This document shows, one piece after another, positions 1 to 64,000 of a stretch of DNA of 64,000 bases. Source of the stretch: Planctomycetota bacterium (lineage in GTDB: Bacteria; Planctomycetota; UBA1135; GCA-002686595); the NCBI GenBank assembly GCA_012959525.1, contig DUDB01000053.1:1-64000 (forward strand), in the 5' to 3' direction. Position 1 is the first letter of the stretch. Each line of letters begins with the position of its first letter. The translations under genes and the position numbers were made by a program. The notes under the pieces are model-generated. The model was not told the origin of the DNA. It ran no database searches and worked only from the letters and a program-made list of their open reading frames with translations.

Positions 1-940
1 CGGTGTCACAGAACACAGTGTTACAGTCGCTGCCACAGCCGCTCGAGGCGTCCGTGAAGAACAACATGTAGAACTGAGCACCAGGGTTGGTGGGCGGAGC
101 ACCACAACCGTTGTTATTGAGATAGGAACCAAACCAGTAGCATCCGGGGGGAAGAGCTCCGCCCGCGTCGATCGCGAAGAGGTCTTCCGCACCTAGGGCA
201 CTCGATACAGTTAGGCCGCAAGCGTTCGAGAAGGCGGGCTGGTAAACAGTGCCTTCACCCTCGGGGACCCATGTCAGGTCGTGGCCGGCCAACACCGGGC
301 CTGTCGTTCCGCCGTCGGTGGTGTTCCAGGTCGCGCCCCAGCCGAAGGCGTCGAGACCGAGTCCACTGCCGTCATAACCAGAAGCGCAGATTCCGCCGTC
401 GGCGTCCATGCAGATTTCGTAGCCTGCAAGGCTCAGGTCGAGTGTGCCAACCCAGCAGAAACCGCCAGCCGGAAGGGCGACGGTCGGGATGGCACCAGCC
501 ACGTTGACGCAATTTGAAGGCGCCGAAGGCAGGTCGCAGGGAACGTAACTGTCGTACATGGTGAAGTCCCAGGTGACCGGCGCGGTCGAAACCGAGCAGT
601 AACCAAACTGAATGCCGTCAATGCGGTACGCATCCTGGGGACCCACGTTGCCGGTCTGGTTCGGGTTCGAGGTTCCGGGAAGAATCCCTTCGTCGATGGC
701 CTCAGAACCTTCCCAACCAACGGCGAAGTAGCCAGAGCTCACGTCGGAACGGAAGATAATGTCGGGGCCAAGGTTGGCATTGGCACCTGAACCACGGGTC
801 CAGGTACCCGTTCCCACGTGGAATATGCCCGCGTCCTTGACGGGGCCGAGTAATTTCCGGGCAGAGAGCTGCTGCTGACCGTTGGCGGTCGCGCAGCAGA
901 GAAGCACGACGCTTGCCGAACGAAGGAAGGATCGAAGCAC
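1..940 (-). CDS. Secreted Cys-rich protein of unknown function, paralogue A (partial, 3' end beyond window)
   Basis: The frame is open from GTG (940-938) to the left edge, about 313 codons. The N-terminus is a signal peptide (hydrophobic ASVVLLCCATANG) followed by mature sequence starting QQQLSARKLLGPVKD. It is a close paralogue of the next gene (1170-2483): the same order of blocks, such as KDAGIFHVGTGTWTRGSG, NTTDGGTTGP, HDLTWVPEGEG and DASSGCGSDCN, differing mainly by substitutions and one net two-codon insertion. The GTG start matches the ATG of the paralogue by alignment. Many paired Cys and Gly/Asn-rich loops suggest a disulfide-bonded extracellular or surface protein. I recognise no enzymatic motif, and the function is unknown. 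Confidence 0.8.
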   Translation of the reverse strand, partial: MLRSFLRSASVVLLCCATANGQQQLSARKLLGPVKDAGIFHVGTGTWTRGSGANANLGPDIIFRSDVSSGYFAVGWEGSEAIDEGILPGTSNPNQTGNVGPQDAYRIDGIQFGYCSVSTAPVTWDFTMYDSYVPCDLPSAPSNCVNVAGAIPTVALPAGGFCWVGTLDLSLAGYEICMDADGGICASGYDGSGLGLDAFGWGATWNTTDGGTTGPVLAGHDLTWVPEGEGTVYQPAFSNACGLTVSSALGAEDLFAIDAGGALPPGCYWFGSYLNNNGCGAPPTNPGAQFYMLFFTDASSGCGSDCNTVFCDT

Positions 941-1077
941 TGGTCAATATCCTTTGGTTTTGAGGAGGGCGGGGAACGGTCGGTGCCGGAGTATGACGGA
1001 GCCCCAAGCCGAGAGTTCCATGTAAATGGCGGAGGGGGTTGCAAGGCCAGCAACCACTGGCGTCAGTACACAAAAGA

Positions 1078-1110
1078 GAGCGGCGCCACCCTGAATGGGT
1101 GGCGCCGCTC
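1078..1110 (-). terminator. Rho-independent terminator of the secreted paralogue B gene
   Basis: A perfect 14-bp inverted repeat (1078-1091 with 1097-1110, core GCGGCGCCACCC) surrounds a 5-nt TGAAT loop. On the minus strand it is followed by CTCTTTTGTG, a short T-rich tract. It lies 60 nt after the stop of the 1170-2483 gene and before the start of paralogue A, so the two tandem genes are probably separate transcription units. Confidence 0.85.
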
Positions 1111-1169
1111 GTGTGCTTGGCCCTCACCGGATCCCGAAAGACCCGGCGAGTGCCGTTAGCCTGGCAAGA

Positions 1170-2483
1170 TCAGTTGATCGTGCCGGACGTACCCTTCGAG
1201 AAACGAGAGGCAGCCATGCCATCACGGTGCCAGAACTGGAAGCGCCAGGTGTTACCGTTACACAGGGAGCCACCAATGGTGGGCACGCCGCCGCCGGGGG
1301 CGGAGTTGGCGTTCAACAGGTCGACGCTGTAGCTACCGGCTCCGGTAGAACCAGCATCTGCGCCGTAACGACCAATCGTGCTACCAGTAAGGCAAAGCTC
1401 GGAAACACCAGTGGGGCTCACGGCAGCCGTACCCAGGCCCACGAGGGGATAGGTGAACTGGTTCGTGAACGTGGTGCTCAGGTTAAGCATGATGGAACCG
1501 CCGGAGCAGTCACAGGTGCTGAGAGTCACGTCGCCTTGGTTGTTGGGGTCGGTGTCACAGAACACAGTGTTACAGTCGCTGCCACAGCCGCTCGAGGCGT
1601 CCGTGAAGAACAACATGTAGAACTGACCAGCAGGGTTGTTGTGCGCAGCACCGCAACCGTTGTTGTTGACGTAACCGCCGAACCAGTAGCATCCAGGAGA
1701 AAGAGCTCCACCCGCGTCGATAGCGAAGAAGTCTTCCGTTCCAAGAGCACTCGAGGTGGTTCCACAGGACGTGAATGCAGGCTGATAAACAGTACCTTCA
1801 CCCTCGGGGACCCACGTCAGGTCGTGGCCGTCTAGGAAAGGACCAGTGGTCCCGCCGTCAGTCGTGTTCCAGGTCGCGCCCCAGCCGAAGCCGTCGAGAC
1901 CAAGTCCACCACCGTCATAACCAGAAGCACAGGGGCCGCCGTCGGCCTCAACGCAGATTTCGTAGCCTCCAAGGCTCAGGTCAAGAGTACCAACCCAGCA
2001 GAAACCGCCGGCCGGAAGGGCCACGGTCGGAAGGGCACCAGCCAAGTTGACGCAGTTTGAGGGCGCCGAGGGCAGGTCGCAGGGTACGTAGCTGTCATAA
2101 ACGGTGAAGTCCCAGTTAACCATCGCGGCCGAAACCGAGCAGTAACCGAATTCGGCACCGTCAATGAGGTAGTCGTCACGAGGACCAGCCATGCCGGTCT
2201 GGTTCGGGTTACCGAGTCCGGGAAGAATCCCTTCGTCGATACCTTCCGAACCTTCCCAACCAGTACCGAAGTAGCCGGAGCTAACGTCGGAACGGAAGAT
2301 GACGTCGGGGCCAAGGTTGGCCTTAGCGCCTGAACCACGGGTCCAGGTACCAGTTCCCACATGGAAAATTCCGGCGTCCTTGACGGGGCCGAGCATCTTG
2401 TGGGCAGAAAGTTGCTGCTGACCATTGGCGGTCGCGCAGCAGAGAATCACGGCACTTGCCGAAATAAGAGAAGAACGAAGCAT
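1170..2483 (-). CDS. Secreted Cys-rich protein of unknown function, paralogue B
   Basis: This encodes 437 residues. The ATG start at 2483 is preceded by CAGGAG at good spacing. Residues 1-21 form a signal peptide (MLRSSLISASAVILCCATANG). The mature part is rich in Gly, Asn, Asp and Cys, with Cys-containing blocks GCGSDCNTVFCDTD and STCDCSGGS near residues 310-335. The C-terminal ~50 residues end in NTWRFQFWHRDG...SRFSKG, a tryptophan/aromatic block I associate with C-terminal modules of secreted planctomycete proteins (recollection, not verified). It is the second of two tandem paralogues. The likely location is extracellular or cell surface. No catalytic motif is recognised. Confidence 0.85.
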   Translation of the reverse strand: MLRSSLISASAVILCCATANGQQQLSAHKMLGPVKDAGIFHVGTGTWTRGSGAKANLGPDVIFRSDVSSGYFGTGWEGSEGIDEGILPGLGNPNQTGMAGPRDDYLIDGAEFGYCSVSAAMVNWDFTVYDSYVPCDLPSAPSNCVNLAGALPTVALPAGGFCWVGTLDLSLGGYEICVEADGGPCASGYDGGGLGLDGFGWGATWNTTDGGTTGPFLDGHDLTWVPEGEGTVYQPAFTSCGTTSSALGTEDFFAIDAGGALSPGCYWFGGYVNNNGCGAAHNNPAGQFYMLFFTDASSGCGSDCNTVFCDTDPNNQGDVTLSTCDCSGGSIMLNLSTTFTNQFTYPLVGLGTAAVSPTGVSELCLTGSTIGRYGADAGSTGAGSYSVDLLNANSAPGGGVPTIGGSLCNGNTWRFQFWHRDGMAASRFSKGTSGTIN

Positions 2484-2830
2484 TTACCAGTCTCCTGTGA
2501 GGATTGAGAAAGGAGAGAACATACCTAAGTATACGATCCCCACAGGTAGCCGTCGTCACCGAGCACCGCAGTGCCCAATGCCAGCAACCGACCAGCGGGG
2601 CAGGACCTTGGGACGCAGGGGCAAACACCCCTGTTCCGTCCAGTCCTGTACAAAAGGTAGCTTGTGGACGGGATTTGGGGGGCGGATTCCAAAAATCTAG
2701 GGATTCCTTCCCAGTCCCGTCATCTGTGCAGAAAGACCGCTTCCTTCAAAGGCCCCCCCCCACGACCAATCCGACAGTCTCTAGGCAGCCCCAGCGCACC
2801 CCTGGGGCCCACAGGAGGCCGCTGAGGGCC
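2484..2830. other. Intergenic region with leader of paralogue B and a possible promoter
   Basis: No convincing gene lies in these 347 nt. The right part is the 3' flank of the GT-C gene and contains a GC-rich hairpin (2789-2807, CCCCAG/CTGGGG) without a T tract. The left part is the leader of the secreted paralogue B: a TATACT hexamer on the minus strand (2528-2533) would be a good -10 box about 45 nt before the ATG, with CAGGAG as ribosome site. No clear -35 is visible. Runs of C (about 2750-2760) and G (2840-2846, just outside the right edge) flank it. Confidence 0.4.
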
Positions 2831-4477
2831 TTAACGCTTAGGGGGGGTGAGGCCGCTCCCAGCCTGGGACTCTGGCCCTCCCTTTGAATCCAGCCGAATC
2901 CCCTGCTCCCGGGCCAGGCGGCGTCCAATCTGGGCTTCAGCCTGGGCCTCGGACTGCCTCCCCAGGCTCTGCAGCACCTCGGCCAACTTCAGATGAGCGC
3001 GCATGAAGCCAGGCCGCATGAGGATCGACTCCCTGAGGCAGGTCTCACTCTGAACCAAGTTTCCCCGCAGGTCGTACTTCAGGGCCAGGTTGAAGTGCGA
3101 CATGTAGCTCTCCTTGGGGCGCCCCGCGCCAATGCTCAGGGAGAGGCTGACGGTGGCCAGAACCAACAGCCGCCCCATCGCTCCGAGCTTGGGTGATTCT
3201 CCCCTGGCGCGCATGAGTCCGTCTGCGCCAATCCCAGCCAGCAGTAGGCATCCCGGAATCAGGACTAGGCGGAATCGATCGGTGACCAGGAAGGCCAGAA
3301 GCACGACGAGACCGATGCCATTGATCACATGGACCAGCCCCACCCCCCTTCGACGAGCTGCGGGCATGAAGCAGGCGCCAACAGCCAAGGAGAGGACAAG
3401 GGTCCACCCGACAGGAGTCCAACGCAAGATGGGCGACCAGCGCTGTGCTTGGTAGGCATTCCTGTCGCCGGGATACTCAAAAGCCTCAACCACCTGCCGC
3501 AACTTGAGCCCAAGAAGAGCGAGCCAGTCCATAGGGTGACGCAGCATCCATGCGCGCGCCTTCGAGTAATAGTGGGATGAGAGACCCGCCGCCCCCATGG
3601 CCTTGCCCGTCTCTGCTTGGGCCTTGACCGCGAAGGTCGCCCGCATCTTTTCCGGCGTCAGAAGCCCCTCCACAGAGACGCCCGGAGGCGGGTGAATACG
3701 TCCATTGGCACCGGCGTGGTTGCCGAGGAAGAAGTTGATCCCTCCGGAGGAATTCACGAGCACCACGTCTCCACCAGCCCAACGGTTGTGAAGTGCGCTA
3801 GGAGCCAAGGCCAAGAGCAAGCCCAGGGCAAAGCCCATGGGCAGGGCACGCTTCCCCGACTGCTGGCGGACCATCCACCACAACCACAGGCCCAACAGAA
3901 CACCGGAAGCCAGGAAATAGGCACGGGCCACGGCCGCCAGGCCCAACAGGCCGCCCGCACCGAACGCACTCGCAAGACGCCCCCCGGAGGCGGCCCGCTG
4001 CAACTGCAGGAGGCCGGCGCAAACAAGAAACAGGTGCAGCGTCTCCGAGAGCAGACACTCGGAGAAGAAGATCAGAGGGCCATAAAACGCCCCCAGGAGG
4101 CCCGTCAGCAGTCCTGCCCGTGAACCAAACAACCGCCCCCCCAGGGCCGCCAGTATGGGAATCGTCGCTGCCGAGAGAATGCACTGCAGCACCACGGCCA
4201 GGCCCATGGACGCACCGAACAGACGATAGAGCGCGCCCAGTGCGTAGGGATAGAGCGGCGAGAGGAAGAAGACCTCGCCGTCACTCCACTGCCCCCCCGC
4301 AATCCTGAGGGCCCACTCGTGATAGGCACGATCATCGACGTTCACCTGCGACCAAAAGGGACTGCCCGTTAAGGCAAACCAGGCACTCCCCCCGCGCAAC
4401 GCGAGGGCCAGGGCGAAGAGCCCAAAGAGCCAGCCCCGCGAGGGCGGGAGCCCTGCAGCATCCGGTTCGGCGTTCAA
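2831..4477 (-). CDS. GT-C family membrane glycosyltransferase (PMT/ArnT-like) with C-terminal TPR-like tail
   Basis: From the TTG at 4477 this gives 548 residues. The TTG overlaps the TGA of nnrE (TTGA), which suggests translational coupling; an upstream in-frame extension would lie wholly inside nnrE and has no family likeness. The protein begins with a membrane segment (GWLFGLFALALALRGG), then a DDRAYHEWALRI stretch and a PLYPYALGALYRLFG block typical of polyprenyl-phosphate-sugar glycosyltransferases of the GT-C fold, with the acidic pair DD as candidate metal/catalytic residues. About ten further hydrophobic segments follow. The last ~90 residues (SHFNLALKYDLRGN, RAHLKLAEVLQSLGR) look like two TPR repeats. 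The predicted role is transfer of a lipid-linked sugar outside the cytoplasmic membrane; the acceptor is unknown. It is the last gene of a four-gene operon. Confidence 0.75.
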   Translation of the reverse strand: MNAEPDAAGLPPSRGWLFGLFALALALRGGSAWFALTGSPFWSQVNVDDRAYHEWALRIAGGQWSDGEVFFLSPLYPYALGALYRLFGASMGLAVVLQCILSAATIPILAALGGRLFGSRAGLLTGLLGAFYGPLIFFSECLLSETLHLFLVCAGLLQLQRAASGGRLASAFGAGGLLGLAAVARAYFLASGVLLGLWLWWMVRQQSGKRALPMGFALGLLLALAPSALHNRWAGGDVVLVNSSGGINFFLGNHAGANGRIHPPPGVSVEGLLTPEKMRATFAVKAQAETGKAMGAAGLSSHYYSKARAWMLRHPMDWLALLGLKLRQVVEAFEYPGDRNAYQAQRWSPILRWTPVGWTLVLSLAVGACFMPAARRRGVGLVHVINGIGLVVLLAFLVTDRFRLVLIPGCLLLAGIGADGLMRARGESPKLGAMGRLLVLATVSLSLSIGAGRPKESYMSHFNLALKYDLRGNLVQSETCLRESILMRPGFMRAHLKLAEVLQSLGRQSEAQAEAQIGRRLAREQGIRLDSKGGPESQAGSGLTPPKR

Positions 4478-5175
4478 GACAGGTCCTCCCCCAAGACCCG
4501 GGCCGCACTCACCCCAATCGGTAGCACCGTGACCTGACCCAGAAACGGATGCGCTTGGGACGAGCCGAACCCCGCTTTCTCTGCGACGAAGGTGAGGGTC
4601 TGGTCCGCCACGATCGTTGGCTTGGCGGGATGACCCTCGTCGCAATCAAGGCCCGAGGGCAGATCGATGGCCACCGTCGGCGTTCCACTCTCTGTTCGAG
4701 CTCCATTGACGGCCATTATCAGCCGCGCCAGGGGAGCACGCATGGGACCCTCAAAGCCGGTCCCCAAGAGAGCGTCCACAAACAACGCCGCATCAGGCCA
4801 CCGGCCACGATGGCCCTCCGAGTCGTCCGAGAGGTCAACCTGATGCATGGGGATGCGCAGAGACTGCGCACACAGGTGATTGGCCCGCGCGTCTCCCCGC
4901 CCCTTATCTATCCCATGGGTGTACTCCAGCATGACGGGAATGTCGCGCGCTTGCAGTTGGCGGGCGATCACGAAGCCGTCGCCCCCGTTGTTCCCCCCGC
5001 CGCAGAACACGATCACGGGTGCCTGGGGCGCCGAGGCACATGCGTGGTAGAGACGCTCGATTTCAAGGGCCGCGAGGAGACCTGCGTTCTCCATCAATAC
5101 GCAACCGGCCAGACCATGGGTCTCAAGGGCCACGCGGTCCATCTCACGAGCTAGGTGCCGGGTCAGGCGCAACAT
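4474..5175 (-). CDS. nnrE: NAD(P)H-hydrate epimerase
   Basis: This encodes 233 residues, the normal length of a single-domain YjeF_N epimerase. It interconverts the R and S forms of hydrated NAD(P)H so that a dehydratase can repair them. Diagnostic features are the glycine-rich VIVFCGGGNNGGDGFVIAR block around residues 54-72, the DALLGTGFEG motif near residue 135 and TVAIDLPSGLDCDEG near residue 170. The C-terminal ADP/ATP-dependent dehydratase domain found in fused Nnr proteins is absent, so the dehydratase must be encoded elsewhere. The ATG directly abuts the TGA of the upstream oxidoreductase gene (TGAATG), and the downstream glycosyltransferase starts inside its stop codon. Confidence 0.92.
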   Translation of the reverse strand: MLRLTRHLAREMDRVALETHGLAGCVLMENAGLLAALEIERLYHACASAPQAPVIVFCGGGNNGGDGFVIARQLQARDIPVMLEYTHGIDKGRGDARANHLCAQSLRIPMHQVDLSDDSEGHRGRWPDAALFVDALLGTGFEGPMRAPLARLIMAVNGARTESGTPTVAIDLPSGLDCDEGHPAKPTIVADQTLTFVAEKAGFGSSQAHPFLGQVTVLPIGVSAARVLGEDLS

Positions 5176-6756
5176 TCAGAAAGCAGCCGGGTCAGCGGCC
5201 TTCCAGGCCTCTTCGTAGGCCGGAGGGACAGGTTCCGAGAGCAGGGCACCGCGTTCAAGGAAAGGGTAGAGATCCATGTAGGAGCACACCTCATCAGGAG
5301 CGACCCGCTTTTGGATGTGATCGGGCAGCAGGTCCTCGGGGCCCGCCAGACCCGCAGCGCCCGCCAGCTCCAGCAGGCTCCGCACGGTGCCCCTTTGGAA
5401 CTGCTCCACGCGTTGAGCCTTGTCCTCCACGTCCAACCCGGAAACCAGGCCTGCGTTCTGGGTCGCCACGCCCACCGGACAGGTGTTGGCGTTGCACTCG
5501 CGTGCCTGGATGCACCCCATGGCCATCATCATCGCTCGCGCAGAAAAGCAGGCATCTGCCCCCAGAGCCATTTTCTGGGCCATGTGGAAGCCAGTAGCGA
5601 TCTTGCCCGAAGCGAAGACACGGACCTGCTCCCGCAGTCCAAAACCGACAAGGGTGTTGTGCACGAGCACAAGGGCCTCCACCAGAGGTGAACCCACGGC
5701 ATTGGAGAACTCCAGAGGCGCGGCACCCGTTCCGCCCTCCCCCCCATCCACGGTGATGAAATCCGGCCATGCCCCCCCAGCAACCATGGCCTTGCAAAGC
5801 GACATGAACTCACTGGGGCGACCGATACAGAGCTTGATCCCCACGGGCTTACCCCCCGAGAGTTGGCGCAAGCGCCCCACGAAGGCGAGGAGAGAGTTCG
5901 GGTCGTTGAAGACCGAGTGCGACGGGGGTGAGAGCACGTCCCGACCGAGCGGGACCGATCGAATGCGGGCGATCTCTGGGGTGACCTTGACAGCGGGGAG
6001 AATCCCACCGTGGCCCGGCTTGGCCCCTTGAGACAGCTTGACTTCGATCATCTTCACCGCGGCCAGGCCCGAGGTTTGCGCAAAGGACTCCTCATCGAAT
6101 TCTCCCTCCGGGGACCGACACCCAAAGTATCCGGTGCCGATCTGCCAGATCAGGTCGCCTCCCCCTTCCAGGTGGTAGGGGCTAACCCCTCCCTCTCCAG
6201 TATTCTGGGCAAATCCACCCGCCTTTGCCCCCATGTTCAGGGCCAAGATGGCCCTAGAGGAGAGTGACCCGAAACTCATGGCCGAAGCGTTCAGCATCGA
6301 CAGGGAATAGGGCTTGGTGCACGCATCCCCTCCCACCAGCACACGGCTGGGTTCGGGCCTCGGGTGCCGAGCGTTCAGAGAATGGGTCAACCACTCGTAG
6401 CCCACGGCGTAGACGTCCGATTGGGTGCCAAACGGAACCGTGTCGCGCTCGCCCTTCGCCCGCTGATAGACCACCGAGCGAAGCTCCCGACTAAAGGGCT
6501 TGCCATCCGTGTTGGACTCGACGAAGTACTGGTTGACCTCTGGGCGAATGGCCTCCATCAGGTAACGCCCGTGCCCGATAACGGGGAAGTTGCGCAGGAT
6601 GGCCCGCCGAGTCTGGGTGACGTCATGGAACGCCAGGATGCACAAGCCAAGCACCCCCCCCGCCAAGTATCCCCAGGCCGGGCTCAAGAAGCAGAGGCCA
6701 AGAGAGAGAATGAGTGCCCCCCCGAGGCTACGCAGGATGCGTTGGCGGACGGACAT
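5176..6756 (-). CDS. FMN-binding glutamate synthase-family oxidoreductase (GltB2-like), membrane-anchored
   Basis: This encodes 526 residues. The N-terminus has a hydrophobic hairpin (ILSLGLCFLSPAWGYLAGGVLGLCILAF, residues 15-42) that should anchor it in the membrane. The rest is the FMN-binding synthase barrel of glutamate synthase: NASAMSFGSLSSRA, GEGGVSPYH, GAKPGHGGILPA and ITVDGGEGGTGAAP, followed by MGCIQARECNANTCPVG, whose three Cys match the [3Fe-4S] ligands of GltS. It lacks the glutamine amidotransferase and GXGXG domains of full GltB, so glutamine-dependent synthesis is not implied. Stand-alone proteins of this type are common and their substrate is usually unproven. It starts 2 nt after the RNase R-like gene and abuts nnrE. 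Confidence 0.9.
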   Translation of the reverse strand: MSVRQRILRSLGGALILSLGLCFLSPAWGYLAGGVLGLCILAFHDVTQTRRAILRNFPVIGHGRYLMEAIRPEVNQYFVESNTDGKPFSRELRSVVYQRAKGERDTVPFGTQSDVYAVGYEWLTHSLNARHPRPEPSRVLVGGDACTKPYSLSMLNASAMSFGSLSSRAILALNMGAKAGGFAQNTGEGGVSPYHLEGGGDLIWQIGTGYFGCRSPEGEFDEESFAQTSGLAAVKMIEVKLSQGAKPGHGGILPAVKVTPEIARIRSVPLGRDVLSPPSHSVFNDPNSLLAFVGRLRQLSGGKPVGIKLCIGRPSEFMSLCKAMVAGGAWPDFITVDGGEGGTGAAPLEFSNAVGSPLVEALVLVHNTLVGFGLREQVRVFASGKIATGFHMAQKMALGADACFSARAMMMAMGCIQARECNANTCPVGVATQNAGLVSGLDVEDKAQRVEQFQRGTVRSLLELAGAAGLAGPEDLLPDHIQKRVAPDEVCSYMDLYPFLERGALLSEPVPPAYEEAWKAADPAAF

Positions 6757-6758
6757 GG

Positions 6759-8531
6759 CTAGGGCAACTCCAAGAGGACCTGGAGGCGCAAGAAGTCCAC
6801 GTCGCGCACCTGGACTTGTATCCCATACCCCTCCGTGAAAGACAGAGAGCGACGGCCTGCGCGCACGGTCAGGGTCGGGCCCGACAGCTTGGGGCGCTCG
6901 CCCAGGGAGCGCATGGGCAGGAACCCAGTAACGTTGAACTCGCTAAGCTCGACCTCCATCCCCCCCCGGGAGACTCGCAGCACCTTGGCGTCGAGACGCT
7001 TGCCGATCTGCGGCTCCATGTACTGGCAGACCTTGAGATCCTTGACGGCAATCTCGGCCATACCTGCCAGGTCCGCTTGCACCGAACAGTGGGCGGCCAC
7101 GTCATTCAGGTCCTCCACCAAGGCCTCCGTTCGCAATTCCTCGGCAGCGGCCTCCCCCTCGCCCTCGATCCGGGCCAGCCAGCGGTGCACCAGCAAGTCA
7201 GGATAGCGGCGGATGGGGGACGTAAAATGAAGGTAGGCCTCACGCGCCAATCCAAAGTGCTTGGCCACGTCCTCGTGGTCCTTAACCTCGTACACAGCCC
7301 GCTCCACCAAGCCCATGATGCGCCCCAAGAGGGCCTCTGCGTTGGGCTTGCGCCGCGCGGCACGGATCAGTCGCCCGATATCCCGACCCGTCAGGCGCTC
7401 CTTCTCCGGCACCCGGATGCCGTGCTCCGCGAGCACCTTGACCACGCCCTCGAACTCTTCAGGGTCCTTCTCGGGGTGCACCCGGTAGATGGTGGGCAAC
7501 CCCTTGCTGCGGAACAGATCACCAACGGCCTGATTGGCCGCCAGAGCCGTCTCTTCGATCAGGGTCTGGGAGAAGTAGCGCGGGGCATCGACGATGGTGC
7601 TCACTTCGTGGTCGTCGTCGAACAGGAAGACCTTCTCGGTGGACTGGATGCGTAGGGAACCGCGCGCATCCCGCAACACCTGCTGACGGCGCGTCCAGAT
7701 CTCAAACAAGCGCAGCTCAGGTTCAAGGAAGGCGCAGGCACGCGCCTCTTCCGTGTTCGCACCGTCAAGCAGCTCTTGCACGCCCTTGTAGGTATTGCGG
7801 TGCACGCTCTTTATGACGCTCTTGGCCACGCGCGACTCGAGACGCTGGCCCGCCGCGTCAAATAGCATGAACACGGAGTAGGCCAACCGCGGCCGACCGG
7901 GAACCAGGGAGCAGAGTTCGTTGGAGAGGCCCTCCGGCAACATGGGGATGACCTGATCGGGCAGATACACGCTGGTCCCACGTGCCAGGGCCTCGCCGTC
8001 CAGGGCGGTGCCGGGGCACACATAGTGAGAGACGTCTGCTATGTGAACTCCCACCTCCACCCGACCCTCTCCCTTCTCTTGGATCGAGATGGCGTCGTCG
8101 AAGTCCCTGGCGCTCGCACCGTCGATGGTGAAGATGCGCTCCTCACGGAGGTCCATACGTCCCTGGAAGTCTCCCTCGCTCGGATCATTCGGCAGGCGGG
8201 CGACCTCGCCTTCGACATCGTCCGGGAAACACAGTCGAGCACGGAATGAGTGCAAGAGCTCTATCTCATCCGAATCCGGGTCGCGATAGCAGGGCGGGCC
8301 GGTCTGCATGACACCCGACGCATCAGGCCGTGCGTCAATGCGCTCGCGTGCCCCGTCCGCCGGGTCAGGTCCACCCTCCAACTCCTCCGCGCTGCTTGCC
8401 CCCTCCAATGTGTAGCCGCGGCCCGCTTGTGCACCACCCGAGGCCGCGTCCGCCTCCCCATCCTCTCCGCCTCCCCGGGCGCGCTTCAGGTCCTTAAAGC
8501 TGCTGAACTTGTCTCGATCCGACTTAGCCAT
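6759..8531 (-). CDS. rnr: RNase II/RNase R family 3'-5' exoribonuclease
   Basis: This encodes 590 residues from ATG 8531, which has GGAAGG 8 nt upstream. Residues 1-85 are a charged, low-complexity leader replacing the usual cold-shock OB domains. The RNB catalytic domain follows: DGASARDFDDAI (residues 137-148) carries the metal-binding aspartates, then GVHIADVSHYV, YLPDQVIPMLPEGLSNELCSL and HFTSPIRRYPDLLVHR. The last ~80 residues (GKRLDAKVLRVSRGGMEVEL) are S1-like. It degrades RNA processively from the 3' end in the cytoplasm. It is shorter than E. coli RNase R and closer in length to RNase II, so the exact subgroup is uncertain. It is the first gene of the operon with the GltB2-like, nnrE and GT-C genes. 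Confidence 0.88.
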   Translation of the reverse strand: MAKSDRDKFSSFKDLKRARGGGEDGEADAASGGAQAGRGYTLEGASSAEELEGGPDPADGARERIDARPDASGVMQTGPPCYRDPDSDEIELLHSFRARLCFPDDVEGEVARLPNDPSEGDFQGRMDLREERIFTIDGASARDFDDAISIQEKGEGRVEVGVHIADVSHYVCPGTALDGEALARGTSVYLPDQVIPMLPEGLSNELCSLVPGRPRLAYSVFMLFDAAGQRLESRVAKSVIKSVHRNTYKGVQELLDGANTEEARACAFLEPELRLFEIWTRRQQVLRDARGSLRIQSTEKVFLFDDDHEVSTIVDAPRYFSQTLIEETALAANQAVGDLFRSKGLPTIYRVHPEKDPEEFEGVVKVLAEHGIRVPEKERLTGRDIGRLIRAARRKPNAEALLGRIMGLVERAVYEVKDHEDVAKHFGLAREAYLHFTSPIRRYPDLLVHRWLARIEGEGEAAAEELRTEALVEDLNDVAAHCSVQADLAGMAEIAVKDLKVCQYMEPQIGKRLDAKVLRVSRGGMEVELSEFNVTGFLPMRSLGERPKLSGPTLTVRAGRRSLSFTEGYGIQVQVRDVDFLRLQVLLELP

Positions 8532-8587
8532 GGGCCCATCCTTCCAGCCCAGGCCCCATCCCTCCACGGGCGATCCAGATAAAGATG

Positions 8588-8606
8588 CGCCGCGCTAGTG
8601 GCGGCG
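8588..8606 (-). terminator. Possible terminator at the end of the mosaic protein gene
   Basis: The inverted repeat CGCCGC (8588-8593) with GCGGCG (8601-8606) has a 7-nt loop that contains the stop codon of the 8595-13592 gene. On the minus strand the sequence after it reads CATCTTTATC, only moderately T-rich. The stem is short, so this is tentative. Confidence 0.4.
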
Positions 8607-11600
8607 GAACACTTCTACGATTCCTGAGGAGGAGGATCCGGCCATAACCCCCCCACCGGCGACAAACAGTCGACTCTTATAGAGAACCGGATAAATACCG
8701 TGACGGGCCGTTGGCATGGGGGCCTCTAAACGCCAGGTATCCCCGATGGGGTCATAGGCCTGCACATCATCAAACACGGCGCTTGAGGACTCACCGCCCA
8801 GGACAAGGAACTCCCCCCTCTGGAACACGGCTCGGCCCGTGCCGCCCCGCCCCATGGGCATGGGAGCCAAGGGCGACCCAGGGTCATTGGAGGTCGTCCA
8901 AGTCTGGGTGGCCGGATCGAATCTCTGAACCACGTCGTAGCCAGGCTGGGGAGAGTTACCGCCGCCGCGGCCACCAAAGACCCACAGGGCCGATCCATCC
9001 GTCTGCGAGGCGGCGTGATTCACAGGCACAGGCATCGGGGGCAGGCTCACGCCCCCGGCATCCCACGAATTACTAACCGGATCGTAGACGCTGAGATTGC
9101 CCACCGTCGAGTTATTCACAATGCCACCACAAACATAGACAAGCCCGTCAATCAACGCCGTACTGCAAGAGCCGCCCGACCAGGGCATGTTCTTCCCAAG
9201 AGTCCATATGTCTGTGGATGGATCGTAGATCTGCACGCGGCCAGCCCCGCCAGTGCCAACCCCACCGAACAGCAAGACCTTGCCCTGCCAAACCTCGCAT
9301 GCATGGTGGTCCCCTGTGAACGGGCGTGCCGAGCGGGGAGCCAACCACTTCTGGGCCACGAGATCGTAGACGAGTGTCTGGTCCAACCCCTCCCCCATGA
9401 GGAACATTTCGGTCCCGACGACAGCGCAAACAACCTCGGCGAGAGCCGTTCCCATCGAAGGAGCACCCCGCCAATAACCCAACATGTTGCCCGCATCATT
9501 CGGGAGCGAGAGGAAGGCATCGGCTATAACGCTGGTACTCACGCCATCCTTCACCACCACGTCATACAGCGCGTCGACATTGTTGACAGGCAGAGCCGGA
9601 ATGAGTCCCGTAATCCGCTGCGAGGTGACTGAAGTGACAACCGCAGGCACGCCACCAATCGTCACGGTAGCCTGGCCTGAGACAAACCCCGCACCACCTA
9701 TCACAAACGGTGTCCCCCCTCCGGCTGGAGCGCGCCAAGGGCTGATGTCGTATGCGGTCAAGCCACCCACCGCAGCATCATTGGGTCGCAGGAAACGTAG
9801 GCGGTCATTGCTGAAATCCACGGCCACAATCGTGCCCCCGGGACCCACGGCGAGATTCAAACCGTCCGTTGCGGGGGAGATCCACTGAGTCGACTCGACG
9901 GACTGCCCCTCCTCGCCAAGCTCCACCAGTATCTGGCCAACGTCCCACTGTTGCACGACCAACCAGCCTCGTATTTGCCCACCAAAAGTGGTCGCGCGGT
10001 ACTCCTCGACGCCGTCCACCGACGAAGCCAACTCAATGAGGTGTTGAGAGAAGTCACCACTTTCCGGCTCCAGGGTGTCCCGGTAGACGTACTGGCGCGG
10101 ATCGAGGAAACCGCGACTACGATTGGGGTGCCCGTAGTAGGAACCCTCCTCAATCCACAACAGCTCGTCATCCGCATTCCCATGTGAACCCGTGTCACTA
10201 TTGGGGCCTGTGGATTCGTACCCGAAACCATAGTTGGGCCCATTGTCGGTGGCATACAAAGACCCGGAGGTCGTGAGTGCAAGGTTAAATCCATTCCGTA
10301 GGCCGTGCGCAAAACTGAAGACGTCTACCCCAGGAGCCACATCCGTATTCTCAGCCAGAACTTGGTCGGTGACCGGGCTCCCGGTCACCCGATCCAGGTA
10401 GCTCACACTGCCATTGAAGTTGCTCCGAGAAGTAAGGGCCTTGAGGATCGCGCCAGACAGGGGGGACTCATCCAGGTCCCCGATAGCGGTGTGATTCACG
10501 CCGGCGTTCGTATTGCCCCCCATGCATATGAGCAGGTCCCCGTTGTGATCGAAAACGAGGCCGTTGACCCCGTGGTCGTGATTGGACGTGGGTAGGCCCT
10601 CGATCAGAGTCTGGGGGCTGTCGAAATTGGGGCCCACCAAGACCGACACCTGACCTGTAAATGGCGACGGGCCCGAGAAGGAACCTCCACCATTGAGCCA
10701 ATGCTCACCGTGCCCTACGTACAACTTCACGGGACCGGTGGGATCGTCGTAGGGGTTGACGGTGATCCCGCATAGATCGAAATTGGTCAGAGAGCTAACG
10801 CCAAGATGCAGAACGATGCCCGGTCCCTGCAGGTACCAATTCTCGTCGAACGACAACTCCGCGATGCGGCCGTCCAACAGGCCCACGTAGAACTTGCCGT
10901 TGGGGTGGAACACGCCACAGGTTGGCTCGGTCAGAGGAACGTCACGATCGGTCAGAGCGTCAAACACGATGGGGACCGGCCCGCCCGGCTTGTACTCGAA
11001 CTCCAGCGCACCGCTTAAACCAGCCGGAGTTTCAACGCTGACGAGTATCTTCCCCTGCCCCGGGGGCGAAAGGAGCTCCAGTTTGCCATCCTCCCAACTC
11101 AGCAGGTCTGTCAGGGCGAAGTCCATGATGCCGCCCCAGTGCACAACCACCTGATCGGGAGGGAAGAAACCAAAGCCCAAAAGGGTAATGAGGTTGCCGC
11201 CAATCTCGTTCCCAATGGGTGTCATGAGATGCAGAGTGGGAACTGTCCCGACCTCACTGTGAGTCAATCCACCGTCGAAGCCCACCGCCACTGAACCATC
11301 CACGGTTACTGTCAACCCTAGGGGCAACTGCGCGCCGTCTGCGACGGCCCAGCGAACCTCCAGGGAATGAGATCCCGCAGCCAGACTGTTGGAACCGCTC
11401 ACGACAGCACCATCTACTCGCACTAGGGACCCATAGCCACCTAGCGTGTCAAACTGCACCTGTGCCGCAGCACCCAGGACGAAGTCCGACTGCGCGCGCA
11501 CAAGCACTTCGCTCGTCAGACCACTTCCACCGACCGACCCCGATACAAGGTCCACCTGATGGTCCAGTCGTCGCTCCGCAAAACGCGCCGGTCCCAGGGA

Positions 11601-13592
11601 GGCACCCAGCAGGGCGGCGGCCCCCCCGCTCGTGCCATCGAAGTAGGAGGCCAGAATTCCGGGCACAGCCGAAAGGGCGTGCACATCCAGCGGCGCGCTG
11701 ACACTCGCCTGATCGGGCGGAACTTTGTCGTCCCAGATGGTCAAGGTGACCAGGCTCTGGCCGACGGCCACGGATTGCACCGTGTCGGCATCGGTTGAGA
11801 AGACGTTTCCGTCGATTTGCCACTCAAATGCAGCCAAGGTCTGCCCCGGCTCATGCGTATGGGAGTTGGAGCCGATCAGCCCCACGGTCTCGAACCCGTC
11901 CCCGTCGAAGTCAATGTAGATCGTCCGGTCCATTTCCAGGTCCGGGTGGAGGTAACCCCAACTCGGTTCACCGCCGACACCCAGCAACTCGGCCTCGACC
12001 ATTCCAAAATCACCAGCGAGCTCCAGATTCAGGAAGTGACTGTCGTGATAGGTGGGCTGAAAAAACACGGGAATCGCCACGCTCTGCCCGGCGGGCACAT
12101 CCCAATCCACTGAATAGCCCGTAGAGACATCCCCACCCCAGTAGTTCACGTTGTCCACGCGGACAACAAAGTCCCGGCCCGACCCGTAGCCCGTGCCATC
12201 CAGGACAAAGTCCAGGTTCGTCACCTTGGCAGGTGCCAGACCGGAGTTGGTGAGGAGCAACGTCAGCTGGGCCACAGAGCCCACATCCACGGCCCCAAAA
12301 TCCAGTTGGTCTGCGTCGTCATCAACGAGAGCCATGGAGCGGATTTCAACGGCGGCCACCAAGGCCTTGCCGACTGTGCCCACAAAATCCAACTTCAGGC
12401 TGCCACCGGCGACGACAACCCGCTTGACCGGGCTCCACCACGCAAATTCCTTGCCCACGAGATCCACCAGATCGATGCCCGACAACAAAGGTGAGCCGTC
12501 AATGATCACGTCGAAGACTCGCTGGCCGGGGCTTTCATGCACCAGCTCGGCCGCGTGAATGATCACGTCATAGGTTCCGTCAGGCAGAGGCAGTGAATAC
12601 CCGAAGGCCGCGCCGCTCCGGGCTGTGCGGTACAGATCATCCTCCAGGGTGCCCGAGATCCCCGCCAAAGAAGACACCGGATTCGAGGTTCCAAGCAGCC
12701 CATAGTCCGCACACCAACGCTGGCCACCACCATCCAGATACGCCTGGTCAGCCGCGTTCAATAAGATGTCAGCGCCCGGGGGCCCCAGTGCAATACCACG
12801 TAGAACTGGACGAGCAAATTTTTGGCTACCCGGTTTCTGGCGGATACGGACATCGGCCTGAGTGAGGTCCTTAGCCAGTGGCAGGAACGCCACCTGCAAG
12901 GAAGTGCTCGCCCCTGGTGCCAGGGTGATAGGCAACGAATCCGAATAGGTGATCTGGAAGTCATCGCCGCTAGAGCCCTCCAAGGCCAGACCCCGGAACT
13001 CGATGGGATGGGACTGCGGGTTGACTACCTGGAAGGGCTGAACCTGTGCAGGATCCCCCACTCGTTGTGGAGTGAAATCATGGCCCCAGGGACTGATCTC
13101 GAGACCACCGGGCCACCTATCCCCGTGGGGTCCATCGTCGTCCAGCAAAGTGACCGTCTGCGTGTCATTCGGGCCCAAGGTTGCTCCGCTGGGCGCCAAG
13201 AGGGTCACCACGATGGTCTCGGGGGTCTCGACAAGCGCATCGTCAACCGGCAGCAAGAGCAGGTCGGCGAAGCGAGTGCCCGCGAGAATCACGACCGGAT
13301 TCGGACCTGGGCTGAAGTCATCCGGATCTACGGCAGTGCCCGTGGCCACAAACGGCACAAGAACGTCACTGCCTTGAACGTCAGACAATTCGATTCGGAG
13401 CCTAATCGGCGTAACGTTCTCATGCGCAACACTGGAGGCCTGGGTGAACCCCACCGTCGGAACCTGCCCCCCAGCGCCAACCGCCCCGGCTTCTCGGGCA
13501 GAAGAGAAGGGTGACAGGCACAAAGCGAGCACGACTAATCGTGCGAAAAGGGGAACGGTGTGTGACATAAAGCGGGATTGCGGCGTAGGCAT
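8595..13592 (-). CDS. Very large secreted mosaic protein: Calx-beta, choice-of-anchor, malectin, PA14-like, IPT, sorbosone-dehydrogenase propeller and Kelch
   Basis: This encodes 1665 residues from ATG 13592, preceded by GGGAGGG at ideal spacing; an ATG 24 nt further in has no ribosome site. The signal peptide is FARLVVLALCLSPFSSA. Approximate order of modules: Calx-beta (50-140), choice-of-anchor D/ASH-like (150-255), malectin-like carbohydrate-binding (260-420), second ASH-like (425-540), PKD-like (555-630), PA14-like (640-770), IPT/TIG (785-870), glucose/sorbosone dehydrogenase-like beta-propeller (875-1285, with FSFAHGLRNGFNLALT and GHPNRSRGF), IPT/TIG (1295-1380) and about five Kelch repeats (1390-1665, such as VLLFGGVGTGG and LWVFGGRGGGN). 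No transmembrane anchor is seen, so export to the surface or medium is likely. The domain set suggests glycan binding and possibly sugar or alcohol oxidation. It stands alone between tldD and the rnr operon. Confidence 0.88.
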   Translation of the reverse strand: MPTPQSRFMSHTVPLFARLVVLALCLSPFSSAREAGAVGAGGQVPTVGFTQASSVAHENVTPIRLRIELSDVQGSDVLVPFVATGTAVDPDDFSPGPNPVVILAGTRFADLLLLPVDDALVETPETIVVTLLAPSGATLGPNDTQTVTLLDDDGPHGDRWPGGLEISPWGHDFTPQRVGDPAQVQPFQVVNPQSHPIEFRGLALEGSSGDDFQITYSDSLPITLAPGASTSLQVAFLPLAKDLTQADVRIRQKPGSQKFARPVLRGIALGPPGADILLNAADQAYLDGGGQRWCADYGLLGTSNPVSSLAGISGTLEDDLYRTARSGAAFGYSLPLPDGTYDVIIHAAELVHESPGQRVFDVIIDGSPLLSGIDLVDLVGKEFAWWSPVKRVVVAGGSLKLDFVGTVGKALVAAVEIRSMALVDDDADQLDFGAVDVGSVAQLTLLLTNSGLAPAKVTNLDFVLDGTGYGSGRDFVVRVDNVNYWGGDVSTGYSVDWDVPAGQSVAIPVFFQPTYHDSHFLNLELAGDFGMVEAELLGVGGEPSWGYLHPDLEMDRTIYIDFDGDGFETVGLIGSNSHTHEPGQTLAAFEWQIDGNVFSTDADTVQSVAVGQSLVTLTIWDDKVPPDQASVSAPLDVHALSAVPGILASYFDGTSGGAAALLGASLGPARFAERRLDHQVDLVSGSVGGSGLTSEVLVRAQSDFVLGAAAQVQFDTLGGYGSLVRVDGAVVSGSNSLAAGSHSLEVRWAVADGAQLPLGLTVTVDGSVAVGFDGGLTHSEVGTVPTLHLMTPIGNEIGGNLITLLGFGFFPPDQVVVHWGGIMDFALTDLLSWEDGKLELLSPPGQGKILVSVETPAGLSGALEFEYKPGGPVPIVFDALTDRDVPLTEPTCGVFHPNGKFYVGLLDGRIAELSFDENWYLQGPGIVLHLGVSSLTNFDLCGITVNPYDDPTGPVKLYVGHGEHWLNGGGSFSGPSPFTGQVSVLVGPNFDSPQTLIEGLPTSNHDHGVNGLVFDHNGDLLICMGGNTNAGVNHTAIGDLDESPLSGAILKALTSRSNFNGSVSYLDRVTGSPVTDQVLAENTDVAPGVDVFSFAHGLRNGFNLALTTSGSLYATDNGPNYGFGYESTGPNSDTGSHGNADDELLWIEEGSYYGHPNRSRGFLDPRQYVYRDTLEPESGDFSQHLIELASSVDGVEEYRATTFGGQIRGWLVVQQWDVGQILVELGEEGQSVESTQWISPATDGLNLAVGPGGTIVAVDFSNDRLRFLRPNDAAVGGLTAYDISPWRAPAGGGTPFVIGGAGFVSGQATVTIGGVPAVVTSVTSQRITGLIPALPVNNVDALYDVVVKDGVSTSVIADAFLSLPNDAGNMLGYWRGAPSMGTALAEVVCAVVGTEMFLMGEGLDQTLVYDLVAQKWLAPRSARPFTGDHHACEVWQGKVLLFGGVGTGGAGRVQIYDPSTDIWTLGKNMPWSGGSCSTALIDGLVYVCGGIVNNSTVGNLSVYDPVSNSWDAGGVSLPPMPVPVNHAASQTDGSALWVFGGRGGGNSPQPGYDVVQRFDPATQTWTTSNDPGSPLAPMPMGRGGTGRAVFQRGEFLVLGGESSSAVFDDVQAYDPIGDTWRLEAPMPTARHGIYPVLYKSRLFVAGGGVMAGSSSSGIVEVFRRH

Positions 13593-13707
13593 CTTGTGCC
13601 CTCCCGTCCAAACTCGCCACCTCAATCCCCACCCAAGCCCAATCCGCTCCTAGGGTGTCCCAATTCGACACTCACGCGGCACAGCGACCACCTCCCGCAC
13701 GAGCGGC

Positions 13708-15159
13708 CTAGTTGAGGAAGCGCACGGCCCGGAACCGGGCCGGTGAGGCTCCGTGACTCATCTCAGCCGTCTGCATGGGATTGCCCTTTCCGCAATTGGG
13801 CACACCCCACAGATCCCAATGACTCTCATCGCAGACAGCATCGCAACTGCGCCAGAAATCCGGGCTGCGCCCCTGGTAGGTTGGGCGCCGCACCAATTTA
13901 CCGAGCTTGCCATCCTGGATCTCCCAGCCGATCTCCGTGGTGAATTGAAAATTCAGGCGGCGTTGGTCGATGGACCAGGTGCGAACCGTATCGGCAAAGA
14001 TAGCCCCATCCTCGGTGTCGGCCACCAGGTCGTCGAACGACCAGGTCCCGGGCTCCAGGGAGAGGTTGGTCATGCGGATGATAGGAGGGCTGTACCAGCC
14101 CTCAGCCCGTGCAGTCCCGCGCGAGCGCTCCTCGTCGATCGTGTGAGCCCACTCGCGACTGGTGTGATAGCCCACAAGAACGCCCTTATCGACCACCGGC
14201 CAGCGCCCAGAGCGGACGCATTCGTCGTCAAAGCCTCGCGTATCCAAGCCACCGGCCACGGTGGAGTCCGCCACAAGATTGACGAACTCTGAACCGTACT
14301 GATAGCTCCCCAACTTGTCTGTTGTGGCGAAGGATCGCCCAGCCAAATCGACCTCGTGGCCGTGAACGCGGTCCAGCTCGTTGGGGTGCCCCACGGACTC
14401 ATGAATCTGAAGCATCAACTGACTGCCGCCCAATATCAGTGTGTGCTCGCCCTCGGGACACAGCGGGGCGTGACAGAGGGCCACGCTCTCATCCCGCAGG
14501 CGTTCCCCGTGGTCGCACAGGTTCAACCCTTCGACGAACTCCCAGCCAGCGCTGCGATAGTTGCCGCCAAAGGAAGAGGGATAACTACGACGCTCCACGG
14601 TCCCGTTGGCCGCTGATACGCAACTCATGCCAGCCCCCGAGCGAACGAGGACTTGGTGCAACGCAGCGCCCTCACTCGACGCCTGCCACTGCTCTTCCCG
14701 GCGCAGAGAGAGGCTGGCCGTGCGCGCCACGGTGTCATCGTGGCCGGCCATGGAGTCCGAGGCCGAGCGCAGCAAGTCCAGCTTAGTCTTCAGACCCACA
14801 GCGAACGGATCTTGCCCAACCGGCGTGGTGTACTCTCCAACGTGCCCGTCCTCGGCCGCCAATCGCAGGGGCTCCCTTCTCGTGGGCGCCACGTCCAACG
14901 CCACCTTGACCGCACGCCGCACGAGCTCTGGGTACGACCCAGCCACCTCGCTCGCCGCGCAGGGCGCCGCGGCAAAGCCCCAGGCGCCGTCCTTCATCAC
15001 GCGCACCCCGATGCCGAAGTCCTCGGGCGCCTCCGCCTCCTCCAGTGAGCCATCGCGCACAACGTAACGCTCCTGACAGAGACGGTTGATGCGCACATCG
15101 GCGTAGTCGGCGCCGGCCTTGAGGGCCTCAGAAACGGCTTGGTGGGCTTGGTCGAGCAT
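13708..15159 (-). CDS. tldD: TldD-family metalloprotease, catalytic subunit
   Basis: This encodes 483 residues, the usual TldD size. The zinc/catalytic motif HESVGH lies at residues 253-258 (HExxxH family signature), preceded by GEHTLILGGSQLMLQI. The TldD/TldE heterodimer cleaves unfolded peptides, matures microcin B17 and degrades CcdA in E. coli. The gene starts 3 nt after pmbA, so the two subunits are co-transcribed and probably co-translated. A conventional ATG start (15159) is used. No peptide antibiotic precursor is visible nearby, so a general proteolytic role is more likely. Confidence 0.93.
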   Translation of the reverse strand: MLDQAHQAVSEALKAGADYADVRINRLCQERYVVRDGSLEEAEAPEDFGIGVRVMKDGAWGFAAAPCAASEVAGSYPELVRRAVKVALDVAPTRREPLRLAAEDGHVGEYTTPVGQDPFAVGLKTKLDLLRSASDSMAGHDDTVARTASLSLRREEQWQASSEGAALHQVLVRSGAGMSCVSAANGTVERRSYPSSFGGNYRSAGWEFVEGLNLCDHGERLRDESVALCHAPLCPEGEHTLILGGSQLMLQIHESVGHPNELDRVHGHEVDLAGRSFATTDKLGSYQYGSEFVNLVADSTVAGGLDTRGFDDECVRSGRWPVVDKGVLVGYHTSREWAHTIDEERSRGTARAEGWYSPPIIRMTNLSLEPGTWSFDDLVADTEDGAIFADTVRTWSIDQRRLNFQFTTEIGWEIQDGKLGKLVRRPTYQGRSPDFWRSCDAVCDESHWDLWGVPNCGKGNPMQTAEMSHGASPARFRAVRFLN

Positions 15160-15162
15160 GGG

Positions 15163-16545
15163 CTAGAAGTCGGTAGTGGAGGTAAAACGGAAGTTGTCGA
15201 TGCGCATGGCGGGGCAGATGACCTCCCCATCGAACAGAGCGCCAGCCACCTCAAGGGTGCTGCCCACGCCCGAGACGTTCTGTAATGCTTTCACCAGACT
15301 CATGGTGAAGCGCAAGTTCTTGACAGCCGGCCCGATCTGGCCACCCTCGATACGGAAGGTCCCGTTGCGCGTCATACCCGTCAGGGTGAGGTCTCGCGGT
15401 TCGATCATGTTGGTGTAGTGGAATTGGCTGACGAGCAGTCCGTTCTCCACCCCCCCGATGAGCTCCTCCAGTGAGGAGTGGCCCGGAGCCACGCACAAAC
15501 TGGTCGTCGTTGGGCCATGCGCGCATGGCTGGGGCCGAGCGTGGCCCGTGTTGGGCAGGCCCAACTCCTTGGCCAGGCGCGAGTCCGTGACAGGATCGCA
15601 GAGCGCACCGCCAACCAAAAGGTCCTTGCGGACCTTGGGGGCACCCTCCCCGTCGAAGGGCAGCCCGGGGTACAGATCATTCAAAGGGTCATCGAAGACG
15701 CGCAGGGAATCAGGGAACAGGCGCTCACCCACCCGCCCGCACAAGAACGATGACTCCTCCTTGAACTCCCTGGCACCGAAGCCGTGGCTCTCGGCAAACA
15801 GGAGCAAGGAGCTCACGGCGGCAGGTTCCAGAACCACGGTGTAGGAGCCGGGATCCACGCCTTCAGGGGTGCGGTTCATACACGCCTTGGCCACGGCCCG
15901 CTCCACGGTACGAGCCGCATCAAGCTCCTCCACATTGGAGACGATCGTCTCGGCAAATCCAGATCCCCCTTCTCCACCCGGCGAAGAAGCCGTGAGTGAA
16001 AAGGCAGCCCGACTGCGTGCACCGTGCACGGCCCGGCCGGAAGAGTTCACCAAGGTGCGACTCTGGGCCGTTGTTTGCGCAAGCCCCGCGGCCTCCAGAC
16101 CCTGGGCTTCACAAGAAGCCAAGGCCAGCTCGATCCAGGCGCACTTCTCCGCCATGGTGTGATCCATCGTCGGCCTCTGCGCCGCAGTCTCCGGCACTTT
16201 CACCTCACCTCCCATGGGCACCAGGGAGGCATTACTCTCGGCGACCTCCGCCAGATCGAGGGCGCGCTGCAATGTGCGTGCAACAGCATCGTCATCCAGG
16301 GTTCCACAGATGGCCCGCGCTTCACGCCAACCCCCGAATGCCCCGCGCTCCCCCCCGGCGCTCAGGCGCACTCGGATCGAGAGTTGGTGCCGCTCCCGGT
16401 CCGCGTTCTGGGTCGGCCCCGAACTGGCGTAGCGCACAAAGGAATCCTCGTCGGATTTCAGGGTGACCTCGGTCTGATCAGCGGGACTTCGGTCCACGAT
16501 ACCGCGCAGGAGGTCCAGCGCGTGGTCGGATTGCAAGAGGGCCAT
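15163..16545 (-). CDS. pmbA: TldE/PmbA-family protein, partner of TldD
   Basis: This encodes 460 residues from ATG 16545; a longer frame upstream lacks family likeness. It shares the TldD fold (SVVEELDAARTVERAV, PGSYTVVLEPAAVSSLLLF, GLPFDGEGAPKVRKDLL) but has no HExxxH motif, as expected for the non-catalytic TldE/PmbA subunit. The C-terminus contains TGMTRNGTFRIEGGQIGPAVKNLRFT-type sequence that is characteristic of PmbA. It lies 72 nt downstream of leuS and 3 nt upstream of tldD, forming the standard pair. Confidence 0.92.
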   Translation of the reverse strand: MALLQSDHALDLLRGIVDRSPADQTEVTLKSDEDSFVRYASSGPTQNADRERHQLSIRVRLSAGGERGAFGGWREARAICGTLDDDAVARTLQRALDLAEVAESNASLVPMGGEVKVPETAAQRPTMDHTMAEKCAWIELALASCEAQGLEAAGLAQTTAQSRTLVNSSGRAVHGARSRAAFSLTASSPGGEGGSGFAETIVSNVEELDAARTVERAVAKACMNRTPEGVDPGSYTVVLEPAAVSSLLLFAESHGFGAREFKEESSFLCGRVGERLFPDSLRVFDDPLNDLYPGLPFDGEGAPKVRKDLLVGGALCDPVTDSRLAKELGLPNTGHARPQPCAHGPTTTSLCVAPGHSSLEELIGGVENGLLVSQFHYTNMIEPRDLTLTGMTRNGTFRIEGGQIGPAVKNLRFTMSLVKALQNVSGVGSTLEVAGALFDGEVICPAMRIDNFRFTSTTDF

Positions 16546-16617
16546 GGGACTGTCGAATGGGGTTGAGACTCGGACCGCAGTTGGCGGGCACCAAGGATAG
16601 GGTCTTGGAGCCCCCAA

Positions 16618-19212
16618 TCAACGCACGACGAAATTCACCAGACGGCCGGGCACCACAATAGTCTTGAGGCGCTCCTTGCCGTCTAGGTGCTGGGACACGG
16701 CCCCCTCCGCCAGAGCCTCCAGTTCCTGCTTTCCAGATTCCTTGGAAGCCTGAGCCCGGCCACGGACCTTGCCGTTCACTTGCACGACGAGCTCGAAGCC
16801 GTCTACCTCCAGGTAGCGTGCGTCGGTGCTCGGCCAGGGGGCGCGAGTGATGCCTCCAGCATGGCCCAGGCGCTCCCACAGCTCCTCGGCCAGGTGCGGA
16901 GCGAATGGCGCTAGGGCGCAGGCGAGGCGCTCGGCCTGACTACGAGTGAACCCGACGGAGTTCTTGGTAGCCAGATTCACGAACTCCATGAAGGCCGCCA
17001 CCGCCGTGTTGAAATTGAACTGCTTGAAGGAGTCTTCGACCCGCGCCAGGCAGCGGTGGAAGCCACGCTCGACCTCCAGAGCCGGGCCCTTGGGCTCGGC
17101 GCCCTCATCGTCCTTCTCGAGAAGCTGCGGACGAATGGCGTCCTGCCCCTCGGGGTCCACGTACAACCGCCACACACGATCCAGGAAGCGGCGGGCCCCG
17201 GGTACGTCGCGAGGGTTCCACGGCTTGGAATCCGCCAAGGGCCCCATGAACATCTCGTAGAGGCGGAAGGTGTCCACCCCATACTCGTCGCAGACCACAT
17301 CTGGATTGACGACGTTCTTGAGGGACTTGGACATCTTGGCAACGACCTGCTCGAGAACCTCGCCGCTGGCCTTACTGCGGCCCTCGTCCCCATCCACCGT
17401 CACCTCGTCCGCGCTCACCAGACGGCCGGAAGCGTCCTTGTAGGCAAAGGCCTGGACCATGCCCTGGTTGAACAGTTGCTGGAAAGGCTCCTTTGTGGGA
17501 ACAAGGCCTTCGTCGTAGAGCACCTTGTGCCAGAAGCGAGCATAGAGCAGGTGCAGGACCGCGTGCTCCGTCCCGCCGATGTAGAGGTCCACGTTGTTCC
17601 AGTATTCGAGCGCCTCGCGCGAGGCAAAGGCCTCGCTGTTGTTGGCGTCCATGAAGCGCAGGTAGTACCAGCACGAGCCCGCCCAGCCGGGCATGGTGTC
17701 CGTATCCCGCAGATAGGACTCTCCGGTCTGGGGATCCGTAACCTGCACCCAATCCGTCGCCTTGGACAAGGGTGGGGAGCCGTCGGGCGGAGGCGCGAAG
17801 TCATCCATGGCGGGCAACTCGACGGGCAGATCCTCATCCCTCACCCGTTGGTGGTTGCCATCCTCACCGTGCAGAACCGGAAAGGGCTCGCCCCAGTAGC
17901 GCTGCCGCGAGAACAACCAGTCGCGCAGGCGATAGTTGACCTTGGCCTCACCCAAGCCGCGCTCCTCAATCAACTCCGTCGCACGCAATTGCGCATCAGG
18001 TGTGGTCAAACCATCCCAGAGGGGCGAATTCACGCTGATTCCGTGGCCCAGATAGCAACCGCTCTCGGGCGCGGCCCCTCCATCTGCAGGGCGAACGACC
18101 TCCCTCACAGGCAGCCCGAATGCCGTGGCGAATTCGAAGTCACGATCGTCGTGACCCGGAACGCACATGATGGCCCCGGAGCCGTAGCCCATCAGCACGT
18201 AGTCCGCCACCCAGATCGGCAGACGGGCACCGGGGTCGGTCGGATCCATGAGGGGGTTCAGGGCCCAAGCACCGGTGAAGACGCCAGTCTTCTCCTTGCT
18301 GACCTCCATCCGTTGAAGCTCGGACTTGGAGCTTGCCGCCTGGACATAGCCTTCCACCTCGGCGCGTTGCTCTGCACTGGTTACGTTCCCCACCAACGGA
18401 TGCTCGGGGGCCAGGACCATGAACGTCACTCCGTACAGTGTGTCTGGCCGGGTAGTGAAGACCTCCAAGCTCTCCTCCGTGCCCTGCACCGCAAATCGGA
18501 TCTCGGCTCCCTCCGAGCGACCGATCCACTCACGCTGCATGGTCTTCACGGAAGCGGGCCAGTCCACCTCGTCCAAGTCCTCGATCAGACGGTCGGCATA
18601 GGCTGTGATTTTCAGCATCCACTGACGCAGGGGACGCCGCTCACAGGGGTGGTCCCCCCGCTCACTGCGACCATCAATGACCTCTTCGTTGGAGAGCACG
18701 GTCTTAAGCTCTTCGCACCACCACACGGGCACCTCGGCCTGATACGCCAGGCCCCGGTCGTACAGGCGCGTGAAGATCCACTGGGTCCAGCGGTAGTAGT
18801 CCGGGGTGCTGGTGGAGAATGATCGTGACCAGTCATAGGACAGGCCGATCATCTTCAACTGCCTCTCATAGTTGGCGATGTTCTCGGCCGTGGTCTGGGC
18901 CGGGTGCATGCCCGTTTGGATCGCGTACTGCTCCGCCGGCAATCCGAATGCGTCAAAGCCCATGGGGTGCAACACGTTGAACCCCTGCATGCGCTTCTTG
19001 CGCGCCACGATATCACTGCCGATGTAGCCCATCGGGTGGCCAACATGCAGGCCCGCCCCGGAGGGATAGGGGAACATGTCCAGGACGTAGTACTTCTCCT
19101 GATCCGGCTGGAAACCCTCTTCACCTGGTGAGAGCGCCCGAAAGGGGCAGCTCGTCTCCCAGTAGGCCTGCCACTTGGATTCAATGGACGCGGGATCGTA
19201 GGACTGGGGCAA
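16618..19212 (-). CDS. leuS: Leucyl-tRNA synthetase
   Basis: This encodes 864 residues, the normal bacterial LeuRS length. It attaches leucine to tRNA-Leu. Class I signatures are present: HVGHPMGY (HIGH motif, about residues 56-63) and KMSKSLKN near residue 620. The editing (CP1) domain is recognisable from FTTRPDTLYGVTFMVLAPEHPLV. Other family blocks are CWYYLRFMDANN and YIGGTEHAVLHLLYARFWHK. The start is TTG at 19212, with only a weak ribosome-site-like CGGGAG upstream; no better start is available before conserved sequence begins. Confidence 0.96.
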   Translation of the reverse strand: MPQSYDPASIESKWQAYWETSCPFRALSPGEEGFQPDQEKYYVLDMFPYPSGAGLHVGHPMGYIGSDIVARKKRMQGFNVLHPMGFDAFGLPAEQYAIQTGMHPAQTTAENIANYERQLKMIGLSYDWSRSFSTSTPDYYRWTQWIFTRLYDRGLAYQAEVPVWWCEELKTVLSNEEVIDGRSERGDHPCERRPLRQWMLKITAYADRLIEDLDEVDWPASVKTMQREWIGRSEGAEIRFAVQGTEESLEVFTTRPDTLYGVTFMVLAPEHPLVGNVTSAEQRAEVEGYVQAASSKSELQRMEVSKEKTGVFTGAWALNPLMDPTDPGARLPIWVADYVLMGYGSGAIMCVPGHDDRDFEFATAFGLPVREVVRPADGGAAPESGCYLGHGISVNSPLWDGLTTPDAQLRATELIEERGLGEAKVNYRLRDWLFSRQRYWGEPFPVLHGEDGNHQRVRDEDLPVELPAMDDFAPPPDGSPPLSKATDWVQVTDPQTGESYLRDTDTMPGWAGSCWYYLRFMDANNSEAFASREALEYWNNVDLYIGGTEHAVLHLLYARFWHKVLYDEGLVPTKEPFQQLFNQGMVQAFAYKDASGRLVSADEVTVDGDEGRSKASGEVLEQVVAKMSKSLKNVVNPDVVCDEYGVDTFRLYEMFMGPLADSKPWNPRDVPGARRFLDRVWRLYVDPEGQDAIRPQLLEKDDEGAEPKGPALEVERGFHRCLARVEDSFKQFNFNTAVAAFMEFVNLATKNSVGFTRSQAERLACALAPFAPHLAEELWERLGHAGGITRAPWPSTDARYLEVDGFELVVQVNGKVRGRAQASKESGKQELEALAEGAVSQHLDGKERLKTIVVPGRLVNFVVR

Positions 19213-19420
19213 GAAGGGGCTCCCGGAGGGAAGGCGGTAGGTGGAGACGACCGTGTGCAGACGCCCTGATAGGGAAGGAGGCCCGCAGGGGGCCCTCAGG
19301 GGCCGCAGAGTCTACAAGGAAATAGCCGAGCGGGTCGTTGACGCAAAGGCCCCTGGGGGCCATCTTGTCCGGCCCGATCGGCCGTCAGGAGGGCTCAGGC
19401 AACCTGACCGCACGCACAAC
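19213..19420. other. Intergenic region between divergent leuS and tRNA-Ala
   Basis: No gene is visible. It must hold the leuS promoter (leftward) and the tRNA promoter (rightward). A TTGACG hexamer at 19338-19343 is a possible -35 box for the tRNA, but the matching -10 (CATCTT-like at about 19361) is poor. A short palindrome GGCCC/GGGCC lies just after it. I see no T-box features (no specifier arm or T-box sequence) upstream of leuS. Confidence 0.35.
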
Positions 19421-19496
<76 letters not shown>

Positions 19497-19500
19497 CCCT

Positions 19501-19537
19501 CCGGCCGGCGCGGATTTCCGCTCCGGCCGGTTTCTTG
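19501..19537 (+). terminator. Terminator of the tRNA-Ala transcript
   Basis: The stem CCGGCCGG (19501-19508) with CCGGCCGG (19523-19530) is extended by an inner GCGG/CCGC helix and closed by an ATTT loop, then TTTCTTG. It starts 4 nt after the tRNA CCA end, so the tRNA is probably monocistronic and separate from lysS. Confidence 0.85.
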
Positions 19538-19626
19538 CCCCGCCTCCTTTTGTCCCGCCCAACGGGTCGACCCGTTTCTGGTGGCGGGCCCCCGCAACCG
19601 TTAGCCTCAGGCGGCGCCGCACGCTC

Positions 19627-21123
19627 ATGACCGACCTCTCTCATCCCGACCGCCTGGCCAAGGTCGCCGCCTTACGCGAGCTGGGCATTGACCCCTACCC
19701 CACGCGCGGGGTGGAAGCCACCCACGTCGCCACGGTTCGCGAAGGGGCGGGGTCCCCGGAAGAGCATGGTCCCCTGGTGGGCGAGACCGTCACTGTGGCC
19801 GGGCGCCTCATGGGCATGCGCGACTTCGGCAAGCTCATCTTCGCGCCGGTCCTGGACCGTACGGGTCGCTTGCAAGTGGGCCTGCAGAAGCAACGCCTGA
19901 GCGAGTGGTGGCCTCTGCGTAAGAACCTCGATGGCGGTGACCTTGTGGCTATCCGAGGTGAGCTCGGCTTCACCCAGAAAGGCGAGCCCACGATCTGGGC
20001 CGAGGAAGTGACAATCCTGGCGAAGGCCGTCGCACCACCGCCCGAGAAGTGGCACGGCCTGACGGACAAGGAGGCACGCTATCGCCGGCGCTATGTGGAC
20101 CTCTGGGCTTCTGAAGGAGTCCAGGATGTCTTCATCAAGCGCAGCAAGACACTCTCCGCCATGCGTGCCTACCTGGAAGAGGAAGGCTACCTGGAGGTCG
20201 AGACCCCCACCCTGCATCCCATCTCCGGTGGAGCTGCAGCGCGCCCGTTCGTCACGCACCACAACGAGCTCGACTCGGACCTCTACCTGCGCATCGCCCC
20301 CGAGCTCTACCTCAAGCGCCTGATTGTGGGCGGCATGGAGCGCGTCTTCGAGTTCGCGCGCAACTTCCGCAACGAGGGTGTCAGCTACCGCCACAACCCC
20401 GAGTTCACCATGCTCGAGCTCTACGAAGCGCAGGCCGACTACCTGCGCATGATGGAGGTCACCGAGCAGCTGATCGAGCGTGCAGCCCTGGCCGTCAATG
20501 GCACCACCAAGATCGAGTTCCGCGATGAGAGCTACGACCTGAAGGCGCCCTTTGAGCGCGTGCGCTACACCGAGCTCTTCTCGGAGCACGTGGGAGCCGA
20601 GTTTGACGACGAGGAGGCCGTGCGTGGCGTCGCCAAGGAGCTGGGCATCGACGACCACGGTGACTACTGGAAGCTCATGAACGACGTGTTCGAAGCGCGC
20701 TGCGAGCCCCACCTCGTGGGACCGGTGTTCTGCACGGACTACCCGGTGGCCATCTGCCCTCTGGCCAAGGCGTCCGCCGAAGACCCGCGCCTGGCGGAGC
20801 GTTTCGAGGTCTTCATTGCCGGCATGGAGCTGGGCAATGCCTTCACCGAGCTCAACGATCCCGCTGAGCAGGAGCGCCGCTTCAGTGAGCAGGTGGCCTC
20901 CAAGGACCCCGAGACTCCAGGAGAGGTCGACTACGACTACGTCCAGGCGCTGGAGTACGGAATGCCCCCCACGGGCGGCTTGGGCATCGGCATCGATCGG
21001 GTGGTCATGCTACTCACGGGCTGTGACTCCATCCGCGACGTCCTGCTGTTCCCCGCCATGCGCAAGCTGGCCGAAGGAGAAGCGGACGCTTCCATTCAGG
21101 ACCCGGCGGAGTCCGACGCCTAG
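19627..21123 (+). CDS. lysS: Lysyl-tRNA synthetase, class II
   Basis: This encodes 498 residues, the standard class II LysRS length. It attaches lysine to tRNA-Lys. The N-terminal OB-fold (about residues 50-140) carries VTVAGRLMGMRDFGKLIFAPV. The catalytic domain shows motif 2 (EFARNFRNEGVSYRHNPEFTMLE) and motif 3 (GGLGIGIDRVVMLLTG near the C-terminus). A TAGCCT hexamer about 20 nt before the ATG may be the -10 box. The next gene starts 1 nt after its stop codon, so it heads the lysS-lolC/E-lolD operon. Confidence 0.97.
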   Translation: MTDLSHPDRLAKVAALRELGIDPYPTRGVEATHVATVREGAGSPEEHGPLVGETVTVAGRLMGMRDFGKLIFAPVLDRTGRLQVGLQKQRLSEWWPLRKNLDGGDLVAIRGELGFTQKGEPTIWAEEVTILAKAVAPPPEKWHGLTDKEARYRRRYVDLWASEGVQDVFIKRSKTLSAMRAYLEEEGYLEVETPTLHPISGGAAARPFVTHHNELDSDLYLRIAPELYLKRLIVGGMERVFEFARNFRNEGVSYRHNPEFTMLELYEAQADYLRMMEVTEQLIERAALAVNGTTKIEFRDESYDLKAPFERVRYTELFSEHVGAEFDDEEAVRGVAKELGIDDHGDYWKLMNDVFEARCEPHLVGPVFCTDYPVAICPLAKASAEDPRLAERFEVFIAGMELGNAFTELNDPAEQERRFSEQVASKDPETPGEVDYDYVQALEYGMPPTGGLGIGIDRVVMLLTGCDSIRDVLLFPAMRKLAEGEADASIQDPAESDA

Positions 21124-21124
21124 G

Positions 21125-22528
21125 ATGTACCGCTGGTTCTTGAGCCTGCGCTACCTGCGCGCCCGCAGAACGAACTGGATCGGTGCGGCGGGCATCACGG
21201 TCGCCGTGGCGGCCCTGATCCTGATCCTCTCGATCATGTCGGGTTTCCTGGAAGAGAGCCGCAACCACCTGCGCGGCAACCTGGGGGACCTGATCATCAT
21301 GCCCAATCAGGACTCTCCCCTGAGCGGCAACAATACGGTCCTGCCCAAGACCGATGAGGCGGCCATGATGGAGATCGTGCGGGCCAACCCACACGTCAGC
21401 GGCGCCTCTCTACAGATGGCCTGGTACGGCATGTTGGTCCCCGACTCGAAGAGCGCGCTCTTGAAGCACCCCGTCTTCGGAGACCTCTCGCTCATTCACC
21501 TGGTGGGCATTGACGTGCCTGATGAGTACGGGGCCAGCGACCTGAAGGCGAACATGCAAGCCTCCGATGACTCCGGCACCTTCAAGGTGACTCCGGTGGC
21601 GGACCTTCAGCGCCCCTTCGACCCGCCGCCCTTTTATTACTCCGATGGGGCACCCAAGGCGGGCATAGTGCTCGGGGCCCAGCTCGCTGCCGCATGGAAC
21701 CTGCACCCGGGCGATGAGGTGGAGCTGTTCAGCTTGGGCGTGGACCCCATCACACGCAGCGTGGAAGACCAGGGCTGCAACCGCACCTTCGTGGTCACCG
21801 GGACATTCCGCAGCGGCGAGAATGAGATGGACATGGAGCGCGTGTATGTGGACCGGCGCACACTCGCGGACATGCTGGGACGCACCACGGCCTGGAGTCA
21901 GATTCTTGTCAAACTGCACGACTACGAAGCCAATAAGGTCGCGGCTGTGGCCAGCTTGCGCTCAAGTCTGGCCGAGGGCGGGTTCGTGCACAGGCCCTCT
22001 GGCGACGACGCGAGCGACTACTACCGAACGGAGGTGCGCACGTGGGAAGACCTGCGCGGCAATCTCCTCGGAGCCATCGAAAACGAGAAATCCCTGATGG
22101 GCATCATGCTCTCCCTAGTGATGGTGGTGGCCGGCTTCACGGTCTTCGCCATCCTCTCCATGATGGTCTCGGAGAAACGCCGGGACATCGGCATCTTGAC
22201 AGCCCTCGGCGCCCACCCCTCCGGAGTGATGAGCTTGTTCCTCATGATCGGCTGCTGGCAGGCATTCCTGGGCGCCAGCCTCGGAGCCGTCCTGGGTGTA
22301 CTGGGTGCCCTCAACATCGACGCCATCGAGACCAAGCTCTCAGAACTATTCGGCATCCAGATCTTCGACCGCAGCATCTACCTCTTCGACCACATCCCCA
22401 GCGTGATCGAGGTCACGGGGGTGGCCATGATTGTCCTGGGAGCCGTCACCTGCACCCTGGTCTTTGCTGCGGTTCCCGCCTGGCGCGCCGCGCGCCTGAA
22501 TCCCATCGACGCCCTGCGCTTTGAGTGA
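21125..22528 (+). CDS. lolC: LolC/LolE-type lipoprotein-releasing ABC transporter permease
   Basis: This encodes 467 residues from ATG 21125; an in-frame upstream extension would lie inside lysS. It has the LolC/E layout: one N-terminal membrane helix after an FLSLRYLRARRTNWIG cap (ITVAVAALILILSIMSGF), a large periplasmic domain (residues 45-320) and three C-terminal helices (VMVVAGFTVFAILSMMV, GCWQAFLGASLGAVLGVLG, VTGVAMIVLGAVTCTLVF). It releases lipoproteins from the inner membrane to the LolA carrier. Only one permease gene is present, so a homodimer (LolF-like) is likely; the lolC symbol marks the family, not strict orthology. Lipoprotein candidates nearby include the sulfatase and the 48565-49092 product. 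Confidence 0.88.
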   Translation: MYRWFLSLRYLRARRTNWIGAAGITVAVAALILILSIMSGFLEESRNHLRGNLGDLIIMPNQDSPLSGNNTVLPKTDEAAMMEIVRANPHVSGASLQMAWYGMLVPDSKSALLKHPVFGDLSLIHLVGIDVPDEYGASDLKANMQASDDSGTFKVTPVADLQRPFDPPPFYYSDGAPKAGIVLGAQLAAAWNLHPGDEVELFSLGVDPITRSVEDQGCNRTFVVTGTFRSGENEMDMERVYVDRRTLADMLGRTTAWSQILVKLHDYEANKVAAVASLRSSLAEGGFVHRPSGDDASDYYRTEVRTWEDLRGNLLGAIENEKSLMGIMLSLVMVVAGFTVFAILSMMVSEKRRDIGILTALGAHPSGVMSLFLMIGCWQAFLGASLGAVLGVLGALNIDAIETKLSELFGIQIFDRSIYLFDHIPSVIEVTGVAMIVLGAVTCTLVFAAVPAWRAARLNPIDALRFE

Positions 22529-22529
22529 G

Positions 22530-23291
22530 ATGACCGACCCAAGCAACGCTCCCACTACCGATGACGCGCCGGCCGCAGACATCATTCTGTCGGGCCGTGG
22601 CATCCGACGCGCCTTCCCCGTGGGCGAACGAAGCCTGGAGATACTGCACGGCGTAGACCTTGAGTTGGGACGTGGCCAACGCATCTCGTTGATGGGTGCC
22701 TCAGGAGCGGGAAAGACGACGCTGCTCAACATCCTGGGCCTGCTCGACCGCCCGACCGAAGGAGAAGTATGGCTGGACGGTCTATCCGCGTGGACGCTGA
22801 CCACACCCGAGCGCGCCCAACTTCGCAACACGTCTATTGGCTTCGTATTTCAGTTCTACCACCTGCTTGCTGAGCTGAACGCCCTGGAGAACGCCCTGCT
22901 GCCGGCCATGATCGCCCTACCCCATGTGGCGTATCGCCATAAGCGAGAAGAGTATGAAGGCAAGGCGGTCGCGATGCTTGAGCGCTTTGGGCTTGGCGAT
23001 CGCCTCAAGCACCGGCCCGGGCAACTCTCCGGCGGGGAACAGCAGCGGGTCGCGATTGCCCGCGCCCTACTACTGGACCCGCCCCTGATCATCGCCGATG
23101 AACCCACGGGAAACCTGGACAGCAGCACGGGTGAGCGGGTCCTCGAATTGCTCTTCGATGAGCAGGAGACACGGAACACGGCCCTCCTGCTCGTCACCCA
23201 CGACAGGCGTCTTGCCCAGCGCTGCGAGCGCATGGTGCACATGGAAGACGGCCTCATCCAGGCCGACTCGACGCTCACGATTCCGACCTAG
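22530..23291 (+). CDS. lolD: LolD-type ABC transporter ATP-binding protein
   Basis: This encodes 253 residues from ATG 22530, which follows the permease stop by 1 nt; a TTG at 22521 is an alternative. Walker A (GASGAGKTT), the Q-loop (FVFQFYHLLAELNALENALLP), the signature LSGGEQQRVAIARAL and Walker B (IIADEPTGNLDS) are all intact and match the LolD/MacB subfamily. It powers lipoprotein release with the adjacent permease. Its stop overlaps the convergent nadK stop by a few bases, leaving no room for a terminator between them. Confidence 0.93.
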   Translation: MTDPSNAPTTDDAPAADIILSGRGIRRAFPVGERSLEILHGVDLELGRGQRISLMGASGAGKTTLLNILGLLDRPTEGEVWLDGLSAWTLTTPERAQLRNTSIGFVFQFYHLLAELNALENALLPAMIALPHVAYRHKREEYEGKAVAMLERFGLGDRLKHRPGQLSGGEQQRVAIARALLLDPPLIIADEPTGNLDSSTGERVLELLFDEQETRNTALLLVTHDRRLAQRCERMVHMEDGLIQADSTLTIPT

Positions 23292-24223
23292 TTGCCCTGC
23301 CTGTCGGAGTCGGCACCCGGGGAGAACCCGGGTTCCGCACCAAAGAAACTGCCTCGCCACCCAAGACGCTCCCGCAGCCGACGCCATGGGGTGGCTCCAG
23401 CTGGCGCCAACAACGGGTAGCTATTGCGATGGCGCCGAATGGTCAGCCGCGCGCCCTCCTGCAATGACGCCAAGGGGTGGCCGTCGACCACCAGACTCAC
23501 CGGGCCGGCCGCCTCCGACACACACACCGAGGCCTCCAACAGGGGGTCCAGCACGAGGGGCCGGTTGGACAGGGAATGGGCGGCGATGGGCGTGACGACA
23601 ACACCGTTCATGGAAGGGTCAAGAACCGGACCGCCCGCTGCGAGAGAGTACGCCGTGGAACCCGACGGGGTGGCGAAGATCAGGCCATCGGCGCGGTAGT
23701 CCGTGACGACCTCCTTGCCCACTTCGAGCCGCAAGGTGAGCAGACCGTGGGTAGCACCCCGGCTCAGGACCAGATCATTGAGCGCCACGGCTGAGAGATC
23801 CCCATCCCCTTGAGCCTCGAGCATCATGCGATCCTCCCACTCGGCTCGTCCGGCGAGCACGTCCCCCAGTCCCTCGCGCCAGGTTCGCGCCTCTACGTGC
23901 GCCAGGAATCCCAACTGGCCGAACTTGATGCCGACCACCGGTACGGGCTCCTCCGCGAACACACGTGCGGCCGAGAGCACGCTACCATCGCCGCCAAGGA
24001 CCACGATCAGGTCCGGCCGTGGGCCGCTGAAGCCCTTGCCGGGCCCTGCAAACTCCTGGCTGAAGGCGCGCACGTTCTCCTCAAGCTGAACGGAGAGGCC
24101 GTGGCCTTGAAGCCAGGTGTGCACCTCTCCCGCCTCCGCTAGCACCTCGCTCTTCTGGGTGTCCGCCAGGACGAGCACCTGACGCAAGGAAGCGGCAAAC
24201 TCTTCTCGGGTGGCGTGTGACAT
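23288..24223 (-). CDS. nadK: NAD kinase
   Basis: This encodes 311 residues. It phosphorylates NAD to NADP. The GGDG motif is at residues 77-80 (VVLGGDGSVLSAAR), followed by GIKFGQLGFLAHVE and FATPSGSTAYSLAAGGPVLDP, which form the NAD site. The C-terminal ~45 residues after YPLLAPAG are an Arg/Gly-rich extension with no family match. It is the last gene of the xseB-ispA-dxs-nadK group, 24 nt after dxs; nadK and isoprenoid genes are often neighbours in bacteria. Confidence 0.94.
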   Translation of the reverse strand: MSHATREEFAASLRQVLVLADTQKSEVLAEAGEVHTWLQGHGLSVQLEENVRAFSQEFAGPGKGFSGPRPDLIVVLGGDGSVLSAARVFAEEPVPVVGIKFGQLGFLAHVEARTWREGLGDVLAGRAEWEDRMMLEAQGDGDLSAVALNDLVLSRGATHGLLTLRLEVGKEVVTDYRADGLIFATPSGSTAYSLAAGGPVLDPSMNGVVVTPIAAHSLSNRPLVLDPLLEASVCVSEAAGPVSLVVDGHPLASLQEGARLTIRRHRNSYPLLAPAGATPWRRLRERLGWRGSFFGAEPGFSPGADSDRQGN

Positions 24224-24247
24224 GTTGATCTGCGGCCCTGAACAGGC

Positions 24248-26242
24248 TCACTTCACCGCCTGGGCGGAAAACAAACCCCGCACCGAGCGACACACACCCT
24301 CAGCGTCCAGTCCCAGGACAGCCAACTGCTCCTCGCGAGTCGTTCTGTGCTCCACATAACAGTCGGGGATCCCGAGCACCTTGATGTGCAGTGGCGGCAG
24401 ACCATCGCGCGCAGGGCGCATACGGTTGCAACTCTCCAACACAGCCGATCCAAAGCCGGCAGCCCGCTGGTGATCTTCCAGGGTCACGATGTACTTCATG
24501 CTGCGCGCGTGTTCAGCGAGCAACTCTTCGTCGAGAGGCTTCACCCAACGCGCATCCACAACGGTGATGGACATTCCCTGTGCCTCCAGGAGCTGCGCGG
24601 CAGCCAGGGCCTCCTCGACCATTGATCCCAAAGCCCACAGAGCCACCTGCCCGCCACTGCGCAGCACCTCGGCCTTGCCGGGCGTCATCTCGCGGCGCTC
24701 CTGCTCGTGGAAGACCTCCTGCACAGGACAGGTTCCCCGCGGGAACCGCAGGGCCACCGGGCCGTCTTGAGCCAGGCACGCGGCCAGCATGCGACGCATG
24801 TCGGTCTCGTCGCGGGGCGCGCCAAGCGTCATGTTGGGCAGCACGCGCAGGTAGGCCAGGTCGAACACCCCGTTGTGGGTGGGACCGTCCTGCCCCACGG
24901 GACCGGCGCGATCCAGGGCCAGAATGACCGGCAGGCCCTGCAGGGCGATCTCCTGGAAGACCTGGTCGTAGCCGCGCTGGAGGAAGGTGGAGTAGATCGC
25001 CGCCACGGGGCGCAGGCCCGAGCGAGCCATACCCGCAGACATGGCCAAGAGGTGTTGTTCCGTGATCCCCGTGTCGTGAAAACGGCCGGGAAAACGCTCG
25101 CTGAAGACGTCCAACCCCGTGCCCGAAGGCATGCCGGCCGTCAGGGCACGGATGCGCATGTCACCCTCCGCTAGGGAGCACAGGGCTTTGGCAAACGCCT
25201 TGGTGTAGGGCAGCGGCTTGGGTCCGGCGGGCGGCGCCTCCTCCCCGGCAGAAGCCTCGGTCTTGTCCGCTTTGGGGGCCGCGGAAGGCCCCACCGCGTG
25301 GACCCTCTCGGGGTGATCCGGCGCTTTGGGATGTCCTTTCCCCTTCTCCGTCAAGCAGTGCAACACAACCACCCCCTCAAGTTGACGCACGCGCTCCAGG
25401 GAGCGCACGAGCCCATCGACGTCGTGGCCATCAATAGGCCCCACGTAGGTCACCCCTAGCTCCTCGAACACGTGCCCAGGCACGACCGTGTGGCGCATGA
25501 CCTCGCCGATATCGTCGATGGCCTTGTCCAAGCGAGGGCCCACAACGGGAATGGCGTGGATCAGGTTCTTGGTCTCCTGGCCCGCGCGCTGCACCAGTCG
25601 GGTGGAGCGGATTCGGGAGAGGTAGCGCGCCAAGGAGCCGACTGATTTGGAGATGGACCACTCGTTGTCATTGAGCACCACCAGCATGCGACTGCCCGTA
25701 GCGCCCGCGTAGTTCAACCCCTCGAAAGCCACGCCTGCCCCCAGGCTGGCGTCTCCGATAACGGACACGACGTGGGGCGGATCCTCTTCGAGGGCTGCCG
25801 CTGCCGCCATGCCCAGCCCCAATGAAATGGAAGTGCCCGCGTGCCCCGTGTGGAACAGGTCGTACTCCGACTCGGCAGGATTCGTGAATCCACATACGCC
25901 ACCCGTGCGCCGCAGCTGTGCGAAACCCTCTCGGCGACCCGTCAGGATCTTGTGTGGGTAGCACTGATGGCTCACATCCCAGACCAGACGATCACGCCTA
26001 AAATCGAACACCCGGTGCAGAGCCACGGTCAACTCGACGACCCCCAGGTTGGACCCCAGATGGCCACCCGTACCCTGCACGCTCTGCAGGAGGAAGGCCC
26101 GCAGCTGGTCGCACAGATCGGGCAACTGCTCAGGCTCCAGAGCCCGCAACGCTACGGGTGAGTGGACCTGATCCAGAAGCGGATAGGTGCCGTCGGGGAG
26201 CTCGGGGGAAGAAGAGGACATGGCCGAATGGGCACCCATCAT
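24248..26242 (-). CDS. dxs: 1-deoxy-D-xylulose-5-phosphate synthase
   Basis: This encodes 664 residues from ATG 26242, with 26239 and 26221 as in-frame alternatives; frame further upstream runs through ispA and is not homologous. It is the thiamine-diphosphate enzyme that condenses pyruvate and glyceraldehyde 3-phosphate, the first step of the MEP isoprenoid pathway. Family blocks are GTGGHLGSNLGVVELTVAL, IGDASLGAGVAFEGLNYAG (ThDP/Mg site), YVGPIDGHD and HDTGITEQHLLAMSAGMA (catalytic Glu). All three domains are present. The neighbours ispA and xseB form the common xseB-ispA-dxs arrangement. Confidence 0.95.
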   Translation of the reverse strand: MMGAHSAMSSSSPELPDGTYPLLDQVHSPVALRALEPEQLPDLCDQLRAFLLQSVQGTGGHLGSNLGVVELTVALHRVFDFRRDRLVWDVSHQCYPHKILTGRREGFAQLRRTGGVCGFTNPAESEYDLFHTGHAGTSISLGLGMAAAAALEEDPPHVVSVIGDASLGAGVAFEGLNYAGATGSRMLVVLNDNEWSISKSVGSLARYLSRIRSTRLVQRAGQETKNLIHAIPVVGPRLDKAIDDIGEVMRHTVVPGHVFEELGVTYVGPIDGHDVDGLVRSLERVRQLEGVVVLHCLTEKGKGHPKAPDHPERVHAVGPSAAPKADKTEASAGEEAPPAGPKPLPYTKAFAKALCSLAEGDMRIRALTAGMPSGTGLDVFSERFPGRFHDTGITEQHLLAMSAGMARSGLRPVAAIYSTFLQRGYDQVFQEIALQGLPVILALDRAGPVGQDGPTHNGVFDLAYLRVLPNMTLGAPRDETDMRRMLAACLAQDGPVALRFPRGTCPVQEVFHEQERREMTPGKAEVLRSGGQVALWALGSMVEEALAAAQLLEAQGMSITVVDARWVKPLDEELLAEHARSMKYIVTLEDHQRAAGFGSAVLESCNRMRPARDGLPPLHIKVLGIPDCYVEHRTTREEQLAVLGLDAEGVCRSVRGLFSAQAVK

Positions 26243-26291
26243 ACCCCGTCCGCCCTTGACCTTCTGCCCGTCTGGCTGTGAACGCAGCGCC

Positions 26292-27188
26292 CTAACGCGT
26301 GCGAGCGAGCAGATGATCCACCAAGGCGAGGGCCAATCCCCCTTCGGGACAGCCCACGTCCTGAGCCGCTTCACGGGTCTCCTGAGCCAGGGACCGGGCC
26401 TCTTCCCGAGCCCCTTCCAGCCCCAGGGTAGCCACCAGGGTCGCTTTCTGGTCGGCCTCGTCCTTGCCGGGAGTCTTGCCGAGCGTGCCCGCATCCCCGG
26501 TGACGTCGAGCAGGTCGTCCACAGCCTGGAAGCACAGGCCCAGACCCCGGCCGTAGCGTGCCAGGCCGACTCGCTGGTCCGTGCTGGCGCCACCCGCCAC
26601 GGCCCCCAACTCGACCGCAGCTCCTATCAGCGCCGCGGTCTTGGAGGCATGGATGCGGCGCACTGTATCCGCATCAATGGCGTCGCCTCGCCCGGTCGCG
26701 GCGAGGTCTAGTGATTGCCCGCCGACCATCCCTGCGGGGCCTGCGGCACGGGCCAGTATCGTTACCTGCTCGGTGGATCCGGTGACACGCGCCAGCCACT
26801 CGAAGGCCAGGCTCTGCAGTCCGTCCCCCACCAGCACGGCTTCGGCTTCCCCGTACACCTTGTGCACCGTTGGCCGACTACGACGCAGGTCGTCGTCGTC
26901 CATGCAGGGCAGGTCATCGTGGACGAGGCTGTAGGTGTGCAGCATCTCGATGGCCACGGCTGCGGGCGCAGCATCCGCGTCCTGGCCTCCCACCTGATTG
27001 CAGATCAGGCGCACCAGTGCCGGGCGGAGCCGCTTACCCGGACCCATCAACGCATAGCGCAGGGCCTCGCCGTGAAGCGCAGGACCCAGATCCAGATTGG
27101 ACAGGGCCTCCTCCAACTGGGCATCCGCCCAGCTGCGCGTCTGTGCCAGCCACTCCACCAGGGACGGCTCTTCCACAGGAGAGCTCAT
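26292..27188 (-). CDS. ispA: Polyprenyl diphosphate synthase (farnesyl/geranylgeranyl type)
   Basis: This encodes 298 residues. The first aspartate-rich motif DDLPCMD is at residues 91-97 and the second (DDLLD) near residue 216; GPGKRLRPALV near residue 49 is also diagnostic. It elongates dimethylallyl diphosphate with isopentenyl diphosphate. The exact chain length cannot be read reliably from the sequence. The gene overlaps xseB by 4 nt (ATGA) and precedes dxs, so precursor synthesis and chain elongation are co-expressed. Confidence 0.93.
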   Translation of the reverse strand: MSSPVEEPSLVEWLAQTRSWADAQLEEALSNLDLGPALHGEALRYALMGPGKRLRPALVRLICNQVGGQDADAAPAAVAIEMLHTYSLVHDDLPCMDDDDLRRSRPTVHKVYGEAEAVLVGDGLQSLAFEWLARVTGSTEQVTILARAAGPAGMVGGQSLDLAATGRGDAIDADTVRRIHASKTAALIGAAVELGAVAGGASTDQRVGLARYGRGLGLCFQAVDDLLDVTGDAGTLGKTPGKDEADQKATLVATLGLEGAREEARSLAQETREAAQDVGCPEGGLALALVDHLLARTR

Positions 27189-27466
27189 GCCCCTTCGGTT
27201 GTGTCTCCACCCACGTCAGGATCTCCGGCGTAGGGTGTCAACTCGCCCTCCACCTGCTGGCCGAGCTCCTCGACCTGACGGCGGTAACCCTCGAGCAGCT
27301 CACGGCAGCCGCCGAGCAACTCAACGCCTTCCCGATAGCGCTCGATTGACGATTCCAGACCGAGGCCACCTTCCTCCAGGGCCCCGACGATCTCCTCGAG
27401 ACGCTGCAGGCGTTCGTCGAAGCTCAAGGCGTCGGACTCGGTCTTGCTGGACTTCTTGGGAGTCAT
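27185..27466 (-). CDS. xseB: Exodeoxyribonuclease VII small subunit
   Basis: This encodes 93 residues from ATG 27466. The core SFDERLQRLEEIVGALEEGG, then LESSIERYREGVELLGGC, is the XseB signature, a helical hairpin that binds the large subunit XseA. The C-terminal tail is acidic. There is no xseA in this window. A minus-strand TACACT hexamer sits 7 nt upstream of the ATG, so the operon may start with a leaderless transcript. Confidence 0.9.
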   Translation of the reverse strand: MTPKKSSKTESDALSFDERLQRLEEIVGALEEGGLGLESSIERYREGVELLGGCRELLEGYRRQVEELGQQVEGELTPYAGDPDVGGDTTEGA

Positions 27467-27473
27467 GGTCAGC

Positions 27474-27479
27474 AGTGTA
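27474..27479 (-). promoter_or_regulatory. Candidate -10 box for the xseB operon
   Basis: TACACT on the minus strand lies 7 nt from the xseB ATG, with no Shine-Dalgarno between. The geometry fits transcription starting at or next to the start codon. Inferred from position only. Confidence 0.4.
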
Positions 27480-27504
27480 ACGCACCACGGGGCCGAGGTC
27501 GCGC

Positions 27505-27510
27505 TATGCT
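27505..27510 (+). promoter_or_regulatory. Candidate -10 box for the TPR membrane protein gene
   Basis: TATGCT lies 6 nt before the GTG start at 27517. Together with the box at 27474-27479 it would make a compact divergent promoter pair within 50 nt. Confidence 0.4.
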
Positions 27511-27516
27511 CAGCCT

Positions 27517-29178
27517 GTGCCACAGAGCCCGCTGATTCGACTGCTGCTGCTGACCTGTCTGGTGTGGAGTGGTGGGCTCTTGCGCGGGGGCTTTGCCCTG
27601 GACGACCTGGAAGTCCTGCGGGGCAACCCGGTGGTGCAGGGGGACGTCCCGTGGCAGGTGGCCTTCCAGCAGGACTACTGGGCTCACCAACCGGCTGGTA
27701 GCGCAGGCCACTTCAGGCCCCTGGCAACACTCAGCCTCCGCTGGGACCACCGACTCTGGGGCCTCGAGCCCTGGGGCTACCACGTCACGAACCTCCTCCT
27801 TCACCTGTGTGTGGTCGCTCTGGCCGGATCCATTCTCGCGGGTTTGGAGCGCGGCGGCGGGGCGGCCGCATGGCTGGGCCTTGGGGTGTTCGCCCTCCAC
27901 CCAGCCCTGTGTGATTCTGTCGTGTGGATCTCGGGGCGGACCTCCATGCTCTCAGCCCTTCCCGGCCTCCTCGGTGCGTACTGGCTCTTGCGCCCGGGCC
28001 CTTCCTGGCGGACCGCCTGCCTAGCAGGTCTGGCCCTGGCGGGTTCGATGCTGGGCAAGGAGGACGGGGTTCTCTTCGCCCTGATCCTGCCCCTGGTCGC
28101 TGCCCGCACGGGGGGGCGGCGGGGCGCGGGTGCCGCCGGCCTGGGTGTGTTGGTGGCGCTGGCCTGCTGTGCCTGGCTCCGCTACCTGGCCTTGGGCCAG
28201 TGGATGCCTGCGGCAACCCACGCGCCGCTGGCAGGAGTCCCCCTTCTCGAACGGCTACACCTGGGTGGCGGTGTGCTGTGGCGCCTACTCACGACGTTCC
28301 TCACCCCCTTCAGCCAAGCGGCACCGCAAGCCGGCGTCGAAGCCATCGCAGCCACTCCCGGCTGGTTGACCCGCGTCATGCTCGTGGCCCTGGCTGGGGT
28401 CGTTATTGCGGGCCTGCGAGCCCTGCTGCGCGGTCGTGATCCCGCCCTTGGAGCCTCACTTTTGCTGTCCTCCCTAGCCCTTCTGGTACACGCCCAACTC
28501 ATCCCCAGCGGAGAACTGTTCGGCCCCCGCTTCCTGTATCTACCTCTACTCCTGGGCGTGCTCCCCTTGGATCGGTCGCTGCGCGGCATCCATGCGCGGT
28601 GTGCACCCCATGCACCCTGGCCCTGGATTCTGGCCCTGGCCGCCGTGCCCTTGGTCTGGTTCCAGGCCGAGACCTACGGCAGTCGGCGACTCTACTGGGA
28701 GGCCGTGCTGGAAGACCAACCCGGCTCACCCCAAGCCTGGAACGCCTTGGGCAACGCAGCCATGGAAGATGGGCAAGCCTGGAAGGCGCGCCGGGCCTGG
28801 GAGCGGGCCACCGAATTGGCCCCCGACTACTCGCGACCCTGGACCAACCTCGGTGGCCAGGCCCTAAAGGAAGGTCAATTGGTGGAAGCACTCGAGTATC
28901 TGCAGCGGGCCACGCAGGTGGGCGCCGACAACCCTGTGGCCTGGGCCAATCTGGGCAACGCCCTGCTACGACAGGGCGATCCGGCGGCGGCCATTGTGGC
29001 TTATGACCGAGCCACCACCCTTGCACCATCGGTTGCGGCACTTTGGCGCGGCATGGCCCGGGCCCAAGAGGCTGGTGGTCATCGGGAGGCCGCGCAGGTA
29101 GCCATCGAGAAGGCCCTCGCTCTGAACCCCCAGGACGTCCTGGTCCGTGACCTGGCACAACGCCTGAAAGGGAAGTAG
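27517..29178 (+). CDS. Multi-pass membrane protein with C-terminal TPR repeats (TMTC/GT-C-like)
   Basis: This encodes 553 residues from GTG 27517. The first ~375 residues contain about nine to ten hydrophobic segments. FALDDLEVLRGNP, FRPLATLSLRWDHRLWGLEPWGYHVTN-type sequence and LHPALCDSVVWISGRTSMLSA match the first luminal loop and following helices of TMTC-like O-mannosyltransferases, with DD (residues 29-30) as the candidate catalytic acidic pair. Residues 400-550 are three to four TPR repeats (QAWNALGNAAMEDGQAWKA, PWTNLGGQALKEGQ, VAWANLGNALLRQGDPAAA). A membrane glycosyltransferase acting on exported proteins is plausible; activity is not proven by sequence. It ends 8 nt before the convergent OsmC-like gene. 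Confidence 0.78.
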   Translation: MPQSPLIRLLLLTCLVWSGGLLRGGFALDDLEVLRGNPVVQGDVPWQVAFQQDYWAHQPAGSAGHFRPLATLSLRWDHRLWGLEPWGYHVTNLLLHLCVVALAGSILAGLERGGGAAAWLGLGVFALHPALCDSVVWISGRTSMLSALPGLLGAYWLLRPGPSWRTACLAGLALAGSMLGKEDGVLFALILPLVAARTGGRRGAGAAGLGVLVALACCAWLRYLALGQWMPAATHAPLAGVPLLERLHLGGGVLWRLLTTFLTPFSQAAPQAGVEAIAATPGWLTRVMLVALAGVVIAGLRALLRGRDPALGASLLLSSLALLVHAQLIPSGELFGPRFLYLPLLLGVLPLDRSLRGIHARCAPHAPWPWILALAAVPLVWFQAETYGSRRLYWEAVLEDQPGSPQAWNALGNAAMEDGQAWKARRAWERATELAPDYSRPWTNLGGQALKEGQLVEALEYLQRATQVGADNPVAWANLGNALLRQGDPAAAIVAYDRATTLAPSVAALWRGMARAQEAGGHREAAQVAIEKALALNPQDVLVRDLAQRLKGK

Positions 29179-29186
29179 CCCGCCGT

Positions 29187-29597
29187 CTAGGTTCCCCACT
29201 CGAACGACACGTCCATCTGCACGTTACCCCCCAGAGTCGCGTGCACTGGACATCCCATCGCGGCCCTCTCCAAGGCCGCCCGCACCTTATCGTCGAGTTG
29301 TAGAGGCACCCGGATCTGCACGTCCAGCCGTTCGATGCGGCGCGGCCCCTCGCTCGCCATCCCCTTCACTACCCGAGCGCTCGCCCCTTGCAGGTCGACG
29401 TCGCGCTTCTCTGCCGCAATACCCATCAGGGTCAGGATGCAGCTCGCCAGAGCCGTGGCCACCAGATCCGTTGGAGAGAAGCTCTCCCCTTTACCCTGAT
29501 TGTCCACCGGTGCATCGGTGATCAGGGTCTGACCCGAGGGACCGTGGGTTGCTTGTGTGCGCAGTGCACCCTGGTAGACGACGTCGATTTGGACCAT
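29187..29597 (-). CDS. OsmC-family peroxiredoxin-like protein
   Basis: This encodes 136 residues, the usual length for small OsmC/YhfA-type proteins. The two reactive cysteines are present: Cys53 in VATALASCILTLMG and Cys116 in AAMGCPVHATL. The family reduces organic hydroperoxides with thiol cofactors; some YhfA-like members have unknown substrates. It is divergent from the SDR gene, with 73 nt between starts. No redox partner gene is adjacent. Confidence 0.9.
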   Translation of the reverse strand: MVQIDVVYQGALRTQATHGPSGQTLITDAPVDNQGKGESFSPTDLVATALASCILTLMGIAAEKRDVDLQGASARVVKGMASEGPRRIERLDVQIRVPLQLDDKVRAALERAAMGCPVHATLGGNVQMDVSFEWGT

Positions 29598-29670
29598 GGT
29601 TGAGAATCGTGGTTGGAGAGTTGGCGGACGAGGCTAGCACAGGCCGTTGGGGCATGCGTACTGTGACCCC

Positions 29671-30411
29671 ATGAAGCTCACAAACAACCCCCTGGCCCTG
29701 GTGACGGGAGCGTCCGCCGGCATCGGCGCGGCGAGCGCCCGCGCCCTGCACGCCGCGGGCGCCCAGGTTCTCCTTGCCGCTCGGCGAACCGATCGACTCC
29801 AAGCTCTCGCCGAGGAGCTGCCGGGCTCAGAGACCGTGCAGTTGGACGTACGCGATTTCAGCGCCGTGCAAGCGGCCCTCCAAGATCGCGCCATCGACAT
29901 CGCCGTCTTGAACGCCGGCCTGGCGCGCGGCGCAGGAGCGCTCCAAGAAGGCGACCCCGCGGACTGGGATGAGATGCTCGACACCAACGTCAAAGGGGTG
30001 CTGCACTGCGCCCGTGCCGTCCTGCCGGGCATGCTCGAGCGCGGGGTCGGTGACATGGTGCTCCTGGGTTCGGTCGCCGGCCGGCAGGTCTACCCCGGTG
30101 GCAACGTCTACAACGCCAGCAAGTTCGCCGTGCACGCGCTCTATCAGGCTCTGCGCCTGGATGCGGGTGGGCGCGGGGTGCGCTTCACCACATTGGATCC
30201 GGGCATGGTGGAGACCGAGTTCGCCAAAGTGCGCTACCGGGGTGACGAGGCCCAGGCCGAGGCGGTGTACGCGGGCATGCAGCCCCTGACCCCTGAGGAC
30301 GTGGCGGATGCCCTGGTATACGCGGTCACACGCCCAGCCCACGTAAATGTGGGCGAGATCGTCCTCTGGCCCACCTGCCAGAGCAGCACACGGGACGTCG
30401 CTCGCACCTAG
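29671..30411 (+). CDS. Short-chain dehydrogenase/reductase (YdfG-like)
   Basis: This encodes 246 residues from ATG 29671; a GTG 24 nt upstream is less likely because a TACTGT box (29659-29664) would sit inside it. Classical SDR motifs are present: TGASAGIG (cofactor loop), VLNAGLARG (NAG), the catalytic Ser in GSVAG and YNASK (Tyr and Lys). ARRTDRL after the second strand suggests NADP preference. The C-terminal GEIVLWPTCQS block resembles YdfG/serine-type 3-hydroxy acid dehydrogenases. The substrate is uncertain. Confidence 0.9.
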   Translation: MKLTNNPLALVTGASAGIGAASARALHAAGAQVLLAARRTDRLQALAEELPGSETVQLDVRDFSAVQAALQDRAIDIAVLNAGLARGAGALQEGDPADWDEMLDTNVKGVLHCARAVLPGMLERGVGDMVLLGSVAGRQVYPGGNVYNASKFAVHALYQALRLDAGGRGVRFTTLDPGMVETEFAKVRYRGDEAQAEAVYAGMQPLTPEDVADALVYAVTRPAHVNVGEIVLWPTCQSSTRDVART

Positions 30412-30431
30412 CGCCCCGGGGCCCGAGCGCG

Positions 30432-30437
30432 GATAAT
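30432..30437 (+). promoter_or_regulatory. Candidate -10 box for the S1-domain protein gene
   Basis: GATAAT (five of six to TATAAT) ends 9 nt before the ATG at 30447. No Shine-Dalgarno is present between it and the start, so the mRNA may be leaderless. Confidence 0.45.
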
Positions 30438-30446
30438 TCCCGGCCC

Positions 30447-31673
30447 ATGAGTGCCCCCCAAGAAGACCCTCTGGATAAGGAGATCGCAGCGGCCCTGGAC
30501 GGCGTGGACCTGCAGGGTCTGGGCTCGGAATCAGACTCCGCCCCCACCACGGGCCGTGGCAGCGACAAGCTCTGGCCTGGAGTGGTCACGGGAATCAGCG
30601 GCGACGACGTCATCGTTGAGCTGGGCCCCCGCATGCAAGGCGTCTGTTCGCTGCGCGAGTTCGAGGAGGCCCCCGAGGTGGGTGCCAACCTGCGGTTCGC
30701 CATGCGCGGCCGCGAAGACGACCTGTGGGTACTCTCCATTCAGGCCGCCAAGGAGGTCGCCGCCTGGGAGAGCCTGGAGCTCGGCTCCCACGTGAAGGCG
30801 CGCGTTAGCGGGCAAAACCAAGGCGGCCTCGAGCTGCGCATCGGCAAGAACGAAGCATTCATGCCCGCCAGTCAGGTCTCCCTGGACCGCGACCTGGACG
30901 CCTCGACACTGATGGGTCAGACGCTCATCTGCGAAGTGATTGACCTCGATCGCGGTCGCAAGCGCTGCGTCCTCTCCCGGCGTCGCGTGGAAGAGGGCGA
31001 GCGCAGCCATGCTCTCCAAGAGAGCATCGGCAAGCTCCACACAAACATGGTCCTCAAGGGCAAGATCACGCGCATCGAATCCTTCGGGGCCTTCGTGGAT
31101 CTGGGCAACGGGCTCGAAGGGCTGATGCACGTCTCGAACATCTCGCGCAAGCGCGTGGAGAACCCCGCCGATGTCCTCGCCCAGGGCCAGGAGGTCGAGG
31201 TGAAGGTGCTGGAGATCAAAGACGGCGGCAAGCGCATCGGGCTGGGGATGAAGCAGCTTGAGCCCGACCCATGGGATCAGGTGCCCAGCCGCTACCCCGC
31301 CGACCGGCAGGTCACCGGCAAGGTCACGCGCACGATGGACTTCGGTGCGTTCGTTGAGCTGGAGCCTGGGCTTGAAGGCCTGCTCCACGTCTCCCAGATC
31401 GGCACCGAGAGAATCCGAAGGGCCAGTGACGCCCTTCAGGATGGCGAGGAGGTCACGGTGCGCATCGTCAGCGTGGACCCCGGCGCCCGCCGCATCGCCC
31501 TCTCCCGCCTGGATTCCAGAGGGGCCATCATCGGGTCGGAGGACGCCGTCGATGCGGACGTCATAGAAGAGGCGCTGGCCAAGCCTGATGCGGGCAACCT
31601 GGGGACGAACCTGGGCTCCCTATTCAAGAAAGCCATTCAACCGGATGGCGAAGGACCGGCTAGCGCTCAGTAG
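30447..31673 (+). CDS. S1 RNA-binding domain protein (RpsA-like, four S1 domains)
   Basis: This encodes 408 residues. Four S1/OB repeats are visible at about 40-100, 110-180, 200-275 and 290-360; repeats 3 and 4 are the most canonical ([26 protein letters not shown] and [28 protein letters not shown]-type sequence). It resembles ribosomal protein S1 but is shorter than the six-domain E. coli protein, and its first two repeats are divergent. The likely role is mRNA binding in translation. Its 3' end overlaps convergent panB by 7 nt. Whether it is the only S1 of this organism cannot be judged here. Confidence 0.85.
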
Positions 31674-32518
31674 CTCTCGTCATCGGTGGGGAACTCGCCC
31701 GAGCGCACGTCACCAAGATAGTGCTCAAACGCCTCCACCATGTCGTCCGCCATTGAGGCGTAACGGCGTACGAATCTGGGACTGAAGCGCGTGCAGATGC
31801 CCAGCATGTCGTGGGTGACGAGTATCTGGCCATCGCAGCCCTCCCCAGCACCGATACCTATCACGGGAACGGAGACCGACTCGGAGACCTCACGCGCCAG
31901 ATCGCTAGGCACCTTCTCCAGCACGATGGAGAAAGCACCGGCCTCTTCGAGACGCTTGGCGTCCTTACGCAGCTCCTGTGCTTCATTCTCTCCCCGCGCA
32001 CGCACTTGATAAGTGCCGTACTTGTGGATGGACTGAGGCATCAGGCCCAGGTGGCCCATGACCGGAATCCCGGCGGCCACAATGCGCTGCACGGTCTCGC
32101 ACACGCTCTCACCGCCCTCCAACTTGACGGCTTCCACGCCAGCCTCCTTGACCATGCGACCGGCGTTGCGCAGAGCATCTTCGGAGTTCACCTGGTAGGA
32201 CATGAAGGGCAGATCCCCCACGACTAGGGCCCGCTGGACACCGCGCCGCACAAGGGAAGCGTGGTAGACCATGTGCTCCATGGTGACGGTGACTGTCGTA
32301 TCGAGACCCTGCACCACGGTCGACACCGAGTCGCCCACGAGAATCAAGTCGATCCCGGCTTGATCCAAGAGGCGCGCCATGACCTGGTCGTAGGCGGTCA
32401 GGCACGCGATGCGCTGGCCGCGCTCCTTCATGAGGCCCAGCCGCCGGGTGGTGACCTTGTTACGGGTCAGGTCCTGAGACTCGTCGCCATCGAGGGGTTC
32501 GTCGGGGGTTTGACTCAT
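31667..32518 (-). CDS. panB: 3-methyl-2-oxobutanoate hydroxymethyltransferase
   Basis: This encodes 283 residues from ATG 32518. It transfers a hydroxymethyl group from methylene-tetrahydrofolate to 3-methyl-2-oxobutanoate, the first step to pantothenate. Family blocks are [31 protein letters not shown] (metal Asp), AVKLEGGE and [12 protein letters not shown]. The C-terminal [21 protein letters not shown] is typical. It lies 26 nt downstream of the FAD oxidoreductase gene on the same strand; other pan genes are not in the window. Confidence 0.95.
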
Positions 32519-32544
32519 GGTGGTACTCTCGTGCCGCACGCAGT

Positions 32545-34233
32545 CTAACGCGAACCGGTCGCCACCGCGCCCCGCAGCCAGGTCTGTGCGCTCAGGGCCC
32601 CGTCGAGAGCGGCGCTCATGATGCCCCCCGCGTAGCCAGCCCCCTCCCCGAGGGGAAAGAGGTCCTCCCAGCCAACCGCGGCACGGCTCCCAGCTTCACG
32701 TGGGCAGCGCACCGGGCCCGAACTGCGGGATTCGATCCCCACCAGGATGCCGTCCGACCCACCAAAACCGGGCAGCATCTGGTCGAAGCGCTCTAGCCCA
32801 CGACGCAGGGCATCGCGACTGCCGGGAGGCAGCAGTTCGTCGACCCGGCCCGCCACCGCACCGAAGGTGTAGCTCGTCTTCAGTTCTCCGGACGAGGCGC
32901 GGCCAGCCAGGAAGTCCGGAACGCGCTGAGCGGGGGCCGCATAGGCGCCGCCCCCCGCCTCGAAGAAACGCTCCTCAAAATGGCGCTGGTAGTCCACCCC
33001 TGCGAAGGGGCCGGTTCCATGGGCTGCGAAATCTTCGGGCAACACCGTTGTCACCAAGGCGGCGTTGGCGAAGGGTGAGGAGTGTGTGGAGTTGCTCATG
33101 CCGTTGGTGCACAGGTACCCCGGCTCATTCACGCTGGCCACGATCTTGCCCCCCGGACACATGCAGAATGAGTGCACGCCCGGAAGCCCCTCTCCGGCAC
33201 GGCACTGCAGCGCGTAGCTAGCGGGCCCCAGCAGGTTCGTTGGATCCCCTTCGCCGTAGCGCCCTCGGGTGACGAGTTCTTGGGGATGCTCCACGCGCAC
33301 GCCAAACTGGAAGGGTTTTTGTTCGAAGGCCAGGCCCTGATCGTGCAGAGCCTGCCACGTGTCCCGGGCACTGTGGCCGAGGGCTAAGAACAGGCCATCA
33401 CAGGGAAGCTCCCCGGCCTGAGTCTGCACGGCACGCACTCTCCGTGGTGGGCCAGGCTCCACCACCAAGGACTCGAGCCGCACCCCATAGTGAAAGCGCA
33501 CGCCTGCATCCTGCATGCGCGCTCGCAGACGCGGCAGCACGGTGTGCAGCCGGTCGGTACCTATGTGCGCACGGGAGTCGTAGAGGATGTCCGCCTGCGC
33601 GCCGCAAGCCACCAGCTCTTCGAGAATGGGAACCTCCAGGGAGCTGTTCACCCGGGTGTAGAGCTTGCCGTCGGAGTAGGTGCCGGCTCCACCTTCTCCG
33701 AAGAGCAGGTTGCTATCCGCATCAAGCTCGCCACGGCGATGAAAGGCCGCCAGGGATTTGGAGCGTTCCTCTACACTCTGGCCGCGGTCAAGCAGATCCA
33801 CCTGCACGCCGTTACGCGCCAGCACTAAGGCGGCCAGGAGCCCGGCGGGGCCTGCCCCCACGACCACCGCACGCGCACCCCGCCGTCGCTCGTCCACGGA
33901 GGCCAGCTCCAAGGACCCGGGAGCGGGAGTCTCGCGCACGGTGCCCTTCTTCAGGAGTCGCGTCAGGCGCGGGCGCTCTGAACCCTGATCCACCACCACG
34001 TCCACCTGGCACACAAAGCGCAGGTCTGCGCGACGGCGTCGGGCGTCCACCGAGCGCTTGGCGATCCGGAACCCACGCAGCTCCCCCGGCTCAAATCCCA
34101 GGCGCTGGGCAGCTCTCTCCCGCAGGGAAGACTCGGGCTCATCGAGAGCCTGTACCAGGTCGGTGAGCCGCCAGGTGTCGGTGCCTGTGCGGGCGCTTGC
34201 GGCGCCCTGGTCGGGTTGAAGGGAGTCCGTCAT
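32545..34233 (-). CDS. FAD-dependent oxidoreductase (COG2509-like)
   Basis: This encodes 562 residues. A ~100-residue N-terminal domain ([21 protein letters not shown], then [13 protein letters not shown]) precedes the Rossmann FAD site [20 protein letters not shown]. Other blocks are [32 protein letters not shown] and [12 protein letters not shown] near the C-terminus. These match the uncharacterised FAD-binding dehydrogenase family COG2509, whose substrate is unknown. A minus-strand TACAAT box (34245-34250) lies 11 nt before the ATG. It probably shares a transcript with panB. Confidence 0.85.
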
Positions 34234-34244
34234 GATTCGCGGCC

Positions 34245-34250
34245 ATTGTA
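34245..34250 (-). promoter_or_regulatory. Candidate -10 box for the FAD oxidoreductase gene
   Basis: TACAAT on the minus strand (five of six to consensus) lies 11 nt before the ATG at 34233, without a Shine-Dalgarno. The divergent plus-strand gene has its own TACCCT at 34286-34291. Confidence 0.4.
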
Positions 34251-34298
34251 TTTCCCAGCCACTGCCACGGGAACGGCTCCTGCCCTACCCTCTGGCCC

Positions 34299-35603
34299 AT
34301 GGCCACCGAATTCCAAGGACCCCAGCGTGAGCTGCTCGACGCGCCCGACCGGGATAACTGCCCCGGCGCGCGTCCCGTGCTCGCCTACAGGGACGGGGAC
34401 GATCCCGAGTATCTCGCGGGACTCGACGCACGCGCCAGGCAGAGGGTTCGGCTTCAACGGCGGGGAGCCTGGCACGGGGAGTGGGTTGAACTTCGGCCAG
34501 ATCAAGCCCCGGGACTCACTCGCCCGCGGGCGGCAATGCTCGATGAGCGCTGGCACCGGGCTCGCCCGATTCTCCTGCCAGGCCTTCTGGAACACGACAC
34601 GGCCTGGCCCGCCCAGGCCCAGGAGCGCGTGGCGCTATTCAAAGCCCTGCAACGCCCCGAGGGACTGGCCGAGTTCGTTGCCAACCGGCCCACGGACGCT
34701 CCTCCTCACTGGCGACCCACGGGCCAACGCCCCCTCTACGATCCCTCCAGGGACATCGCCTGCCTCGGCCTGGAGAGCCAGCCGAGCAAGGGGGTGTGGG
34801 TCAAGAGCGGGCACCTGTCCACCTATGATGAAGACCAGTCACTACGGGTGCGCTTCTCCGCGGGTCCCGAGGGCAAGAATGACGCCAGCCGCGATCTCGA
34901 AGCCCACCGCCGAGTTCAGTCCCTGGCCCAGCAACTCTTGCCCGAGACGCGCACCATCGAGTCCACCCCAGCACTGCTTGAGCCCCTTGAGGACTGGATA
35001 GATGGCCCGGTTTTTTTCACCCAGCACATCGGCTACTGGAACGCACCGGGCGGTGGAGCACTCATGCACCACGACGCATTCCGCGAACCCCTTGAGGGAG
35101 GACAGCGCGGGGTGGTCTACGTGCAACTCGCTGGCCGCACAGCCTGGATGGCCCTCTCCATCGAGGATCTCAGCCGGCGGGTGATCGAATTCGTGGAGTA
35201 CATGCAGGAGGGTGAATTGGCGTGGGTGCGTGAGGACCTGTTCCCCGATCGGGAGACGTTCGAGTGGCTGGAGCGCATGGTTGGCCGCTTCGGGCGGGTA
35301 CGCAAGGAGCTGGGCAAGCCGGGCTGTGGGCGGCTGGGGCCCCTCGTGGGTCGCGGGCCGGAGTTCACATCCCTCCTCGCCGACGCGGGCCACGCGTTCA
35401 TTTTGGAGCCCGGCGATGGAATCGTGCTGCCCAACCAGGGTCTTGAGTGCACCTGCATGCACTCGGTGTTCTGCGCTTCAGAGGAGCCCACCTATGGGGT
35501 ATCCATGGCCGTACGCGAAGCCCAGCCGACGGCCCCCGCCCGGGAGGAGCGCCCCTCCAAGCCCCAGCGGGGGCGCAGCGGCCGACGCCGACGGCGGAGT
35601 TAA
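34299..35603 (+). CDS. Unknown protein with HxD...H jelly-roll-like core and Arg-rich tail
   Basis: This encodes 434 residues; I do not recognise the family. The central part (residues 235-410) contains GYWNAPGGGALMHHDAF, giving H257-x-D259, a GVVYVQLAGRTAWMAL strand block, and a distal H388 in GLECTCMHSVF followed by GVSMAVRE. This spacing resembles the 2-His-1-carboxylate metal site of cupin/JmjC-like oxygenases, which is inference only. The last 15 residues are strongly basic (GRSGRRRRRS). The start ATG has TACCCT 7 nt upstream. It lies 53 nt upstream of a methyltransferase gene on the same strand. Confidence 0.75.
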   Translation: MATEFQGPQRELLDAPDRDNCPGARPVLAYRDGDDPEYLAGLDARARQRVRLQRRGAWHGEWVELRPDQAPGLTRPRAAMLDERWHRARPILLPGLLEHDTAWPAQAQERVALFKALQRPEGLAEFVANRPTDAPPHWRPTGQRPLYDPSRDIACLGLESQPSKGVWVKSGHLSTYDEDQSLRVRFSAGPEGKNDASRDLEAHRRVQSLAQQLLPETRTIESTPALLEPLEDWIDGPVFFTQHIGYWNAPGGGALMHHDAFREPLEGGQRGVVYVQLAGRTAWMALSIEDLSRRVIEFVEYMQEGELAWVREDLFPDRETFEWLERMVGRFGRVRKELGKPGCGRLGPLVGRGPEFTSLLADAGHAFILEPGDGIVLPNQGLECTCMHSVFCASEEPTYGVSMAVREAQPTAPAREERPSKPQRGRSGRRRRRS

Positions 35604-35656
35604 TTGCAGAACCCGGTCCGAGCCTCGGGCCATCCCAAGCGGTACGCTTCCGACCG

Positions 35657-36832
35657 ATGAGTACGATCGACCTCCCCGCCATCCCTGGCCCAGCAGAGCT
35701 AGCCCCGGCCCTGGCCGACCTGGGCCTGGATGGCAGCAGCCTCTCCCGGCTGGGAGACGGCACCATCGGAGACAAGCTAGCCGGTGCCCACGGAGACCCG
35801 CCACCGGGAGCCGGTAAGCGACAGCAGGTTGGCGCAGAGCTCGGGCCAGGCGCCACGCTCCTGCTCTTCCTGCCCGGCCCGCCCCCCTTGACGACTCTTG
35901 CGGCCTGGCGCAATGCCCTGTGGCCTCTACTGCACGTACCCGCCTGGTACCGCTTCGATGGCCAGGCTGTGCAGCGCATGGAGTACGAGCGCCAAACTCA
36001 AGTGGGCCAGTCCGCACTCTCCGGAGCGTTGATTGTCGCCCGGCGCCGCACGGACCTGATGTCCCCCGACGCCACCGTCACCAAGTTTGACGCGAACGCA
36101 GCGGGCTGGGACGGCGAGCCCGGCGGACCGGGCTACCCGCACTTCCGTTGGATGCGGCGCTACGTGGGCTGCTTCGCAGGCAAGAAGAACCCCAAGAGCA
36201 TCCTCGACTTTGGCTGTGGCGCGGGTTGGTGCGGCATCGAAGCGGCCCTGGCGGCCAGTCAGCCGACCCTGTGCGCCTTCGACCCCAGTCCGAACATGGT
36301 GCAGCAGGCGGCGCACAATGCCCACGCTGCGGGTATCGGCCCCTTCGAAGGGCGCACCGGATTCGGCGAGGCGCCCCCTTTCCCCACCCAAGGCCAGGAG
36401 CCCTTCGATCTGGTGATCAGCTCTGGAGTCATCAGCTTCTCTCCTGATCCGGAGACCTGGATGGATGGGATCGCAAAAACCGTTGCGGCGGCAGGCGACT
36501 TGGTTATCGGTGACATCCACCGTGAGTCGAGAGGATTCCGGGCCAGGCGTCACAGACGCCCCGTGCTGCCCGCACGCGAGCTATCAGCCCTAACGGCCGC
36601 CGAAGTCGAAAGTGGCATGGCGTCCCGCGGCTTCGAAGCTGTCCGCAGGGCGAACTATCAGATCACTTGGCCCGTGCCCCAGTTGATGCACCTGAACGAG
36701 ACCCGCCTGAAGGGTGCCCTGACCTACCCGCTCCTGTGGGCCAATCAACTATCAGCGGCATCGAACCGGGTCACCGGGTTTCCACCGACGAGCGGCTTCG
36801 ACTCCTGGGTACTGCACCTGCGGCGCCGATAG
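35657..36832 (+). CDS. Class I SAM-dependent methyltransferase
   Basis: This encodes 391 residues from ATG 35657 with a TACGCT hexamer 8 nt upstream; longer in-frame sequence would overlap the previous gene. The N-terminal ~130 residues are Pro/Gly-rich and not recognised. The Rossmann methyltransferase domain begins at about residue 180: SILDFGCGAGWCGIEAAL (motif I), CAFDPSPNMV (acidic residue after strand 2) and FDLVISSGVISFSPDPETWM (motif IV region). The substrate is unknown. It could act with the neighbouring HxD protein, but only position supports that. Confidence 0.8.
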   Translation: MSTIDLPAIPGPAELAPALADLGLDGSSLSRLGDGTIGDKLAGAHGDPPPGAGKRQQVGAELGPGATLLLFLPGPPPLTTLAAWRNALWPLLHVPAWYRFDGQAVQRMEYERQTQVGQSALSGALIVARRRTDLMSPDATVTKFDANAAGWDGEPGGPGYPHFRWMRRYVGCFAGKKNPKSILDFGCGAGWCGIEAALAASQPTLCAFDPSPNMVQQAAHNAHAAGIGPFEGRTGFGEAPPFPTQGQEPFDLVISSGVISFSPDPETWMDGIAKTVAAAGDLVIGDIHRESRGFRARRHRRPVLPARELSALTAAEVESGMASRGFEAVRRANYQITWPVPQLMHLNETRLKGALTYPLLWANQLSAASNRVTGFPPTSGFDSWVLHLRRR

Positions 36833-36849
36833 GCGCACGGCCAAACTCG

Positions 36850-37881
36850 TCAGGCCTGCTCCGGGCGGGGGATAGCATCCCCGGACTCCGCCTCAGGTGC
36901 GGAGGGAGGTGTCTGCTCCGCCTCACCTAACTCCGCATCCGCATCCGGCGTCCCCTCGCTGCTGTCCTCGTCCGACGCCTCATCGCTCCCCAACTCTTCC
37001 CCCGTGGAATCTGGTGCAGGCGCTGAGGGCCTGCCGGCGACACCGAAATCAATCAACTTGGCCAACATCCCCACCAGATCCTCACGCGCGATGATGGAGT
37101 CCACCTGTCCCCTCTCCAGCAGGAACTCCGCACGCTGAAAGCCCGGAGGCAGCTCCTGCTTGATGGTGGTCTTGATGACCCGCGGGCCGGCGAACCCGAT
37201 CAACGCCCCGGGCTCGGCCAAGGTCAGGTCACACACCGACGCGAAAGAAGCCGTCACTCCGCCGGTGGTTGGATTGGTCTGCACACAGATCGAGAATCCA
37301 CCGGCGCTATTGAACTCCGCTAGAGCCGAGCAGGTCTTAGCCATCTGCATGAGGGAAAGCATGCCCTCGTGCATGCGGGCGCCGCCGGAGCTGGTGAACA
37401 GAATCAGCGGCAAATTGCGGACCCGCGCCACGTCCGTAGCCAGCGAGACCTTCTCCCCCACGACCTCTCCCATTGAACCGCCCAGGAACTTGAAGTCCAA
37501 GACCGCCAAAACGACGGGGCGGCCGAGGATATCTCCCGTGCCGCAGAGCAGGCCTTCCTTCTCGCCGCTCTTCTCCACAGTGCGAGCAATCTTCTCGGAG
37601 TAGGAAATGGCATCGGTGAATCCCAACCGATCCGAAGCTTCGAGGTCCGCAAACATCTCATTCCATGTACCGGGATCCAGGGTCATGGCCACCCGCTCCC
37701 GGCCAGGAACGGTGAAGTGAAAGCTGCAACTGGGACAGGTGTGCCCCTTGGCCTCCAACTCCTTGCGGTAGATCGTCGTGTCGCACGAGGGGCACTTGAG
37801 CCACAACCCTCCCGGAATGTCCTTCTTCTTGAAGCGCAGGCCCGACAGACGACCGCGCGGCTTCTTCTTCGGCTCGCCCAT
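36850..37881 (-). CDS. accD: Acetyl-CoA carboxylase carboxyltransferase subunit beta with acidic C-terminal tail
   Basis: This encodes 343 residues. The N-terminal zinc ribbon has Cys30, Cys33, Cys49 and Cys52 (LKCPSCDT, HTCPSCSF). The carboxyltransferase domain shows FTSSGGARMHEGMLSLMQMAKT and TNPTTGGVTASFASVCDLTLAEPGALIGFAGPRVI-type sequence. It transfers CO2 from carboxybiotin to acetyl-CoA to make malonyl-CoA. After about residue 285 there is a tail of ~60 residues rich in Glu, Asp, Ser and Pro that is not part of the usual enzyme. It starts 2 nt after rpe. Confidence 0.95.
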   Translation of the reverse strand: MGEPKKKPRGRLSGLRFKKKDIPGGLWLKCPSCDTTIYRKELEAKGHTCPSCSFHFTVPGRERVAMTLDPGTWNEMFADLEASDRLGFTDAISYSEKIARTVEKSGEKEGLLCGTGDILGRPVVLAVLDFKFLGGSMGEVVGEKVSLATDVARVRNLPLILFTSSGGARMHEGMLSLMQMAKTCSALAEFNSAGGFSICVQTNPTTGGVTASFASVCDLTLAEPGALIGFAGPRVIKTTIKQELPPGFQRAEFLLERGQVDSIIAREDLVGMLAKLIDFGVAGRPSAPAPDSTGEELGSDEASDEDSSEGTPDADAELGEAEQTPPSAPEAESGDAIPRPEQA

Positions 37882-37883
37882 GC

Positions 37884-38576
37884 CTAGGCTTCGCTTCCTG
37901 CGGGCAGGACGGCCTCGGCGGCCGCGCGTAATTCGCTGATCGTGGCGGCCATGTCAGGGGGTCCAAAGATGGCTGAACCGGCCACCAAAGCGTTGGCCCC
38001 GGCTTCAGCACACAGGGGCAGGGTGGTTGGGTCGAGTCCGCCGTCCATCTCCACGTGGCCCTCAAAGCCCGCACGCCGCAACCAACGGGTCTTGTCGAGG
38101 ACGTCCGCGATGAAGCTCTGCCCACCGAAGCCTGGAAAGACACTCATAACAAGCACCAGGTCCACGCTCCCCAAGAGCGGCTCGAGACCCTCAATGGGTG
38201 TGTCCGGATTCACGGCCACACCGACCTGGGGTACACCCTGCTCCCGAAAGGCGGCGATAACCTCGAGCGAGGCCTGCTCGCTCGGCGCCACCTCCCAGTG
38301 GTACGTCAGGACTTCCGCCCCAGCCTTCGCATAGGGCCCCGCGAATTCCGCAGGGTTAGTGATCATCAGGTGCACGTCAAGGGGGACACTTGCAACGGCG
38401 TGAATGGCCTTCACCAGGGGCGGTCCGATGGTCAGGTTGGGCACGAAGTGGCCATCCATGACGTCCACGTGCAACCAGTCCGCGCCGGCGGCCTCGGTCC
38501 GCTTGACCTCCGAAGCGATTTGCCCGAAATCACAGGACAAGAGCGAAGGCGCGATCTGGATCGGTGGGGTGTGCAT
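37884..38576 (-). CDS. rpe: Ribulose-phosphate 3-epimerase
   Basis: This encodes 230 residues. It interconverts ribulose 5-phosphate and xylulose 5-phosphate in the pentose phosphate or Calvin pathways. Family blocks are IAPSLLSCDFGQI, WLHVDVMDGHFVPNLTIGP (metal-binding His and Asp), VMSVFPGFGGQSFI and EMDGGLD. The TIM-barrel length is standard. It is co-directional with gap and pgk upstream and accD downstream. Confidence 0.95.
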   Translation of the reverse strand: MHTPPIQIAPSLLSCDFGQIASEVKRTEAAGADWLHVDVMDGHFVPNLTIGPPLVKAIHAVASVPLDVHLMITNPAEFAGPYAKAGAEVLTYHWEVAPSEQASLEVIAAFREQGVPQVGVAVNPDTPIEGLEPLLGSVDLVLVMSVFPGFGGQSFIADVLDKTRWLRRAGFEGHVEMDGGLDPTTLPLCAEAGANALVAGSAIFGPPDMAATISELRAAAEAVLPAGSEA

Positions 38577-38686
38577 GAGGTGTGCGTTCGGAAGGCTCAG
38601 CCGGGAATGGTGTGAAGGCTAGTCTAGGGCCAGGACGCGCAAGCCTCCAGTCTGAGGCCCTCACCAATGCCCAGGCCTCGAACCTG

Positions 38687-39871
38687 CTAGCCCAGGGCCT
38701 CGATTCCAGGTAGCACCTTGCCTTCGAGCAGTTCCAAGGAGGCGCCCCCCCCCGTTGAGATGTGCGACATTTGAGAAGCCAGGCCCAGGCCTCCCACCGC
38801 GGCCACGGAGTCCCCCCCGCCCACCACGGTGTACCCCTCACAGTCCGCAAGGGCCTGGCCCACGGCCTCGGTCCCGGCGCTGAAGGCCTCCATTTCGAAG
38901 ACGCCCATGGGCCCGTTCCAAACCACCGTCCGGGCCTCTGCCACGGCAGCCACGTAGAGCTCGATGGTGCGCGGACCGATATCCAACCCCATCCAGCCCA
39001 CGGGGATGCCGGGCCCACAAACCTGGGTGTCCGCATCGGCCGCGAAACGATCCGCCGCCACATGGTCGAGGGGCAGGAGCAACTTCACGCCCCGTTCGGC
39101 CGCCTTCGCCTCGGCCGACCGGCACAACTCGAGCTGCTCAGGTTCCACCAGGGAATCCCCGACCTCGATCCCTTGGGACTGAAGGAAGGTGTAGGCCATG
39201 CCGCCGCCGACCAGGATGACGTCCACCTGTTCAAGGAGGTGGTCGATCACCGTCAGCTTGTCCGAGACCTTGGCTCCCCCGAGGATCGCCACCAGGGGAC
39301 GCTCGGGATTGTCCAGCACGCGCGCAAAGGCGTCCATTTCCTTCTCCAGCAGGCGACCCGCCGCTGAGGGCAGGAACCTCGGGATTCCAGAGACGGAGGC
39401 GTGGTCCCTGTGGCAGGCACCGAAGGCCTCTCCCACGAAACAATCTCCCAAGGCGGCGTAGGCCCTTGCCAACTCCTCGTCGCCCCTGGTTTCTCCCGCG
39501 TGAAAACGCACGTTCTCCAGGAGCACGGTGGTCCCAGACTCAGCCCCTTCGATGGCTTGCACGACGGCGGCGCCTGTGGATTCACCCAACTTCAGGACCG
39601 GGGATCCGAGCAATTCCTGTAGCCGGGTCGCGATGGGATCCACACGCAACGCCTCCACCACCTCGCCTTGGGGACGACCGAAGTGACACAGGCAGATGGG
39701 ATGCCCGCCCTGCTCCAAGATGTGGTTCAAGGTGGGCAGGACAGCCCGGATACGAGTGTCATCGCGGATGGCTCCCTGCTCGTTCAGGGGAACGTTGAAA
39801 TCCACCCGAACGAGCACGCGCTGGCCCTCCAGCGACAAGCTCTCCAGTCGAGGTGCCTTGAGTGTGCTCAT
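38687..39871 (-). CDS. pgk: Phosphoglycerate kinase
   Basis: This encodes 394 residues, full length. It transfers phosphate between 1,3-bisphosphoglycerate and ADP. Family blocks are VLVRVDFNVPLNEQGAI, HPICLCHFGRPQGE, ILGGAKVSDKLTVIDHLLE, NGPMGVFE and VVGGGDSVAAVGGLGL with the C-terminal hinge STGGGASLELLEGK. It lies 25 nt after gap; a 110-nt spacer with a GAGGCC/GGCCTC repeat separates it from rpe. Confidence 0.97.
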   Translation of the reverse strand: MSTLKAPRLESLSLEGQRVLVRVDFNVPLNEQGAIRDDTRIRAVLPTLNHILEQGGHPICLCHFGRPQGEVVEALRVDPIATRLQELLGSPVLKLGESTGAAVVQAIEGAESGTTVLLENVRFHAGETRGDEELARAYAALGDCFVGEAFGACHRDHASVSGIPRFLPSAAGRLLEKEMDAFARVLDNPERPLVAILGGAKVSDKLTVIDHLLEQVDVILVGGGMAYTFLQSQGIEVGDSLVEPEQLELCRSAEAKAAERGVKLLLPLDHVAADRFAADADTQVCGPGIPVGWMGLDIGPRTIELYVAAVAEARTVVWNGPMGVFEMEAFSAGTEAVGQALADCEGYTVVGGGDSVAAVGGLGLASQMSHISTGGGASLELLEGKVLPGIEALG

Positions 39872-39896
39872 GGGCGAATCGCTGCCCTCGGAAACC

Positions 39897-40949
39897 TCAG
39901 CGCTTGCGCTTGACGGGCTTTTTCTTGGCAGATTTGCGCGGGGCCTTGGCCTTGAGACTGTGGGCCTTCTGCATCAACTGCACGACGCGGTTGGAATAGC
40001 CGCACTCGTTGTCGTACCAGGAGAGCACCTTAACCGTGTTGCCCCCGATCGCCATCGTGGCGCCAGCATCAATGATGGAACTGTGGGGATCCCCAACGAT
40101 GTCCGAAGAGACGATCGGATCCTCGGTGTAGGCCAAAATCCCCTTCAAGGGGCCGCGCTTGGCCGCTGCGGCCAGAGCCTTGTTTACGTCGGCGACCGAG
40201 GCGTTCTTCTTCAGCGTAACCACAAGGTCCACGGCCGAACCCGCCGGGATCGGCACACGCAGCGAGCAACCATCCAGCTTGCCCTCGAGGTGCGGTAGGA
40301 TCTTGCCCACGGCCCGTGCAGCGCCCGTACTCGTGGGGATGATGTTGACGGCTGCGGCGCGCGAACGGCGCAGATCTCCGTGGGGAAGGTCCAGCACGCG
40401 CTGGTCGTTGGTGTAGGCGTGCACCGTGGTCATCAGACCGTGCTTGATGCCAAACGCGTCGTCCAGAACCTTGGCCAGGGGGGCCAGACAGTTGGTGGTA
40501 CAAGAAGCGTTGGAGATAATACGGTCACTGGCCTTGAGGTCCTTGTCGTTGACACCCATCACGATCATGGCGTCGATGGCGTCCTTGGGCGGAACCGTCA
40601 GGAGGACCTTCTTGGCTCCGGCGTCCAAGTGCTTTGAGCACGCCTCGCGAGTAGAGAGCACCCCCGTGGCCTCCACAACGAAGTCCACCCGGTTGGCCTT
40701 GTGGGGCAACTTGGAGGGATCGCGCTCCGCCGTGATGGGAATCCGCTTGCCGTCCACCGAGATGGCACCCTTCATGGTCTTGACCTTGCCGGGGTAACGA
40801 CCCAGGACGGAGTCGTACTTCAGCAGGTGGGCCAGGGTGGCCGGGTCGGTGAGGTCGTTGATATGGACAACCTCGCAGCGAGGGGTGTTCTGGAGGATCC
40901 GGAAGACGTTCCGGCCAATGCGGCCGAAGCCGTTGATCGCGATGCGCAT
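39897..40949 (-). CDS. gap: Glyceraldehyde-3-phosphate dehydrogenase, type I, with basic C-terminal tail
   Basis: This encodes 350 residues. The catalytic Cys150 sits in [15 protein letters not shown], the NAD fold starts [13 protein letters not shown], and [15 protein letters not shown] is the canonical C-terminal block. It makes 1,3-bisphosphoglycerate from glyceraldehyde 3-phosphate. The enzyme core should end near residue 330; a tail reading [18 protein letters not shown] follows, which is unusual for GapA. A minus-strand TACTTT lies 5 nt before the ATG. It heads the gap-pgk-rpe-accD group. Confidence 0.96.
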
Positions 40950-41300
40950 GTGAGAAAGTAAGGTTGCTGTGGTGGAATCACGTCCGGTTGCCCCAGAATT
41001 GGCAGCTTCACCCTCATTGCAGGTGACTGAGGCAAGGATGTTGGAATTGGCAGAATGTCAGGGCCGGAGATAACGGGTTCTGGCCCAGGTTTCCGAGGGA
41101 AACGGGGCACGAGGATACCCCCGGGAACCGATGGAAACAACTGGCCTTAGGCCCAGTAGCTCCCCCCCACTCCGCGTATTCTCGATCGACCGTCGGTCAA
41201 CCCAAAGCCCTGGAAGCAGGATTCTGGCTCCGCCCGGGCTCTCATCTTGAGAGTTCGTGCGCCAACCCATCCCGCTCAGGCCGGTAGGGATCCTCCTGGG
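40950..41300. other. Divergent intergenic region between gap and tilS
   Basis: About 350 nt without a convincing gene. It should contain the gap promoter (TACTTT at 40955-40960, minus strand) and the tilS promoter; a GCGTATTCT stretch near 41175 is AT-richer than its surroundings and could be a -10 region. A TTG at 41247 is in frame with tilS and would add 18 residues of low-complexity sequence. Confidence 0.35.
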
Positions 41301-42443
41301 ATGACAGCCAAAGGTTGGTGTCCGACACCGGGACCAACTTTCCGCGGCACCCCAACCCCCTCATCCACCTTGCCCTCACACCAAGCTCCCTCTCCCAGCC
41401 AACCTGACGACGCAGCCCTCTGGCGAGAGGCCTGGGCCGCTCGCTGGCATTCCCTCGCCAAGACCGTTGGGCTGAACCCACGAGAGCCCTTGGTGCTTGC
41501 CCTCTCCGGGGGTGCCGACTCCGTCTACCTGCTGCACCTTGTGGCCGCCGCACGCATGCAAAGCTCGGTGGACGGCGACGGTCCCCATCCAAAGGTGTTG
41601 GCCGTGCACGTGGACCACATGCTTAGGGGAGAAGAATCCTGCGAGGATTCAGCCTTCTGTGCCCGGATGTGCGCACGCCTGTCCGTGCCCTTCGCCCGCC
41701 GCCGCGCGGACCTGGGCGATGAGGTAGCAAACCTCGAGGCCCGCGCGCGCAAGCTCCGCTATGGGCTTCTGGCGGAAGAAGCCCTTGGAGCGGGCAGCCA
41801 TGTCATCCTCACAGGCCACCACGAAGACGATGCCCTAGAGACCCTGCTCCTGCGCTGGATGCGAGGATCCTCCCTGCCGGGACTGGCTGGCCTGAAGGCC
41901 GAGAACATCATCCGCCCGGCCTCCGCGACATCTCAACCCATGCGTGTGGTTCGCCCGCTGCTCAACTTGCGACGGGAAGAGGTGCGCCACCTCCTGCGTG
42001 AAGCAGGTGTCGATTGGCGCGAAGATTCGAGCAATGGTAGCCCAGCCCACACCCGTAACCGGGTTCGGAACCAGCTCCTGCCACGCATCGAGTCCACCTG
42101 CGGCCCCACCGGTGTTGAGAATCTGCGCGCCTTCGCCAGCGCGGTAGAAGGACTAGAAGATGAGTTGGCCACCCGCACGGCGAATCTGAACTGGGACTCG
42201 GACGGTCCGACAGGCCGCCAGATTCCCCGTGATAGCCTCGACATGGCTCACACCCTGCAACGACGGGCTCTGTGGCGCCTATTGTCCGAAGGCACCGGCC
42301 GGCCCCCTTCGCACACGCTCTTGTCCATTCTTCAAGAGGATCTTGAGAACGAGGTGCAGACGCGCCACACCCTGCCTGGCGGTTGGCACCTGGACCTGGC
42401 AGAGGACACCTTGGTCCTGACTGCACCGGGCGCCCAGGCCTAG
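41301..42443 (+). CDS. tilS: tRNA(Ile)-lysidine synthase
   Basis: This encodes 380 residues from ATG 41301 (TTG 41247 is an alternative). It modifies C34 of tRNA-Ile(CAU) to lysidine so that it reads AUA. The ATP pyrophosphatase PP-loop is LALSGGADSVYLLHLV, followed by VHVDHMLRGEESCEDSAFC and HVILTGHHEDDALETLLLRWMRGS, all diagnostic. RPLLNLRREEVRHLL and DSSNGSPAHTRNRVRNQLLP complete the N-terminal domain. The first ~40 residues before the core are low-complexity. An inverted repeat AGAGAGC/GCTCTCT overlaps the stop codon (42442-42463) and may help termination. Confidence 0.93.
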   Translation: MTAKGWCPTPGPTFRGTPTPSSTLPSHQAPSPSQPDDAALWREAWAARWHSLAKTVGLNPREPLVLALSGGADSVYLLHLVAAARMQSSVDGDGPHPKVLAVHVDHMLRGEESCEDSAFCARMCARLSVPFARRRADLGDEVANLEARARKLRYGLLAEEALGAGSHVILTGHHEDDALETLLLRWMRGSSLPGLAGLKAENIIRPASATSQPMRVVRPLLNLRREEVRHLLREAGVDWREDSSNGSPAHTRNRVRNQLLPRIESTCGPTGVENLRAFASAVEGLEDELATRTANLNWDSDGPTGRQIPRDSLDMAHTLQRRALWRLLSEGTGRPPSHTLLSILQEDLENEVQTRHTLPGGWHLDLAEDTLVLTAPGAQA

Positions 42444-42561
42444 AGAGCAGAGCACCGCTCTCTCTGCTGCCCACGGGGCTGGAAGTCCAGCACATCACAC
42501 CCGCAGCGCGGGTCTGGCGGAGTGGCTCATAGCCCCCGCACCCCGGCTCTTGCCCCATCCG

Positions 42562-42589
42562 GGTGACTTCGCCGACCCGGGCCTATACT
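42562..42589 (+). promoter_or_regulatory. Candidate promoter for the yggS-kinase-purine operon
   Basis: GGTGAC (42562-42567), a 16-nt spacer and TATACT (42584-42589) form a plausible sigma-70 type promoter. It argues against translation starting at the upstream in-frame TTG (42550) and supports a start near 42658-42688. Confidence 0.45.
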
Positions 42590-42657
42590 CTCTGCCTGAA
42601 ATCGGGTTTCACCGGCTTGCGACCTGCCCCCCCCTGCCTGTCCACGCTCCATGGCTT

Positions 42658-43404
42658 GTGCCCACCCTCTCGCCCCTCCCTTCTCCCTTGCTCAGTTCTC
42701 TACAAACCAACCGCCAGGCGGTGCACCTGCGCATTGAGCGCGCCGCAAGGGCTGCGGACAGAGACCCTGCGGACATCCAGTTGCTGCCGGTGACGAAGGC
42801 TGTGGATCAGGCCACGACCCGAGCCCTGTACGACTTGGGCGAGCGGGAGCTGGCAGAGAATCGTGCCCAGGCCCTGGAGGACAAGGCCAGCGCGCTCGAT
42901 GACACCGAAGTACGCTGGCATTTCATCGGACACCTGCAACGCAACAAGGCCCGCCGCGTCCTGAAGTGGGCCGAGGTCATGCACTCAGTAGATTCCATGG
43001 CCTTGACAGCAGCGCTCGTGCGCATCTGCGCCGATGAGAACTGGCAGCGCCAGATCTACCTACAGCTCAATCTGACGGGTGAGGATGCCAAGCACGGGAT
43101 GCAGGCCACCGAGTGCCGCGAGGCCTTGGCTTTGGCCGTTGAATCCGATCATCTTCAGGTCCTTGGCCTGATGGGCATGGCACCCCTGCACCCCACTGAC
43201 GGGTGCAGCACGGACTCTGTCTTCCGCTCCCTGGGCGTTCTCGCCGGGCAACTCGAATCCGAGGGCGCAAGCCGGTTCGCCACAGGCCATTGCGGCCTCT
43301 CCATGGGGATGAGCTCGGACCTGGAAGCCGCCGTCAGTGCCGGAAGCACCTGCCTGAGAATAGGAAGTGACCTGTACGCCGCATCCGAGGGGGGCGAGCT
43401 GTGA
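42658..43404 (+). CDS. yggS: YggS-family PLP-binding homeostasis protein
   Basis: This encodes 248 residues from GTG 42658; a TTG at 42688 (239 residues) fits the family N-terminus even better, and the exact start is open. The fold-type III PLP protein shows LLPVTKAV (PLP-binding Lys), ALYDLGERELAENRAQ, WHFIGHLQRNKARRVL and GLSMGMSSDLEAAVSAGSTCLRIG. It buffers intracellular pyridoxal 5'-phosphate and affects amino acid pools; no enzyme activity is known. It overlaps the following kinase gene by 4 nt (GTGA), so the two are coupled. Confidence 0.9.
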   Translation: MPTLSPLPSPLLSSLQTNRQAVHLRIERAARAADRDPADIQLLPVTKAVDQATTRALYDLGERELAENRAQALEDKASALDDTEVRWHFIGHLQRNKARRVLKWAEVMHSVDSMALTAALVRICADENWQRQIYLQLNLTGEDAKHGMQATECREALALAVESDHLQVLGLMGMAPLHPTDGCSTDSVFRSLGVLAGQLESEGASRFATGHCGLSMGMSSDLEAAVSAGSTCLRIGSDLYAASEGGEL

Positions 43405-46400
43405 CCTCCCCCAGCCTGATCATTGAAGTCACCGGCGAGGGCCGCGAGGTGACCCTGCCCCCCAGCGGCCAACTCGTCATCGGGTCCGATCCCGAGCGCA
43501 CCGACCTGACTCTGGACGACCAAGGCATCGCGCCCGTGCACTGCACCGTCGGGCGGATTCGAGGTGGCGGTTGGGCCCTCAAGGATTTGGGGTCGGACTA
43601 CGGATCCCTGGTCAACGGTCGTCCGGCTACCACCGTACGCCTCATGCACGGCGACGTCATCGTCATCGGCTCCAAGCACCTACGCATCAAGGACCCCAGC
43701 CTGCCCGCAGAACCGGAGCCGAGCGAACCTAAGCCCCAGACCAGCCCCACGCCCAGCGAGCCCAGCGAGCCCAGAGAACTCAGCGAGCCCAGCACGCCGG
43801 CACCCGGTACAACCCCATCCCCACCCAGCTCGATAGTCCCCGAGCTTCCCGGCTATCGCTTGGAGAAGCTGCTGGGACGCGGGGGCATGGGCCAGGTCTG
43901 GCTCGCAACGCAGGTAAGCCTGGCCCGGCGCGTGGCTATCAAGGTGCTCTCTGCCGGCCTCGAAGCCGATGGGGCGTTCGTGGACCAATTCCAGGCCGAG
44001 GCCCGCGCCGCAGCGGCCCTAGCCCACCCCAACGTGGTGACTGTTCACGACGTCGGTGAGGCCGGCGGACGCCACTTCCTGACCATGGAGTACATGGGCG
44101 GAGGTTGCCTAGAGTCACGCCTCGCCGAGCTTGGCCCCGTGCCCTGGCAGGAGGCCTTGACCATCTTGCGTGATGCCGCCCGGGGCCTGGAGTACGCCGA
44201 GTCCAAGGGTATCGTGCACCGCGACATCAAACCCGCCAACCTGATGTGCACCGAGACGGGACTGGTCAAGATCGCGGATCTCGGCCTGGCAGGCAGTGTG
44301 GAACAGGAGGAGATCATCGGGGGAGGCAAGATCTTCGGCACGCCCCACTTCATTGCCCCCGAAGTGGTGCGCGGCAACCGTGCCGACGCGCGCAGCGATC
44401 TCTACTCGCTCGGGGCCACGGCCTACCGCATCCTCTCTGGGCACACCCCCTTCGAAGGCGAGAGTAGCAAGGAGATCCTGCGACAGGTGCTGCACGAGGA
44501 CGCACCCGACCTGCGCGAGTTCGATCCTGATATTCCCGGTGGGGTCAACAACCTGATCACACGCCTGCTGGCTAAGGACCCCGAAGACCGCCCGCCCTCC
44601 GCCGCCATCCTGCTACCCGAGATCGAGCGCCTTCTGAGCCAGCACGGAAGGGTCTCTGCACCGCGTCAAGCTGTGCGCCCAGCCAAGAAGACTCCCGTCG
44701 GTCTGATCGTGGTGGGCATAGCAGGCCTTGCGCTGGGCGCCCGCCTCCTACTGCCCGGGGATGATCCAGTTCCGGATCCAGCCCCAGGCCCAATCGAACC
44801 CCGTGATGACCAAGCAGGTCCTGCCCTCCTCGAAGAGCCGGAAGATCCGGGAGGCGTGGACCAGGTGATTGCCGCGCCGGAGGATCCCGAGGAGCGAGGT
44901 GATAAGAGCGAGCAGATGGTGGAGCTTGAAGCCGAAAACGCTCTGCTCAAGTTGAGCGATCGCAGTCTCACCTCCGAGAATCGCATTATCGAGCTGCGTG
45001 CCATGGCCAAGCGCTACCTGGGAACAGATGCCGGGCGGCGCGCGGAAAAGGAGGTGTTCCTTCTCGAGGCCAAGATTGCGGCAGAGGTTGAAGCCGCCAC
45101 CGTTCGGAACAAGGGCCGACAGGGCCTTCTGGATGCCATGCAGCAGGCCGCGACCCCATTTGCTTCGAAGCCCGACTCCCGACCCACACCAGGCTCTGCT
45201 CTACGCGCCCTCGCCGCAATCCCCGGCCAGCAGGATTGGACTGACGACGAGATCTTCCTGGATGCTCGCGGAGACCTGCAGCTTGCGATCCTCAAGGACG
45301 CCCTGGATTGGACCTCGGTGCGCTGGCGCGAGGCCTTTGAGCTTAAGGAGGCCGGCAATTTCAAGAGATTGGATGAGGTCCTGACCAGCATTCTACCGCC
45401 AGTCGATTTGCCTCCCCTACTGGCAGGTGCACCGCAGGCCGCGAGCGACTGTGCCAACGAGCTCCGCAAGCTGGGCCGCGAGGCGAGCAGCATGCACGAT
45501 GTAGTCGACATCCTCGAATCCACGCATCGGGCTGAACGCTCCCAAGCGGATTTCGAGGCGATCGCCAAGGGCATAGGGCCCTCGAGCGGGGTGCGCACAC
45601 TCGTGCGCGATCTCAACTGGGCAGCGCTCGCCGAGCACCTGGCTGAACTGCGGCAGGGGATCACCAGTCCCTCAGCCCGCAGCATCCTCGGCACTCTCAG
45701 TGAGCGGGTCGAAGCTGGAGACCGGGCTCTGCTCAGCCTGGTAGACGCATGGGACCAAGGCCGTTGGAAGCGCCACTCAATCCTGGACCCCAGCGGTGGT
45801 CGCAGTTCCCTCCAGGCTGCCGGTGCGGACGCGTCGGGCCTGCGCCTCATGATCGACGGCAGCTCACAGCACTCGCCATGGTCTGCATGGAAAGACAACC
45901 CGCGCGCCTTCGAGAACCTATTCACCGGCCGACGGGACCAGCCCTGGACGGGCGCCGAACTTGAGGACATCGCCTCCGCCCTCCTTCTGGCTTCCATCAG
46001 CCAAGCCCTGGGTCAATTGCAGGGCCTTGTTGAGGGCGAGAACTCCTTCAAGACTCCCCCACCCAGGGCCGCAGCAGAGGACATCGAACGCAGCTTCGCC
46101 ACGGCCCTGGAGTGGGCCGAGCGAGCGACTAGCGAAGGCGGAGCCGGGACGGTTCGAGCAGAAATCGGTCGAGAGGCCGCCGCATCCAAGCTCCTCATCG
46201 CCGGATGGCTGGCAGGCAAGAATAACCAGTGGGCGGAGGCCGCTTCGGCCTTCGAATTCGCCTTGAAAGAGCACCCCGGGTCTTTCCTGATCCTGCTCCT
46301 GTCCGATGGGACTGACATCGCAGCGGCCCTGCCTGCCGCCCCCTCCAGAGCGAAAGAAGAGGCACCTGACGACACCGGGGACCTCGACGGCGAGGACTCC

Positions 46401-46454
46401 GATACAGAGTCCGATACAGACTCCGACACAGAGTCCGATAAAGAGTCCGACTAG
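43401..46454 (+). CDS. FHA-domain Ser/Thr protein kinase with transmembrane segment and large extracytoplasmic region
   Basis: This encodes 1017 residues from GTG 43401. Residues 20-95 form an FHA domain (IGSDPERTDLTLDD, LKDLGSDYGSLVNG). A Pro/Ser/Glu linker (100-150) leads to a PknB-type kinase (152-410): glycine loop LGRGGMGQVWLA, Lys181 in VAIKVL, HRDIKPANLM and APE in FIAPEVV; the Mg loop reads DLG instead of DFG, as in many bacterial kinases. A single membrane helix (VGLIVVGIAGLALGARLLL, about 430-450) follows. The remaining ~560 residues are helical, unrecognised and probably outside the membrane, ending in D/S/E repeats. It should phosphorylate proteins in response to an unknown external signal. 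Confidence 0.9.
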   Translation: MTSPSLIIEVTGEGREVTLPPSGQLVIGSDPERTDLTLDDQGIAPVHCTVGRIRGGGWALKDLGSDYGSLVNGRPATTVRLMHGDVIVIGSKHLRIKDPSLPAEPEPSEPKPQTSPTPSEPSEPRELSEPSTPAPGTTPSPPSSIVPELPGYRLEKLLGRGGMGQVWLATQVSLARRVAIKVLSAGLEADGAFVDQFQAEARAAAALAHPNVVTVHDVGEAGGRHFLTMEYMGGGCLESRLAELGPVPWQEALTILRDAARGLEYAESKGIVHRDIKPANLMCTETGLVKIADLGLAGSVEQEEIIGGGKIFGTPHFIAPEVVRGNRADARSDLYSLGATAYRILSGHTPFEGESSKEILRQVLHEDAPDLREFDPDIPGGVNNLITRLLAKDPEDRPPSAAILLPEIERLLSQHGRVSAPRQAVRPAKKTPVGLIVVGIAGLALGARLLLPGDDPVPDPAPGPIEPRDDQAGPALLEEPEDPGGVDQVIAAPEDPEERGDKSEQMVELEAENALLKLSDRSLTSENRIIELRAMAKRYLGTDAGRRAEKEVFLLEAKIAAEVEAATVRNKGRQGLLDAMQQAATPFASKPDSRPTPGSALRALAAIPGQQDWTDDEIFLDARGDLQLAILKDALDWTSVRWREAFELKEAGNFKRLDEVLTSILPPVDLPPLLAGAPQAASDCANELRKLGREASSMHDVVDILESTHRAERSQADFEAIAKGIGPSSGVRTLVRDLNWAALAEHLAELRQGITSPSARSILGTLSERVEAGDRALLSLVDAWDQGRWKRHSILDPSGGRSSLQAAGADASGLRLMIDGSSQHSPWSAWKDNPRAFENLFTGRRDQPWTGAELEDIASALLLASISQALGQLQGLVEGENSFKTPPPRAAAEDIERSFATALEWAERATSEGGAGTVRAEIGREAAASKLLIAGWLAGKNNQWAEAASAFEFALKEHPGSFLILLLSDGTDIAAALPAAPSRAKEEAPDDTGDLDGEDSDTESDTDSDTESDKESD
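46401..46448 (+). repeat. Four 12-nt tandem repeats encoding DTES-like units
   Basis: Four near-identical 12-mers (GATACAGAGTCC and variants with one or two changes) end the kinase gene and encode D-T-E-S, D-T-D-S, D-T-E-S and D-K-E-S. A unit count of this kind can change by slippage without shifting the frame. Confidence 0.85.
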
Positions 46455-46505
46455 AGCTCGTGCTCGGGGCTCGATCTGTGAGCCCATTTCTGCTGGAGTA
46501 GGCAC

Positions 46506-47387
46506 ATGGATCCAATGCGCCTCGACGAATGCGTGGCCACCGCCGCGAGCCAACTAGAAGATGAAGGCGTGGCCCCGCCGCAGATCCTGTTCCTCTTGGG
46601 CACGGGAACCGGGACCCTCACCAGCGCACTTCTCGGGGCGCGGCAGACGCACCTGGCTCAGGTGGAGGGCGCGCCCATCATCTGGAGTGAGCAAACATTG
46701 CACAGCGGCCGCATGGGTGGCCTGTCCGTCTGGCTCTTGGAAGATGCCCCGGGCGACCTGGAGTTCGGTGAGAGCGGCGGCCCGGCCCAGCCCCCATGGG
46801 AGCGCGCCTTTCCCGTCTGGCTGGCAGCCGAGATGGGTGCGCGCCTGTGCCTGCTCACGTCGGCTGGCGGTTCGCTCGTGCAGGACCTGCGCCCCGGCCA
46901 ACTGGCGGTTCTCCGCGACCACGTCAACCTGTCCGGCACGACGCCCCTCCTTGGTATGGGACAGACGCGCCTGGGCCCCCTCTTTCCAGATCAATCCGAG
47001 TTGCACAACGAGGCGCTGCGCGCATTGGCCTTGGAACGCGCCACAGAGCGCGGCATCTCCCTGAGCCCGCGCATCGCCGCATGCGTCCAGGGACCCGCAC
47101 TGAGCACACCGGCCGAGCGGGCCTGGTTCGCGTCCACGGGTGCCGAGCTCTTCGCACAGGGAATGGCCGGGCCTCTCCTGGCTTGTGCCCATGCGGGACT
47201 GACAGCCCTGACGCTGGTGGCCATCACCGACGGGCCTGCCCCGTCTGGCGCAACTCCTGAGGGTCTGAACATGGCCGAGTTGGTGGCCTCCGCGGAGAAG
47301 GCGGCGCCTGCCATGGAGGATCTGATCCAAAGCCTGCTGGCGGATCTGGGCCGGGTCGCCAGCGAGCGAGAGGCGGAGTACTCATGA
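46506..47387 (+). CDS. Purine nucleoside phosphorylase-like protein
   Basis: This encodes 293 residues from ATG 46506, with TGGAGTAGG upstream. The trimeric PNP fold is recognisable from ILFLLGTGTGTL (phosphate loop, normally GSGLG), WLAAEMGARLCLLTSAGGSL, LRDHVNLSGTTPL, VQGPALSTPAERAWFASTGAELFAQGMAGPLLACAHAGL and VAITDG. Where 6-oxopurine PNPs have Asn in the ITN motif, this protein has Asp, as in methylthioadenosine phosphorylases, so adenine-type substrates are possible. Several active-site blocks are degenerate. It overlaps purN by 4 nt (ATGA). Confidence 0.8.
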   Translation: MDPMRLDECVATAASQLEDEGVAPPQILFLLGTGTGTLTSALLGARQTHLAQVEGAPIIWSEQTLHSGRMGGLSVWLLEDAPGDLEFGESGGPAQPPWERAFPVWLAAEMGARLCLLTSAGGSLVQDLRPGQLAVLRDHVNLSGTTPLLGMGQTRLGPLFPDQSELHNEALRALALERATERGISLSPRIAACVQGPALSTPAERAWFASTGAELFAQGMAGPLLACAHAGLTALTLVAITDGPAPSGATPEGLNMAELVASAEKAAPAMEDLIQSLLADLGRVASEREAEYS

Positions 47388-47998
47388 GCCACTCCATCGC
47401 CGTCTTCGTCTCCGGCACCGGCCGTCATCTGGAGAACTTCGTGCGCCTCGCCTTAGCTGGCGAACTGGATGCACACGTGAGTCTCGTGCTGTGCGACCGT
47501 GCCGGAGCGGGAGCCATTGAGCGCTCACAAAAGTACGGATTGCAGCCCGTGACCCTCCTACCCGCGGACTTTGAGGATGGTGAGGCCTTCAGTCGAGCTG
47601 CCTTCGACGCCGCTCGGGAGGCGGGCGCCGAGACCGTCCTACTGGCCGGGTTCCTGCGACTCCTGCACATCCCCTCGGACTGGACCGGGCGGGTGCTGAA
47701 CATTCACCCTTCCCTGCTCCCAGCCTTCGGGGGCAAGGGATACTACGGACATCGGGTACATGAGGCCGTGCTCGAACGTGGCTGCACAGTCTCCGGCTGC
47801 ACGGTGCACTACGTGGATCAGGAGTACGACCACGGCCGTATTCTGGTCCAGCGCACGGTGCCTGTACTACCAGAGGACTCGCCAGATGAGCTGGCCTCGC
47901 GCGTCTTCAACGAAGAATTGGTCGCCTTCCCCGAAGCCCTCCGGCTCCACCTGCAGGCGCTCCCAGCCCGACAAGAGGCTGAGGATGCAACGGGGTGA
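47384..47998 (+). CDS. purN: Phosphoribosylglycinamide formyltransferase
   Basis: This encodes 204 residues. It transfers a formyl group from 10-formyl-tetrahydrofolate to GAR, the third step of purine synthesis. The catalytic triad is present: Asn106 and His108 in LNIHPSLLPAF and Asp145 in VHYVDQEYDHG. The N-terminal IAVFVSGTGRHLENF is the phosphate-binding loop (usually SGxGSNL). It overlaps both neighbours by 4 nt, linking purine salvage-like and de novo genes with the downstream LemA-like gene. Confidence 0.93.
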   Translation: MSHSIAVFVSGTGRHLENFVRLALAGELDAHVSLVLCDRAGAGAIERSQKYGLQPVTLLPADFEDGEAFSRAAFDAAREAGAETVLLAGFLRLLHIPSDWTGRVLNIHPSLLPAFGGKGYYGHRVHEAVLERGCTVSGCTVHYVDQEYDHGRILVQRTVPVLPEDSPDELASRVFNEELVAFPEALRLHLQALPARQEAEDATG

Positions 47999-48555
47999 AC
48001 GATCTCCTGCTCGCTCTGGCCGCAGCCTTCGCGGGCCTCTTGTATCTAGCTCATGAGCAGAGCCGGATTGCCGTAGCCCGACGCGGGTTCAGAGAACAAC
48101 TCCAACATCAGGTAGCCCTGCTCAAGCGACGCGCCGCGGTGGTAACCGAATACCTCGAGTGGGCGCGACGTTCGGGATCCACCCCCGCCACCGATTTGGA
48201 TCGCCTCAGCGACCACCAGACCCAGGCCGAACACTCCTGCAACAACCTGGGCCGCAACCCGGGGGACCGTCAGGCTCTGGAGGCCTTCAAAGCCAGCGGG
48301 ATCCAGATGCTGGGCTCTCGCGAGGCACTCCGCGTTGCCCCCGGGGACAAAGGTGCCGCACCCAAGGGGGCGCGAGGTCCCATCCTCCTACTAGAGCTCG
48401 AACGGTTGGATCAACTGCTTGCGAACCAGACGCGAACCACGTCGACCCTGGCTGAGTTGTTGGATCAAACACGCAGGCGCCCCGCCGCGCGTCTCTCGAG
48501 CCTTGTGGCCCACTTCGGAATCCTCCCCGGCGCCTCCTGGGGATTCCGCTCCTAG
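47995..48555 (+). CDS. LemA-like membrane protein
   Basis: This encodes 186 residues from GTG 47995 (overlaps the purN stop). One N-terminal hydrophobic segment (LLLALAAAFAGLLYLA) is followed by a helical domain. QHQVALLKRRAAVVTEYLEWAR and the C-terminal LVAHFGILPGASWGF resemble the LemA fold, where VQLKRRxDLIPNLV and FGF-end blocks occur, but the match is weak. The function of LemA proteins is poorly defined. It ends in a palindrome shared with the convergent lipoprotein gene. Confidence 0.65.
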   Translation: MNDLLLALAAAFAGLLYLAHEQSRIAVARRGFREQLQHQVALLKRRAAVVTEYLEWARRSGSTPATDLDRLSDHQTQAEHSCNNLGRNPGDRQALEAFKASGIQMLGSREALRVAPGDKGAAPKGARGPILLLELERLDQLLANQTRTTSTLAELLDQTRRRPAARLSSLVAHFGILPGASWGFRS

Positions 48556-48569
48556 CGCGTGGCGCTAGG
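48551..48569. terminator. Palindrome at convergent gene ends carrying both stop codons
   Basis: CCTAGCGC (48551-48558), loop GTG, GCGCTAGG (48562-48569): a perfect 8-bp stem. The left arm supplies the TAG of the LemA-like gene and the right arm, read on the other strand, the TAG of the lipoprotein gene. No T tract follows on either side, so terminator activity is likely but not certain. Confidence 0.5.
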
Positions 48570-49092
48570 CGGGCGGTGGGATGATCTTCAGTTCTCCGTC
48601 GACAGGACGAATAGCCAGCCATCCAGCGTGCTCGGACCCGTCCTTCATTATGAGGGTAAAGCTCACCATCCATGAGATCAGGTTCCTGTACGTGAAATCA
48701 CCGTATTGGAGCGTCTCAATGGCAAATCTCGGCGCATCGTGAAGTTCCTGTCCACACTCGGGGCAGTGGCCCACATCCAACTTGATGACCCCCTCACAGT
48801 CCTTGGCGATGCACTCAAAGGCCCCGGGGCCCGCAGCAACGGCACCGGGTCCTCGGCTACCCCGGTTCTTCACAACAACCTCTTCGATCTCATCCCAATC
48901 CACGCTCGGAATTCTCGTACGCGAGATCTTTCGGAGCTCCGGGGGACAGTTCGGCACGGCCGAATCCCCGAGAGCGCCCCTGTTTTCAATCAACTCTTGA
49001 AGCATCCCCTTCGCGACAATCTCGAGTGACGGAGCATCGGCGCAACCAGAGATACAGGCGAGTATTGCAACGGTCATGAGGACTCTGGACAT
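48565..49092 (-). CDS. Putative lipoprotein with Cys pairs
   Basis: This encodes 175 residues from ATG 49092, preceded by GAGGAAAGG. The N-terminus is a lipoprotein signal with lipobox ISGC (Cys17), so the mature protein should be membrane-anchored and a client of the Lol system. The middle contains CIAKDCEG and GHCPECGQEL, a zinc-ribbon-like C-x4-C...C-x2-C arrangement that is unusual for an exported protein. The rest is not recognised. It could be regulated with the mrf-like genes only by proximity. Confidence 0.72.
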   Translation of the reverse strand: MSRVLMTVAILACISGCADAPSLEIVAKGMLQELIENRGALGDSAVPNCPPELRKISRTRIPSVDWDEIEEVVVKNRGSRGPGAVAAGPGAFECIAKDCEGVIKLDVGHCPECGQELHDAPRFAIETLQYGDFTYRNLISWMVSFTLIMKDGSEHAGWLAIRPVDGELKIIPPPA

Positions 49093-49146
49093 TGGGCCTT
49101 TCCTCGGCGAGGGGTTGGACGTATGGCCTGGAAACCCAGGCACGAA

Positions 49147-50523
49147 CTACTGTACATGTTCCGTGCTCTGCTGCTGACGGCGAGCAACCTCCTCTCTCGC
49201 GGCAGCAGCCTTGAGCGTCAGTCGTTCCAGTCGATGCTCCAGATCTCCAGGAGTCGGGACGCCGCTCGCACGCGGAGTCAAACCGACACGCAAGGCGATG
49301 GCCTCACGCGTCCACTCAGCCGCCCCGTCCGGGTCGCCCAGCGCATGCTCATGCAGCTTCGCCAAGGCCTCATGGGCCAGCAGGGCGAGACCATCCCGGG
49401 CCGCCTTCCCTCGGGTCAAGGCGGCCAACGCGGCTCGGGCCGCATCGACCCGTCCTTCCAAGCGCAGGCTCTCAGCGAGGAGCCACTGCCAATCCCGGCA
49501 CTCTTCTCCGCCCTCACCGAGCCTGTCCAGGCCGCGCCCCATCCATTCGAGGGCCTCGGCTCGTTGGCCCGAAGTCCACAGTGCGCGCCCCACGGCCCAG
49601 GCCCGCCGCGCCGGGCAGCCGGCCAGAGCCTCGCCGCCCTTGCCCGCCCCGGGCCTCTGCTCGGCGAGGGTGAATCCCAGATGCGCCGTCAGGGTAACCA
49701 GGGACAACACGTCCAGCAGATTGTGGTGGAAGACCCCCTCCAGCCGGTGCGGACGCTCGGCGAGGTAGTCGAACCAGGCTTCAGGCGCCATGGACCCGGG
49801 CAGATCCTGCTCCCGTTCCAAACCCAACAGGCCACGCTCCAGGGTCTGCAGTCGGTCATTCTCAAACTGGCCACCGTTCACGCGCCGCATGGGATGGTAG
49901 AGATCCAGATGCGGGAGGCCTTCGAAGGGCGAGTCCACCCCGACGATGCGCATCTTGTCCTCCAGGCGGTGCCGGTCGAAGGACTTGCCGAAGAACGACA
50001 CCACGGCCTGTGCGTCGGCGATACGCCGGGCCACCTCCGCCAGGAGCGCGGCCTCCTGCTCTGGTCCGCCGAGGAACCCCTGCCAGACCTTGAACGCGCC
50101 GCCTTCGAACCAACCCAGGCCCACCATGAACACCCAGGTGCCCGCCCCACCGGAGAGACCCGTGGTCTCCGTATCCAGGTACACGGCGCGCTCGGGGTCC
50201 AGGTCTGCCAGGCTCGCGTCCCCACACAGGAGAGCGAAGGCCCCCGGGTCTAGCCCGTCCACCTCCCCGAGACGCCAGGATCCGTGCAGGGTGTCCCGCT
50301 CAAATTCCGTACAGCGTGCCAGGTAGTCCCCCGCCGGACCGACGCTTTCCTCTAGGTCGACAGGATCGCCACTGGTGTGAGTGCCCGGCTGGGATTCGGT
50401 GGCTGGTATGGACTGCGCGCGCGGCCCCGAGTCGGTCTTCGCCCGCGCGGCCCCGCGGCCCAAGAGCCGCGCAATACGTTCACGCGAAACCCCCGGATCA
50501 CCTGGACTGCCGGCGGAACTCAC
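49147..50523 (-). CDS. mrfB: RNase H-fold 3'-5' exonuclease, MrfB/YprB-like
   Basis: This encodes 458 residues from GTG 50523, which overlaps the helicase stop by 4 nt (GTGA). The DEDD exonuclease core shows YLDTETTGL (Asp117, Glu119), AVVSFFGKSFDRHRLEDKMR (second Asp), LDLYHPMRR and VFHHNLLDVLSLV (last Asp), as in B. subtilis YprB/MrfB. A C-terminal ~170 residues (LWTSGQRAEALEWMGRGLD and following) look like TPR helices. MrfB acts with helicase MrfA in repair of mitomycin C damage in B. subtilis; the same adjacent pair here supports that role. Confidence 0.85.
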   Translation of the reverse strand: MSSAGSPGDPGVSRERIARLLGRGAARAKTDSGPRAQSIPATESQPGTHTSGDPVDLEESVGPAGDYLARCTEFERDTLHGSWRLGEVDGLDPGAFALLCGDASLADLDPERAVYLDTETTGLSGGAGTWVFMVGLGWFEGGAFKVWQGFLGGPEQEAALLAEVARRIADAQAVVSFFGKSFDRHRLEDKMRIVGVDSPFEGLPHLDLYHPMRRVNGGQFENDRLQTLERGLLGLEREQDLPGSMAPEAWFDYLAERPHRLEGVFHHNLLDVLSLVTLTAHLGFTLAEQRPGAGKGGEALAGCPARRAWAVGRALWTSGQRAEALEWMGRGLDRLGEGGEECRDWQWLLAESLRLEGRVDAARAALAALTRGKAARDGLALLAHEALAKLHEHALGDPDGAAEWTREAIALRVGLTPRASGVPTPGDLEHRLERLTLKAAAAREEVARRQQQSTEHVQ

Positions 50524-53039
50524 GGTGCCTCCGTCTCTCCCACCATGGCGCTGGTCTCTTCGGGGGCCTCGCACTCATGGGGCCCGGGGCCGGTGGCCAG
50601 GTGCTCCAACAGTCGGGCGGCGGTCTCTTTCCCCAAGGGGCCCACCTCGGCCAGGGGGCCCACGCAAGCCGGGCATCCCTGGGCACAGTCACAGCGCACC
50701 AGCACCTGCCGCGCGGCAAGCAACAGGGAGCGATGCTCGCGGAAGACCAATTCCCCCAGCCCCACCCCGCCCTGGACCCGATCATAGAGGTACAGCGTCG
50801 GCCTTTGGAAATGGGGTGAGCGCACCTGGGTGGAGATCCCCAGGTCGCTGGGAGAGCAGCGCACGTACAGAGGCGCGACACGTCTGAGCAGATTGCCCAT
50901 CCCCCGCCAAGCCGCACCACGATCCCCCCCCGCGAGCCCAAGATCTGCCGCCGTGGATTCGGACAGCGTCAGCACGAAGGCCTCGGTGGTCAACTCTTCG
51001 GGCGGCAGGTGGATCTCGCCTGCGCCCACGTTCTCGCGACTGTAGAAGCGCACTTTCTTGTACTGCGTGGCGAGAGTCGTCACGTGCACCTCCCCGCGCC
51101 ACACGGAGTAGTCCTCGCCGTTGGAAGGCGCCTCCCCCGCCGGTGAGCCCGGTAACGCCTGCACGCTGCCGGAGGTCCCAGCGGCTCCAGCGGCCACGAC
51201 CTCGGCCGGAACGGGATGCTCGTCCCGTTCGCGCTGGGAGTGGGCCTCCAGGCGCAGGACCCGGACCTCGGTGTTGGTCTCCGCATCGGTGAAGTAGTCC
51301 GAGTCCACCTTGCGCGCGTAGGCGCGACGGTTCGTGTGGTCGAAGCGCTCAATACGCCAGGTCACTCCCTGAACCTGATAGATGGCGCCCTCGTGCACCT
51401 GGGTGATGGAGCTCTCCCTGTCCACCTCGCCAATGGCGTCCCCCGTGTCCATGTCGAGCACCAGCACGTTGTCCGCTTCGCCGCCATTCAGGGACACGTC
51501 TTGGGCGGGGTAGGCGTCCGCCATCCAGTACCAGGTCGCGCCGCGGCGGTGCAGGAAGTGGGACTCCTCACAGAGGTAATCCAGGATGGGTGCCGCCGGA
51601 GCCCCATGGTATTCGGGCTCTTCCTTGAGTGCCCCGGTCTCTGGGTCCTCATGGAAGGGCAGCTCGAAGGCCGCGCACTTGAGCTGCTCGGAGAGGATCA
51701 CCAGATTGTCGGGGTCGATCGCCAGCTCCTCCTTGGGTGCGGCAAAGAGCCAGTCGGGGTGATGCACCAGGAACTGATCGACGGGCTCGGAGCGCGCGAT
51801 CTGGATCACAAGGCTGGGTTTCCCACGCCGGCCCACGCGCCCGGCGCGCTGCCAGAAGGAGGCCTGGCTGCCCGGATACCCCACCAGGACGGCCACGTCC
51901 AGGGCACCGATGTCGATGCCCAGCTCCAGGGCGTTGGTGGACACCACCACCTTGACCTTCCCGTCCTTGAGCCCGCTCTCGATCTCGCGCCGCATGTCGG
52001 GCAGGTAGCCTCCCCGATACCCGCGCACCTGATCCGGATCGAGGCCCATGCGGGAGGCCCCCTCCTTGAGGTAGCGGGTCAGAACCTCAACGGCCGTGCG
52101 CCGACCGCAGAAGAAGATGACCTGCCGGTTGGGGGCGCAGACCTCGCGCGCCAGGTCCCGTGCCTCCTCCAGCGCATTGGCGCGCAAGCCCGCCACGGGA
52201 TTGACGATGGGCGGATTCAGGACGCCGAAGGTGCGCGCGCCCGAGGGGCTCGCATCCTCGTCGATCACTTCCAACTCCCGGCCGAAGAGCCGCCGCGCGT
52301 GAGCACCCGGATTCTTGAGGGTGGCGGAGGACGCGATAAAGGTGGGCTCAGCCCCGTAGTGCCGGGCGATACGCAGAAGGCGCCGCAGGACGTTGGCCAC
52401 GCTCGATCCGAAGACACCCGTAAGGGTGTGCACTTCATCGACAACCACGTACTTCAGATCCCGGAACAACTCCGACCACTTGGCATGGTTGGGCAGGATC
52501 CCCTGATGGAGCATGTGCGGGTTGGTGAGGATCATATGTCCGCGATCCCGCAGACTGCGGCGCACCGATGGGGGCGTGTCCCCGTCGTAGGTGAAGGCGT
52601 GCCAGGGCTGGTCGAGAGCCTCGACCAGGGCCGTCAGCCCAACGGTCTGGTCCTGTGAGAGCGCCTTGGTCGGAAAGAGGAAGAGCGCCCGCGCGGACCC
52701 GTTGCTCTCCAGCAAGGAGTGCAACACAGGCGCCGTGTAGCACAGCGTCTTGCCCGAGGCCGTAGGCGTGGAGATGAGCACGTCCCGCCCATCCAGTGCG
52801 GCCTCGATCGCGCGAGCCTGATGTGCGTAGAGCGAGTCCAGCCCCTGACTGCGCAACACCTCCTGCAGGTACGGATTCAGGCGGGCCGGAAAGGGAGCGC
52901 TCTTGCCGACTCGGGGCTCGACCCCGTGCCAGTGAACGAGCCGTGCGCGCCAGTGCGGATCCGATCGCAGGTGAGCGATCAGGTCGGGCAGCTCCCGATT
53001 CAGGCGGGACTGACGCTGGGCGGCTGGGGAGGGGTGCAT
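50520..53039 (-). CDS. mrfA: DEAD/DEAH-box helicase with DUF1998 zinc domain, MrfA/YprA-like
   Basis: This encodes 839 residues. RecA-like domain 1: LYAHQARAIEAALDG, Walker A TPTASGKT (91-98), VVDEVHTL (DEVH at 201-204), SATLKNPG. Domain 2: VVSTNALELGIDIGALDVAVLVGYPG and QRAGRVGRRGKPS. The C-terminal DUF1998 region carries VRCDCAQGCPACVG, four Cys that bind zinc in MrfA. The order and length match B. subtilis MrfA, a 3'-5' DNA helicase. A stretch near residue 625-660 (EVVAAGAAGTSGSVQALPGSPAGE) looks like an inserted flexible linker. It is upstream of and coupled to the exonuclease gene. Confidence 0.9.
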   Translation of the reverse strand: MHPSPAAQRQSRLNRELPDLIAHLRSDPHWRARLVHWHGVEPRVGKSAPFPARLNPYLQEVLRSQGLDSLYAHQARAIEAALDGRDVLISTPTASGKTLCYTAPVLHSLLESNGSARALFLFPTKALSQDQTVGLTALVEALDQPWHAFTYDGDTPPSVRRSLRDRGHMILTNPHMLHQGILPNHAKWSELFRDLKYVVVDEVHTLTGVFGSSVANVLRRLLRIARHYGAEPTFIASSATLKNPGAHARRLFGRELEVIDEDASPSGARTFGVLNPPIVNPVAGLRANALEEARDLAREVCAPNRQVIFFCGRRTAVEVLTRYLKEGASRMGLDPDQVRGYRGGYLPDMRREIESGLKDGKVKVVVSTNALELGIDIGALDVAVLVGYPGSQASFWQRAGRVGRRGKPSLVIQIARSEPVDQFLVHHPDWLFAAPKEELAIDPDNLVILSEQLKCAAFELPFHEDPETGALKEEPEYHGAPAAPILDYLCEESHFLHRRGATWYWMADAYPAQDVSLNGGEADNVLVLDMDTGDAIGEVDRESSITQVHEGAIYQVQGVTWRIERFDHTNRRAYARKVDSDYFTDAETNTEVRVLRLEAHSQRERDEHPVPAEVVAAGAAGTSGSVQALPGSPAGEAPSNGEDYSVWRGEVHVTTLATQYKKVRFYSRENVGAGEIHLPPEELTTEAFVLTLSESTAADLGLAGGDRGAAWRGMGNLLRRVAPLYVRCSPSDLGISTQVRSPHFQRPTLYLYDRVQGGVGLGELVFREHRSLLLAARQVLVRCDCAQGCPACVGPLAEVGPLGKETAARLLEHLATGPGPHECEAPEETSAMVGETEAP

Positions 53040-53126
53040 TCTGGCGGCGGAACCGGTGTTCGGGTTTTGTGAGGGTAACCCGGACGGAAGGGCAGATCAA
53101 GAGTGTTCAACACCGTCCCGGGCCCC

Positions 53127-54893
53127 TCAGCGCAGCAGTGCGAGCAGTTCGCCGTGCAGCTGCGCCCGGGTCAGCACCGATTGGCCGCCCTCGTAGTCCG
53201 CGCGCACCTCGCCACTCTGCGTCAGGCCGATCCGCACCTCGGTCCCCTCCCCACCGCCGCCCAGGAGCTTCACCTCTACGACGTGGGTGAGCTCGACGCG
53301 CTCGGCCACGTGCCGCTCCGCCCGCAGGTGGGTCAGGTGGTCGAGTAGGGAACGCAACTCCCGCGCCTCGACCTGCACGCGTACGTCCTCGTTCGGATAG
53401 ACCCAGGTCCCCTGCACACTGCGCAGGTAAAGACGCTCCTCCCCGCCCGTGCTCACCACCAGCCGCTTGAGGCTGATCTCATCCACCGTGTACACAAAGC
53501 GCGACAACAGCTCCAGGGGATCCAAATCCAACAACTCGCGCAGTGCGCTCCCCACAAGGCCCACGGCCGATTCCCGCTCACGCAGATAGGCGAACTGCCT
53601 GGTCCCCGTTTCCGAGGGCACCGCCGGTCCGATCCACCCCCCCTGCCGCTGACCGCCCGCCTCGACAAAGATCCCGAGACGCTGGGCGACGTCATCGTCG
53701 AAGTAATCGCTGACGGATTTCTCCCACAGGTAGTCGTGCACCTTCTCCTGCTCAATTATGGACAGGATCCCCGCCACGGCAACGGACTCGGCGGGCCGCT
53801 CTGGCCCCCACTCCCCCTCCGCGTTCAGATAGGCCAGGCTCCAGGACTTGCCGCCAGGTGAACGCGAGAGACGCAAGGCACCCTTCGGCCTGAAGAGCAG
53901 CACGTTCTCGATCTCACGGCGAAAAATGCGCGTCAGAGCCTCATCGTAGAGCTTAGGGGCGTCAAAGAAGACGGCCTCCAGATCGCGCCCCTCGATCGTC
54001 CAGACGTTCGGGAGGCCGACGCGCCTACAGAAGTACGTCCCCGAGCGAGCGGCGAACTCCACCGTCTGAGCCTCGCCCCGCTGATCGGTCAGGGTCAGGC
54101 TAAACCAGGGCTCGTGCAATCCAAATTTTTCCAGTGGCGGCGGGTCGAGGTCTGAGACGAATTGATCGACCCCCAGGCGCGCCAGGACCTGGGCCCAGGT
54201 AGCCACGGCCGCAGGGTCGCCGTGTAGGCGCACGGGACGATCCATGAACCAGTTGGTCTGCTGGCGTTGAATCTCCAGATCCAGGGGCACCTGCCTGTCC
54301 CCGGGATAATCAAATCCCCTGCGCGAGATGGTGACCACGCTCTTGCCATCGATCTCGAAGATGCGCCGGCTACGCCACTCGAGGATGTCGTTTTCCAGGG
54401 CCACCTCGAGGTTGCGCATGGTGCGCAGGATGCGGCCGTCCACTTCGGCGAACACGCGCATCTGGTCCAGGTCCACGGCCCCCATGCTCACCCGGTGCAG
54501 ACGCTCGCTACCATCCTCGAGAACTTCATGTAGCTCCAACACAGCCCGCGGAGGAGACAGACTCGACCGGGCCAGCTCCCGCTCTTCCGTTGGCACGAGC
54601 TGGGCCGTGTTCCGCACGACGCGCAGGAGCGCAACCACGAGCTCCTGGCGAGCGGGGTAGGCAATGGGGTCGACGATGTTCCAAATCCCACGCCCATCGC
54701 GGGCGAGCCCTAGGTGCAGGGAGCGCTCCACGTTCTCCACCCGGATGCGATCCACCCGGGACGGATCCAGCCCTTCAAAGAGGGCGAACTCCCTGCGGCC
54801 GAAGTCCGGGTCTTCGCTCTGCCCCTGATACCAGGCTGCCCAACCCAGACCCACAACCAGTAACGCCAGGAACGCCGTGGTGAAGCGACTCAT
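53127..54893 (-). CDS. DUF4340-domain membrane-anchored protein
   Basis: This encodes 588 residues. One N-terminal helix (FLALLVVGLGWAAWY) anchors it, followed by a large, mostly beta extracytoplasmic region with repeats of the DUF4340 type (FALFEGLDPSRVDRIRVENVE; LEVALENDILEWRSRRIFEIDG; SLTLTDQRGEAQTVEFAARSG). The family is regularly found next to GldG-like proteins in ABC operons; its molecular role is unknown. It overlaps the GldG-like gene by 4 nt and is the last of four coupled genes. Confidence 0.85.
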   Translation of the reverse strand: MSRFTTAFLALLVVGLGWAAWYQGQSEDPDFGRREFALFEGLDPSRVDRIRVENVERSLHLGLARDGRGIWNIVDPIAYPARQELVVALLRVVRNTAQLVPTEERELARSSLSPPRAVLELHEVLEDGSERLHRVSMGAVDLDQMRVFAEVDGRILRTMRNLEVALENDILEWRSRRIFEIDGKSVVTISRRGFDYPGDRQVPLDLEIQRQQTNWFMDRPVRLHGDPAAVATWAQVLARLGVDQFVSDLDPPPLEKFGLHEPWFSLTLTDQRGEAQTVEFAARSGTYFCRRVGLPNVWTIEGRDLEAVFFDAPKLYDEALTRIFRREIENVLLFRPKGALRLSRSPGGKSWSLAYLNAEGEWGPERPAESVAVAGILSIIEQEKVHDYLWEKSVSDYFDDDVAQRLGIFVEAGGQRQGGWIGPAVPSETGTRQFAYLRERESAVGLVGSALRELLDLDPLELLSRFVYTVDEISLKRLVVSTGGEERLYLRSVQGTWVYPNEDVRVQVEARELRSLLDHLTHLRAERHVAERVELTHVVEVKLLGGGGEGTEVRIGLTQSGEVRADYEGGQSVLTRAQLHGELLALLR

Positions 54894-56467
54894 CCAGTCG
54901 CCCCCGCGCGCGCTCGCAGACTGGCCACGAGTATCCCCAGAAGCAGGCAGAGACCAGGCAGGTAGCCCCAGGCCAGACGGCTCAGGAGCGGCAGCGCTGC
55001 CTCGCGCTTGTCGACGGGGATTAGCCGAACGTCCGGATTGCGGGCCGAAATAGACAGGCGATATTCGCGGTCCAGGACCCAGTTGAAGACGTTGCGCAGC
55101 AGGTCCTGGTTGTAACGGAAGGCACCGTTGGTGAAGGCCATGGACGAGCCAAAAACGACCACCCGCGCCTGGGGCTTCTCCTCCATGGCGGGCTGAGGCG
55201 CCGCGTCCGCAGGCGGAAACGCCGAGGCCAAAGCCAGCTCGAAACGCCGCCCCGTGGCCTCAAGCGCCGGATCCGGTCGGAAGTCCAGGGTAGGGCCCGT
55301 TCTCCCGGGCTGGAAGCCATCCACCCAGGACTCGGCCGAGGAGAAGAACAAGGGCGAGGTCACGCCACCAGCGGGCTGGGCCGTGCGCCGCATGGGGTGT
55401 GTGCCAGACACGACGAAGCTGCGCTCCGCCCGCTTGATCGGCAGCATCAGCGGATGCCCCGCCATGTTGTTCGGGCTCACGGCGAACGACGAGACCTTGG
55501 GATCGCCGACAGACAGGCGTCCGGTCTGCGGATCGACCACCGGCTGACAGACGATGCCCTCCTGAATCTCGATGCCAAAGCGCGCACTGAGCTCACCCAC
55601 CCGACTGGTGGCGAGGACGGCGTCCTCGGGATGGGGAACGAGAACCAGGCGGCCGCCGGCTCGCACCCAGGCCTCGATACTGCCCAAGAGCTCGTCGCTC
55701 AGGGCATCGGTCGCGCCGATCAGCGCGAGGCACGCGCAGTCGGCGGGGATGGGTCCGTCCGTGAGCGGATTCCAGCGGCTGACCCCCAGGCCATCCTGAG
55801 CCAGCTGTCGGTCGAGTTCGCTCAGCCCGCTCGAGGTGGTGTCGTCCACCTCCCGCTCGCCGTGCCCCACGATGAAGTAAACCTCGCGCGCGGCGCCGCG
55901 GGTCACCTTCAGCATGGCGGAGATGAGGGCGCGCTCCGCAGCGAACTCCACGATCCGTGCCGGACGCGATGCCGGGGGCGGAGCACCCGGATCAAAAACG
56001 GCCAGGGCCCCGTTGAGTGACACGACCTCCCTCTGGTCGCCGAAGGAGACCACGACGCAGTTTTCGAAGCCCCGGAGATGGAGCTCAGATAGGCGCCGCT
56101 CGATGGCCTCGACATCGCGAATGTCATTCTCCCGCAGGTCCACACGATCGAAGCTGGCGTCGCGCAGGGTTCGCAGCAGCCGCCGCGTACGCTCCTGGGC
56201 GATGTAGGCGACCTGGGTCAGGGGCGGCTCCTCGGGGCGGAAGAACACATCCAAGGTAACGGTCCCGGGTAGGCGCTCGAGCACGCTCGCGCTCGCTTCG
56301 CCCACCGTGTTCTGACCGGTGGCCGTCCAGTCCATGCGCACGCGCAGGTCCGGCCGGGCCGCGAGCCAATTGATCAGTAGCACGGCCACCAAGGCCAGCC
56401 CCACCGTCAGCCCCACGCGACCGGCGATCTGCAGGCGCTCCGCCCAACCCTGACGCTGAGCGCTCAT
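54890..56467 (-). CDS. GldG-like ABC transport auxiliary protein
   Basis: This encodes 525 residues from ATG 56467 (ATGA overlap with the permease gene); GTG 56476 is an alternative. An N-terminal helix (VGLTVGLALVAVLLINWLAA), a periplasmic domain and a C-terminal helix (LLSRLAWGYLPGLCLLLGILVASL) match the ABC_transp_aux/GldG layout. Typical blocks are RMDWTATGQNTVGEAS, GTVTLDVFF, REVYFIVGHGE and AWVRAGGRLVLVPHP. In Bacteroidetes GldG belongs to the GldAFG transporter needed for gliding; here gliding cannot be inferred because the operon type is widespread. Confidence 0.87.
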   Translation of the reverse strand: MSAQRQGWAERLQIAGRVGLTVGLALVAVLLINWLAARPDLRVRMDWTATGQNTVGEASASVLERLPGTVTLDVFFRPEEPPLTQVAYIAQERTRRLLRTLRDASFDRVDLRENDIRDVEAIERRLSELHLRGFENCVVVSFGDQREVVSLNGALAVFDPGAPPPASRPARIVEFAAERALISAMLKVTRGAAREVYFIVGHGEREVDDTTSSGLSELDRQLAQDGLGVSRWNPLTDGPIPADCACLALIGATDALSDELLGSIEAWVRAGGRLVLVPHPEDAVLATSRVGELSARFGIEIQEGIVCQPVVDPQTGRLSVGDPKVSSFAVSPNNMAGHPLMLPIKRAERSFVVSGTHPMRRTAQPAGGVTSPLFFSSAESWVDGFQPGRTGPTLDFRPDPALEATGRRFELALASAFPPADAAPQPAMEEKPQARVVVFGSSMAFTNGAFRYNQDLLRNVFNWVLDREYRLSISARNPDVRLIPVDKREAALPLLSRLAWGYLPGLCLLLGILVASLRARAGATG

Positions 56468-57255
56468 CCACGCCACCTCCTGGATTCCAGGCTGCGAGTG
56501 GTTAGGAACAGAAACAGGCTTATCCAGGTCAAGAAGAAGATCACCTCGGCACTGTCGAGAACGCCCTGGAAGTAGGAGTTGCCAAAGTGCCGGCGCACGT
56601 CCATGCGCTCCAGAGCGCCTCCGATCCAGGCTTCCGCCACCTCAAAACTCCCGAACAGATCCGCGAACAGAACGCGCATCTGAACGAGCAGCATCCCACC
56701 CAGTGCGGGCATCATCACCCACAACAGGCACGACATGAAAGCCAGGAAGGCAGCCAGTAGTGGTATGTCCGTTATGGAGCAGGCCACCAGACCGATGGCT
56801 ACGAAGAGCGCCGAGGAGAGCACCGCCCCCATGTAAATGGTGATCACCTGACCCCAGTCCGGTGCCACACCCCACAGGGACAGAGCCCCCGCGTAGATCA
56901 GCAAGGACGACCAGAGGGTCGCCATGAATGCCGTGCCTGCCAGGAACTTGCCGGTCACGACGGCCGCATCGCTGACCGGCGCCGTGCGGAGATATTCAAG
57001 GGTCCCGTTGGCAGCCTCCTCAGTCAGCAGACGCATGGCCAGCAGCGGTGAGAGCACCAGCATCAGCGCCCAGAAGAAGAAGTTCCCGCCGAAGACGAAC
57101 TCGAGGGAGGCCGTCACGTCCCCCATTGTCTGGCTGAGAACCAGCGAAAACAGATAGCCGTTCAGGAGCAAGGACACGAAGAGCAGGATCCAGGCCAGAG
57201 GCGCCGCGAAGAGCCCCGCCAGCTCGCGACGGAAGATGATGAAGGTGCCCCTCAC
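56464..57255 (-). CDS. ABC-2 type transporter permease, GldF-like
   Basis: This encodes 263 residues. Six hydrophobic segments are visible: WILLFVSLLLNGYLFSL, FFFWALMLVLSPLLAMRLL, TAFMATLWSSLLIYAG, AVLSSALFVAIGLVACSI, AAFLAFMSCLLWVMMPALGG and IFFLTWISLFLFLTTRSL. The LLTEEAANGTLEYLRTAPVSDA block between helices 2 and 3 is the hallmark of GldF/NosY-type permeases. It overlaps the ATPase gene and the GldG-like gene by 4 nt each. Confidence 0.9.
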   Translation of the reverse strand: MRGTFIIFRRELAGLFAAPLAWILLFVSLLLNGYLFSLVLSQTMGDVTASLEFVFGGNFFFWALMLVLSPLLAMRLLTEEAANGTLEYLRTAPVSDAAVVTGKFLAGTAFMATLWSSLLIYAGALSLWGVAPDWGQVITIYMGAVLSSALFVAIGLVACSITDIPLLAAFLAFMSCLLWVMMPALGGMLLVQMRVLFADLFGSFEVAEAWIGGALERMDVRRHFGNSYFQGVLDSAEVIFFLTWISLFLFLTTRSLESRRWRG

Positions 57256-58445
57256 GCCTCGTCCTCCTCATCCTCGCAGCCCTCGTCCGGCGACTCGCTG
57301 GAGCTGACGGGCTTGGACAGGTCTCGGCTGCCGCCGCCGTCGAAGGGATTGAGGCTGTAGAAGTTGTCCTTCTGGCCGGGAGTTCCGAGGGACGGAGTGT
57401 CAGCGGCGGGCGTCTCGGGCATGAGATCCAGCCCGGAACCAGAAGCGCCATCAAGAGCGATGGGCTCCACGAAGGCCGGAGCGGCCTGGGGGGTCGCCGC
57501 CGGGCTCATCGAAGCCTCACCCACCACCAGGCTCGCGAAGAGGGACTCCAGGGTGGGTCGCACCTCGGAGAGCTCGCGCAGAGCCCAGCCCTTCTGTGCC
57601 GCCAGGGCGCCCACGTCTTCCCGCAGGTCGCCGCTCCCCGTCAGAGTGAAGCCGTCGTGGATACCCACGCGTTCGGTAATTTGAACGTCCTCGACACCGG
57701 GCAAGGTGGCAAGCAGACTGCGCGCGGCCTCCGCGTCCCCCACCATGGCCTCGAGGCGTACGTGCCCCGCACCTCCGAGGGTAGCAATCAACTCCTCACG
57801 GGCACCGTCCGCCACCACGCGTCCCTCACGCAGGATGATCACGCGGTCGCTCATGCTCTCCACCTCGGCCAGGATGTGGGAGGAGAGGAGCACCGTGTGC
57901 TCACCGGCCAGCTCGCGGATCAGGGTTCGGACCTCCGCCCGTTGCAGAGGATCGAGACCGCTGGTGGGCTCATCGAGAATCAACACCTCGGGATTGGGGA
58001 GCAGAGCCACCGCCAATCCCACCCGCTGGCGCAGGCCACGGGACAGATGCCCCACAAGTTGACGCCGGCGCCCCAAGACCCCCACCCGCTCAAGTACCTC
58101 TGGAACGCGCCCGGCCAAGTCCTTGCGGCGCATGCCGTGCAGCCGACCCTGGAAAGCCATCATCTCCTCAACGCGCATCTCCTTGTAGAGGGGCACGGAT
58201 TCGGGGAGGTAGCCGATGTGCTTGCGCACCTGCAGGGAGTCTCGCAGCACGTCATAGCCGGCCACCTTGAGGACCTCGGCCGAAGTAGCCGCAAGGTAGC
58301 CTGTCAGGATCCGCATGCTGGTGGTCTTGCCGGCGCCGTTGGGACCCAGGAAACCCACAACCTCCCCGGACTCGAGGGAGAAGCTCACATCATCCACGGC
58401 TACCAGGGAGCCGAAGCGACGGGTCAGGTGGGAGACTTCGATCAT
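57252..58445 (-). CDS. ABC transporter ATP-binding protein, GldA-like, with long C-terminal extension
   Basis: This encodes 397 residues from ATG 58445 (TACCCT 10 nt upstream). The ATPase domain (1-225) has Walker A GPNGAGKTT, signature LSRGLRQRVGLAVAL (the usual LSGG is LSRG) and Walker B VLILDEPTSGLDP. Residues 225-310 form the regulatory region common to drug/gliding exporters. The last ~85 residues are low-complexity and acidic (ESPDEGCEDEEDEA), of unknown function. It is the first gene of the ATPase-permease-GldG-DUF4340 operon. Confidence 0.9.
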   Translation of the reverse strand: MIEVSHLTRRFGSLVAVDDVSFSLESGEVVGFLGPNGAGKTTSMRILTGYLAATSAEVLKVAGYDVLRDSLQVRKHIGYLPESVPLYKEMRVEEMMAFQGRLHGMRRKDLAGRVPEVLERVGVLGRRRQLVGHLSRGLRQRVGLAVALLPNPEVLILDEPTSGLDPLQRAEVRTLIRELAGEHTVLLSSHILAEVESMSDRVIILREGRVVADGAREELIATLGGAGHVRLEAMVGDAEAARSLLATLPGVEDVQITERVGIHDGFTLTGSGDLREDVGALAAQKGWALRELSEVRPTLESLFASLVVGEASMSPAATPQAAPAFVEPIALDGASGSGLDLMPETPAADTPSLGTPGQKDNFYSLNPFDGGGSRDLSKPVSSSESPDEGCEDEEDEA

Positions 58446-58744
58446 GGGGCGCAGGAGGGTACCCCCAGCCGGGGCGAGCCTCAACGGAGGTCTACGAACC
58501 AACGCTGGATGGAGACTCCAGTTCAAACCCCGTGCCATAAGAAATCTACGGTGAAGGGGCACCTGGGGACGCCCAGGGCCGGTCTAGGGGGGGGAACTCG
58601 TGCAAGATCGCCCGGGCCATGTGCGCTGGACGCCCACGCGCCGGAACCGCCCAGGCGCCCCTCTCCATCCCAGAAAGGCCCCCAGCGGCTAACACCCTGA
58701 CGCTATGCTGCTCGGCTCCTTCCCCCCCCCTCATTACATACCCC
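58446..58744. other. Divergent intergenic region between ABC operon and isomerase-sulfatase operon
   Basis: Nearly 300 nt without a convincing gene. It should carry two divergent promoters. On the plus strand TATGCT at 58704-58709 is a good -10 candidate, 35 nt before the ATG at 58745, followed by a pyrimidine-rich leader with a run of C. On the minus strand TACCCT (58456-58461) lies close to the ATPase start. No operator-like repeats were noticed. Confidence 0.4.
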
Positions 58745-59671
58745 ATGCAACGACGCGATCTCCTCCAAGGTGCCGCCCTCCTGGGCGCGGGTGCATCCCT
58801 GACTCCCCTCGCCGCAGCCGGACACGCCAGCGATTCCTCGGCGAGACCGGGCGCCCCCTTCAAGCTGCCCTATGCCCCGCACTTCGGCATGTTCAAGAAC
58901 CATGCCGGTGGCGACTTCGTCGACCAGCTGAACTTCATGGCCGACGAGGGCTTCACAGCCTTGGAAGACAACGGGATGATGCGCAAGTCGGTGGAGGACC
59001 AGAACCGGATTGCACAGAACATGCAGCGTCTGGGCATGCGCATGGGCGTCTTCGTCTGCAACTTCGGCACGGCCTTCGGCAAGAAGTCGTTCGTCTCCGG
59101 CAAGAAGGAGTTTGAGGACAACTTCAAGAGCGACCTCATGAAGGCCGTCGAGACGGCCAAGCGCGTGAACGCCAAATGGATGACCGTCGTTCTAGGCGAT
59201 CGCCACCCGGGCATGCGTCAAGGGTTCCAGGACGCGCGCGCCATCGAGATGCTGCGCCGCGGAGCCGAGCTGCTCGAGCCCCATGACTTGGTGATGGTGA
59301 TGGAACCCCTGAACTTCCGCGACCACGCGGGCATGTACCTCGAGCGCAGCGACCATGCTTACATGCTGGCCAAGGCTGCAGATTCACCCGCGGTCAAGAT
59401 CCTGTTCGACATCTACCACCAGGCCATCTCCGAGGGCAACCTCATCCCCAACATCGATCTGTGCTGGGATGAGATCGGGTATTTCCAGATCGGGGACAAC
59501 CCCGGCCGCAAGGAACCCACCACCGGCGACGTGAACTACAAGAACATCTTCAAGCACATCCACAAGAGGGGCTGGAAGGGGATCCTGGGCATGGAGCACG
59601 GCAACGCGGGCGGCGGGAAGGAAGGCGAGCGCGCCGTGATCGACGCCTACCGGGAAGTGGACGGCTTCTAA
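58745..59671 (+). CDS. TAT-exported sugar isomerase/epimerase-like TIM-barrel protein (hydroxypyruvate isomerase family)
   Basis: This encodes 308 residues from ATG 58745. The N-terminus MQRRDLLQGAALLGAGASL is a twin-arginine-type signal, with cleavage near AAAGHA. The mature part follows the xylose isomerase-like/Hyi fold: FMADEGFTALEDNGM, RMGVFVCNFGTAFG, LVMVMEPLNFRDHAGMYL, VKILFDIYHQAISEGNLI (metal-binding Asp/His) and LGMEHGNAGGGKEGE. It probably isomerises a small sugar or hydroxyacid in the periplasm; the substrate is unknown. The TAA overlaps the ATG of the sulfatase gene (TAATG), so they are coupled. Confidence 0.87.
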   Translation: MQRRDLLQGAALLGAGASLTPLAAAGHASDSSARPGAPFKLPYAPHFGMFKNHAGGDFVDQLNFMADEGFTALEDNGMMRKSVEDQNRIAQNMQRLGMRMGVFVCNFGTAFGKKSFVSGKKEFEDNFKSDLMKAVETAKRVNAKWMTVVLGDRHPGMRQGFQDARAIEMLRRGAELLEPHDLVMVMEPLNFRDHAGMYLERSDHAYMLAKAADSPAVKILFDIYHQAISEGNLIPNIDLCWDEIGYFQIGDNPGRKEPTTGDVNYKNIFKHIHKRGWKGILGMEHGNAGGGKEGERAVIDAYREVDGF

Positions 59672-61245
59672 TGGGGCGCACCACCCACGCGATATTCCTG
59701 TCCTTGGCCGCTGGCTACCTACTGGCTTGCGGCAACCTGGCTGTGGTGGATTCGCAGCCCGAGCACAGCGCCGAACCCGCTGCCGAGCGGGAGCGCCCCA
59801 ACATCCTGTTCGTCTTCACCGATGACCACGCGCCGCATGCCATCTCGGCCTACGGTTCGGTCCTCAACGAGACCCCTAACATTGATCGTTTGGCGAACGA
59901 GGGCATGCTCTTCACGCGCACCTTCTGCGGCAACTCCATCTGCGCCCCCAGTCGGGCCACGATCCTCACTGGCAAACACAGCCATGCCAACGGCCACATC
60001 GACAACGGGTCCGAGTTCGACGGATCCCAGGAGACCTTCCCCAAGCTCCTGCGCGCGGCGGGCTACCAGACGGCCATCGTGGGCAAGTGGCACCTTCGAA
60101 GTGCGCCCACCGGGTTCGATCACTGGGAAGTCTTGAAAGGCCAGGGCCCCTACTACAACCCGCCCATCCGCTCTGCGGAGGGCACCGAGGTCATCGAGGG
60201 CTACACCACCGAGGTGCTGACGGATATGGGTCTGGATTGGTTGCAGAACCAACGCGACCCCGACAAGCCGTTCATGCTGATGCTCCAGCACAAGGCACCC
60301 CACCGTCGCTGGCAGCCGGGGCCCCGGGAGCTCGGGATGTACGACGACGTCCAGTTCCTGGAACCCGCCACGCTGTTCGACGACTACGAGGGCCGCAGTA
60401 GCGCGGCGGGCATGCAGGAGATGACTCTGCGCGACCACATGAGCACCGACCTGGATCTCAAGCTGAAGGATCCGGGCGGCATGAACCCCGAACAGCTCGC
60501 GGCCTGGAAGAAGATCTACGATCCCAAGCGCGAGGCCTTCGAGGCGGATCCCCCGACCGGGGATGACCTCGTGCGCTGGAAGTATCAACGCTACATGCAG
60601 GACTACCTGGCCTGCATCGAGGGCGTCGACCATCAGCTGGGGCGCGTGCTGGACTACCTCGACGAGTCGGGCCTGGCCGACAACACCGTGGTGATCTACT
60701 CCTCCGATCAGGGCTTCTACCTGGGAGATCACGGCTGGTACGACAAGCGCTGGATGTATGAGGAGAGCCTGCGCATGCCCTTCATCGTGCGCTGGCCCGG
60801 CCAGACCCCGGCGGGCTCGAACTGCGACGCCCTGTGCCAGAACATCGACTTCGGCCCGACCTTCCTGGACCTTGCCGGGGCCGAGGTGCCGGATGCCATG
60901 CAGGGCGTGAGCCTGACGCCCCTCATGCAAGGCGAGAGTCCCGAGGACTGGCGAAGCTCCATCTACTACCACTACTACGAGTACCCCGCCGTGCACATGG
61001 TCAACCGCCATTACGGCGTGCGCACGGAGCGCCACAAGCTGATCCACTACTACCAATTGGACGAGTGGGAGCTGTTCGATCTGGAACTCGACCCCGATGA
61101 GCTCACGAATCGCGCGGACGATCCCGCCTATTCCGCGGTGCGGGCGGAGCTGAAAACGGAGCTCACGCGACTACAAGAGCTTTACGGTGAGACCGACCCC
61201 GAGGGCACGGTGGACCGCATCTATCCACCCAAGAAGGACGCCTGA
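59671..61245 (+). CDS. Sulfatase, Cys-type, predicted lipoprotein
   Basis: This encodes 524 residues. It begins with a lipoprotein signal (GYLLAC, Cys20). The formylglycine motif is CAPSR with Cys91, followed by ATILTGKHSHANGH; metal-binding Asp51 and Asp52 sit in FVFTDDHA, and IYSSDQGFYLGDHGWYDKRWMYEE provides the distal Asp/His/Lys residues. It hydrolyses sulfate esters, probably of algal or animal polysaccharides, outside the cytoplasm. The Cys must be converted to formylglycine by an enzyme not encoded here. Coupling with the exported isomerase-like protein suggests a joint role in using sulfated sugars. Confidence 0.93.
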   Translation: MGRTTHAIFLSLAAGYLLACGNLAVVDSQPEHSAEPAAERERPNILFVFTDDHAPHAISAYGSVLNETPNIDRLANEGMLFTRTFCGNSICAPSRATILTGKHSHANGHIDNGSEFDGSQETFPKLLRAAGYQTAIVGKWHLRSAPTGFDHWEVLKGQGPYYNPPIRSAEGTEVIEGYTTEVLTDMGLDWLQNQRDPDKPFMLMLQHKAPHRRWQPGPRELGMYDDVQFLEPATLFDDYEGRSSAAGMQEMTLRDHMSTDLDLKLKDPGGMNPEQLAAWKKIYDPKREAFEADPPTGDDLVRWKYQRYMQDYLACIEGVDHQLGRVLDYLDESGLADNTVVIYSSDQGFYLGDHGWYDKRWMYEESLRMPFIVRWPGQTPAGSNCDALCQNIDFGPTFLDLAGAEVPDAMQGVSLTPLMQGESPEDWRSSIYYHYYEYPAVHMVNRHYGVRTERHKLIHYYQLDEWELFDLELDPDELTNRADDPAYSAVRAELKTELTRLQELYGETDPEGTVDRIYPPKKDA

Positions 61246-61377
61246 CCCGAGCTGAGGGTTGGGAAGCCCCTCCCGAGGCTCGCCGACCCAAGATCTTCGT
61301 GGACAGTTCCGGTCCGTGAGGAGACACTGCTCAGGTCCGATCTAGCCCCTGAATCCCTACCCCCGTTGGAGCCCTTC

Positions 61378-62475
61378 ATGGTTCTCTGCTCATCGCTGCT
61401 CTTCACCGTTTCCCTGGCGACCGCCCCGCCTCCGATGGAACCCACCGCCCCGTGCCCGGCACCCGCTTGCGTACAGGCCGATGATGATCCCGCCGACCTG
61501 CTCGAGGACATCCTGGACGAGTACCAGGAGGCGAGCACCGAGCTGGGTCAGAGGTTCCGCAGCGCCGACGAAGCCGCGCGCAAGCAGATCCTCGAAGTGG
61601 AACTGCCCAAGCTCAGTGAGTCCTACGCGCAACGCGTGCTGAAGTTGACGAGCGACCACCCGGGCACGGATGTGGCCTGGGATGGTCTGTCCTGGATCGT
61701 CAGCAGGGCCCGAGGCGCCGCCTGTCAGGGCGATGCCCTCCTGCAGATGTTCAAGGATTTCGGTAAGGACGAGCGCATCGGCGATATCTGCCTGACCGTG
61801 GCGCGCGGCCCCTTCACGAAGGACACCGTCAAGGCGCTGACCCAGCTGGTCAAGGACAGCCCCCATAAAGACGTGCGTGGACGGGCAACCTTCGCCCTCG
61901 CCATGCAGTACAAGGGTCTTGAGGACCAGAAGGGCTTCATCAAGCAGATGTCTCTGGTTCAGAAGAAATATGCGGACGTGCCGTACACCCGCGGCACCCT
62001 CGGCCCCGTTGCCGAAGGCGCCATGTTCGAAGTGGAGCGACTCCAGATCGGAATGGTCGCACCGGACATCGCGGGTGCTGACCTACAAGGCGTGGACTTC
62101 AAGCTCTCCGACTACCGCGGCAAGGTGGTGGTGATCGACTTCTGGGGCAACTGGTGAGGCCCCTGCGTGGCCATGTACCCCCACGAGCGGTCGCTCGTGA
62201 AACGCCTTGCTGGTGAGCCTTTTGCCCTGATCGGTGTGAACAGTGACAAGGATCTCGAAAAGCTCCAGGACGTTCTTGTTGAAGAGAACATCACCTGGCG
62301 CTCGTTCTGGAACGGTCCCGAAGGAACGGGCGGCCCCATCTCCACCCAGTGGAACGTGCGCGGCTGGCCGACGATCTACATCCTCGACCACGAGGGCAAG
62401 ATCCGCTTCAAGGGCCCGCGAGGCGAGGCCATGGACGAAGCCGTGGACGGACTCCTCGCCGAGATGAGAGGTTGA
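61378..62475 (+). CDS. Selenocysteine-containing TlpA/thioredoxin-like exported protein 1 (in-frame TGA = Sec260)
   Basis: With the TGA at 62155-62157 read as selenocysteine the gene runs from ATG 61378 (TTGGAG 8 nt upstream) to TGA 62475 and encodes 365 residues. Residues 1-16 look like a signal peptide. Residues 40-215 are helical, like the N-terminal part of planctomycete TlpA-like redoxins. The redoxin domain (222-365) has GMVAPDIAGADLQG, FKLSDYRGKVVVIDFWGNW, then U260-G-P-C263 in place of C-G-P-C, and cis-Pro331 in GWPTIYILDHEG. Reading frame and homology continue unbroken past the TGA. The predicted role is a thiol/selenol oxidoreductase in the periplasm. A conventional caller would split it into 61366-62157 and 62167-62475. 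selA, selB, selC and selD are not in the window. Confidence 0.93.
62116..62207 (+). repeat. 92-nt tract identical to 63258-63349 around the first Sec codon
   Basis: Identity starts after a difference at 62115, spans the TGA and the downstream hairpin, and ends at a difference at 62208. Flanking sequence of the two genes differs at several synonymous sites per 60 nt. Confidence 0.95.
62182..62199 (+). promoter_or_regulatory. Bacterial SECIS-like hairpin of selenoprotein gene 1
   Basis: CACGAGC (62182-62188), loop GGTC (62189-62192), GCTCGTG (62193-62199): a perfect 7-bp stem with a GGUC tetraloop starting 32 nt after the TGA. The E. coli fdhF SECIS that binds SelB also presents GGUC at its tip. 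A second, weaker helix CGTGG/CCACG lies just upstream (62166-62185) and partly competes with it. Confidence 0.85.
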
Positions 62476-63617
62476 GACTCCGTTCAACCCTGAGCATCGG
62501 CGTCACGCTCTCGCTCCTGCTGCCGGCCGCCCCGTGTGCGGCTGGCAGTGGGTCTGCGGGATTCTCGTCATCCATCGCCCCCGCGGTCGAAGCTTCCGAC
62601 GACGGCGATGAGCAAATGGAAGACCTCATCGACGAGTTCGATGAACGCATGGCGAAGTTCATGGAGGCCTACAGAGCCGAGGAGGATGAGGCCAAGCGCC
62701 AGGAGCTCTTCACCGGACTGTACCCCAGGCCGGCCGACTTCGCCCCGCGCTTTCGTGCCTTGGCCAACGAGTTCAAGGGCACCCAGGCGGGCGCCAAGGC
62801 CTTGGTCTGGATCGCCACCAATGTCTACGGGGACACCCAGGAGGCTACGGTCGATGAGCTCCTCCGTGACTACCCGGACAGCCCACTACTTGAAGAGGTT
62901 GTGCCCCTTCTGGCCAATCGCTCCGACGAGGGATCCAGGGCCAGCCTACGCTCGCTTCTGTCGGAGAGTCCGCATCGCAACGTACGGGGCCACGCCTGCC
63001 GTGCCCTAGCTCTCAACCTGCGTGGGTTGTCGGCGGACACCGAGGACACAGATCAAAGCAAGAGCCTGATGGCGGAGTCCCGCGCGTTACTCATGCGAGT
63101 GCAAGAGGAGTTCGACGACGTGCCCTATTACGGCGGAACCCTGGGCGCTGCGGCCCGCGGAGAGCTGTTTGAATCCGATCGCCTCCAGATCGGCATGATC
63201 GCCCCGGACATCGCCGGCGCCGACCTTCAGGGCGTGGACTTCAAGCTCTCGGACTATCGCGGCAAGGTGGTGGTGATCGACTTCTGGGGCAACTGGTGAG
63301 GCCCCTGCGTGGCCATGTACCCCCACGAGCGGTCGCTCGTGAAACGCCTCGCTGGCGAGCCCTTTGCCTTGATCGGCGTGAACAGTGACAAGGATCTTGA
63401 AGGACTTCAGGACGTTCTTCTTGAAGAGAACATCACCTGGCGCTCCTTCTGGAACGGTCCCGAAGGAACGAGCGGTCCCATATCCACCCTGTGGAACGTG
63501 CACGGCTGGCCGACGATCTACATCCTAGATCACGAGGGCAAGATCCGCTTCAAGGGCCCGCGCGGGGAGGCCATGGACAAGGCCGTGGACCAACTGCTGG
63601 CCGAGATGAAGAAGTAG
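62472..63617 (+). CDS. Selenocysteine-containing TlpA/thioredoxin-like exported protein 2 (in-frame TGA = Sec276)
   Basis: With the TGA at 63297-63299 read as selenocysteine, the gene runs from TTG 62472 to TAG 63617 and encodes 381 residues. The TTG overlaps the stop of gene 1 (TTGA) and opens a clear signal peptide (MRLRSTLSIGVTLSLLLPAA); no ATG or GTG gives a comparable start. Residues 45-225 form a helical region only distantly similar to gene 1. The C-terminal redoxin half is almost identical to gene 1: GMIAPDIAGADLQGVDFKLS, then FWGNW-U276-G-P-C279 and cis-Pro in GWPTIYILDHEG. The role is presumably also a periplasmic oxidoreductase, co-translated with gene 1. A conventional caller would truncate it at 63299 and report 63309-63617 separately. 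Confidence 0.92.
63258..63349 (+). repeat. 92-nt tract identical to 62116-62207 around the second Sec codon
   Basis: The counterpart of the first tract, offset by 1142 nt. It includes the TGA, the C-G-P-C equivalent codons and the SECIS-like hairpin without a single difference. Confidence 0.95.
63324..63341 (+). promoter_or_regulatory. Bacterial SECIS-like hairpin of selenoprotein gene 2
   Basis: The same CACGAGC-GGTC-GCTCGTG hairpin at the same distance from the TGA (loop starting at +32) as in gene 1. Confidence 0.85.
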
Positions 63618-63629
63618 CGCCTCCGCTAC
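63614..63629 (+). terminator. Hairpin overlapping the stop of selenoprotein gene 2
   Basis: GTAGCG (63614-63619), loop CCTC, CGCTAC (63624-63629): a perfect 6-bp stem including the TAG. No T tract follows, so its function as terminator is doubtful. Confidence 0.3.
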
Positions 63630-63924
63630 AGGAGGGTTACGTCGATGGCGTCTTTGTTGCCTATCCGCTAACCCCGATTTGCAGGTGTAGGGGCGCCTGG
63701 CCTTAATTCCGCCTAGGGAACGCCGGCAACCACGACAGCGATCATCGCCAGTCCGAGATCGGACGAGTAGCGGCAAAGGGTGCCCAACGGCAGGTCAAAC
63801 AGGCGCGGGACCAAGAAGGTGGTGGCGCACGCCGATGCGCGGGTCGTAAGCACCGGAAACCGCAGGCTGGACAGATCGCCCCCTTGAGGGGCTCACTGGG
63901 TGTGCGGCATGGAAGAGGTCGCTG
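63618..63924. other. Intergenic region after the selenoprotein genes
   Basis: No convincing gene. An AGGAGG (63630-63635) stands 9 nt before an ATG, but that frame (63645-63671) is only eight codons (MASLLPIR). The rest is unremarkable apart from a small CCCC/GGGG hairpin at 63880-63891. Short minus-strand frames here have no features of real proteins. Confidence 0.35.
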
Positions 63925-64000
63925 ATGGATCCTCGAGGAGTGCAGCGGGCTATTCTTGCTCGGCGCGAGAACGTGCGACGCATTTTCGCGACGAGAACTT
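63925..64000 (+). CDS. Possible start of an unidentified gene (cut by window edge)
   Basis: ATG 63925 has GGAAGAGG 7 nt upstream and an open frame to the edge, about 25 codons (MDPRGVQRAILARRENVRRI then FATRT). The sequence is basic and helical; too short to identify. Another ATG (63909) in a different frame is also open, so this is tentative. Confidence 0.3.
   Translation, partial: MDPRGVQRAILARRENVRRIFATRT

Follow-up and report, generated by a model that had tools for sequence, protein, structure and literature searches.

A tandem pair of predicted UxxC redoxin selenoproteins in a Planctomycetota genome, and the mostly selenocysteine-form family to which it belongs

Known relatives and the layout of the pair

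TlpA-like selenoproteins with a UxxC active site are already known as a kind, one such family having been predicted from the Sargasso Sea metagenome (cd02966 / PF13905; PMC13188914, PMC9312934), and selenoproteins have been reported in marine Planctomycetes (PMC4807772). Adjacent selenoprotein genes whose products likely act together are also known, from the grdA-grdB, SAO and Tso operons (PMC13188914); these operons join mostly unrelated families, whereas the locus described here holds two paralogues with catalytic domains that appear to be gene-converted. How does this locus compare with the described systems? In the window (the whole 64,000-nucleotide stretch of DNA that was analysed) the two genes are arranged head to tail, both on the + strand, their frames open except for the selenocysteine (Sec) codon and the terminal stop. 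Gene 1 (61378..62475, +), defined by its reading frame and by a congener copy that is 92% identical, encodes 365 aa with Sec260; its Sec codon TGA (62155..62157, +) occupies the first active-site position of W-U-G-P-C, and its terminal stop is also TGA (62473-62475). Gene 2 (62472..63617, +), from a TTG start that is probable, not certain, encodes 381 aa with Sec276, its Sec codon TGA lying at 63297..63299 (+) and its terminal stop being TAG. The first-pass annotation had proposed exactly one in-frame TGA per gene at the first active-site Cys codon, with the redoxin frame running on past it to a normal stop and including the cis-Pro block; both proposals are borne out, and ORF calling does break the genes into fragments as it had foreseen.

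Both products have the same layout: an export signal (a hydrophobic N-terminus, judged by eye), a helical domain of ~180 residues and a redoxin domain. The all-helical domain of gene 1 (residues 38-221; 61489..62040, +) belongs to no named family and has no Pfam match, and the 50 matches listed in a PDB fold search for it extend over roughly the length of a redoxin domain and no more. From an alignment of 54 sequences, AlphaFold (mean pLDDT 92) models nine helices in these residues, followed by a redoxin fold. The TlpA-like redoxin domain of gene 1 (62041..62472, +) is identified by Pfam, PDB matches and the model, and in both products the active site GNW-U-GPC is followed by the cis-Pro block GWPTIYILDHEG. 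The Pfam AhpC-TSA, Redoxin, Thioredoxin_8 and Thioredoxin models all match above cut-off, the first three at 56, 49 and 48 bits.

The best solved relatives of the pair products are TlpA, ResA and DsbE-like proteins. With ResA/TlpA/CcmG-DsbE (1jfu, 4txo, 1st9, NF002854, NF047696, TIGR00385) they share the redoxin fold, export, the cis-Pro block and a W-x-x-[C/U]-x-x-C site; they differ in having Sec for Cys, in the extra ~180-residue helical domain and in scores far under the NCBIfam cut-offs. Membership in the named models is ruled out by these scores: 58 bits against a cut-off of 170 for ResA (NF002854), 51 against 230 for TlpA (NF047696), 35 against 123 for DsbE (TIGR00385) and 31 against 300 for WAxxUGC_long (NF041054). 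The last is likewise ResA-like and long, with an active-site Sec, but its name implies U-G-C spacing as opposed to U-x-x-C in the pair. In domain and motif the pair does resemble the Sargasso Sea UxxC thiol-disulfide isomerase-like selenoprotein, with PF13905 matching at 48 bits and a U-G-P-C site; shared are the TlpA-like redoxin and Sec at the first active-site position. Reviews give a domain, a motif and an accession for that family, and the comparison is by description only. The family of the pair has features that are unmentioned for the Sargasso Sea family: its long N-terminal domain, its occurrence in tandem, its frozen SECIS and its expansion in Planctomycetota.

On these likenesses the pair products are probably exported TlpA/ResA-like thiol:disulfide reductases. 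Sec is common in peroxidases and the top Pfam match is the AhpC-TSA model, which would suit products that are mainly peroxidases (AhpC-TSA/peroxiredoxin-like), or else oxidases or isomerases. We think such functions unlikely, in that a U-x-x-C motif that includes a resolving Cys is, like the solved relatives, indicative of TlpA/ResA/DsbE.

Sec machinery and the SECIS hairpin

The genome that carries the pair (4.04 Mb, 84 contigs, 92.8% complete) also carries the machinery for Sec, the absence of which would have counted against the first-pass annotation. tRNA-Sec (73 bits against a cut-off of 47; ARAGORN agrees, with anticodon tca), selA (485 bits), selB (321-357 bits) and Sec-type selD (350 bits) all lie on one contig, C26. 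SelD (L018/L020, C26) is itself a selenoprotein with the motif A-C-A-G-U; the hairpin after it has 9 bp and a GUG loop, where the SECIS of the window pair has GGUC. Two further redoxins containing TGA are found in the same genome (L139, C61:216946-217248; L140, C9:5756-6061), the first of which continues into a large protein that, judged by eye, is FAD-dependent-oxidoreductase-like.

Downstream of both Sec codons, where the first-pass annotation had not looked, lies a SECIS hairpin at the expected place, adding support for the Sec reading. The hairpin of gene 1 (62182..62199, +), CACGAGC-GGUC-GCUCGUG, is identical to that of gene 2 (63324..63341, +); it is a perfect 7-bp stem that begins 24 nt after each UGA and has its apical loop 31 nt after it. 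The published bSECIS model requires a loop of 3-9 nt with G in the first two loop positions, a stem of 4-16 bp, a distance of 16-37 nt from the UGA and an MFE of <= -7.5 kcal/mol (PMC13188914). The pair conforms to it with 7 bp, GGUC, 31 nt and -18.7 kcal/mol for a 47-nt stretch. Like the SECIS of E. coli fdhF (taken from NC_000913), the hairpin stands just 3' of the UGA and has a GGUC loop; it differs in its fully paired 7-bp stem, in the distance of 31 nt from UGA to loop and in being nearly invariant across the phylum.

The hairpin is encoded by codons +9 to +14 after the UGA (CAC GAG CGG TCG CTC GTG, or HERSLV), and among homologues the codon choice here departs strongly from the usage in the rest of these genes: CGG encodes Arg+11 in 65 of 70 (14% expected), TCG encodes Ser+12 in 64 of 64 (27% expected) and CTC encodes Leu+13 in 91 of 98 (44% expected). 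Codons +15 to +17 no longer show such a bias. The P values for it are too small owing to the relatedness of the sequences, and weight is placed on the contrast with the neighbouring codons. The freezing lies in the codons, beyond the amino acids alone.

Two registers of the hairpin can be discerned among 100 sequences. In the 63 with a GGUC loop, 97.7% of cells are paired and there are three double compensatory changes, including the variant CACGAAC-GGUC-GUUCGUG, which is seen again in the f5 family. In the other 37 the hairpin loop is shifted by 8 nt, for example [G/A]CGCUC-GUG-GAGCG[C/U] or GAGCUC-GUU-GAGCUC; double changes are seen in 21 cells, and 0 of 1000 shuffles reached the same pairing. 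In these relatives the loop stands 39 nt from the UGA, just beyond the published 16-37 nt range. Shifted-register sequences (e.g. L109, L102, L138) have a GUG/GUU or GGUC-type loop, and in many a further hairpin precedes it. A common first hairpin for them (codons 4-10) was tried and rejected, its pairing of 45.6% being no better than that of shuffles. None of the Cys homologues has kept the GGUC hairpin. The 14-mer core GAGCGGTCGCTCGT occurs in the own genome in the two window genes only, and among the copies read in relatives, all that have a TGA 30 nt upstream belong to the redoxin family of the pair. As a general SECIS of other selenoprotein genes the 14-mer was rejected, since in the 30 loci read its occurrences outside the family had no correctly spaced TGA; copies without an upstream TGA look like chance.

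Homologues across the phylum and the reality of the Sec codon

Read from relatives across Planctomycetota, the site is TGA in 138 of 151 homologues, TGY (Cys) in 11 and degenerate in 2. Among the fetched loci of order-level relatives, TGA accounts for 100 of 106 redoxin sites (TGY 4, degenerate 2), and in a second, phylum-wide set for 38 of 45 (TGY 7). Homologues were found in 57 of 61 genomes, the own genome included, and strong homologues in 96 of 392 Planctomycetota genomes. By a hand tally of two tables, of the 84 genomes for which a TGA form is listed, 80 also have selA; the four that have the TGA form and no selA are MAGs that are 77-91% complete, and three of the four Cys-only genomes have no selA. 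In a tree of 148 redoxin domains, the root of which is unknown, the 11 Cys forms are scattered (7 changes) and mostly sit on long branches, and because of this distribution Sec is probably the usual state, with Cys a repeated replacement, as far as direction can be inferred.

In the same tree, the redoxin domains that stand closest to those of the window pair and come from beyond its genus (L161 in G213, L162 in G240) belong to family f15 and not to the window's own, and a third congener, G002 (a MAG ~90% complete), is without the pair. The absence from G002 together with the f15 neighbours could reflect either horizontal transfer or differential loss. One family member (L087 in G043, site 4381) has two active-site TGAs (V-U-L-T-U), possibly a UxxU form.

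Could the TGAs be something other than Sec codons? TGA is one base from TGC or TGT, the data come from MAGs and 11 homologues have TGY, as would suit sequencing or assembly errors in ordinary CxxC redoxins. Such errors are very unlikely, however, because the pair recurs, with both TGAs and the gene order kept, in congener G001 (JAPKBO010000006.1, MAG ANT-40), which was assembled independently; the 138 homologues with TGA likewise come from independent assemblies, and their TGA is followed by a frozen hairpin that the Cys forms lack. We give this explanation a vanishingly small probability, and the same holds for a UGA read by suppression or a changed code as some other amino acid. The identity of the inserted residue is argued by homology alone, but tRNA-Sec with a UCA anticodon and selA/selB/selD are present, and TGA terminates many genes here: it ends 12 of the 29 long ORFs of the window, in keeping with the standard code that the first-pass annotation had deduced. 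The comparison with homologues that it had called for gave Cys or TGA again at the site and never Trp. If instead the TGAs were true stops, the genes would be pseudogenes or would each encode two products, an N-terminal one and a redoxin fragment, and in-frame start codons do exist 3' of the TGA. This is highly improbable, since an open frame with strong conservation flanks the TGA on either side, the stop codon at the site is always TGA and never TAA or TAG across cases, and a split would break the catalytic motif. Sequencing error, pseudogenes and code reassignment are thus ruled out, for practical purposes, by the congener, the homologue counts and the use of TGA as a stop, and the reading of both genes as selenoproteins is strongly supported by these sequence comparisons.

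Divergence, gene conversion and a proposed working of the pair

The products of genes 1 and 2 are 53% identical overall, but the N-terminal domains agree at ~30% of residues and the redoxin domains at 94%. A 92-nt tract that spans the UGA and SECIS is identical between them (62116..62207 in gene 1 and 63258..63349 in gene 2, both +), beginning 39 nt before the TGA, and in congener G001 the two copies share an identical run of 200 nt that begins 15 nt before the TGA, whereas between orthologues identical runs over the UGA/SECIS region are <=44 nt. The N-terminal domains track orthology, with 90% and 67% identity between genomes and 30% within, and the pair of G049, the third compared, is likewise far less alike in its N-terminal domains (32%) than in its redoxin domains (89%). 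These comparisons indicate that gene conversion evens out the Sec/SECIS segment between the two copies, leaving the N-terminal domains to diverge; the catalytic/SECIS cassette is thereby kept uniform within a genome. The sharp step from ~30% to 94% amino-acid identity might also be expected from a recent fusion of one duplicated redoxin to two N-terminal domains. That history seems improbable, as the pair with both N-terminal domains is already present in the congener (orthologous N-terminal domains 90% and 67% identical), and as the two copies in each genome share long identical tracts without counterpart between orthologues.

Tandem pairs recur in at least 11 genomes (G000, G001, G049, G008, G007, G005, G014, G027, G184, G098, G136), and in G007 and G014 one partner is a Cys form. 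Two Sec redoxin domains fused in one frame are seen in L193 (G409) and L200 (G346), where each domain has a TGA and a SECIS-like hairpin and the N-terminal domain is a different one. The gene order TIM barrel - sulfatase - pair - topA is found in two congeners only, and clustering of neighbouring ORFs gave no clear conserved operon partner of window-type genes beyond the genus. The sulfatase immediately upstream of the pair in both congeners (window 59671-61245) is of the Cys type (C-A-P-S-R); no link between sulfatase and redoxin was seen beyond the genus.

The first-pass annotation had thought such a pair undescribed. We likewise found no account of gene-converted pairs, but the N-terminally extended form is not peculiar to the locus, being that of a large Planctomycetota family. 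The freely accessible literature searched yielded no description of the long family, its Planctomycetota expansion, Sec dominance, frozen SECIS or gene-converted pairs, and NCBIfam and Pfam yielded no family-specific model. On this coverage, what appears to be new is a multi-copy family of the Planctomycetota in which Sec predominates and a helical domain precedes the redoxin, together with its repeated tandem pairs and the gene conversion seen in them.

Coupling of the two genes, also suggested at first pass, would in the sense of translation be based on the overlap of stop and start codons. Gene 1's stop codon and the probable start of gene 2 share nucleotides within TTGA (62472..62475, +), and comparable junctions are found in two other pairs, ATGA in L060 and probably GTGA in L062. 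Gene 2 would then probably be translated by termination-reinitiation after gene 1, and its output would depend on successful Sec decoding of gene 1. TTG 62472 is seen in the own genome and not in congener G001, which has no ATG, GTG or TTG there; the case for coupling is weakened because G001 lacks both the TTGA overlap and a canonical start at this place, and translational coupling is best regarded as a candidate arrangement.

How might the pair work? The UGA is most probably decoded as Sec by the organism's own SelA/SelB/SelD/tRNA-Sec, directed by the SECIS hairpin in the downstream coding sequence. According to the general scheme of the TlpA/ResA family, Sec would attack a disulfide, Cys263 (gene 1) would resolve the selenenylsulfide, and a membrane donor would re-reduce the protein, while the N-terminal helical domain probably sets partner or place. 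The pair presumably arose by duplication before the two congeners split. With conversion maintaining a single version of the Sec/SECIS/active-site segment and the N-terminal domains drifting apart, its members could be viewed as carriers of the same catalytic module with different targeting. The electrons probably come from DsbD: in the one DsbD match of the own genome (L183, C51, 156397-157032, minus) the ordinary frame ends FTGFT, and in the C-terminal thioredoxin domain it continues through a TGA (L183:1134) as FTGFT-U-VNC to a normal stop. The donor domain of DsbD thus appears itself to be a Sec form, and a Sec-to-Sec relay from DsbD to the pair is therefore plausible. In the joint account of Sec decoding by the organism's own machinery and SECIS, exported reductases, duplication, gene conversion, coupling and a DsbD donor we place high confidence; the sequences show its reading frames, machinery, SECIS conservation, homology and gene conversion, while reaction direction, donor, substrates and translational coupling are inferred. 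A two-armed periplasmic selenium relay, in which a Sec-form DsbD would serve differently targeted redoxins, with a UGA-dependent second gene and a convertible, phylum-wide Sec cassette, is a tentative extension that we consider rather doubtful. Were it true, the Planctomycetota 'Sec cassette' would consist of the UGA, the frozen GGUC hairpin and HERSLV, uniform across many paralogues, and on the cassette reading RNA structure would dictate protein sequence beside an active site.

The RNA signal does appear to fix neighbouring amino acids, and the family offers a clear case of this. Its two registers, compensatory variants and Cys controls without the hairpin provide a natural SECIS series for how SelB reads its hairpin. 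The family itself is phylum-wide, multi-copy, exported and mostly of the Sec form, and standard annotation splits its members at the UGA. For many Planctomycetota it points to selenium as a basis of part of their exported thiol chemistry.
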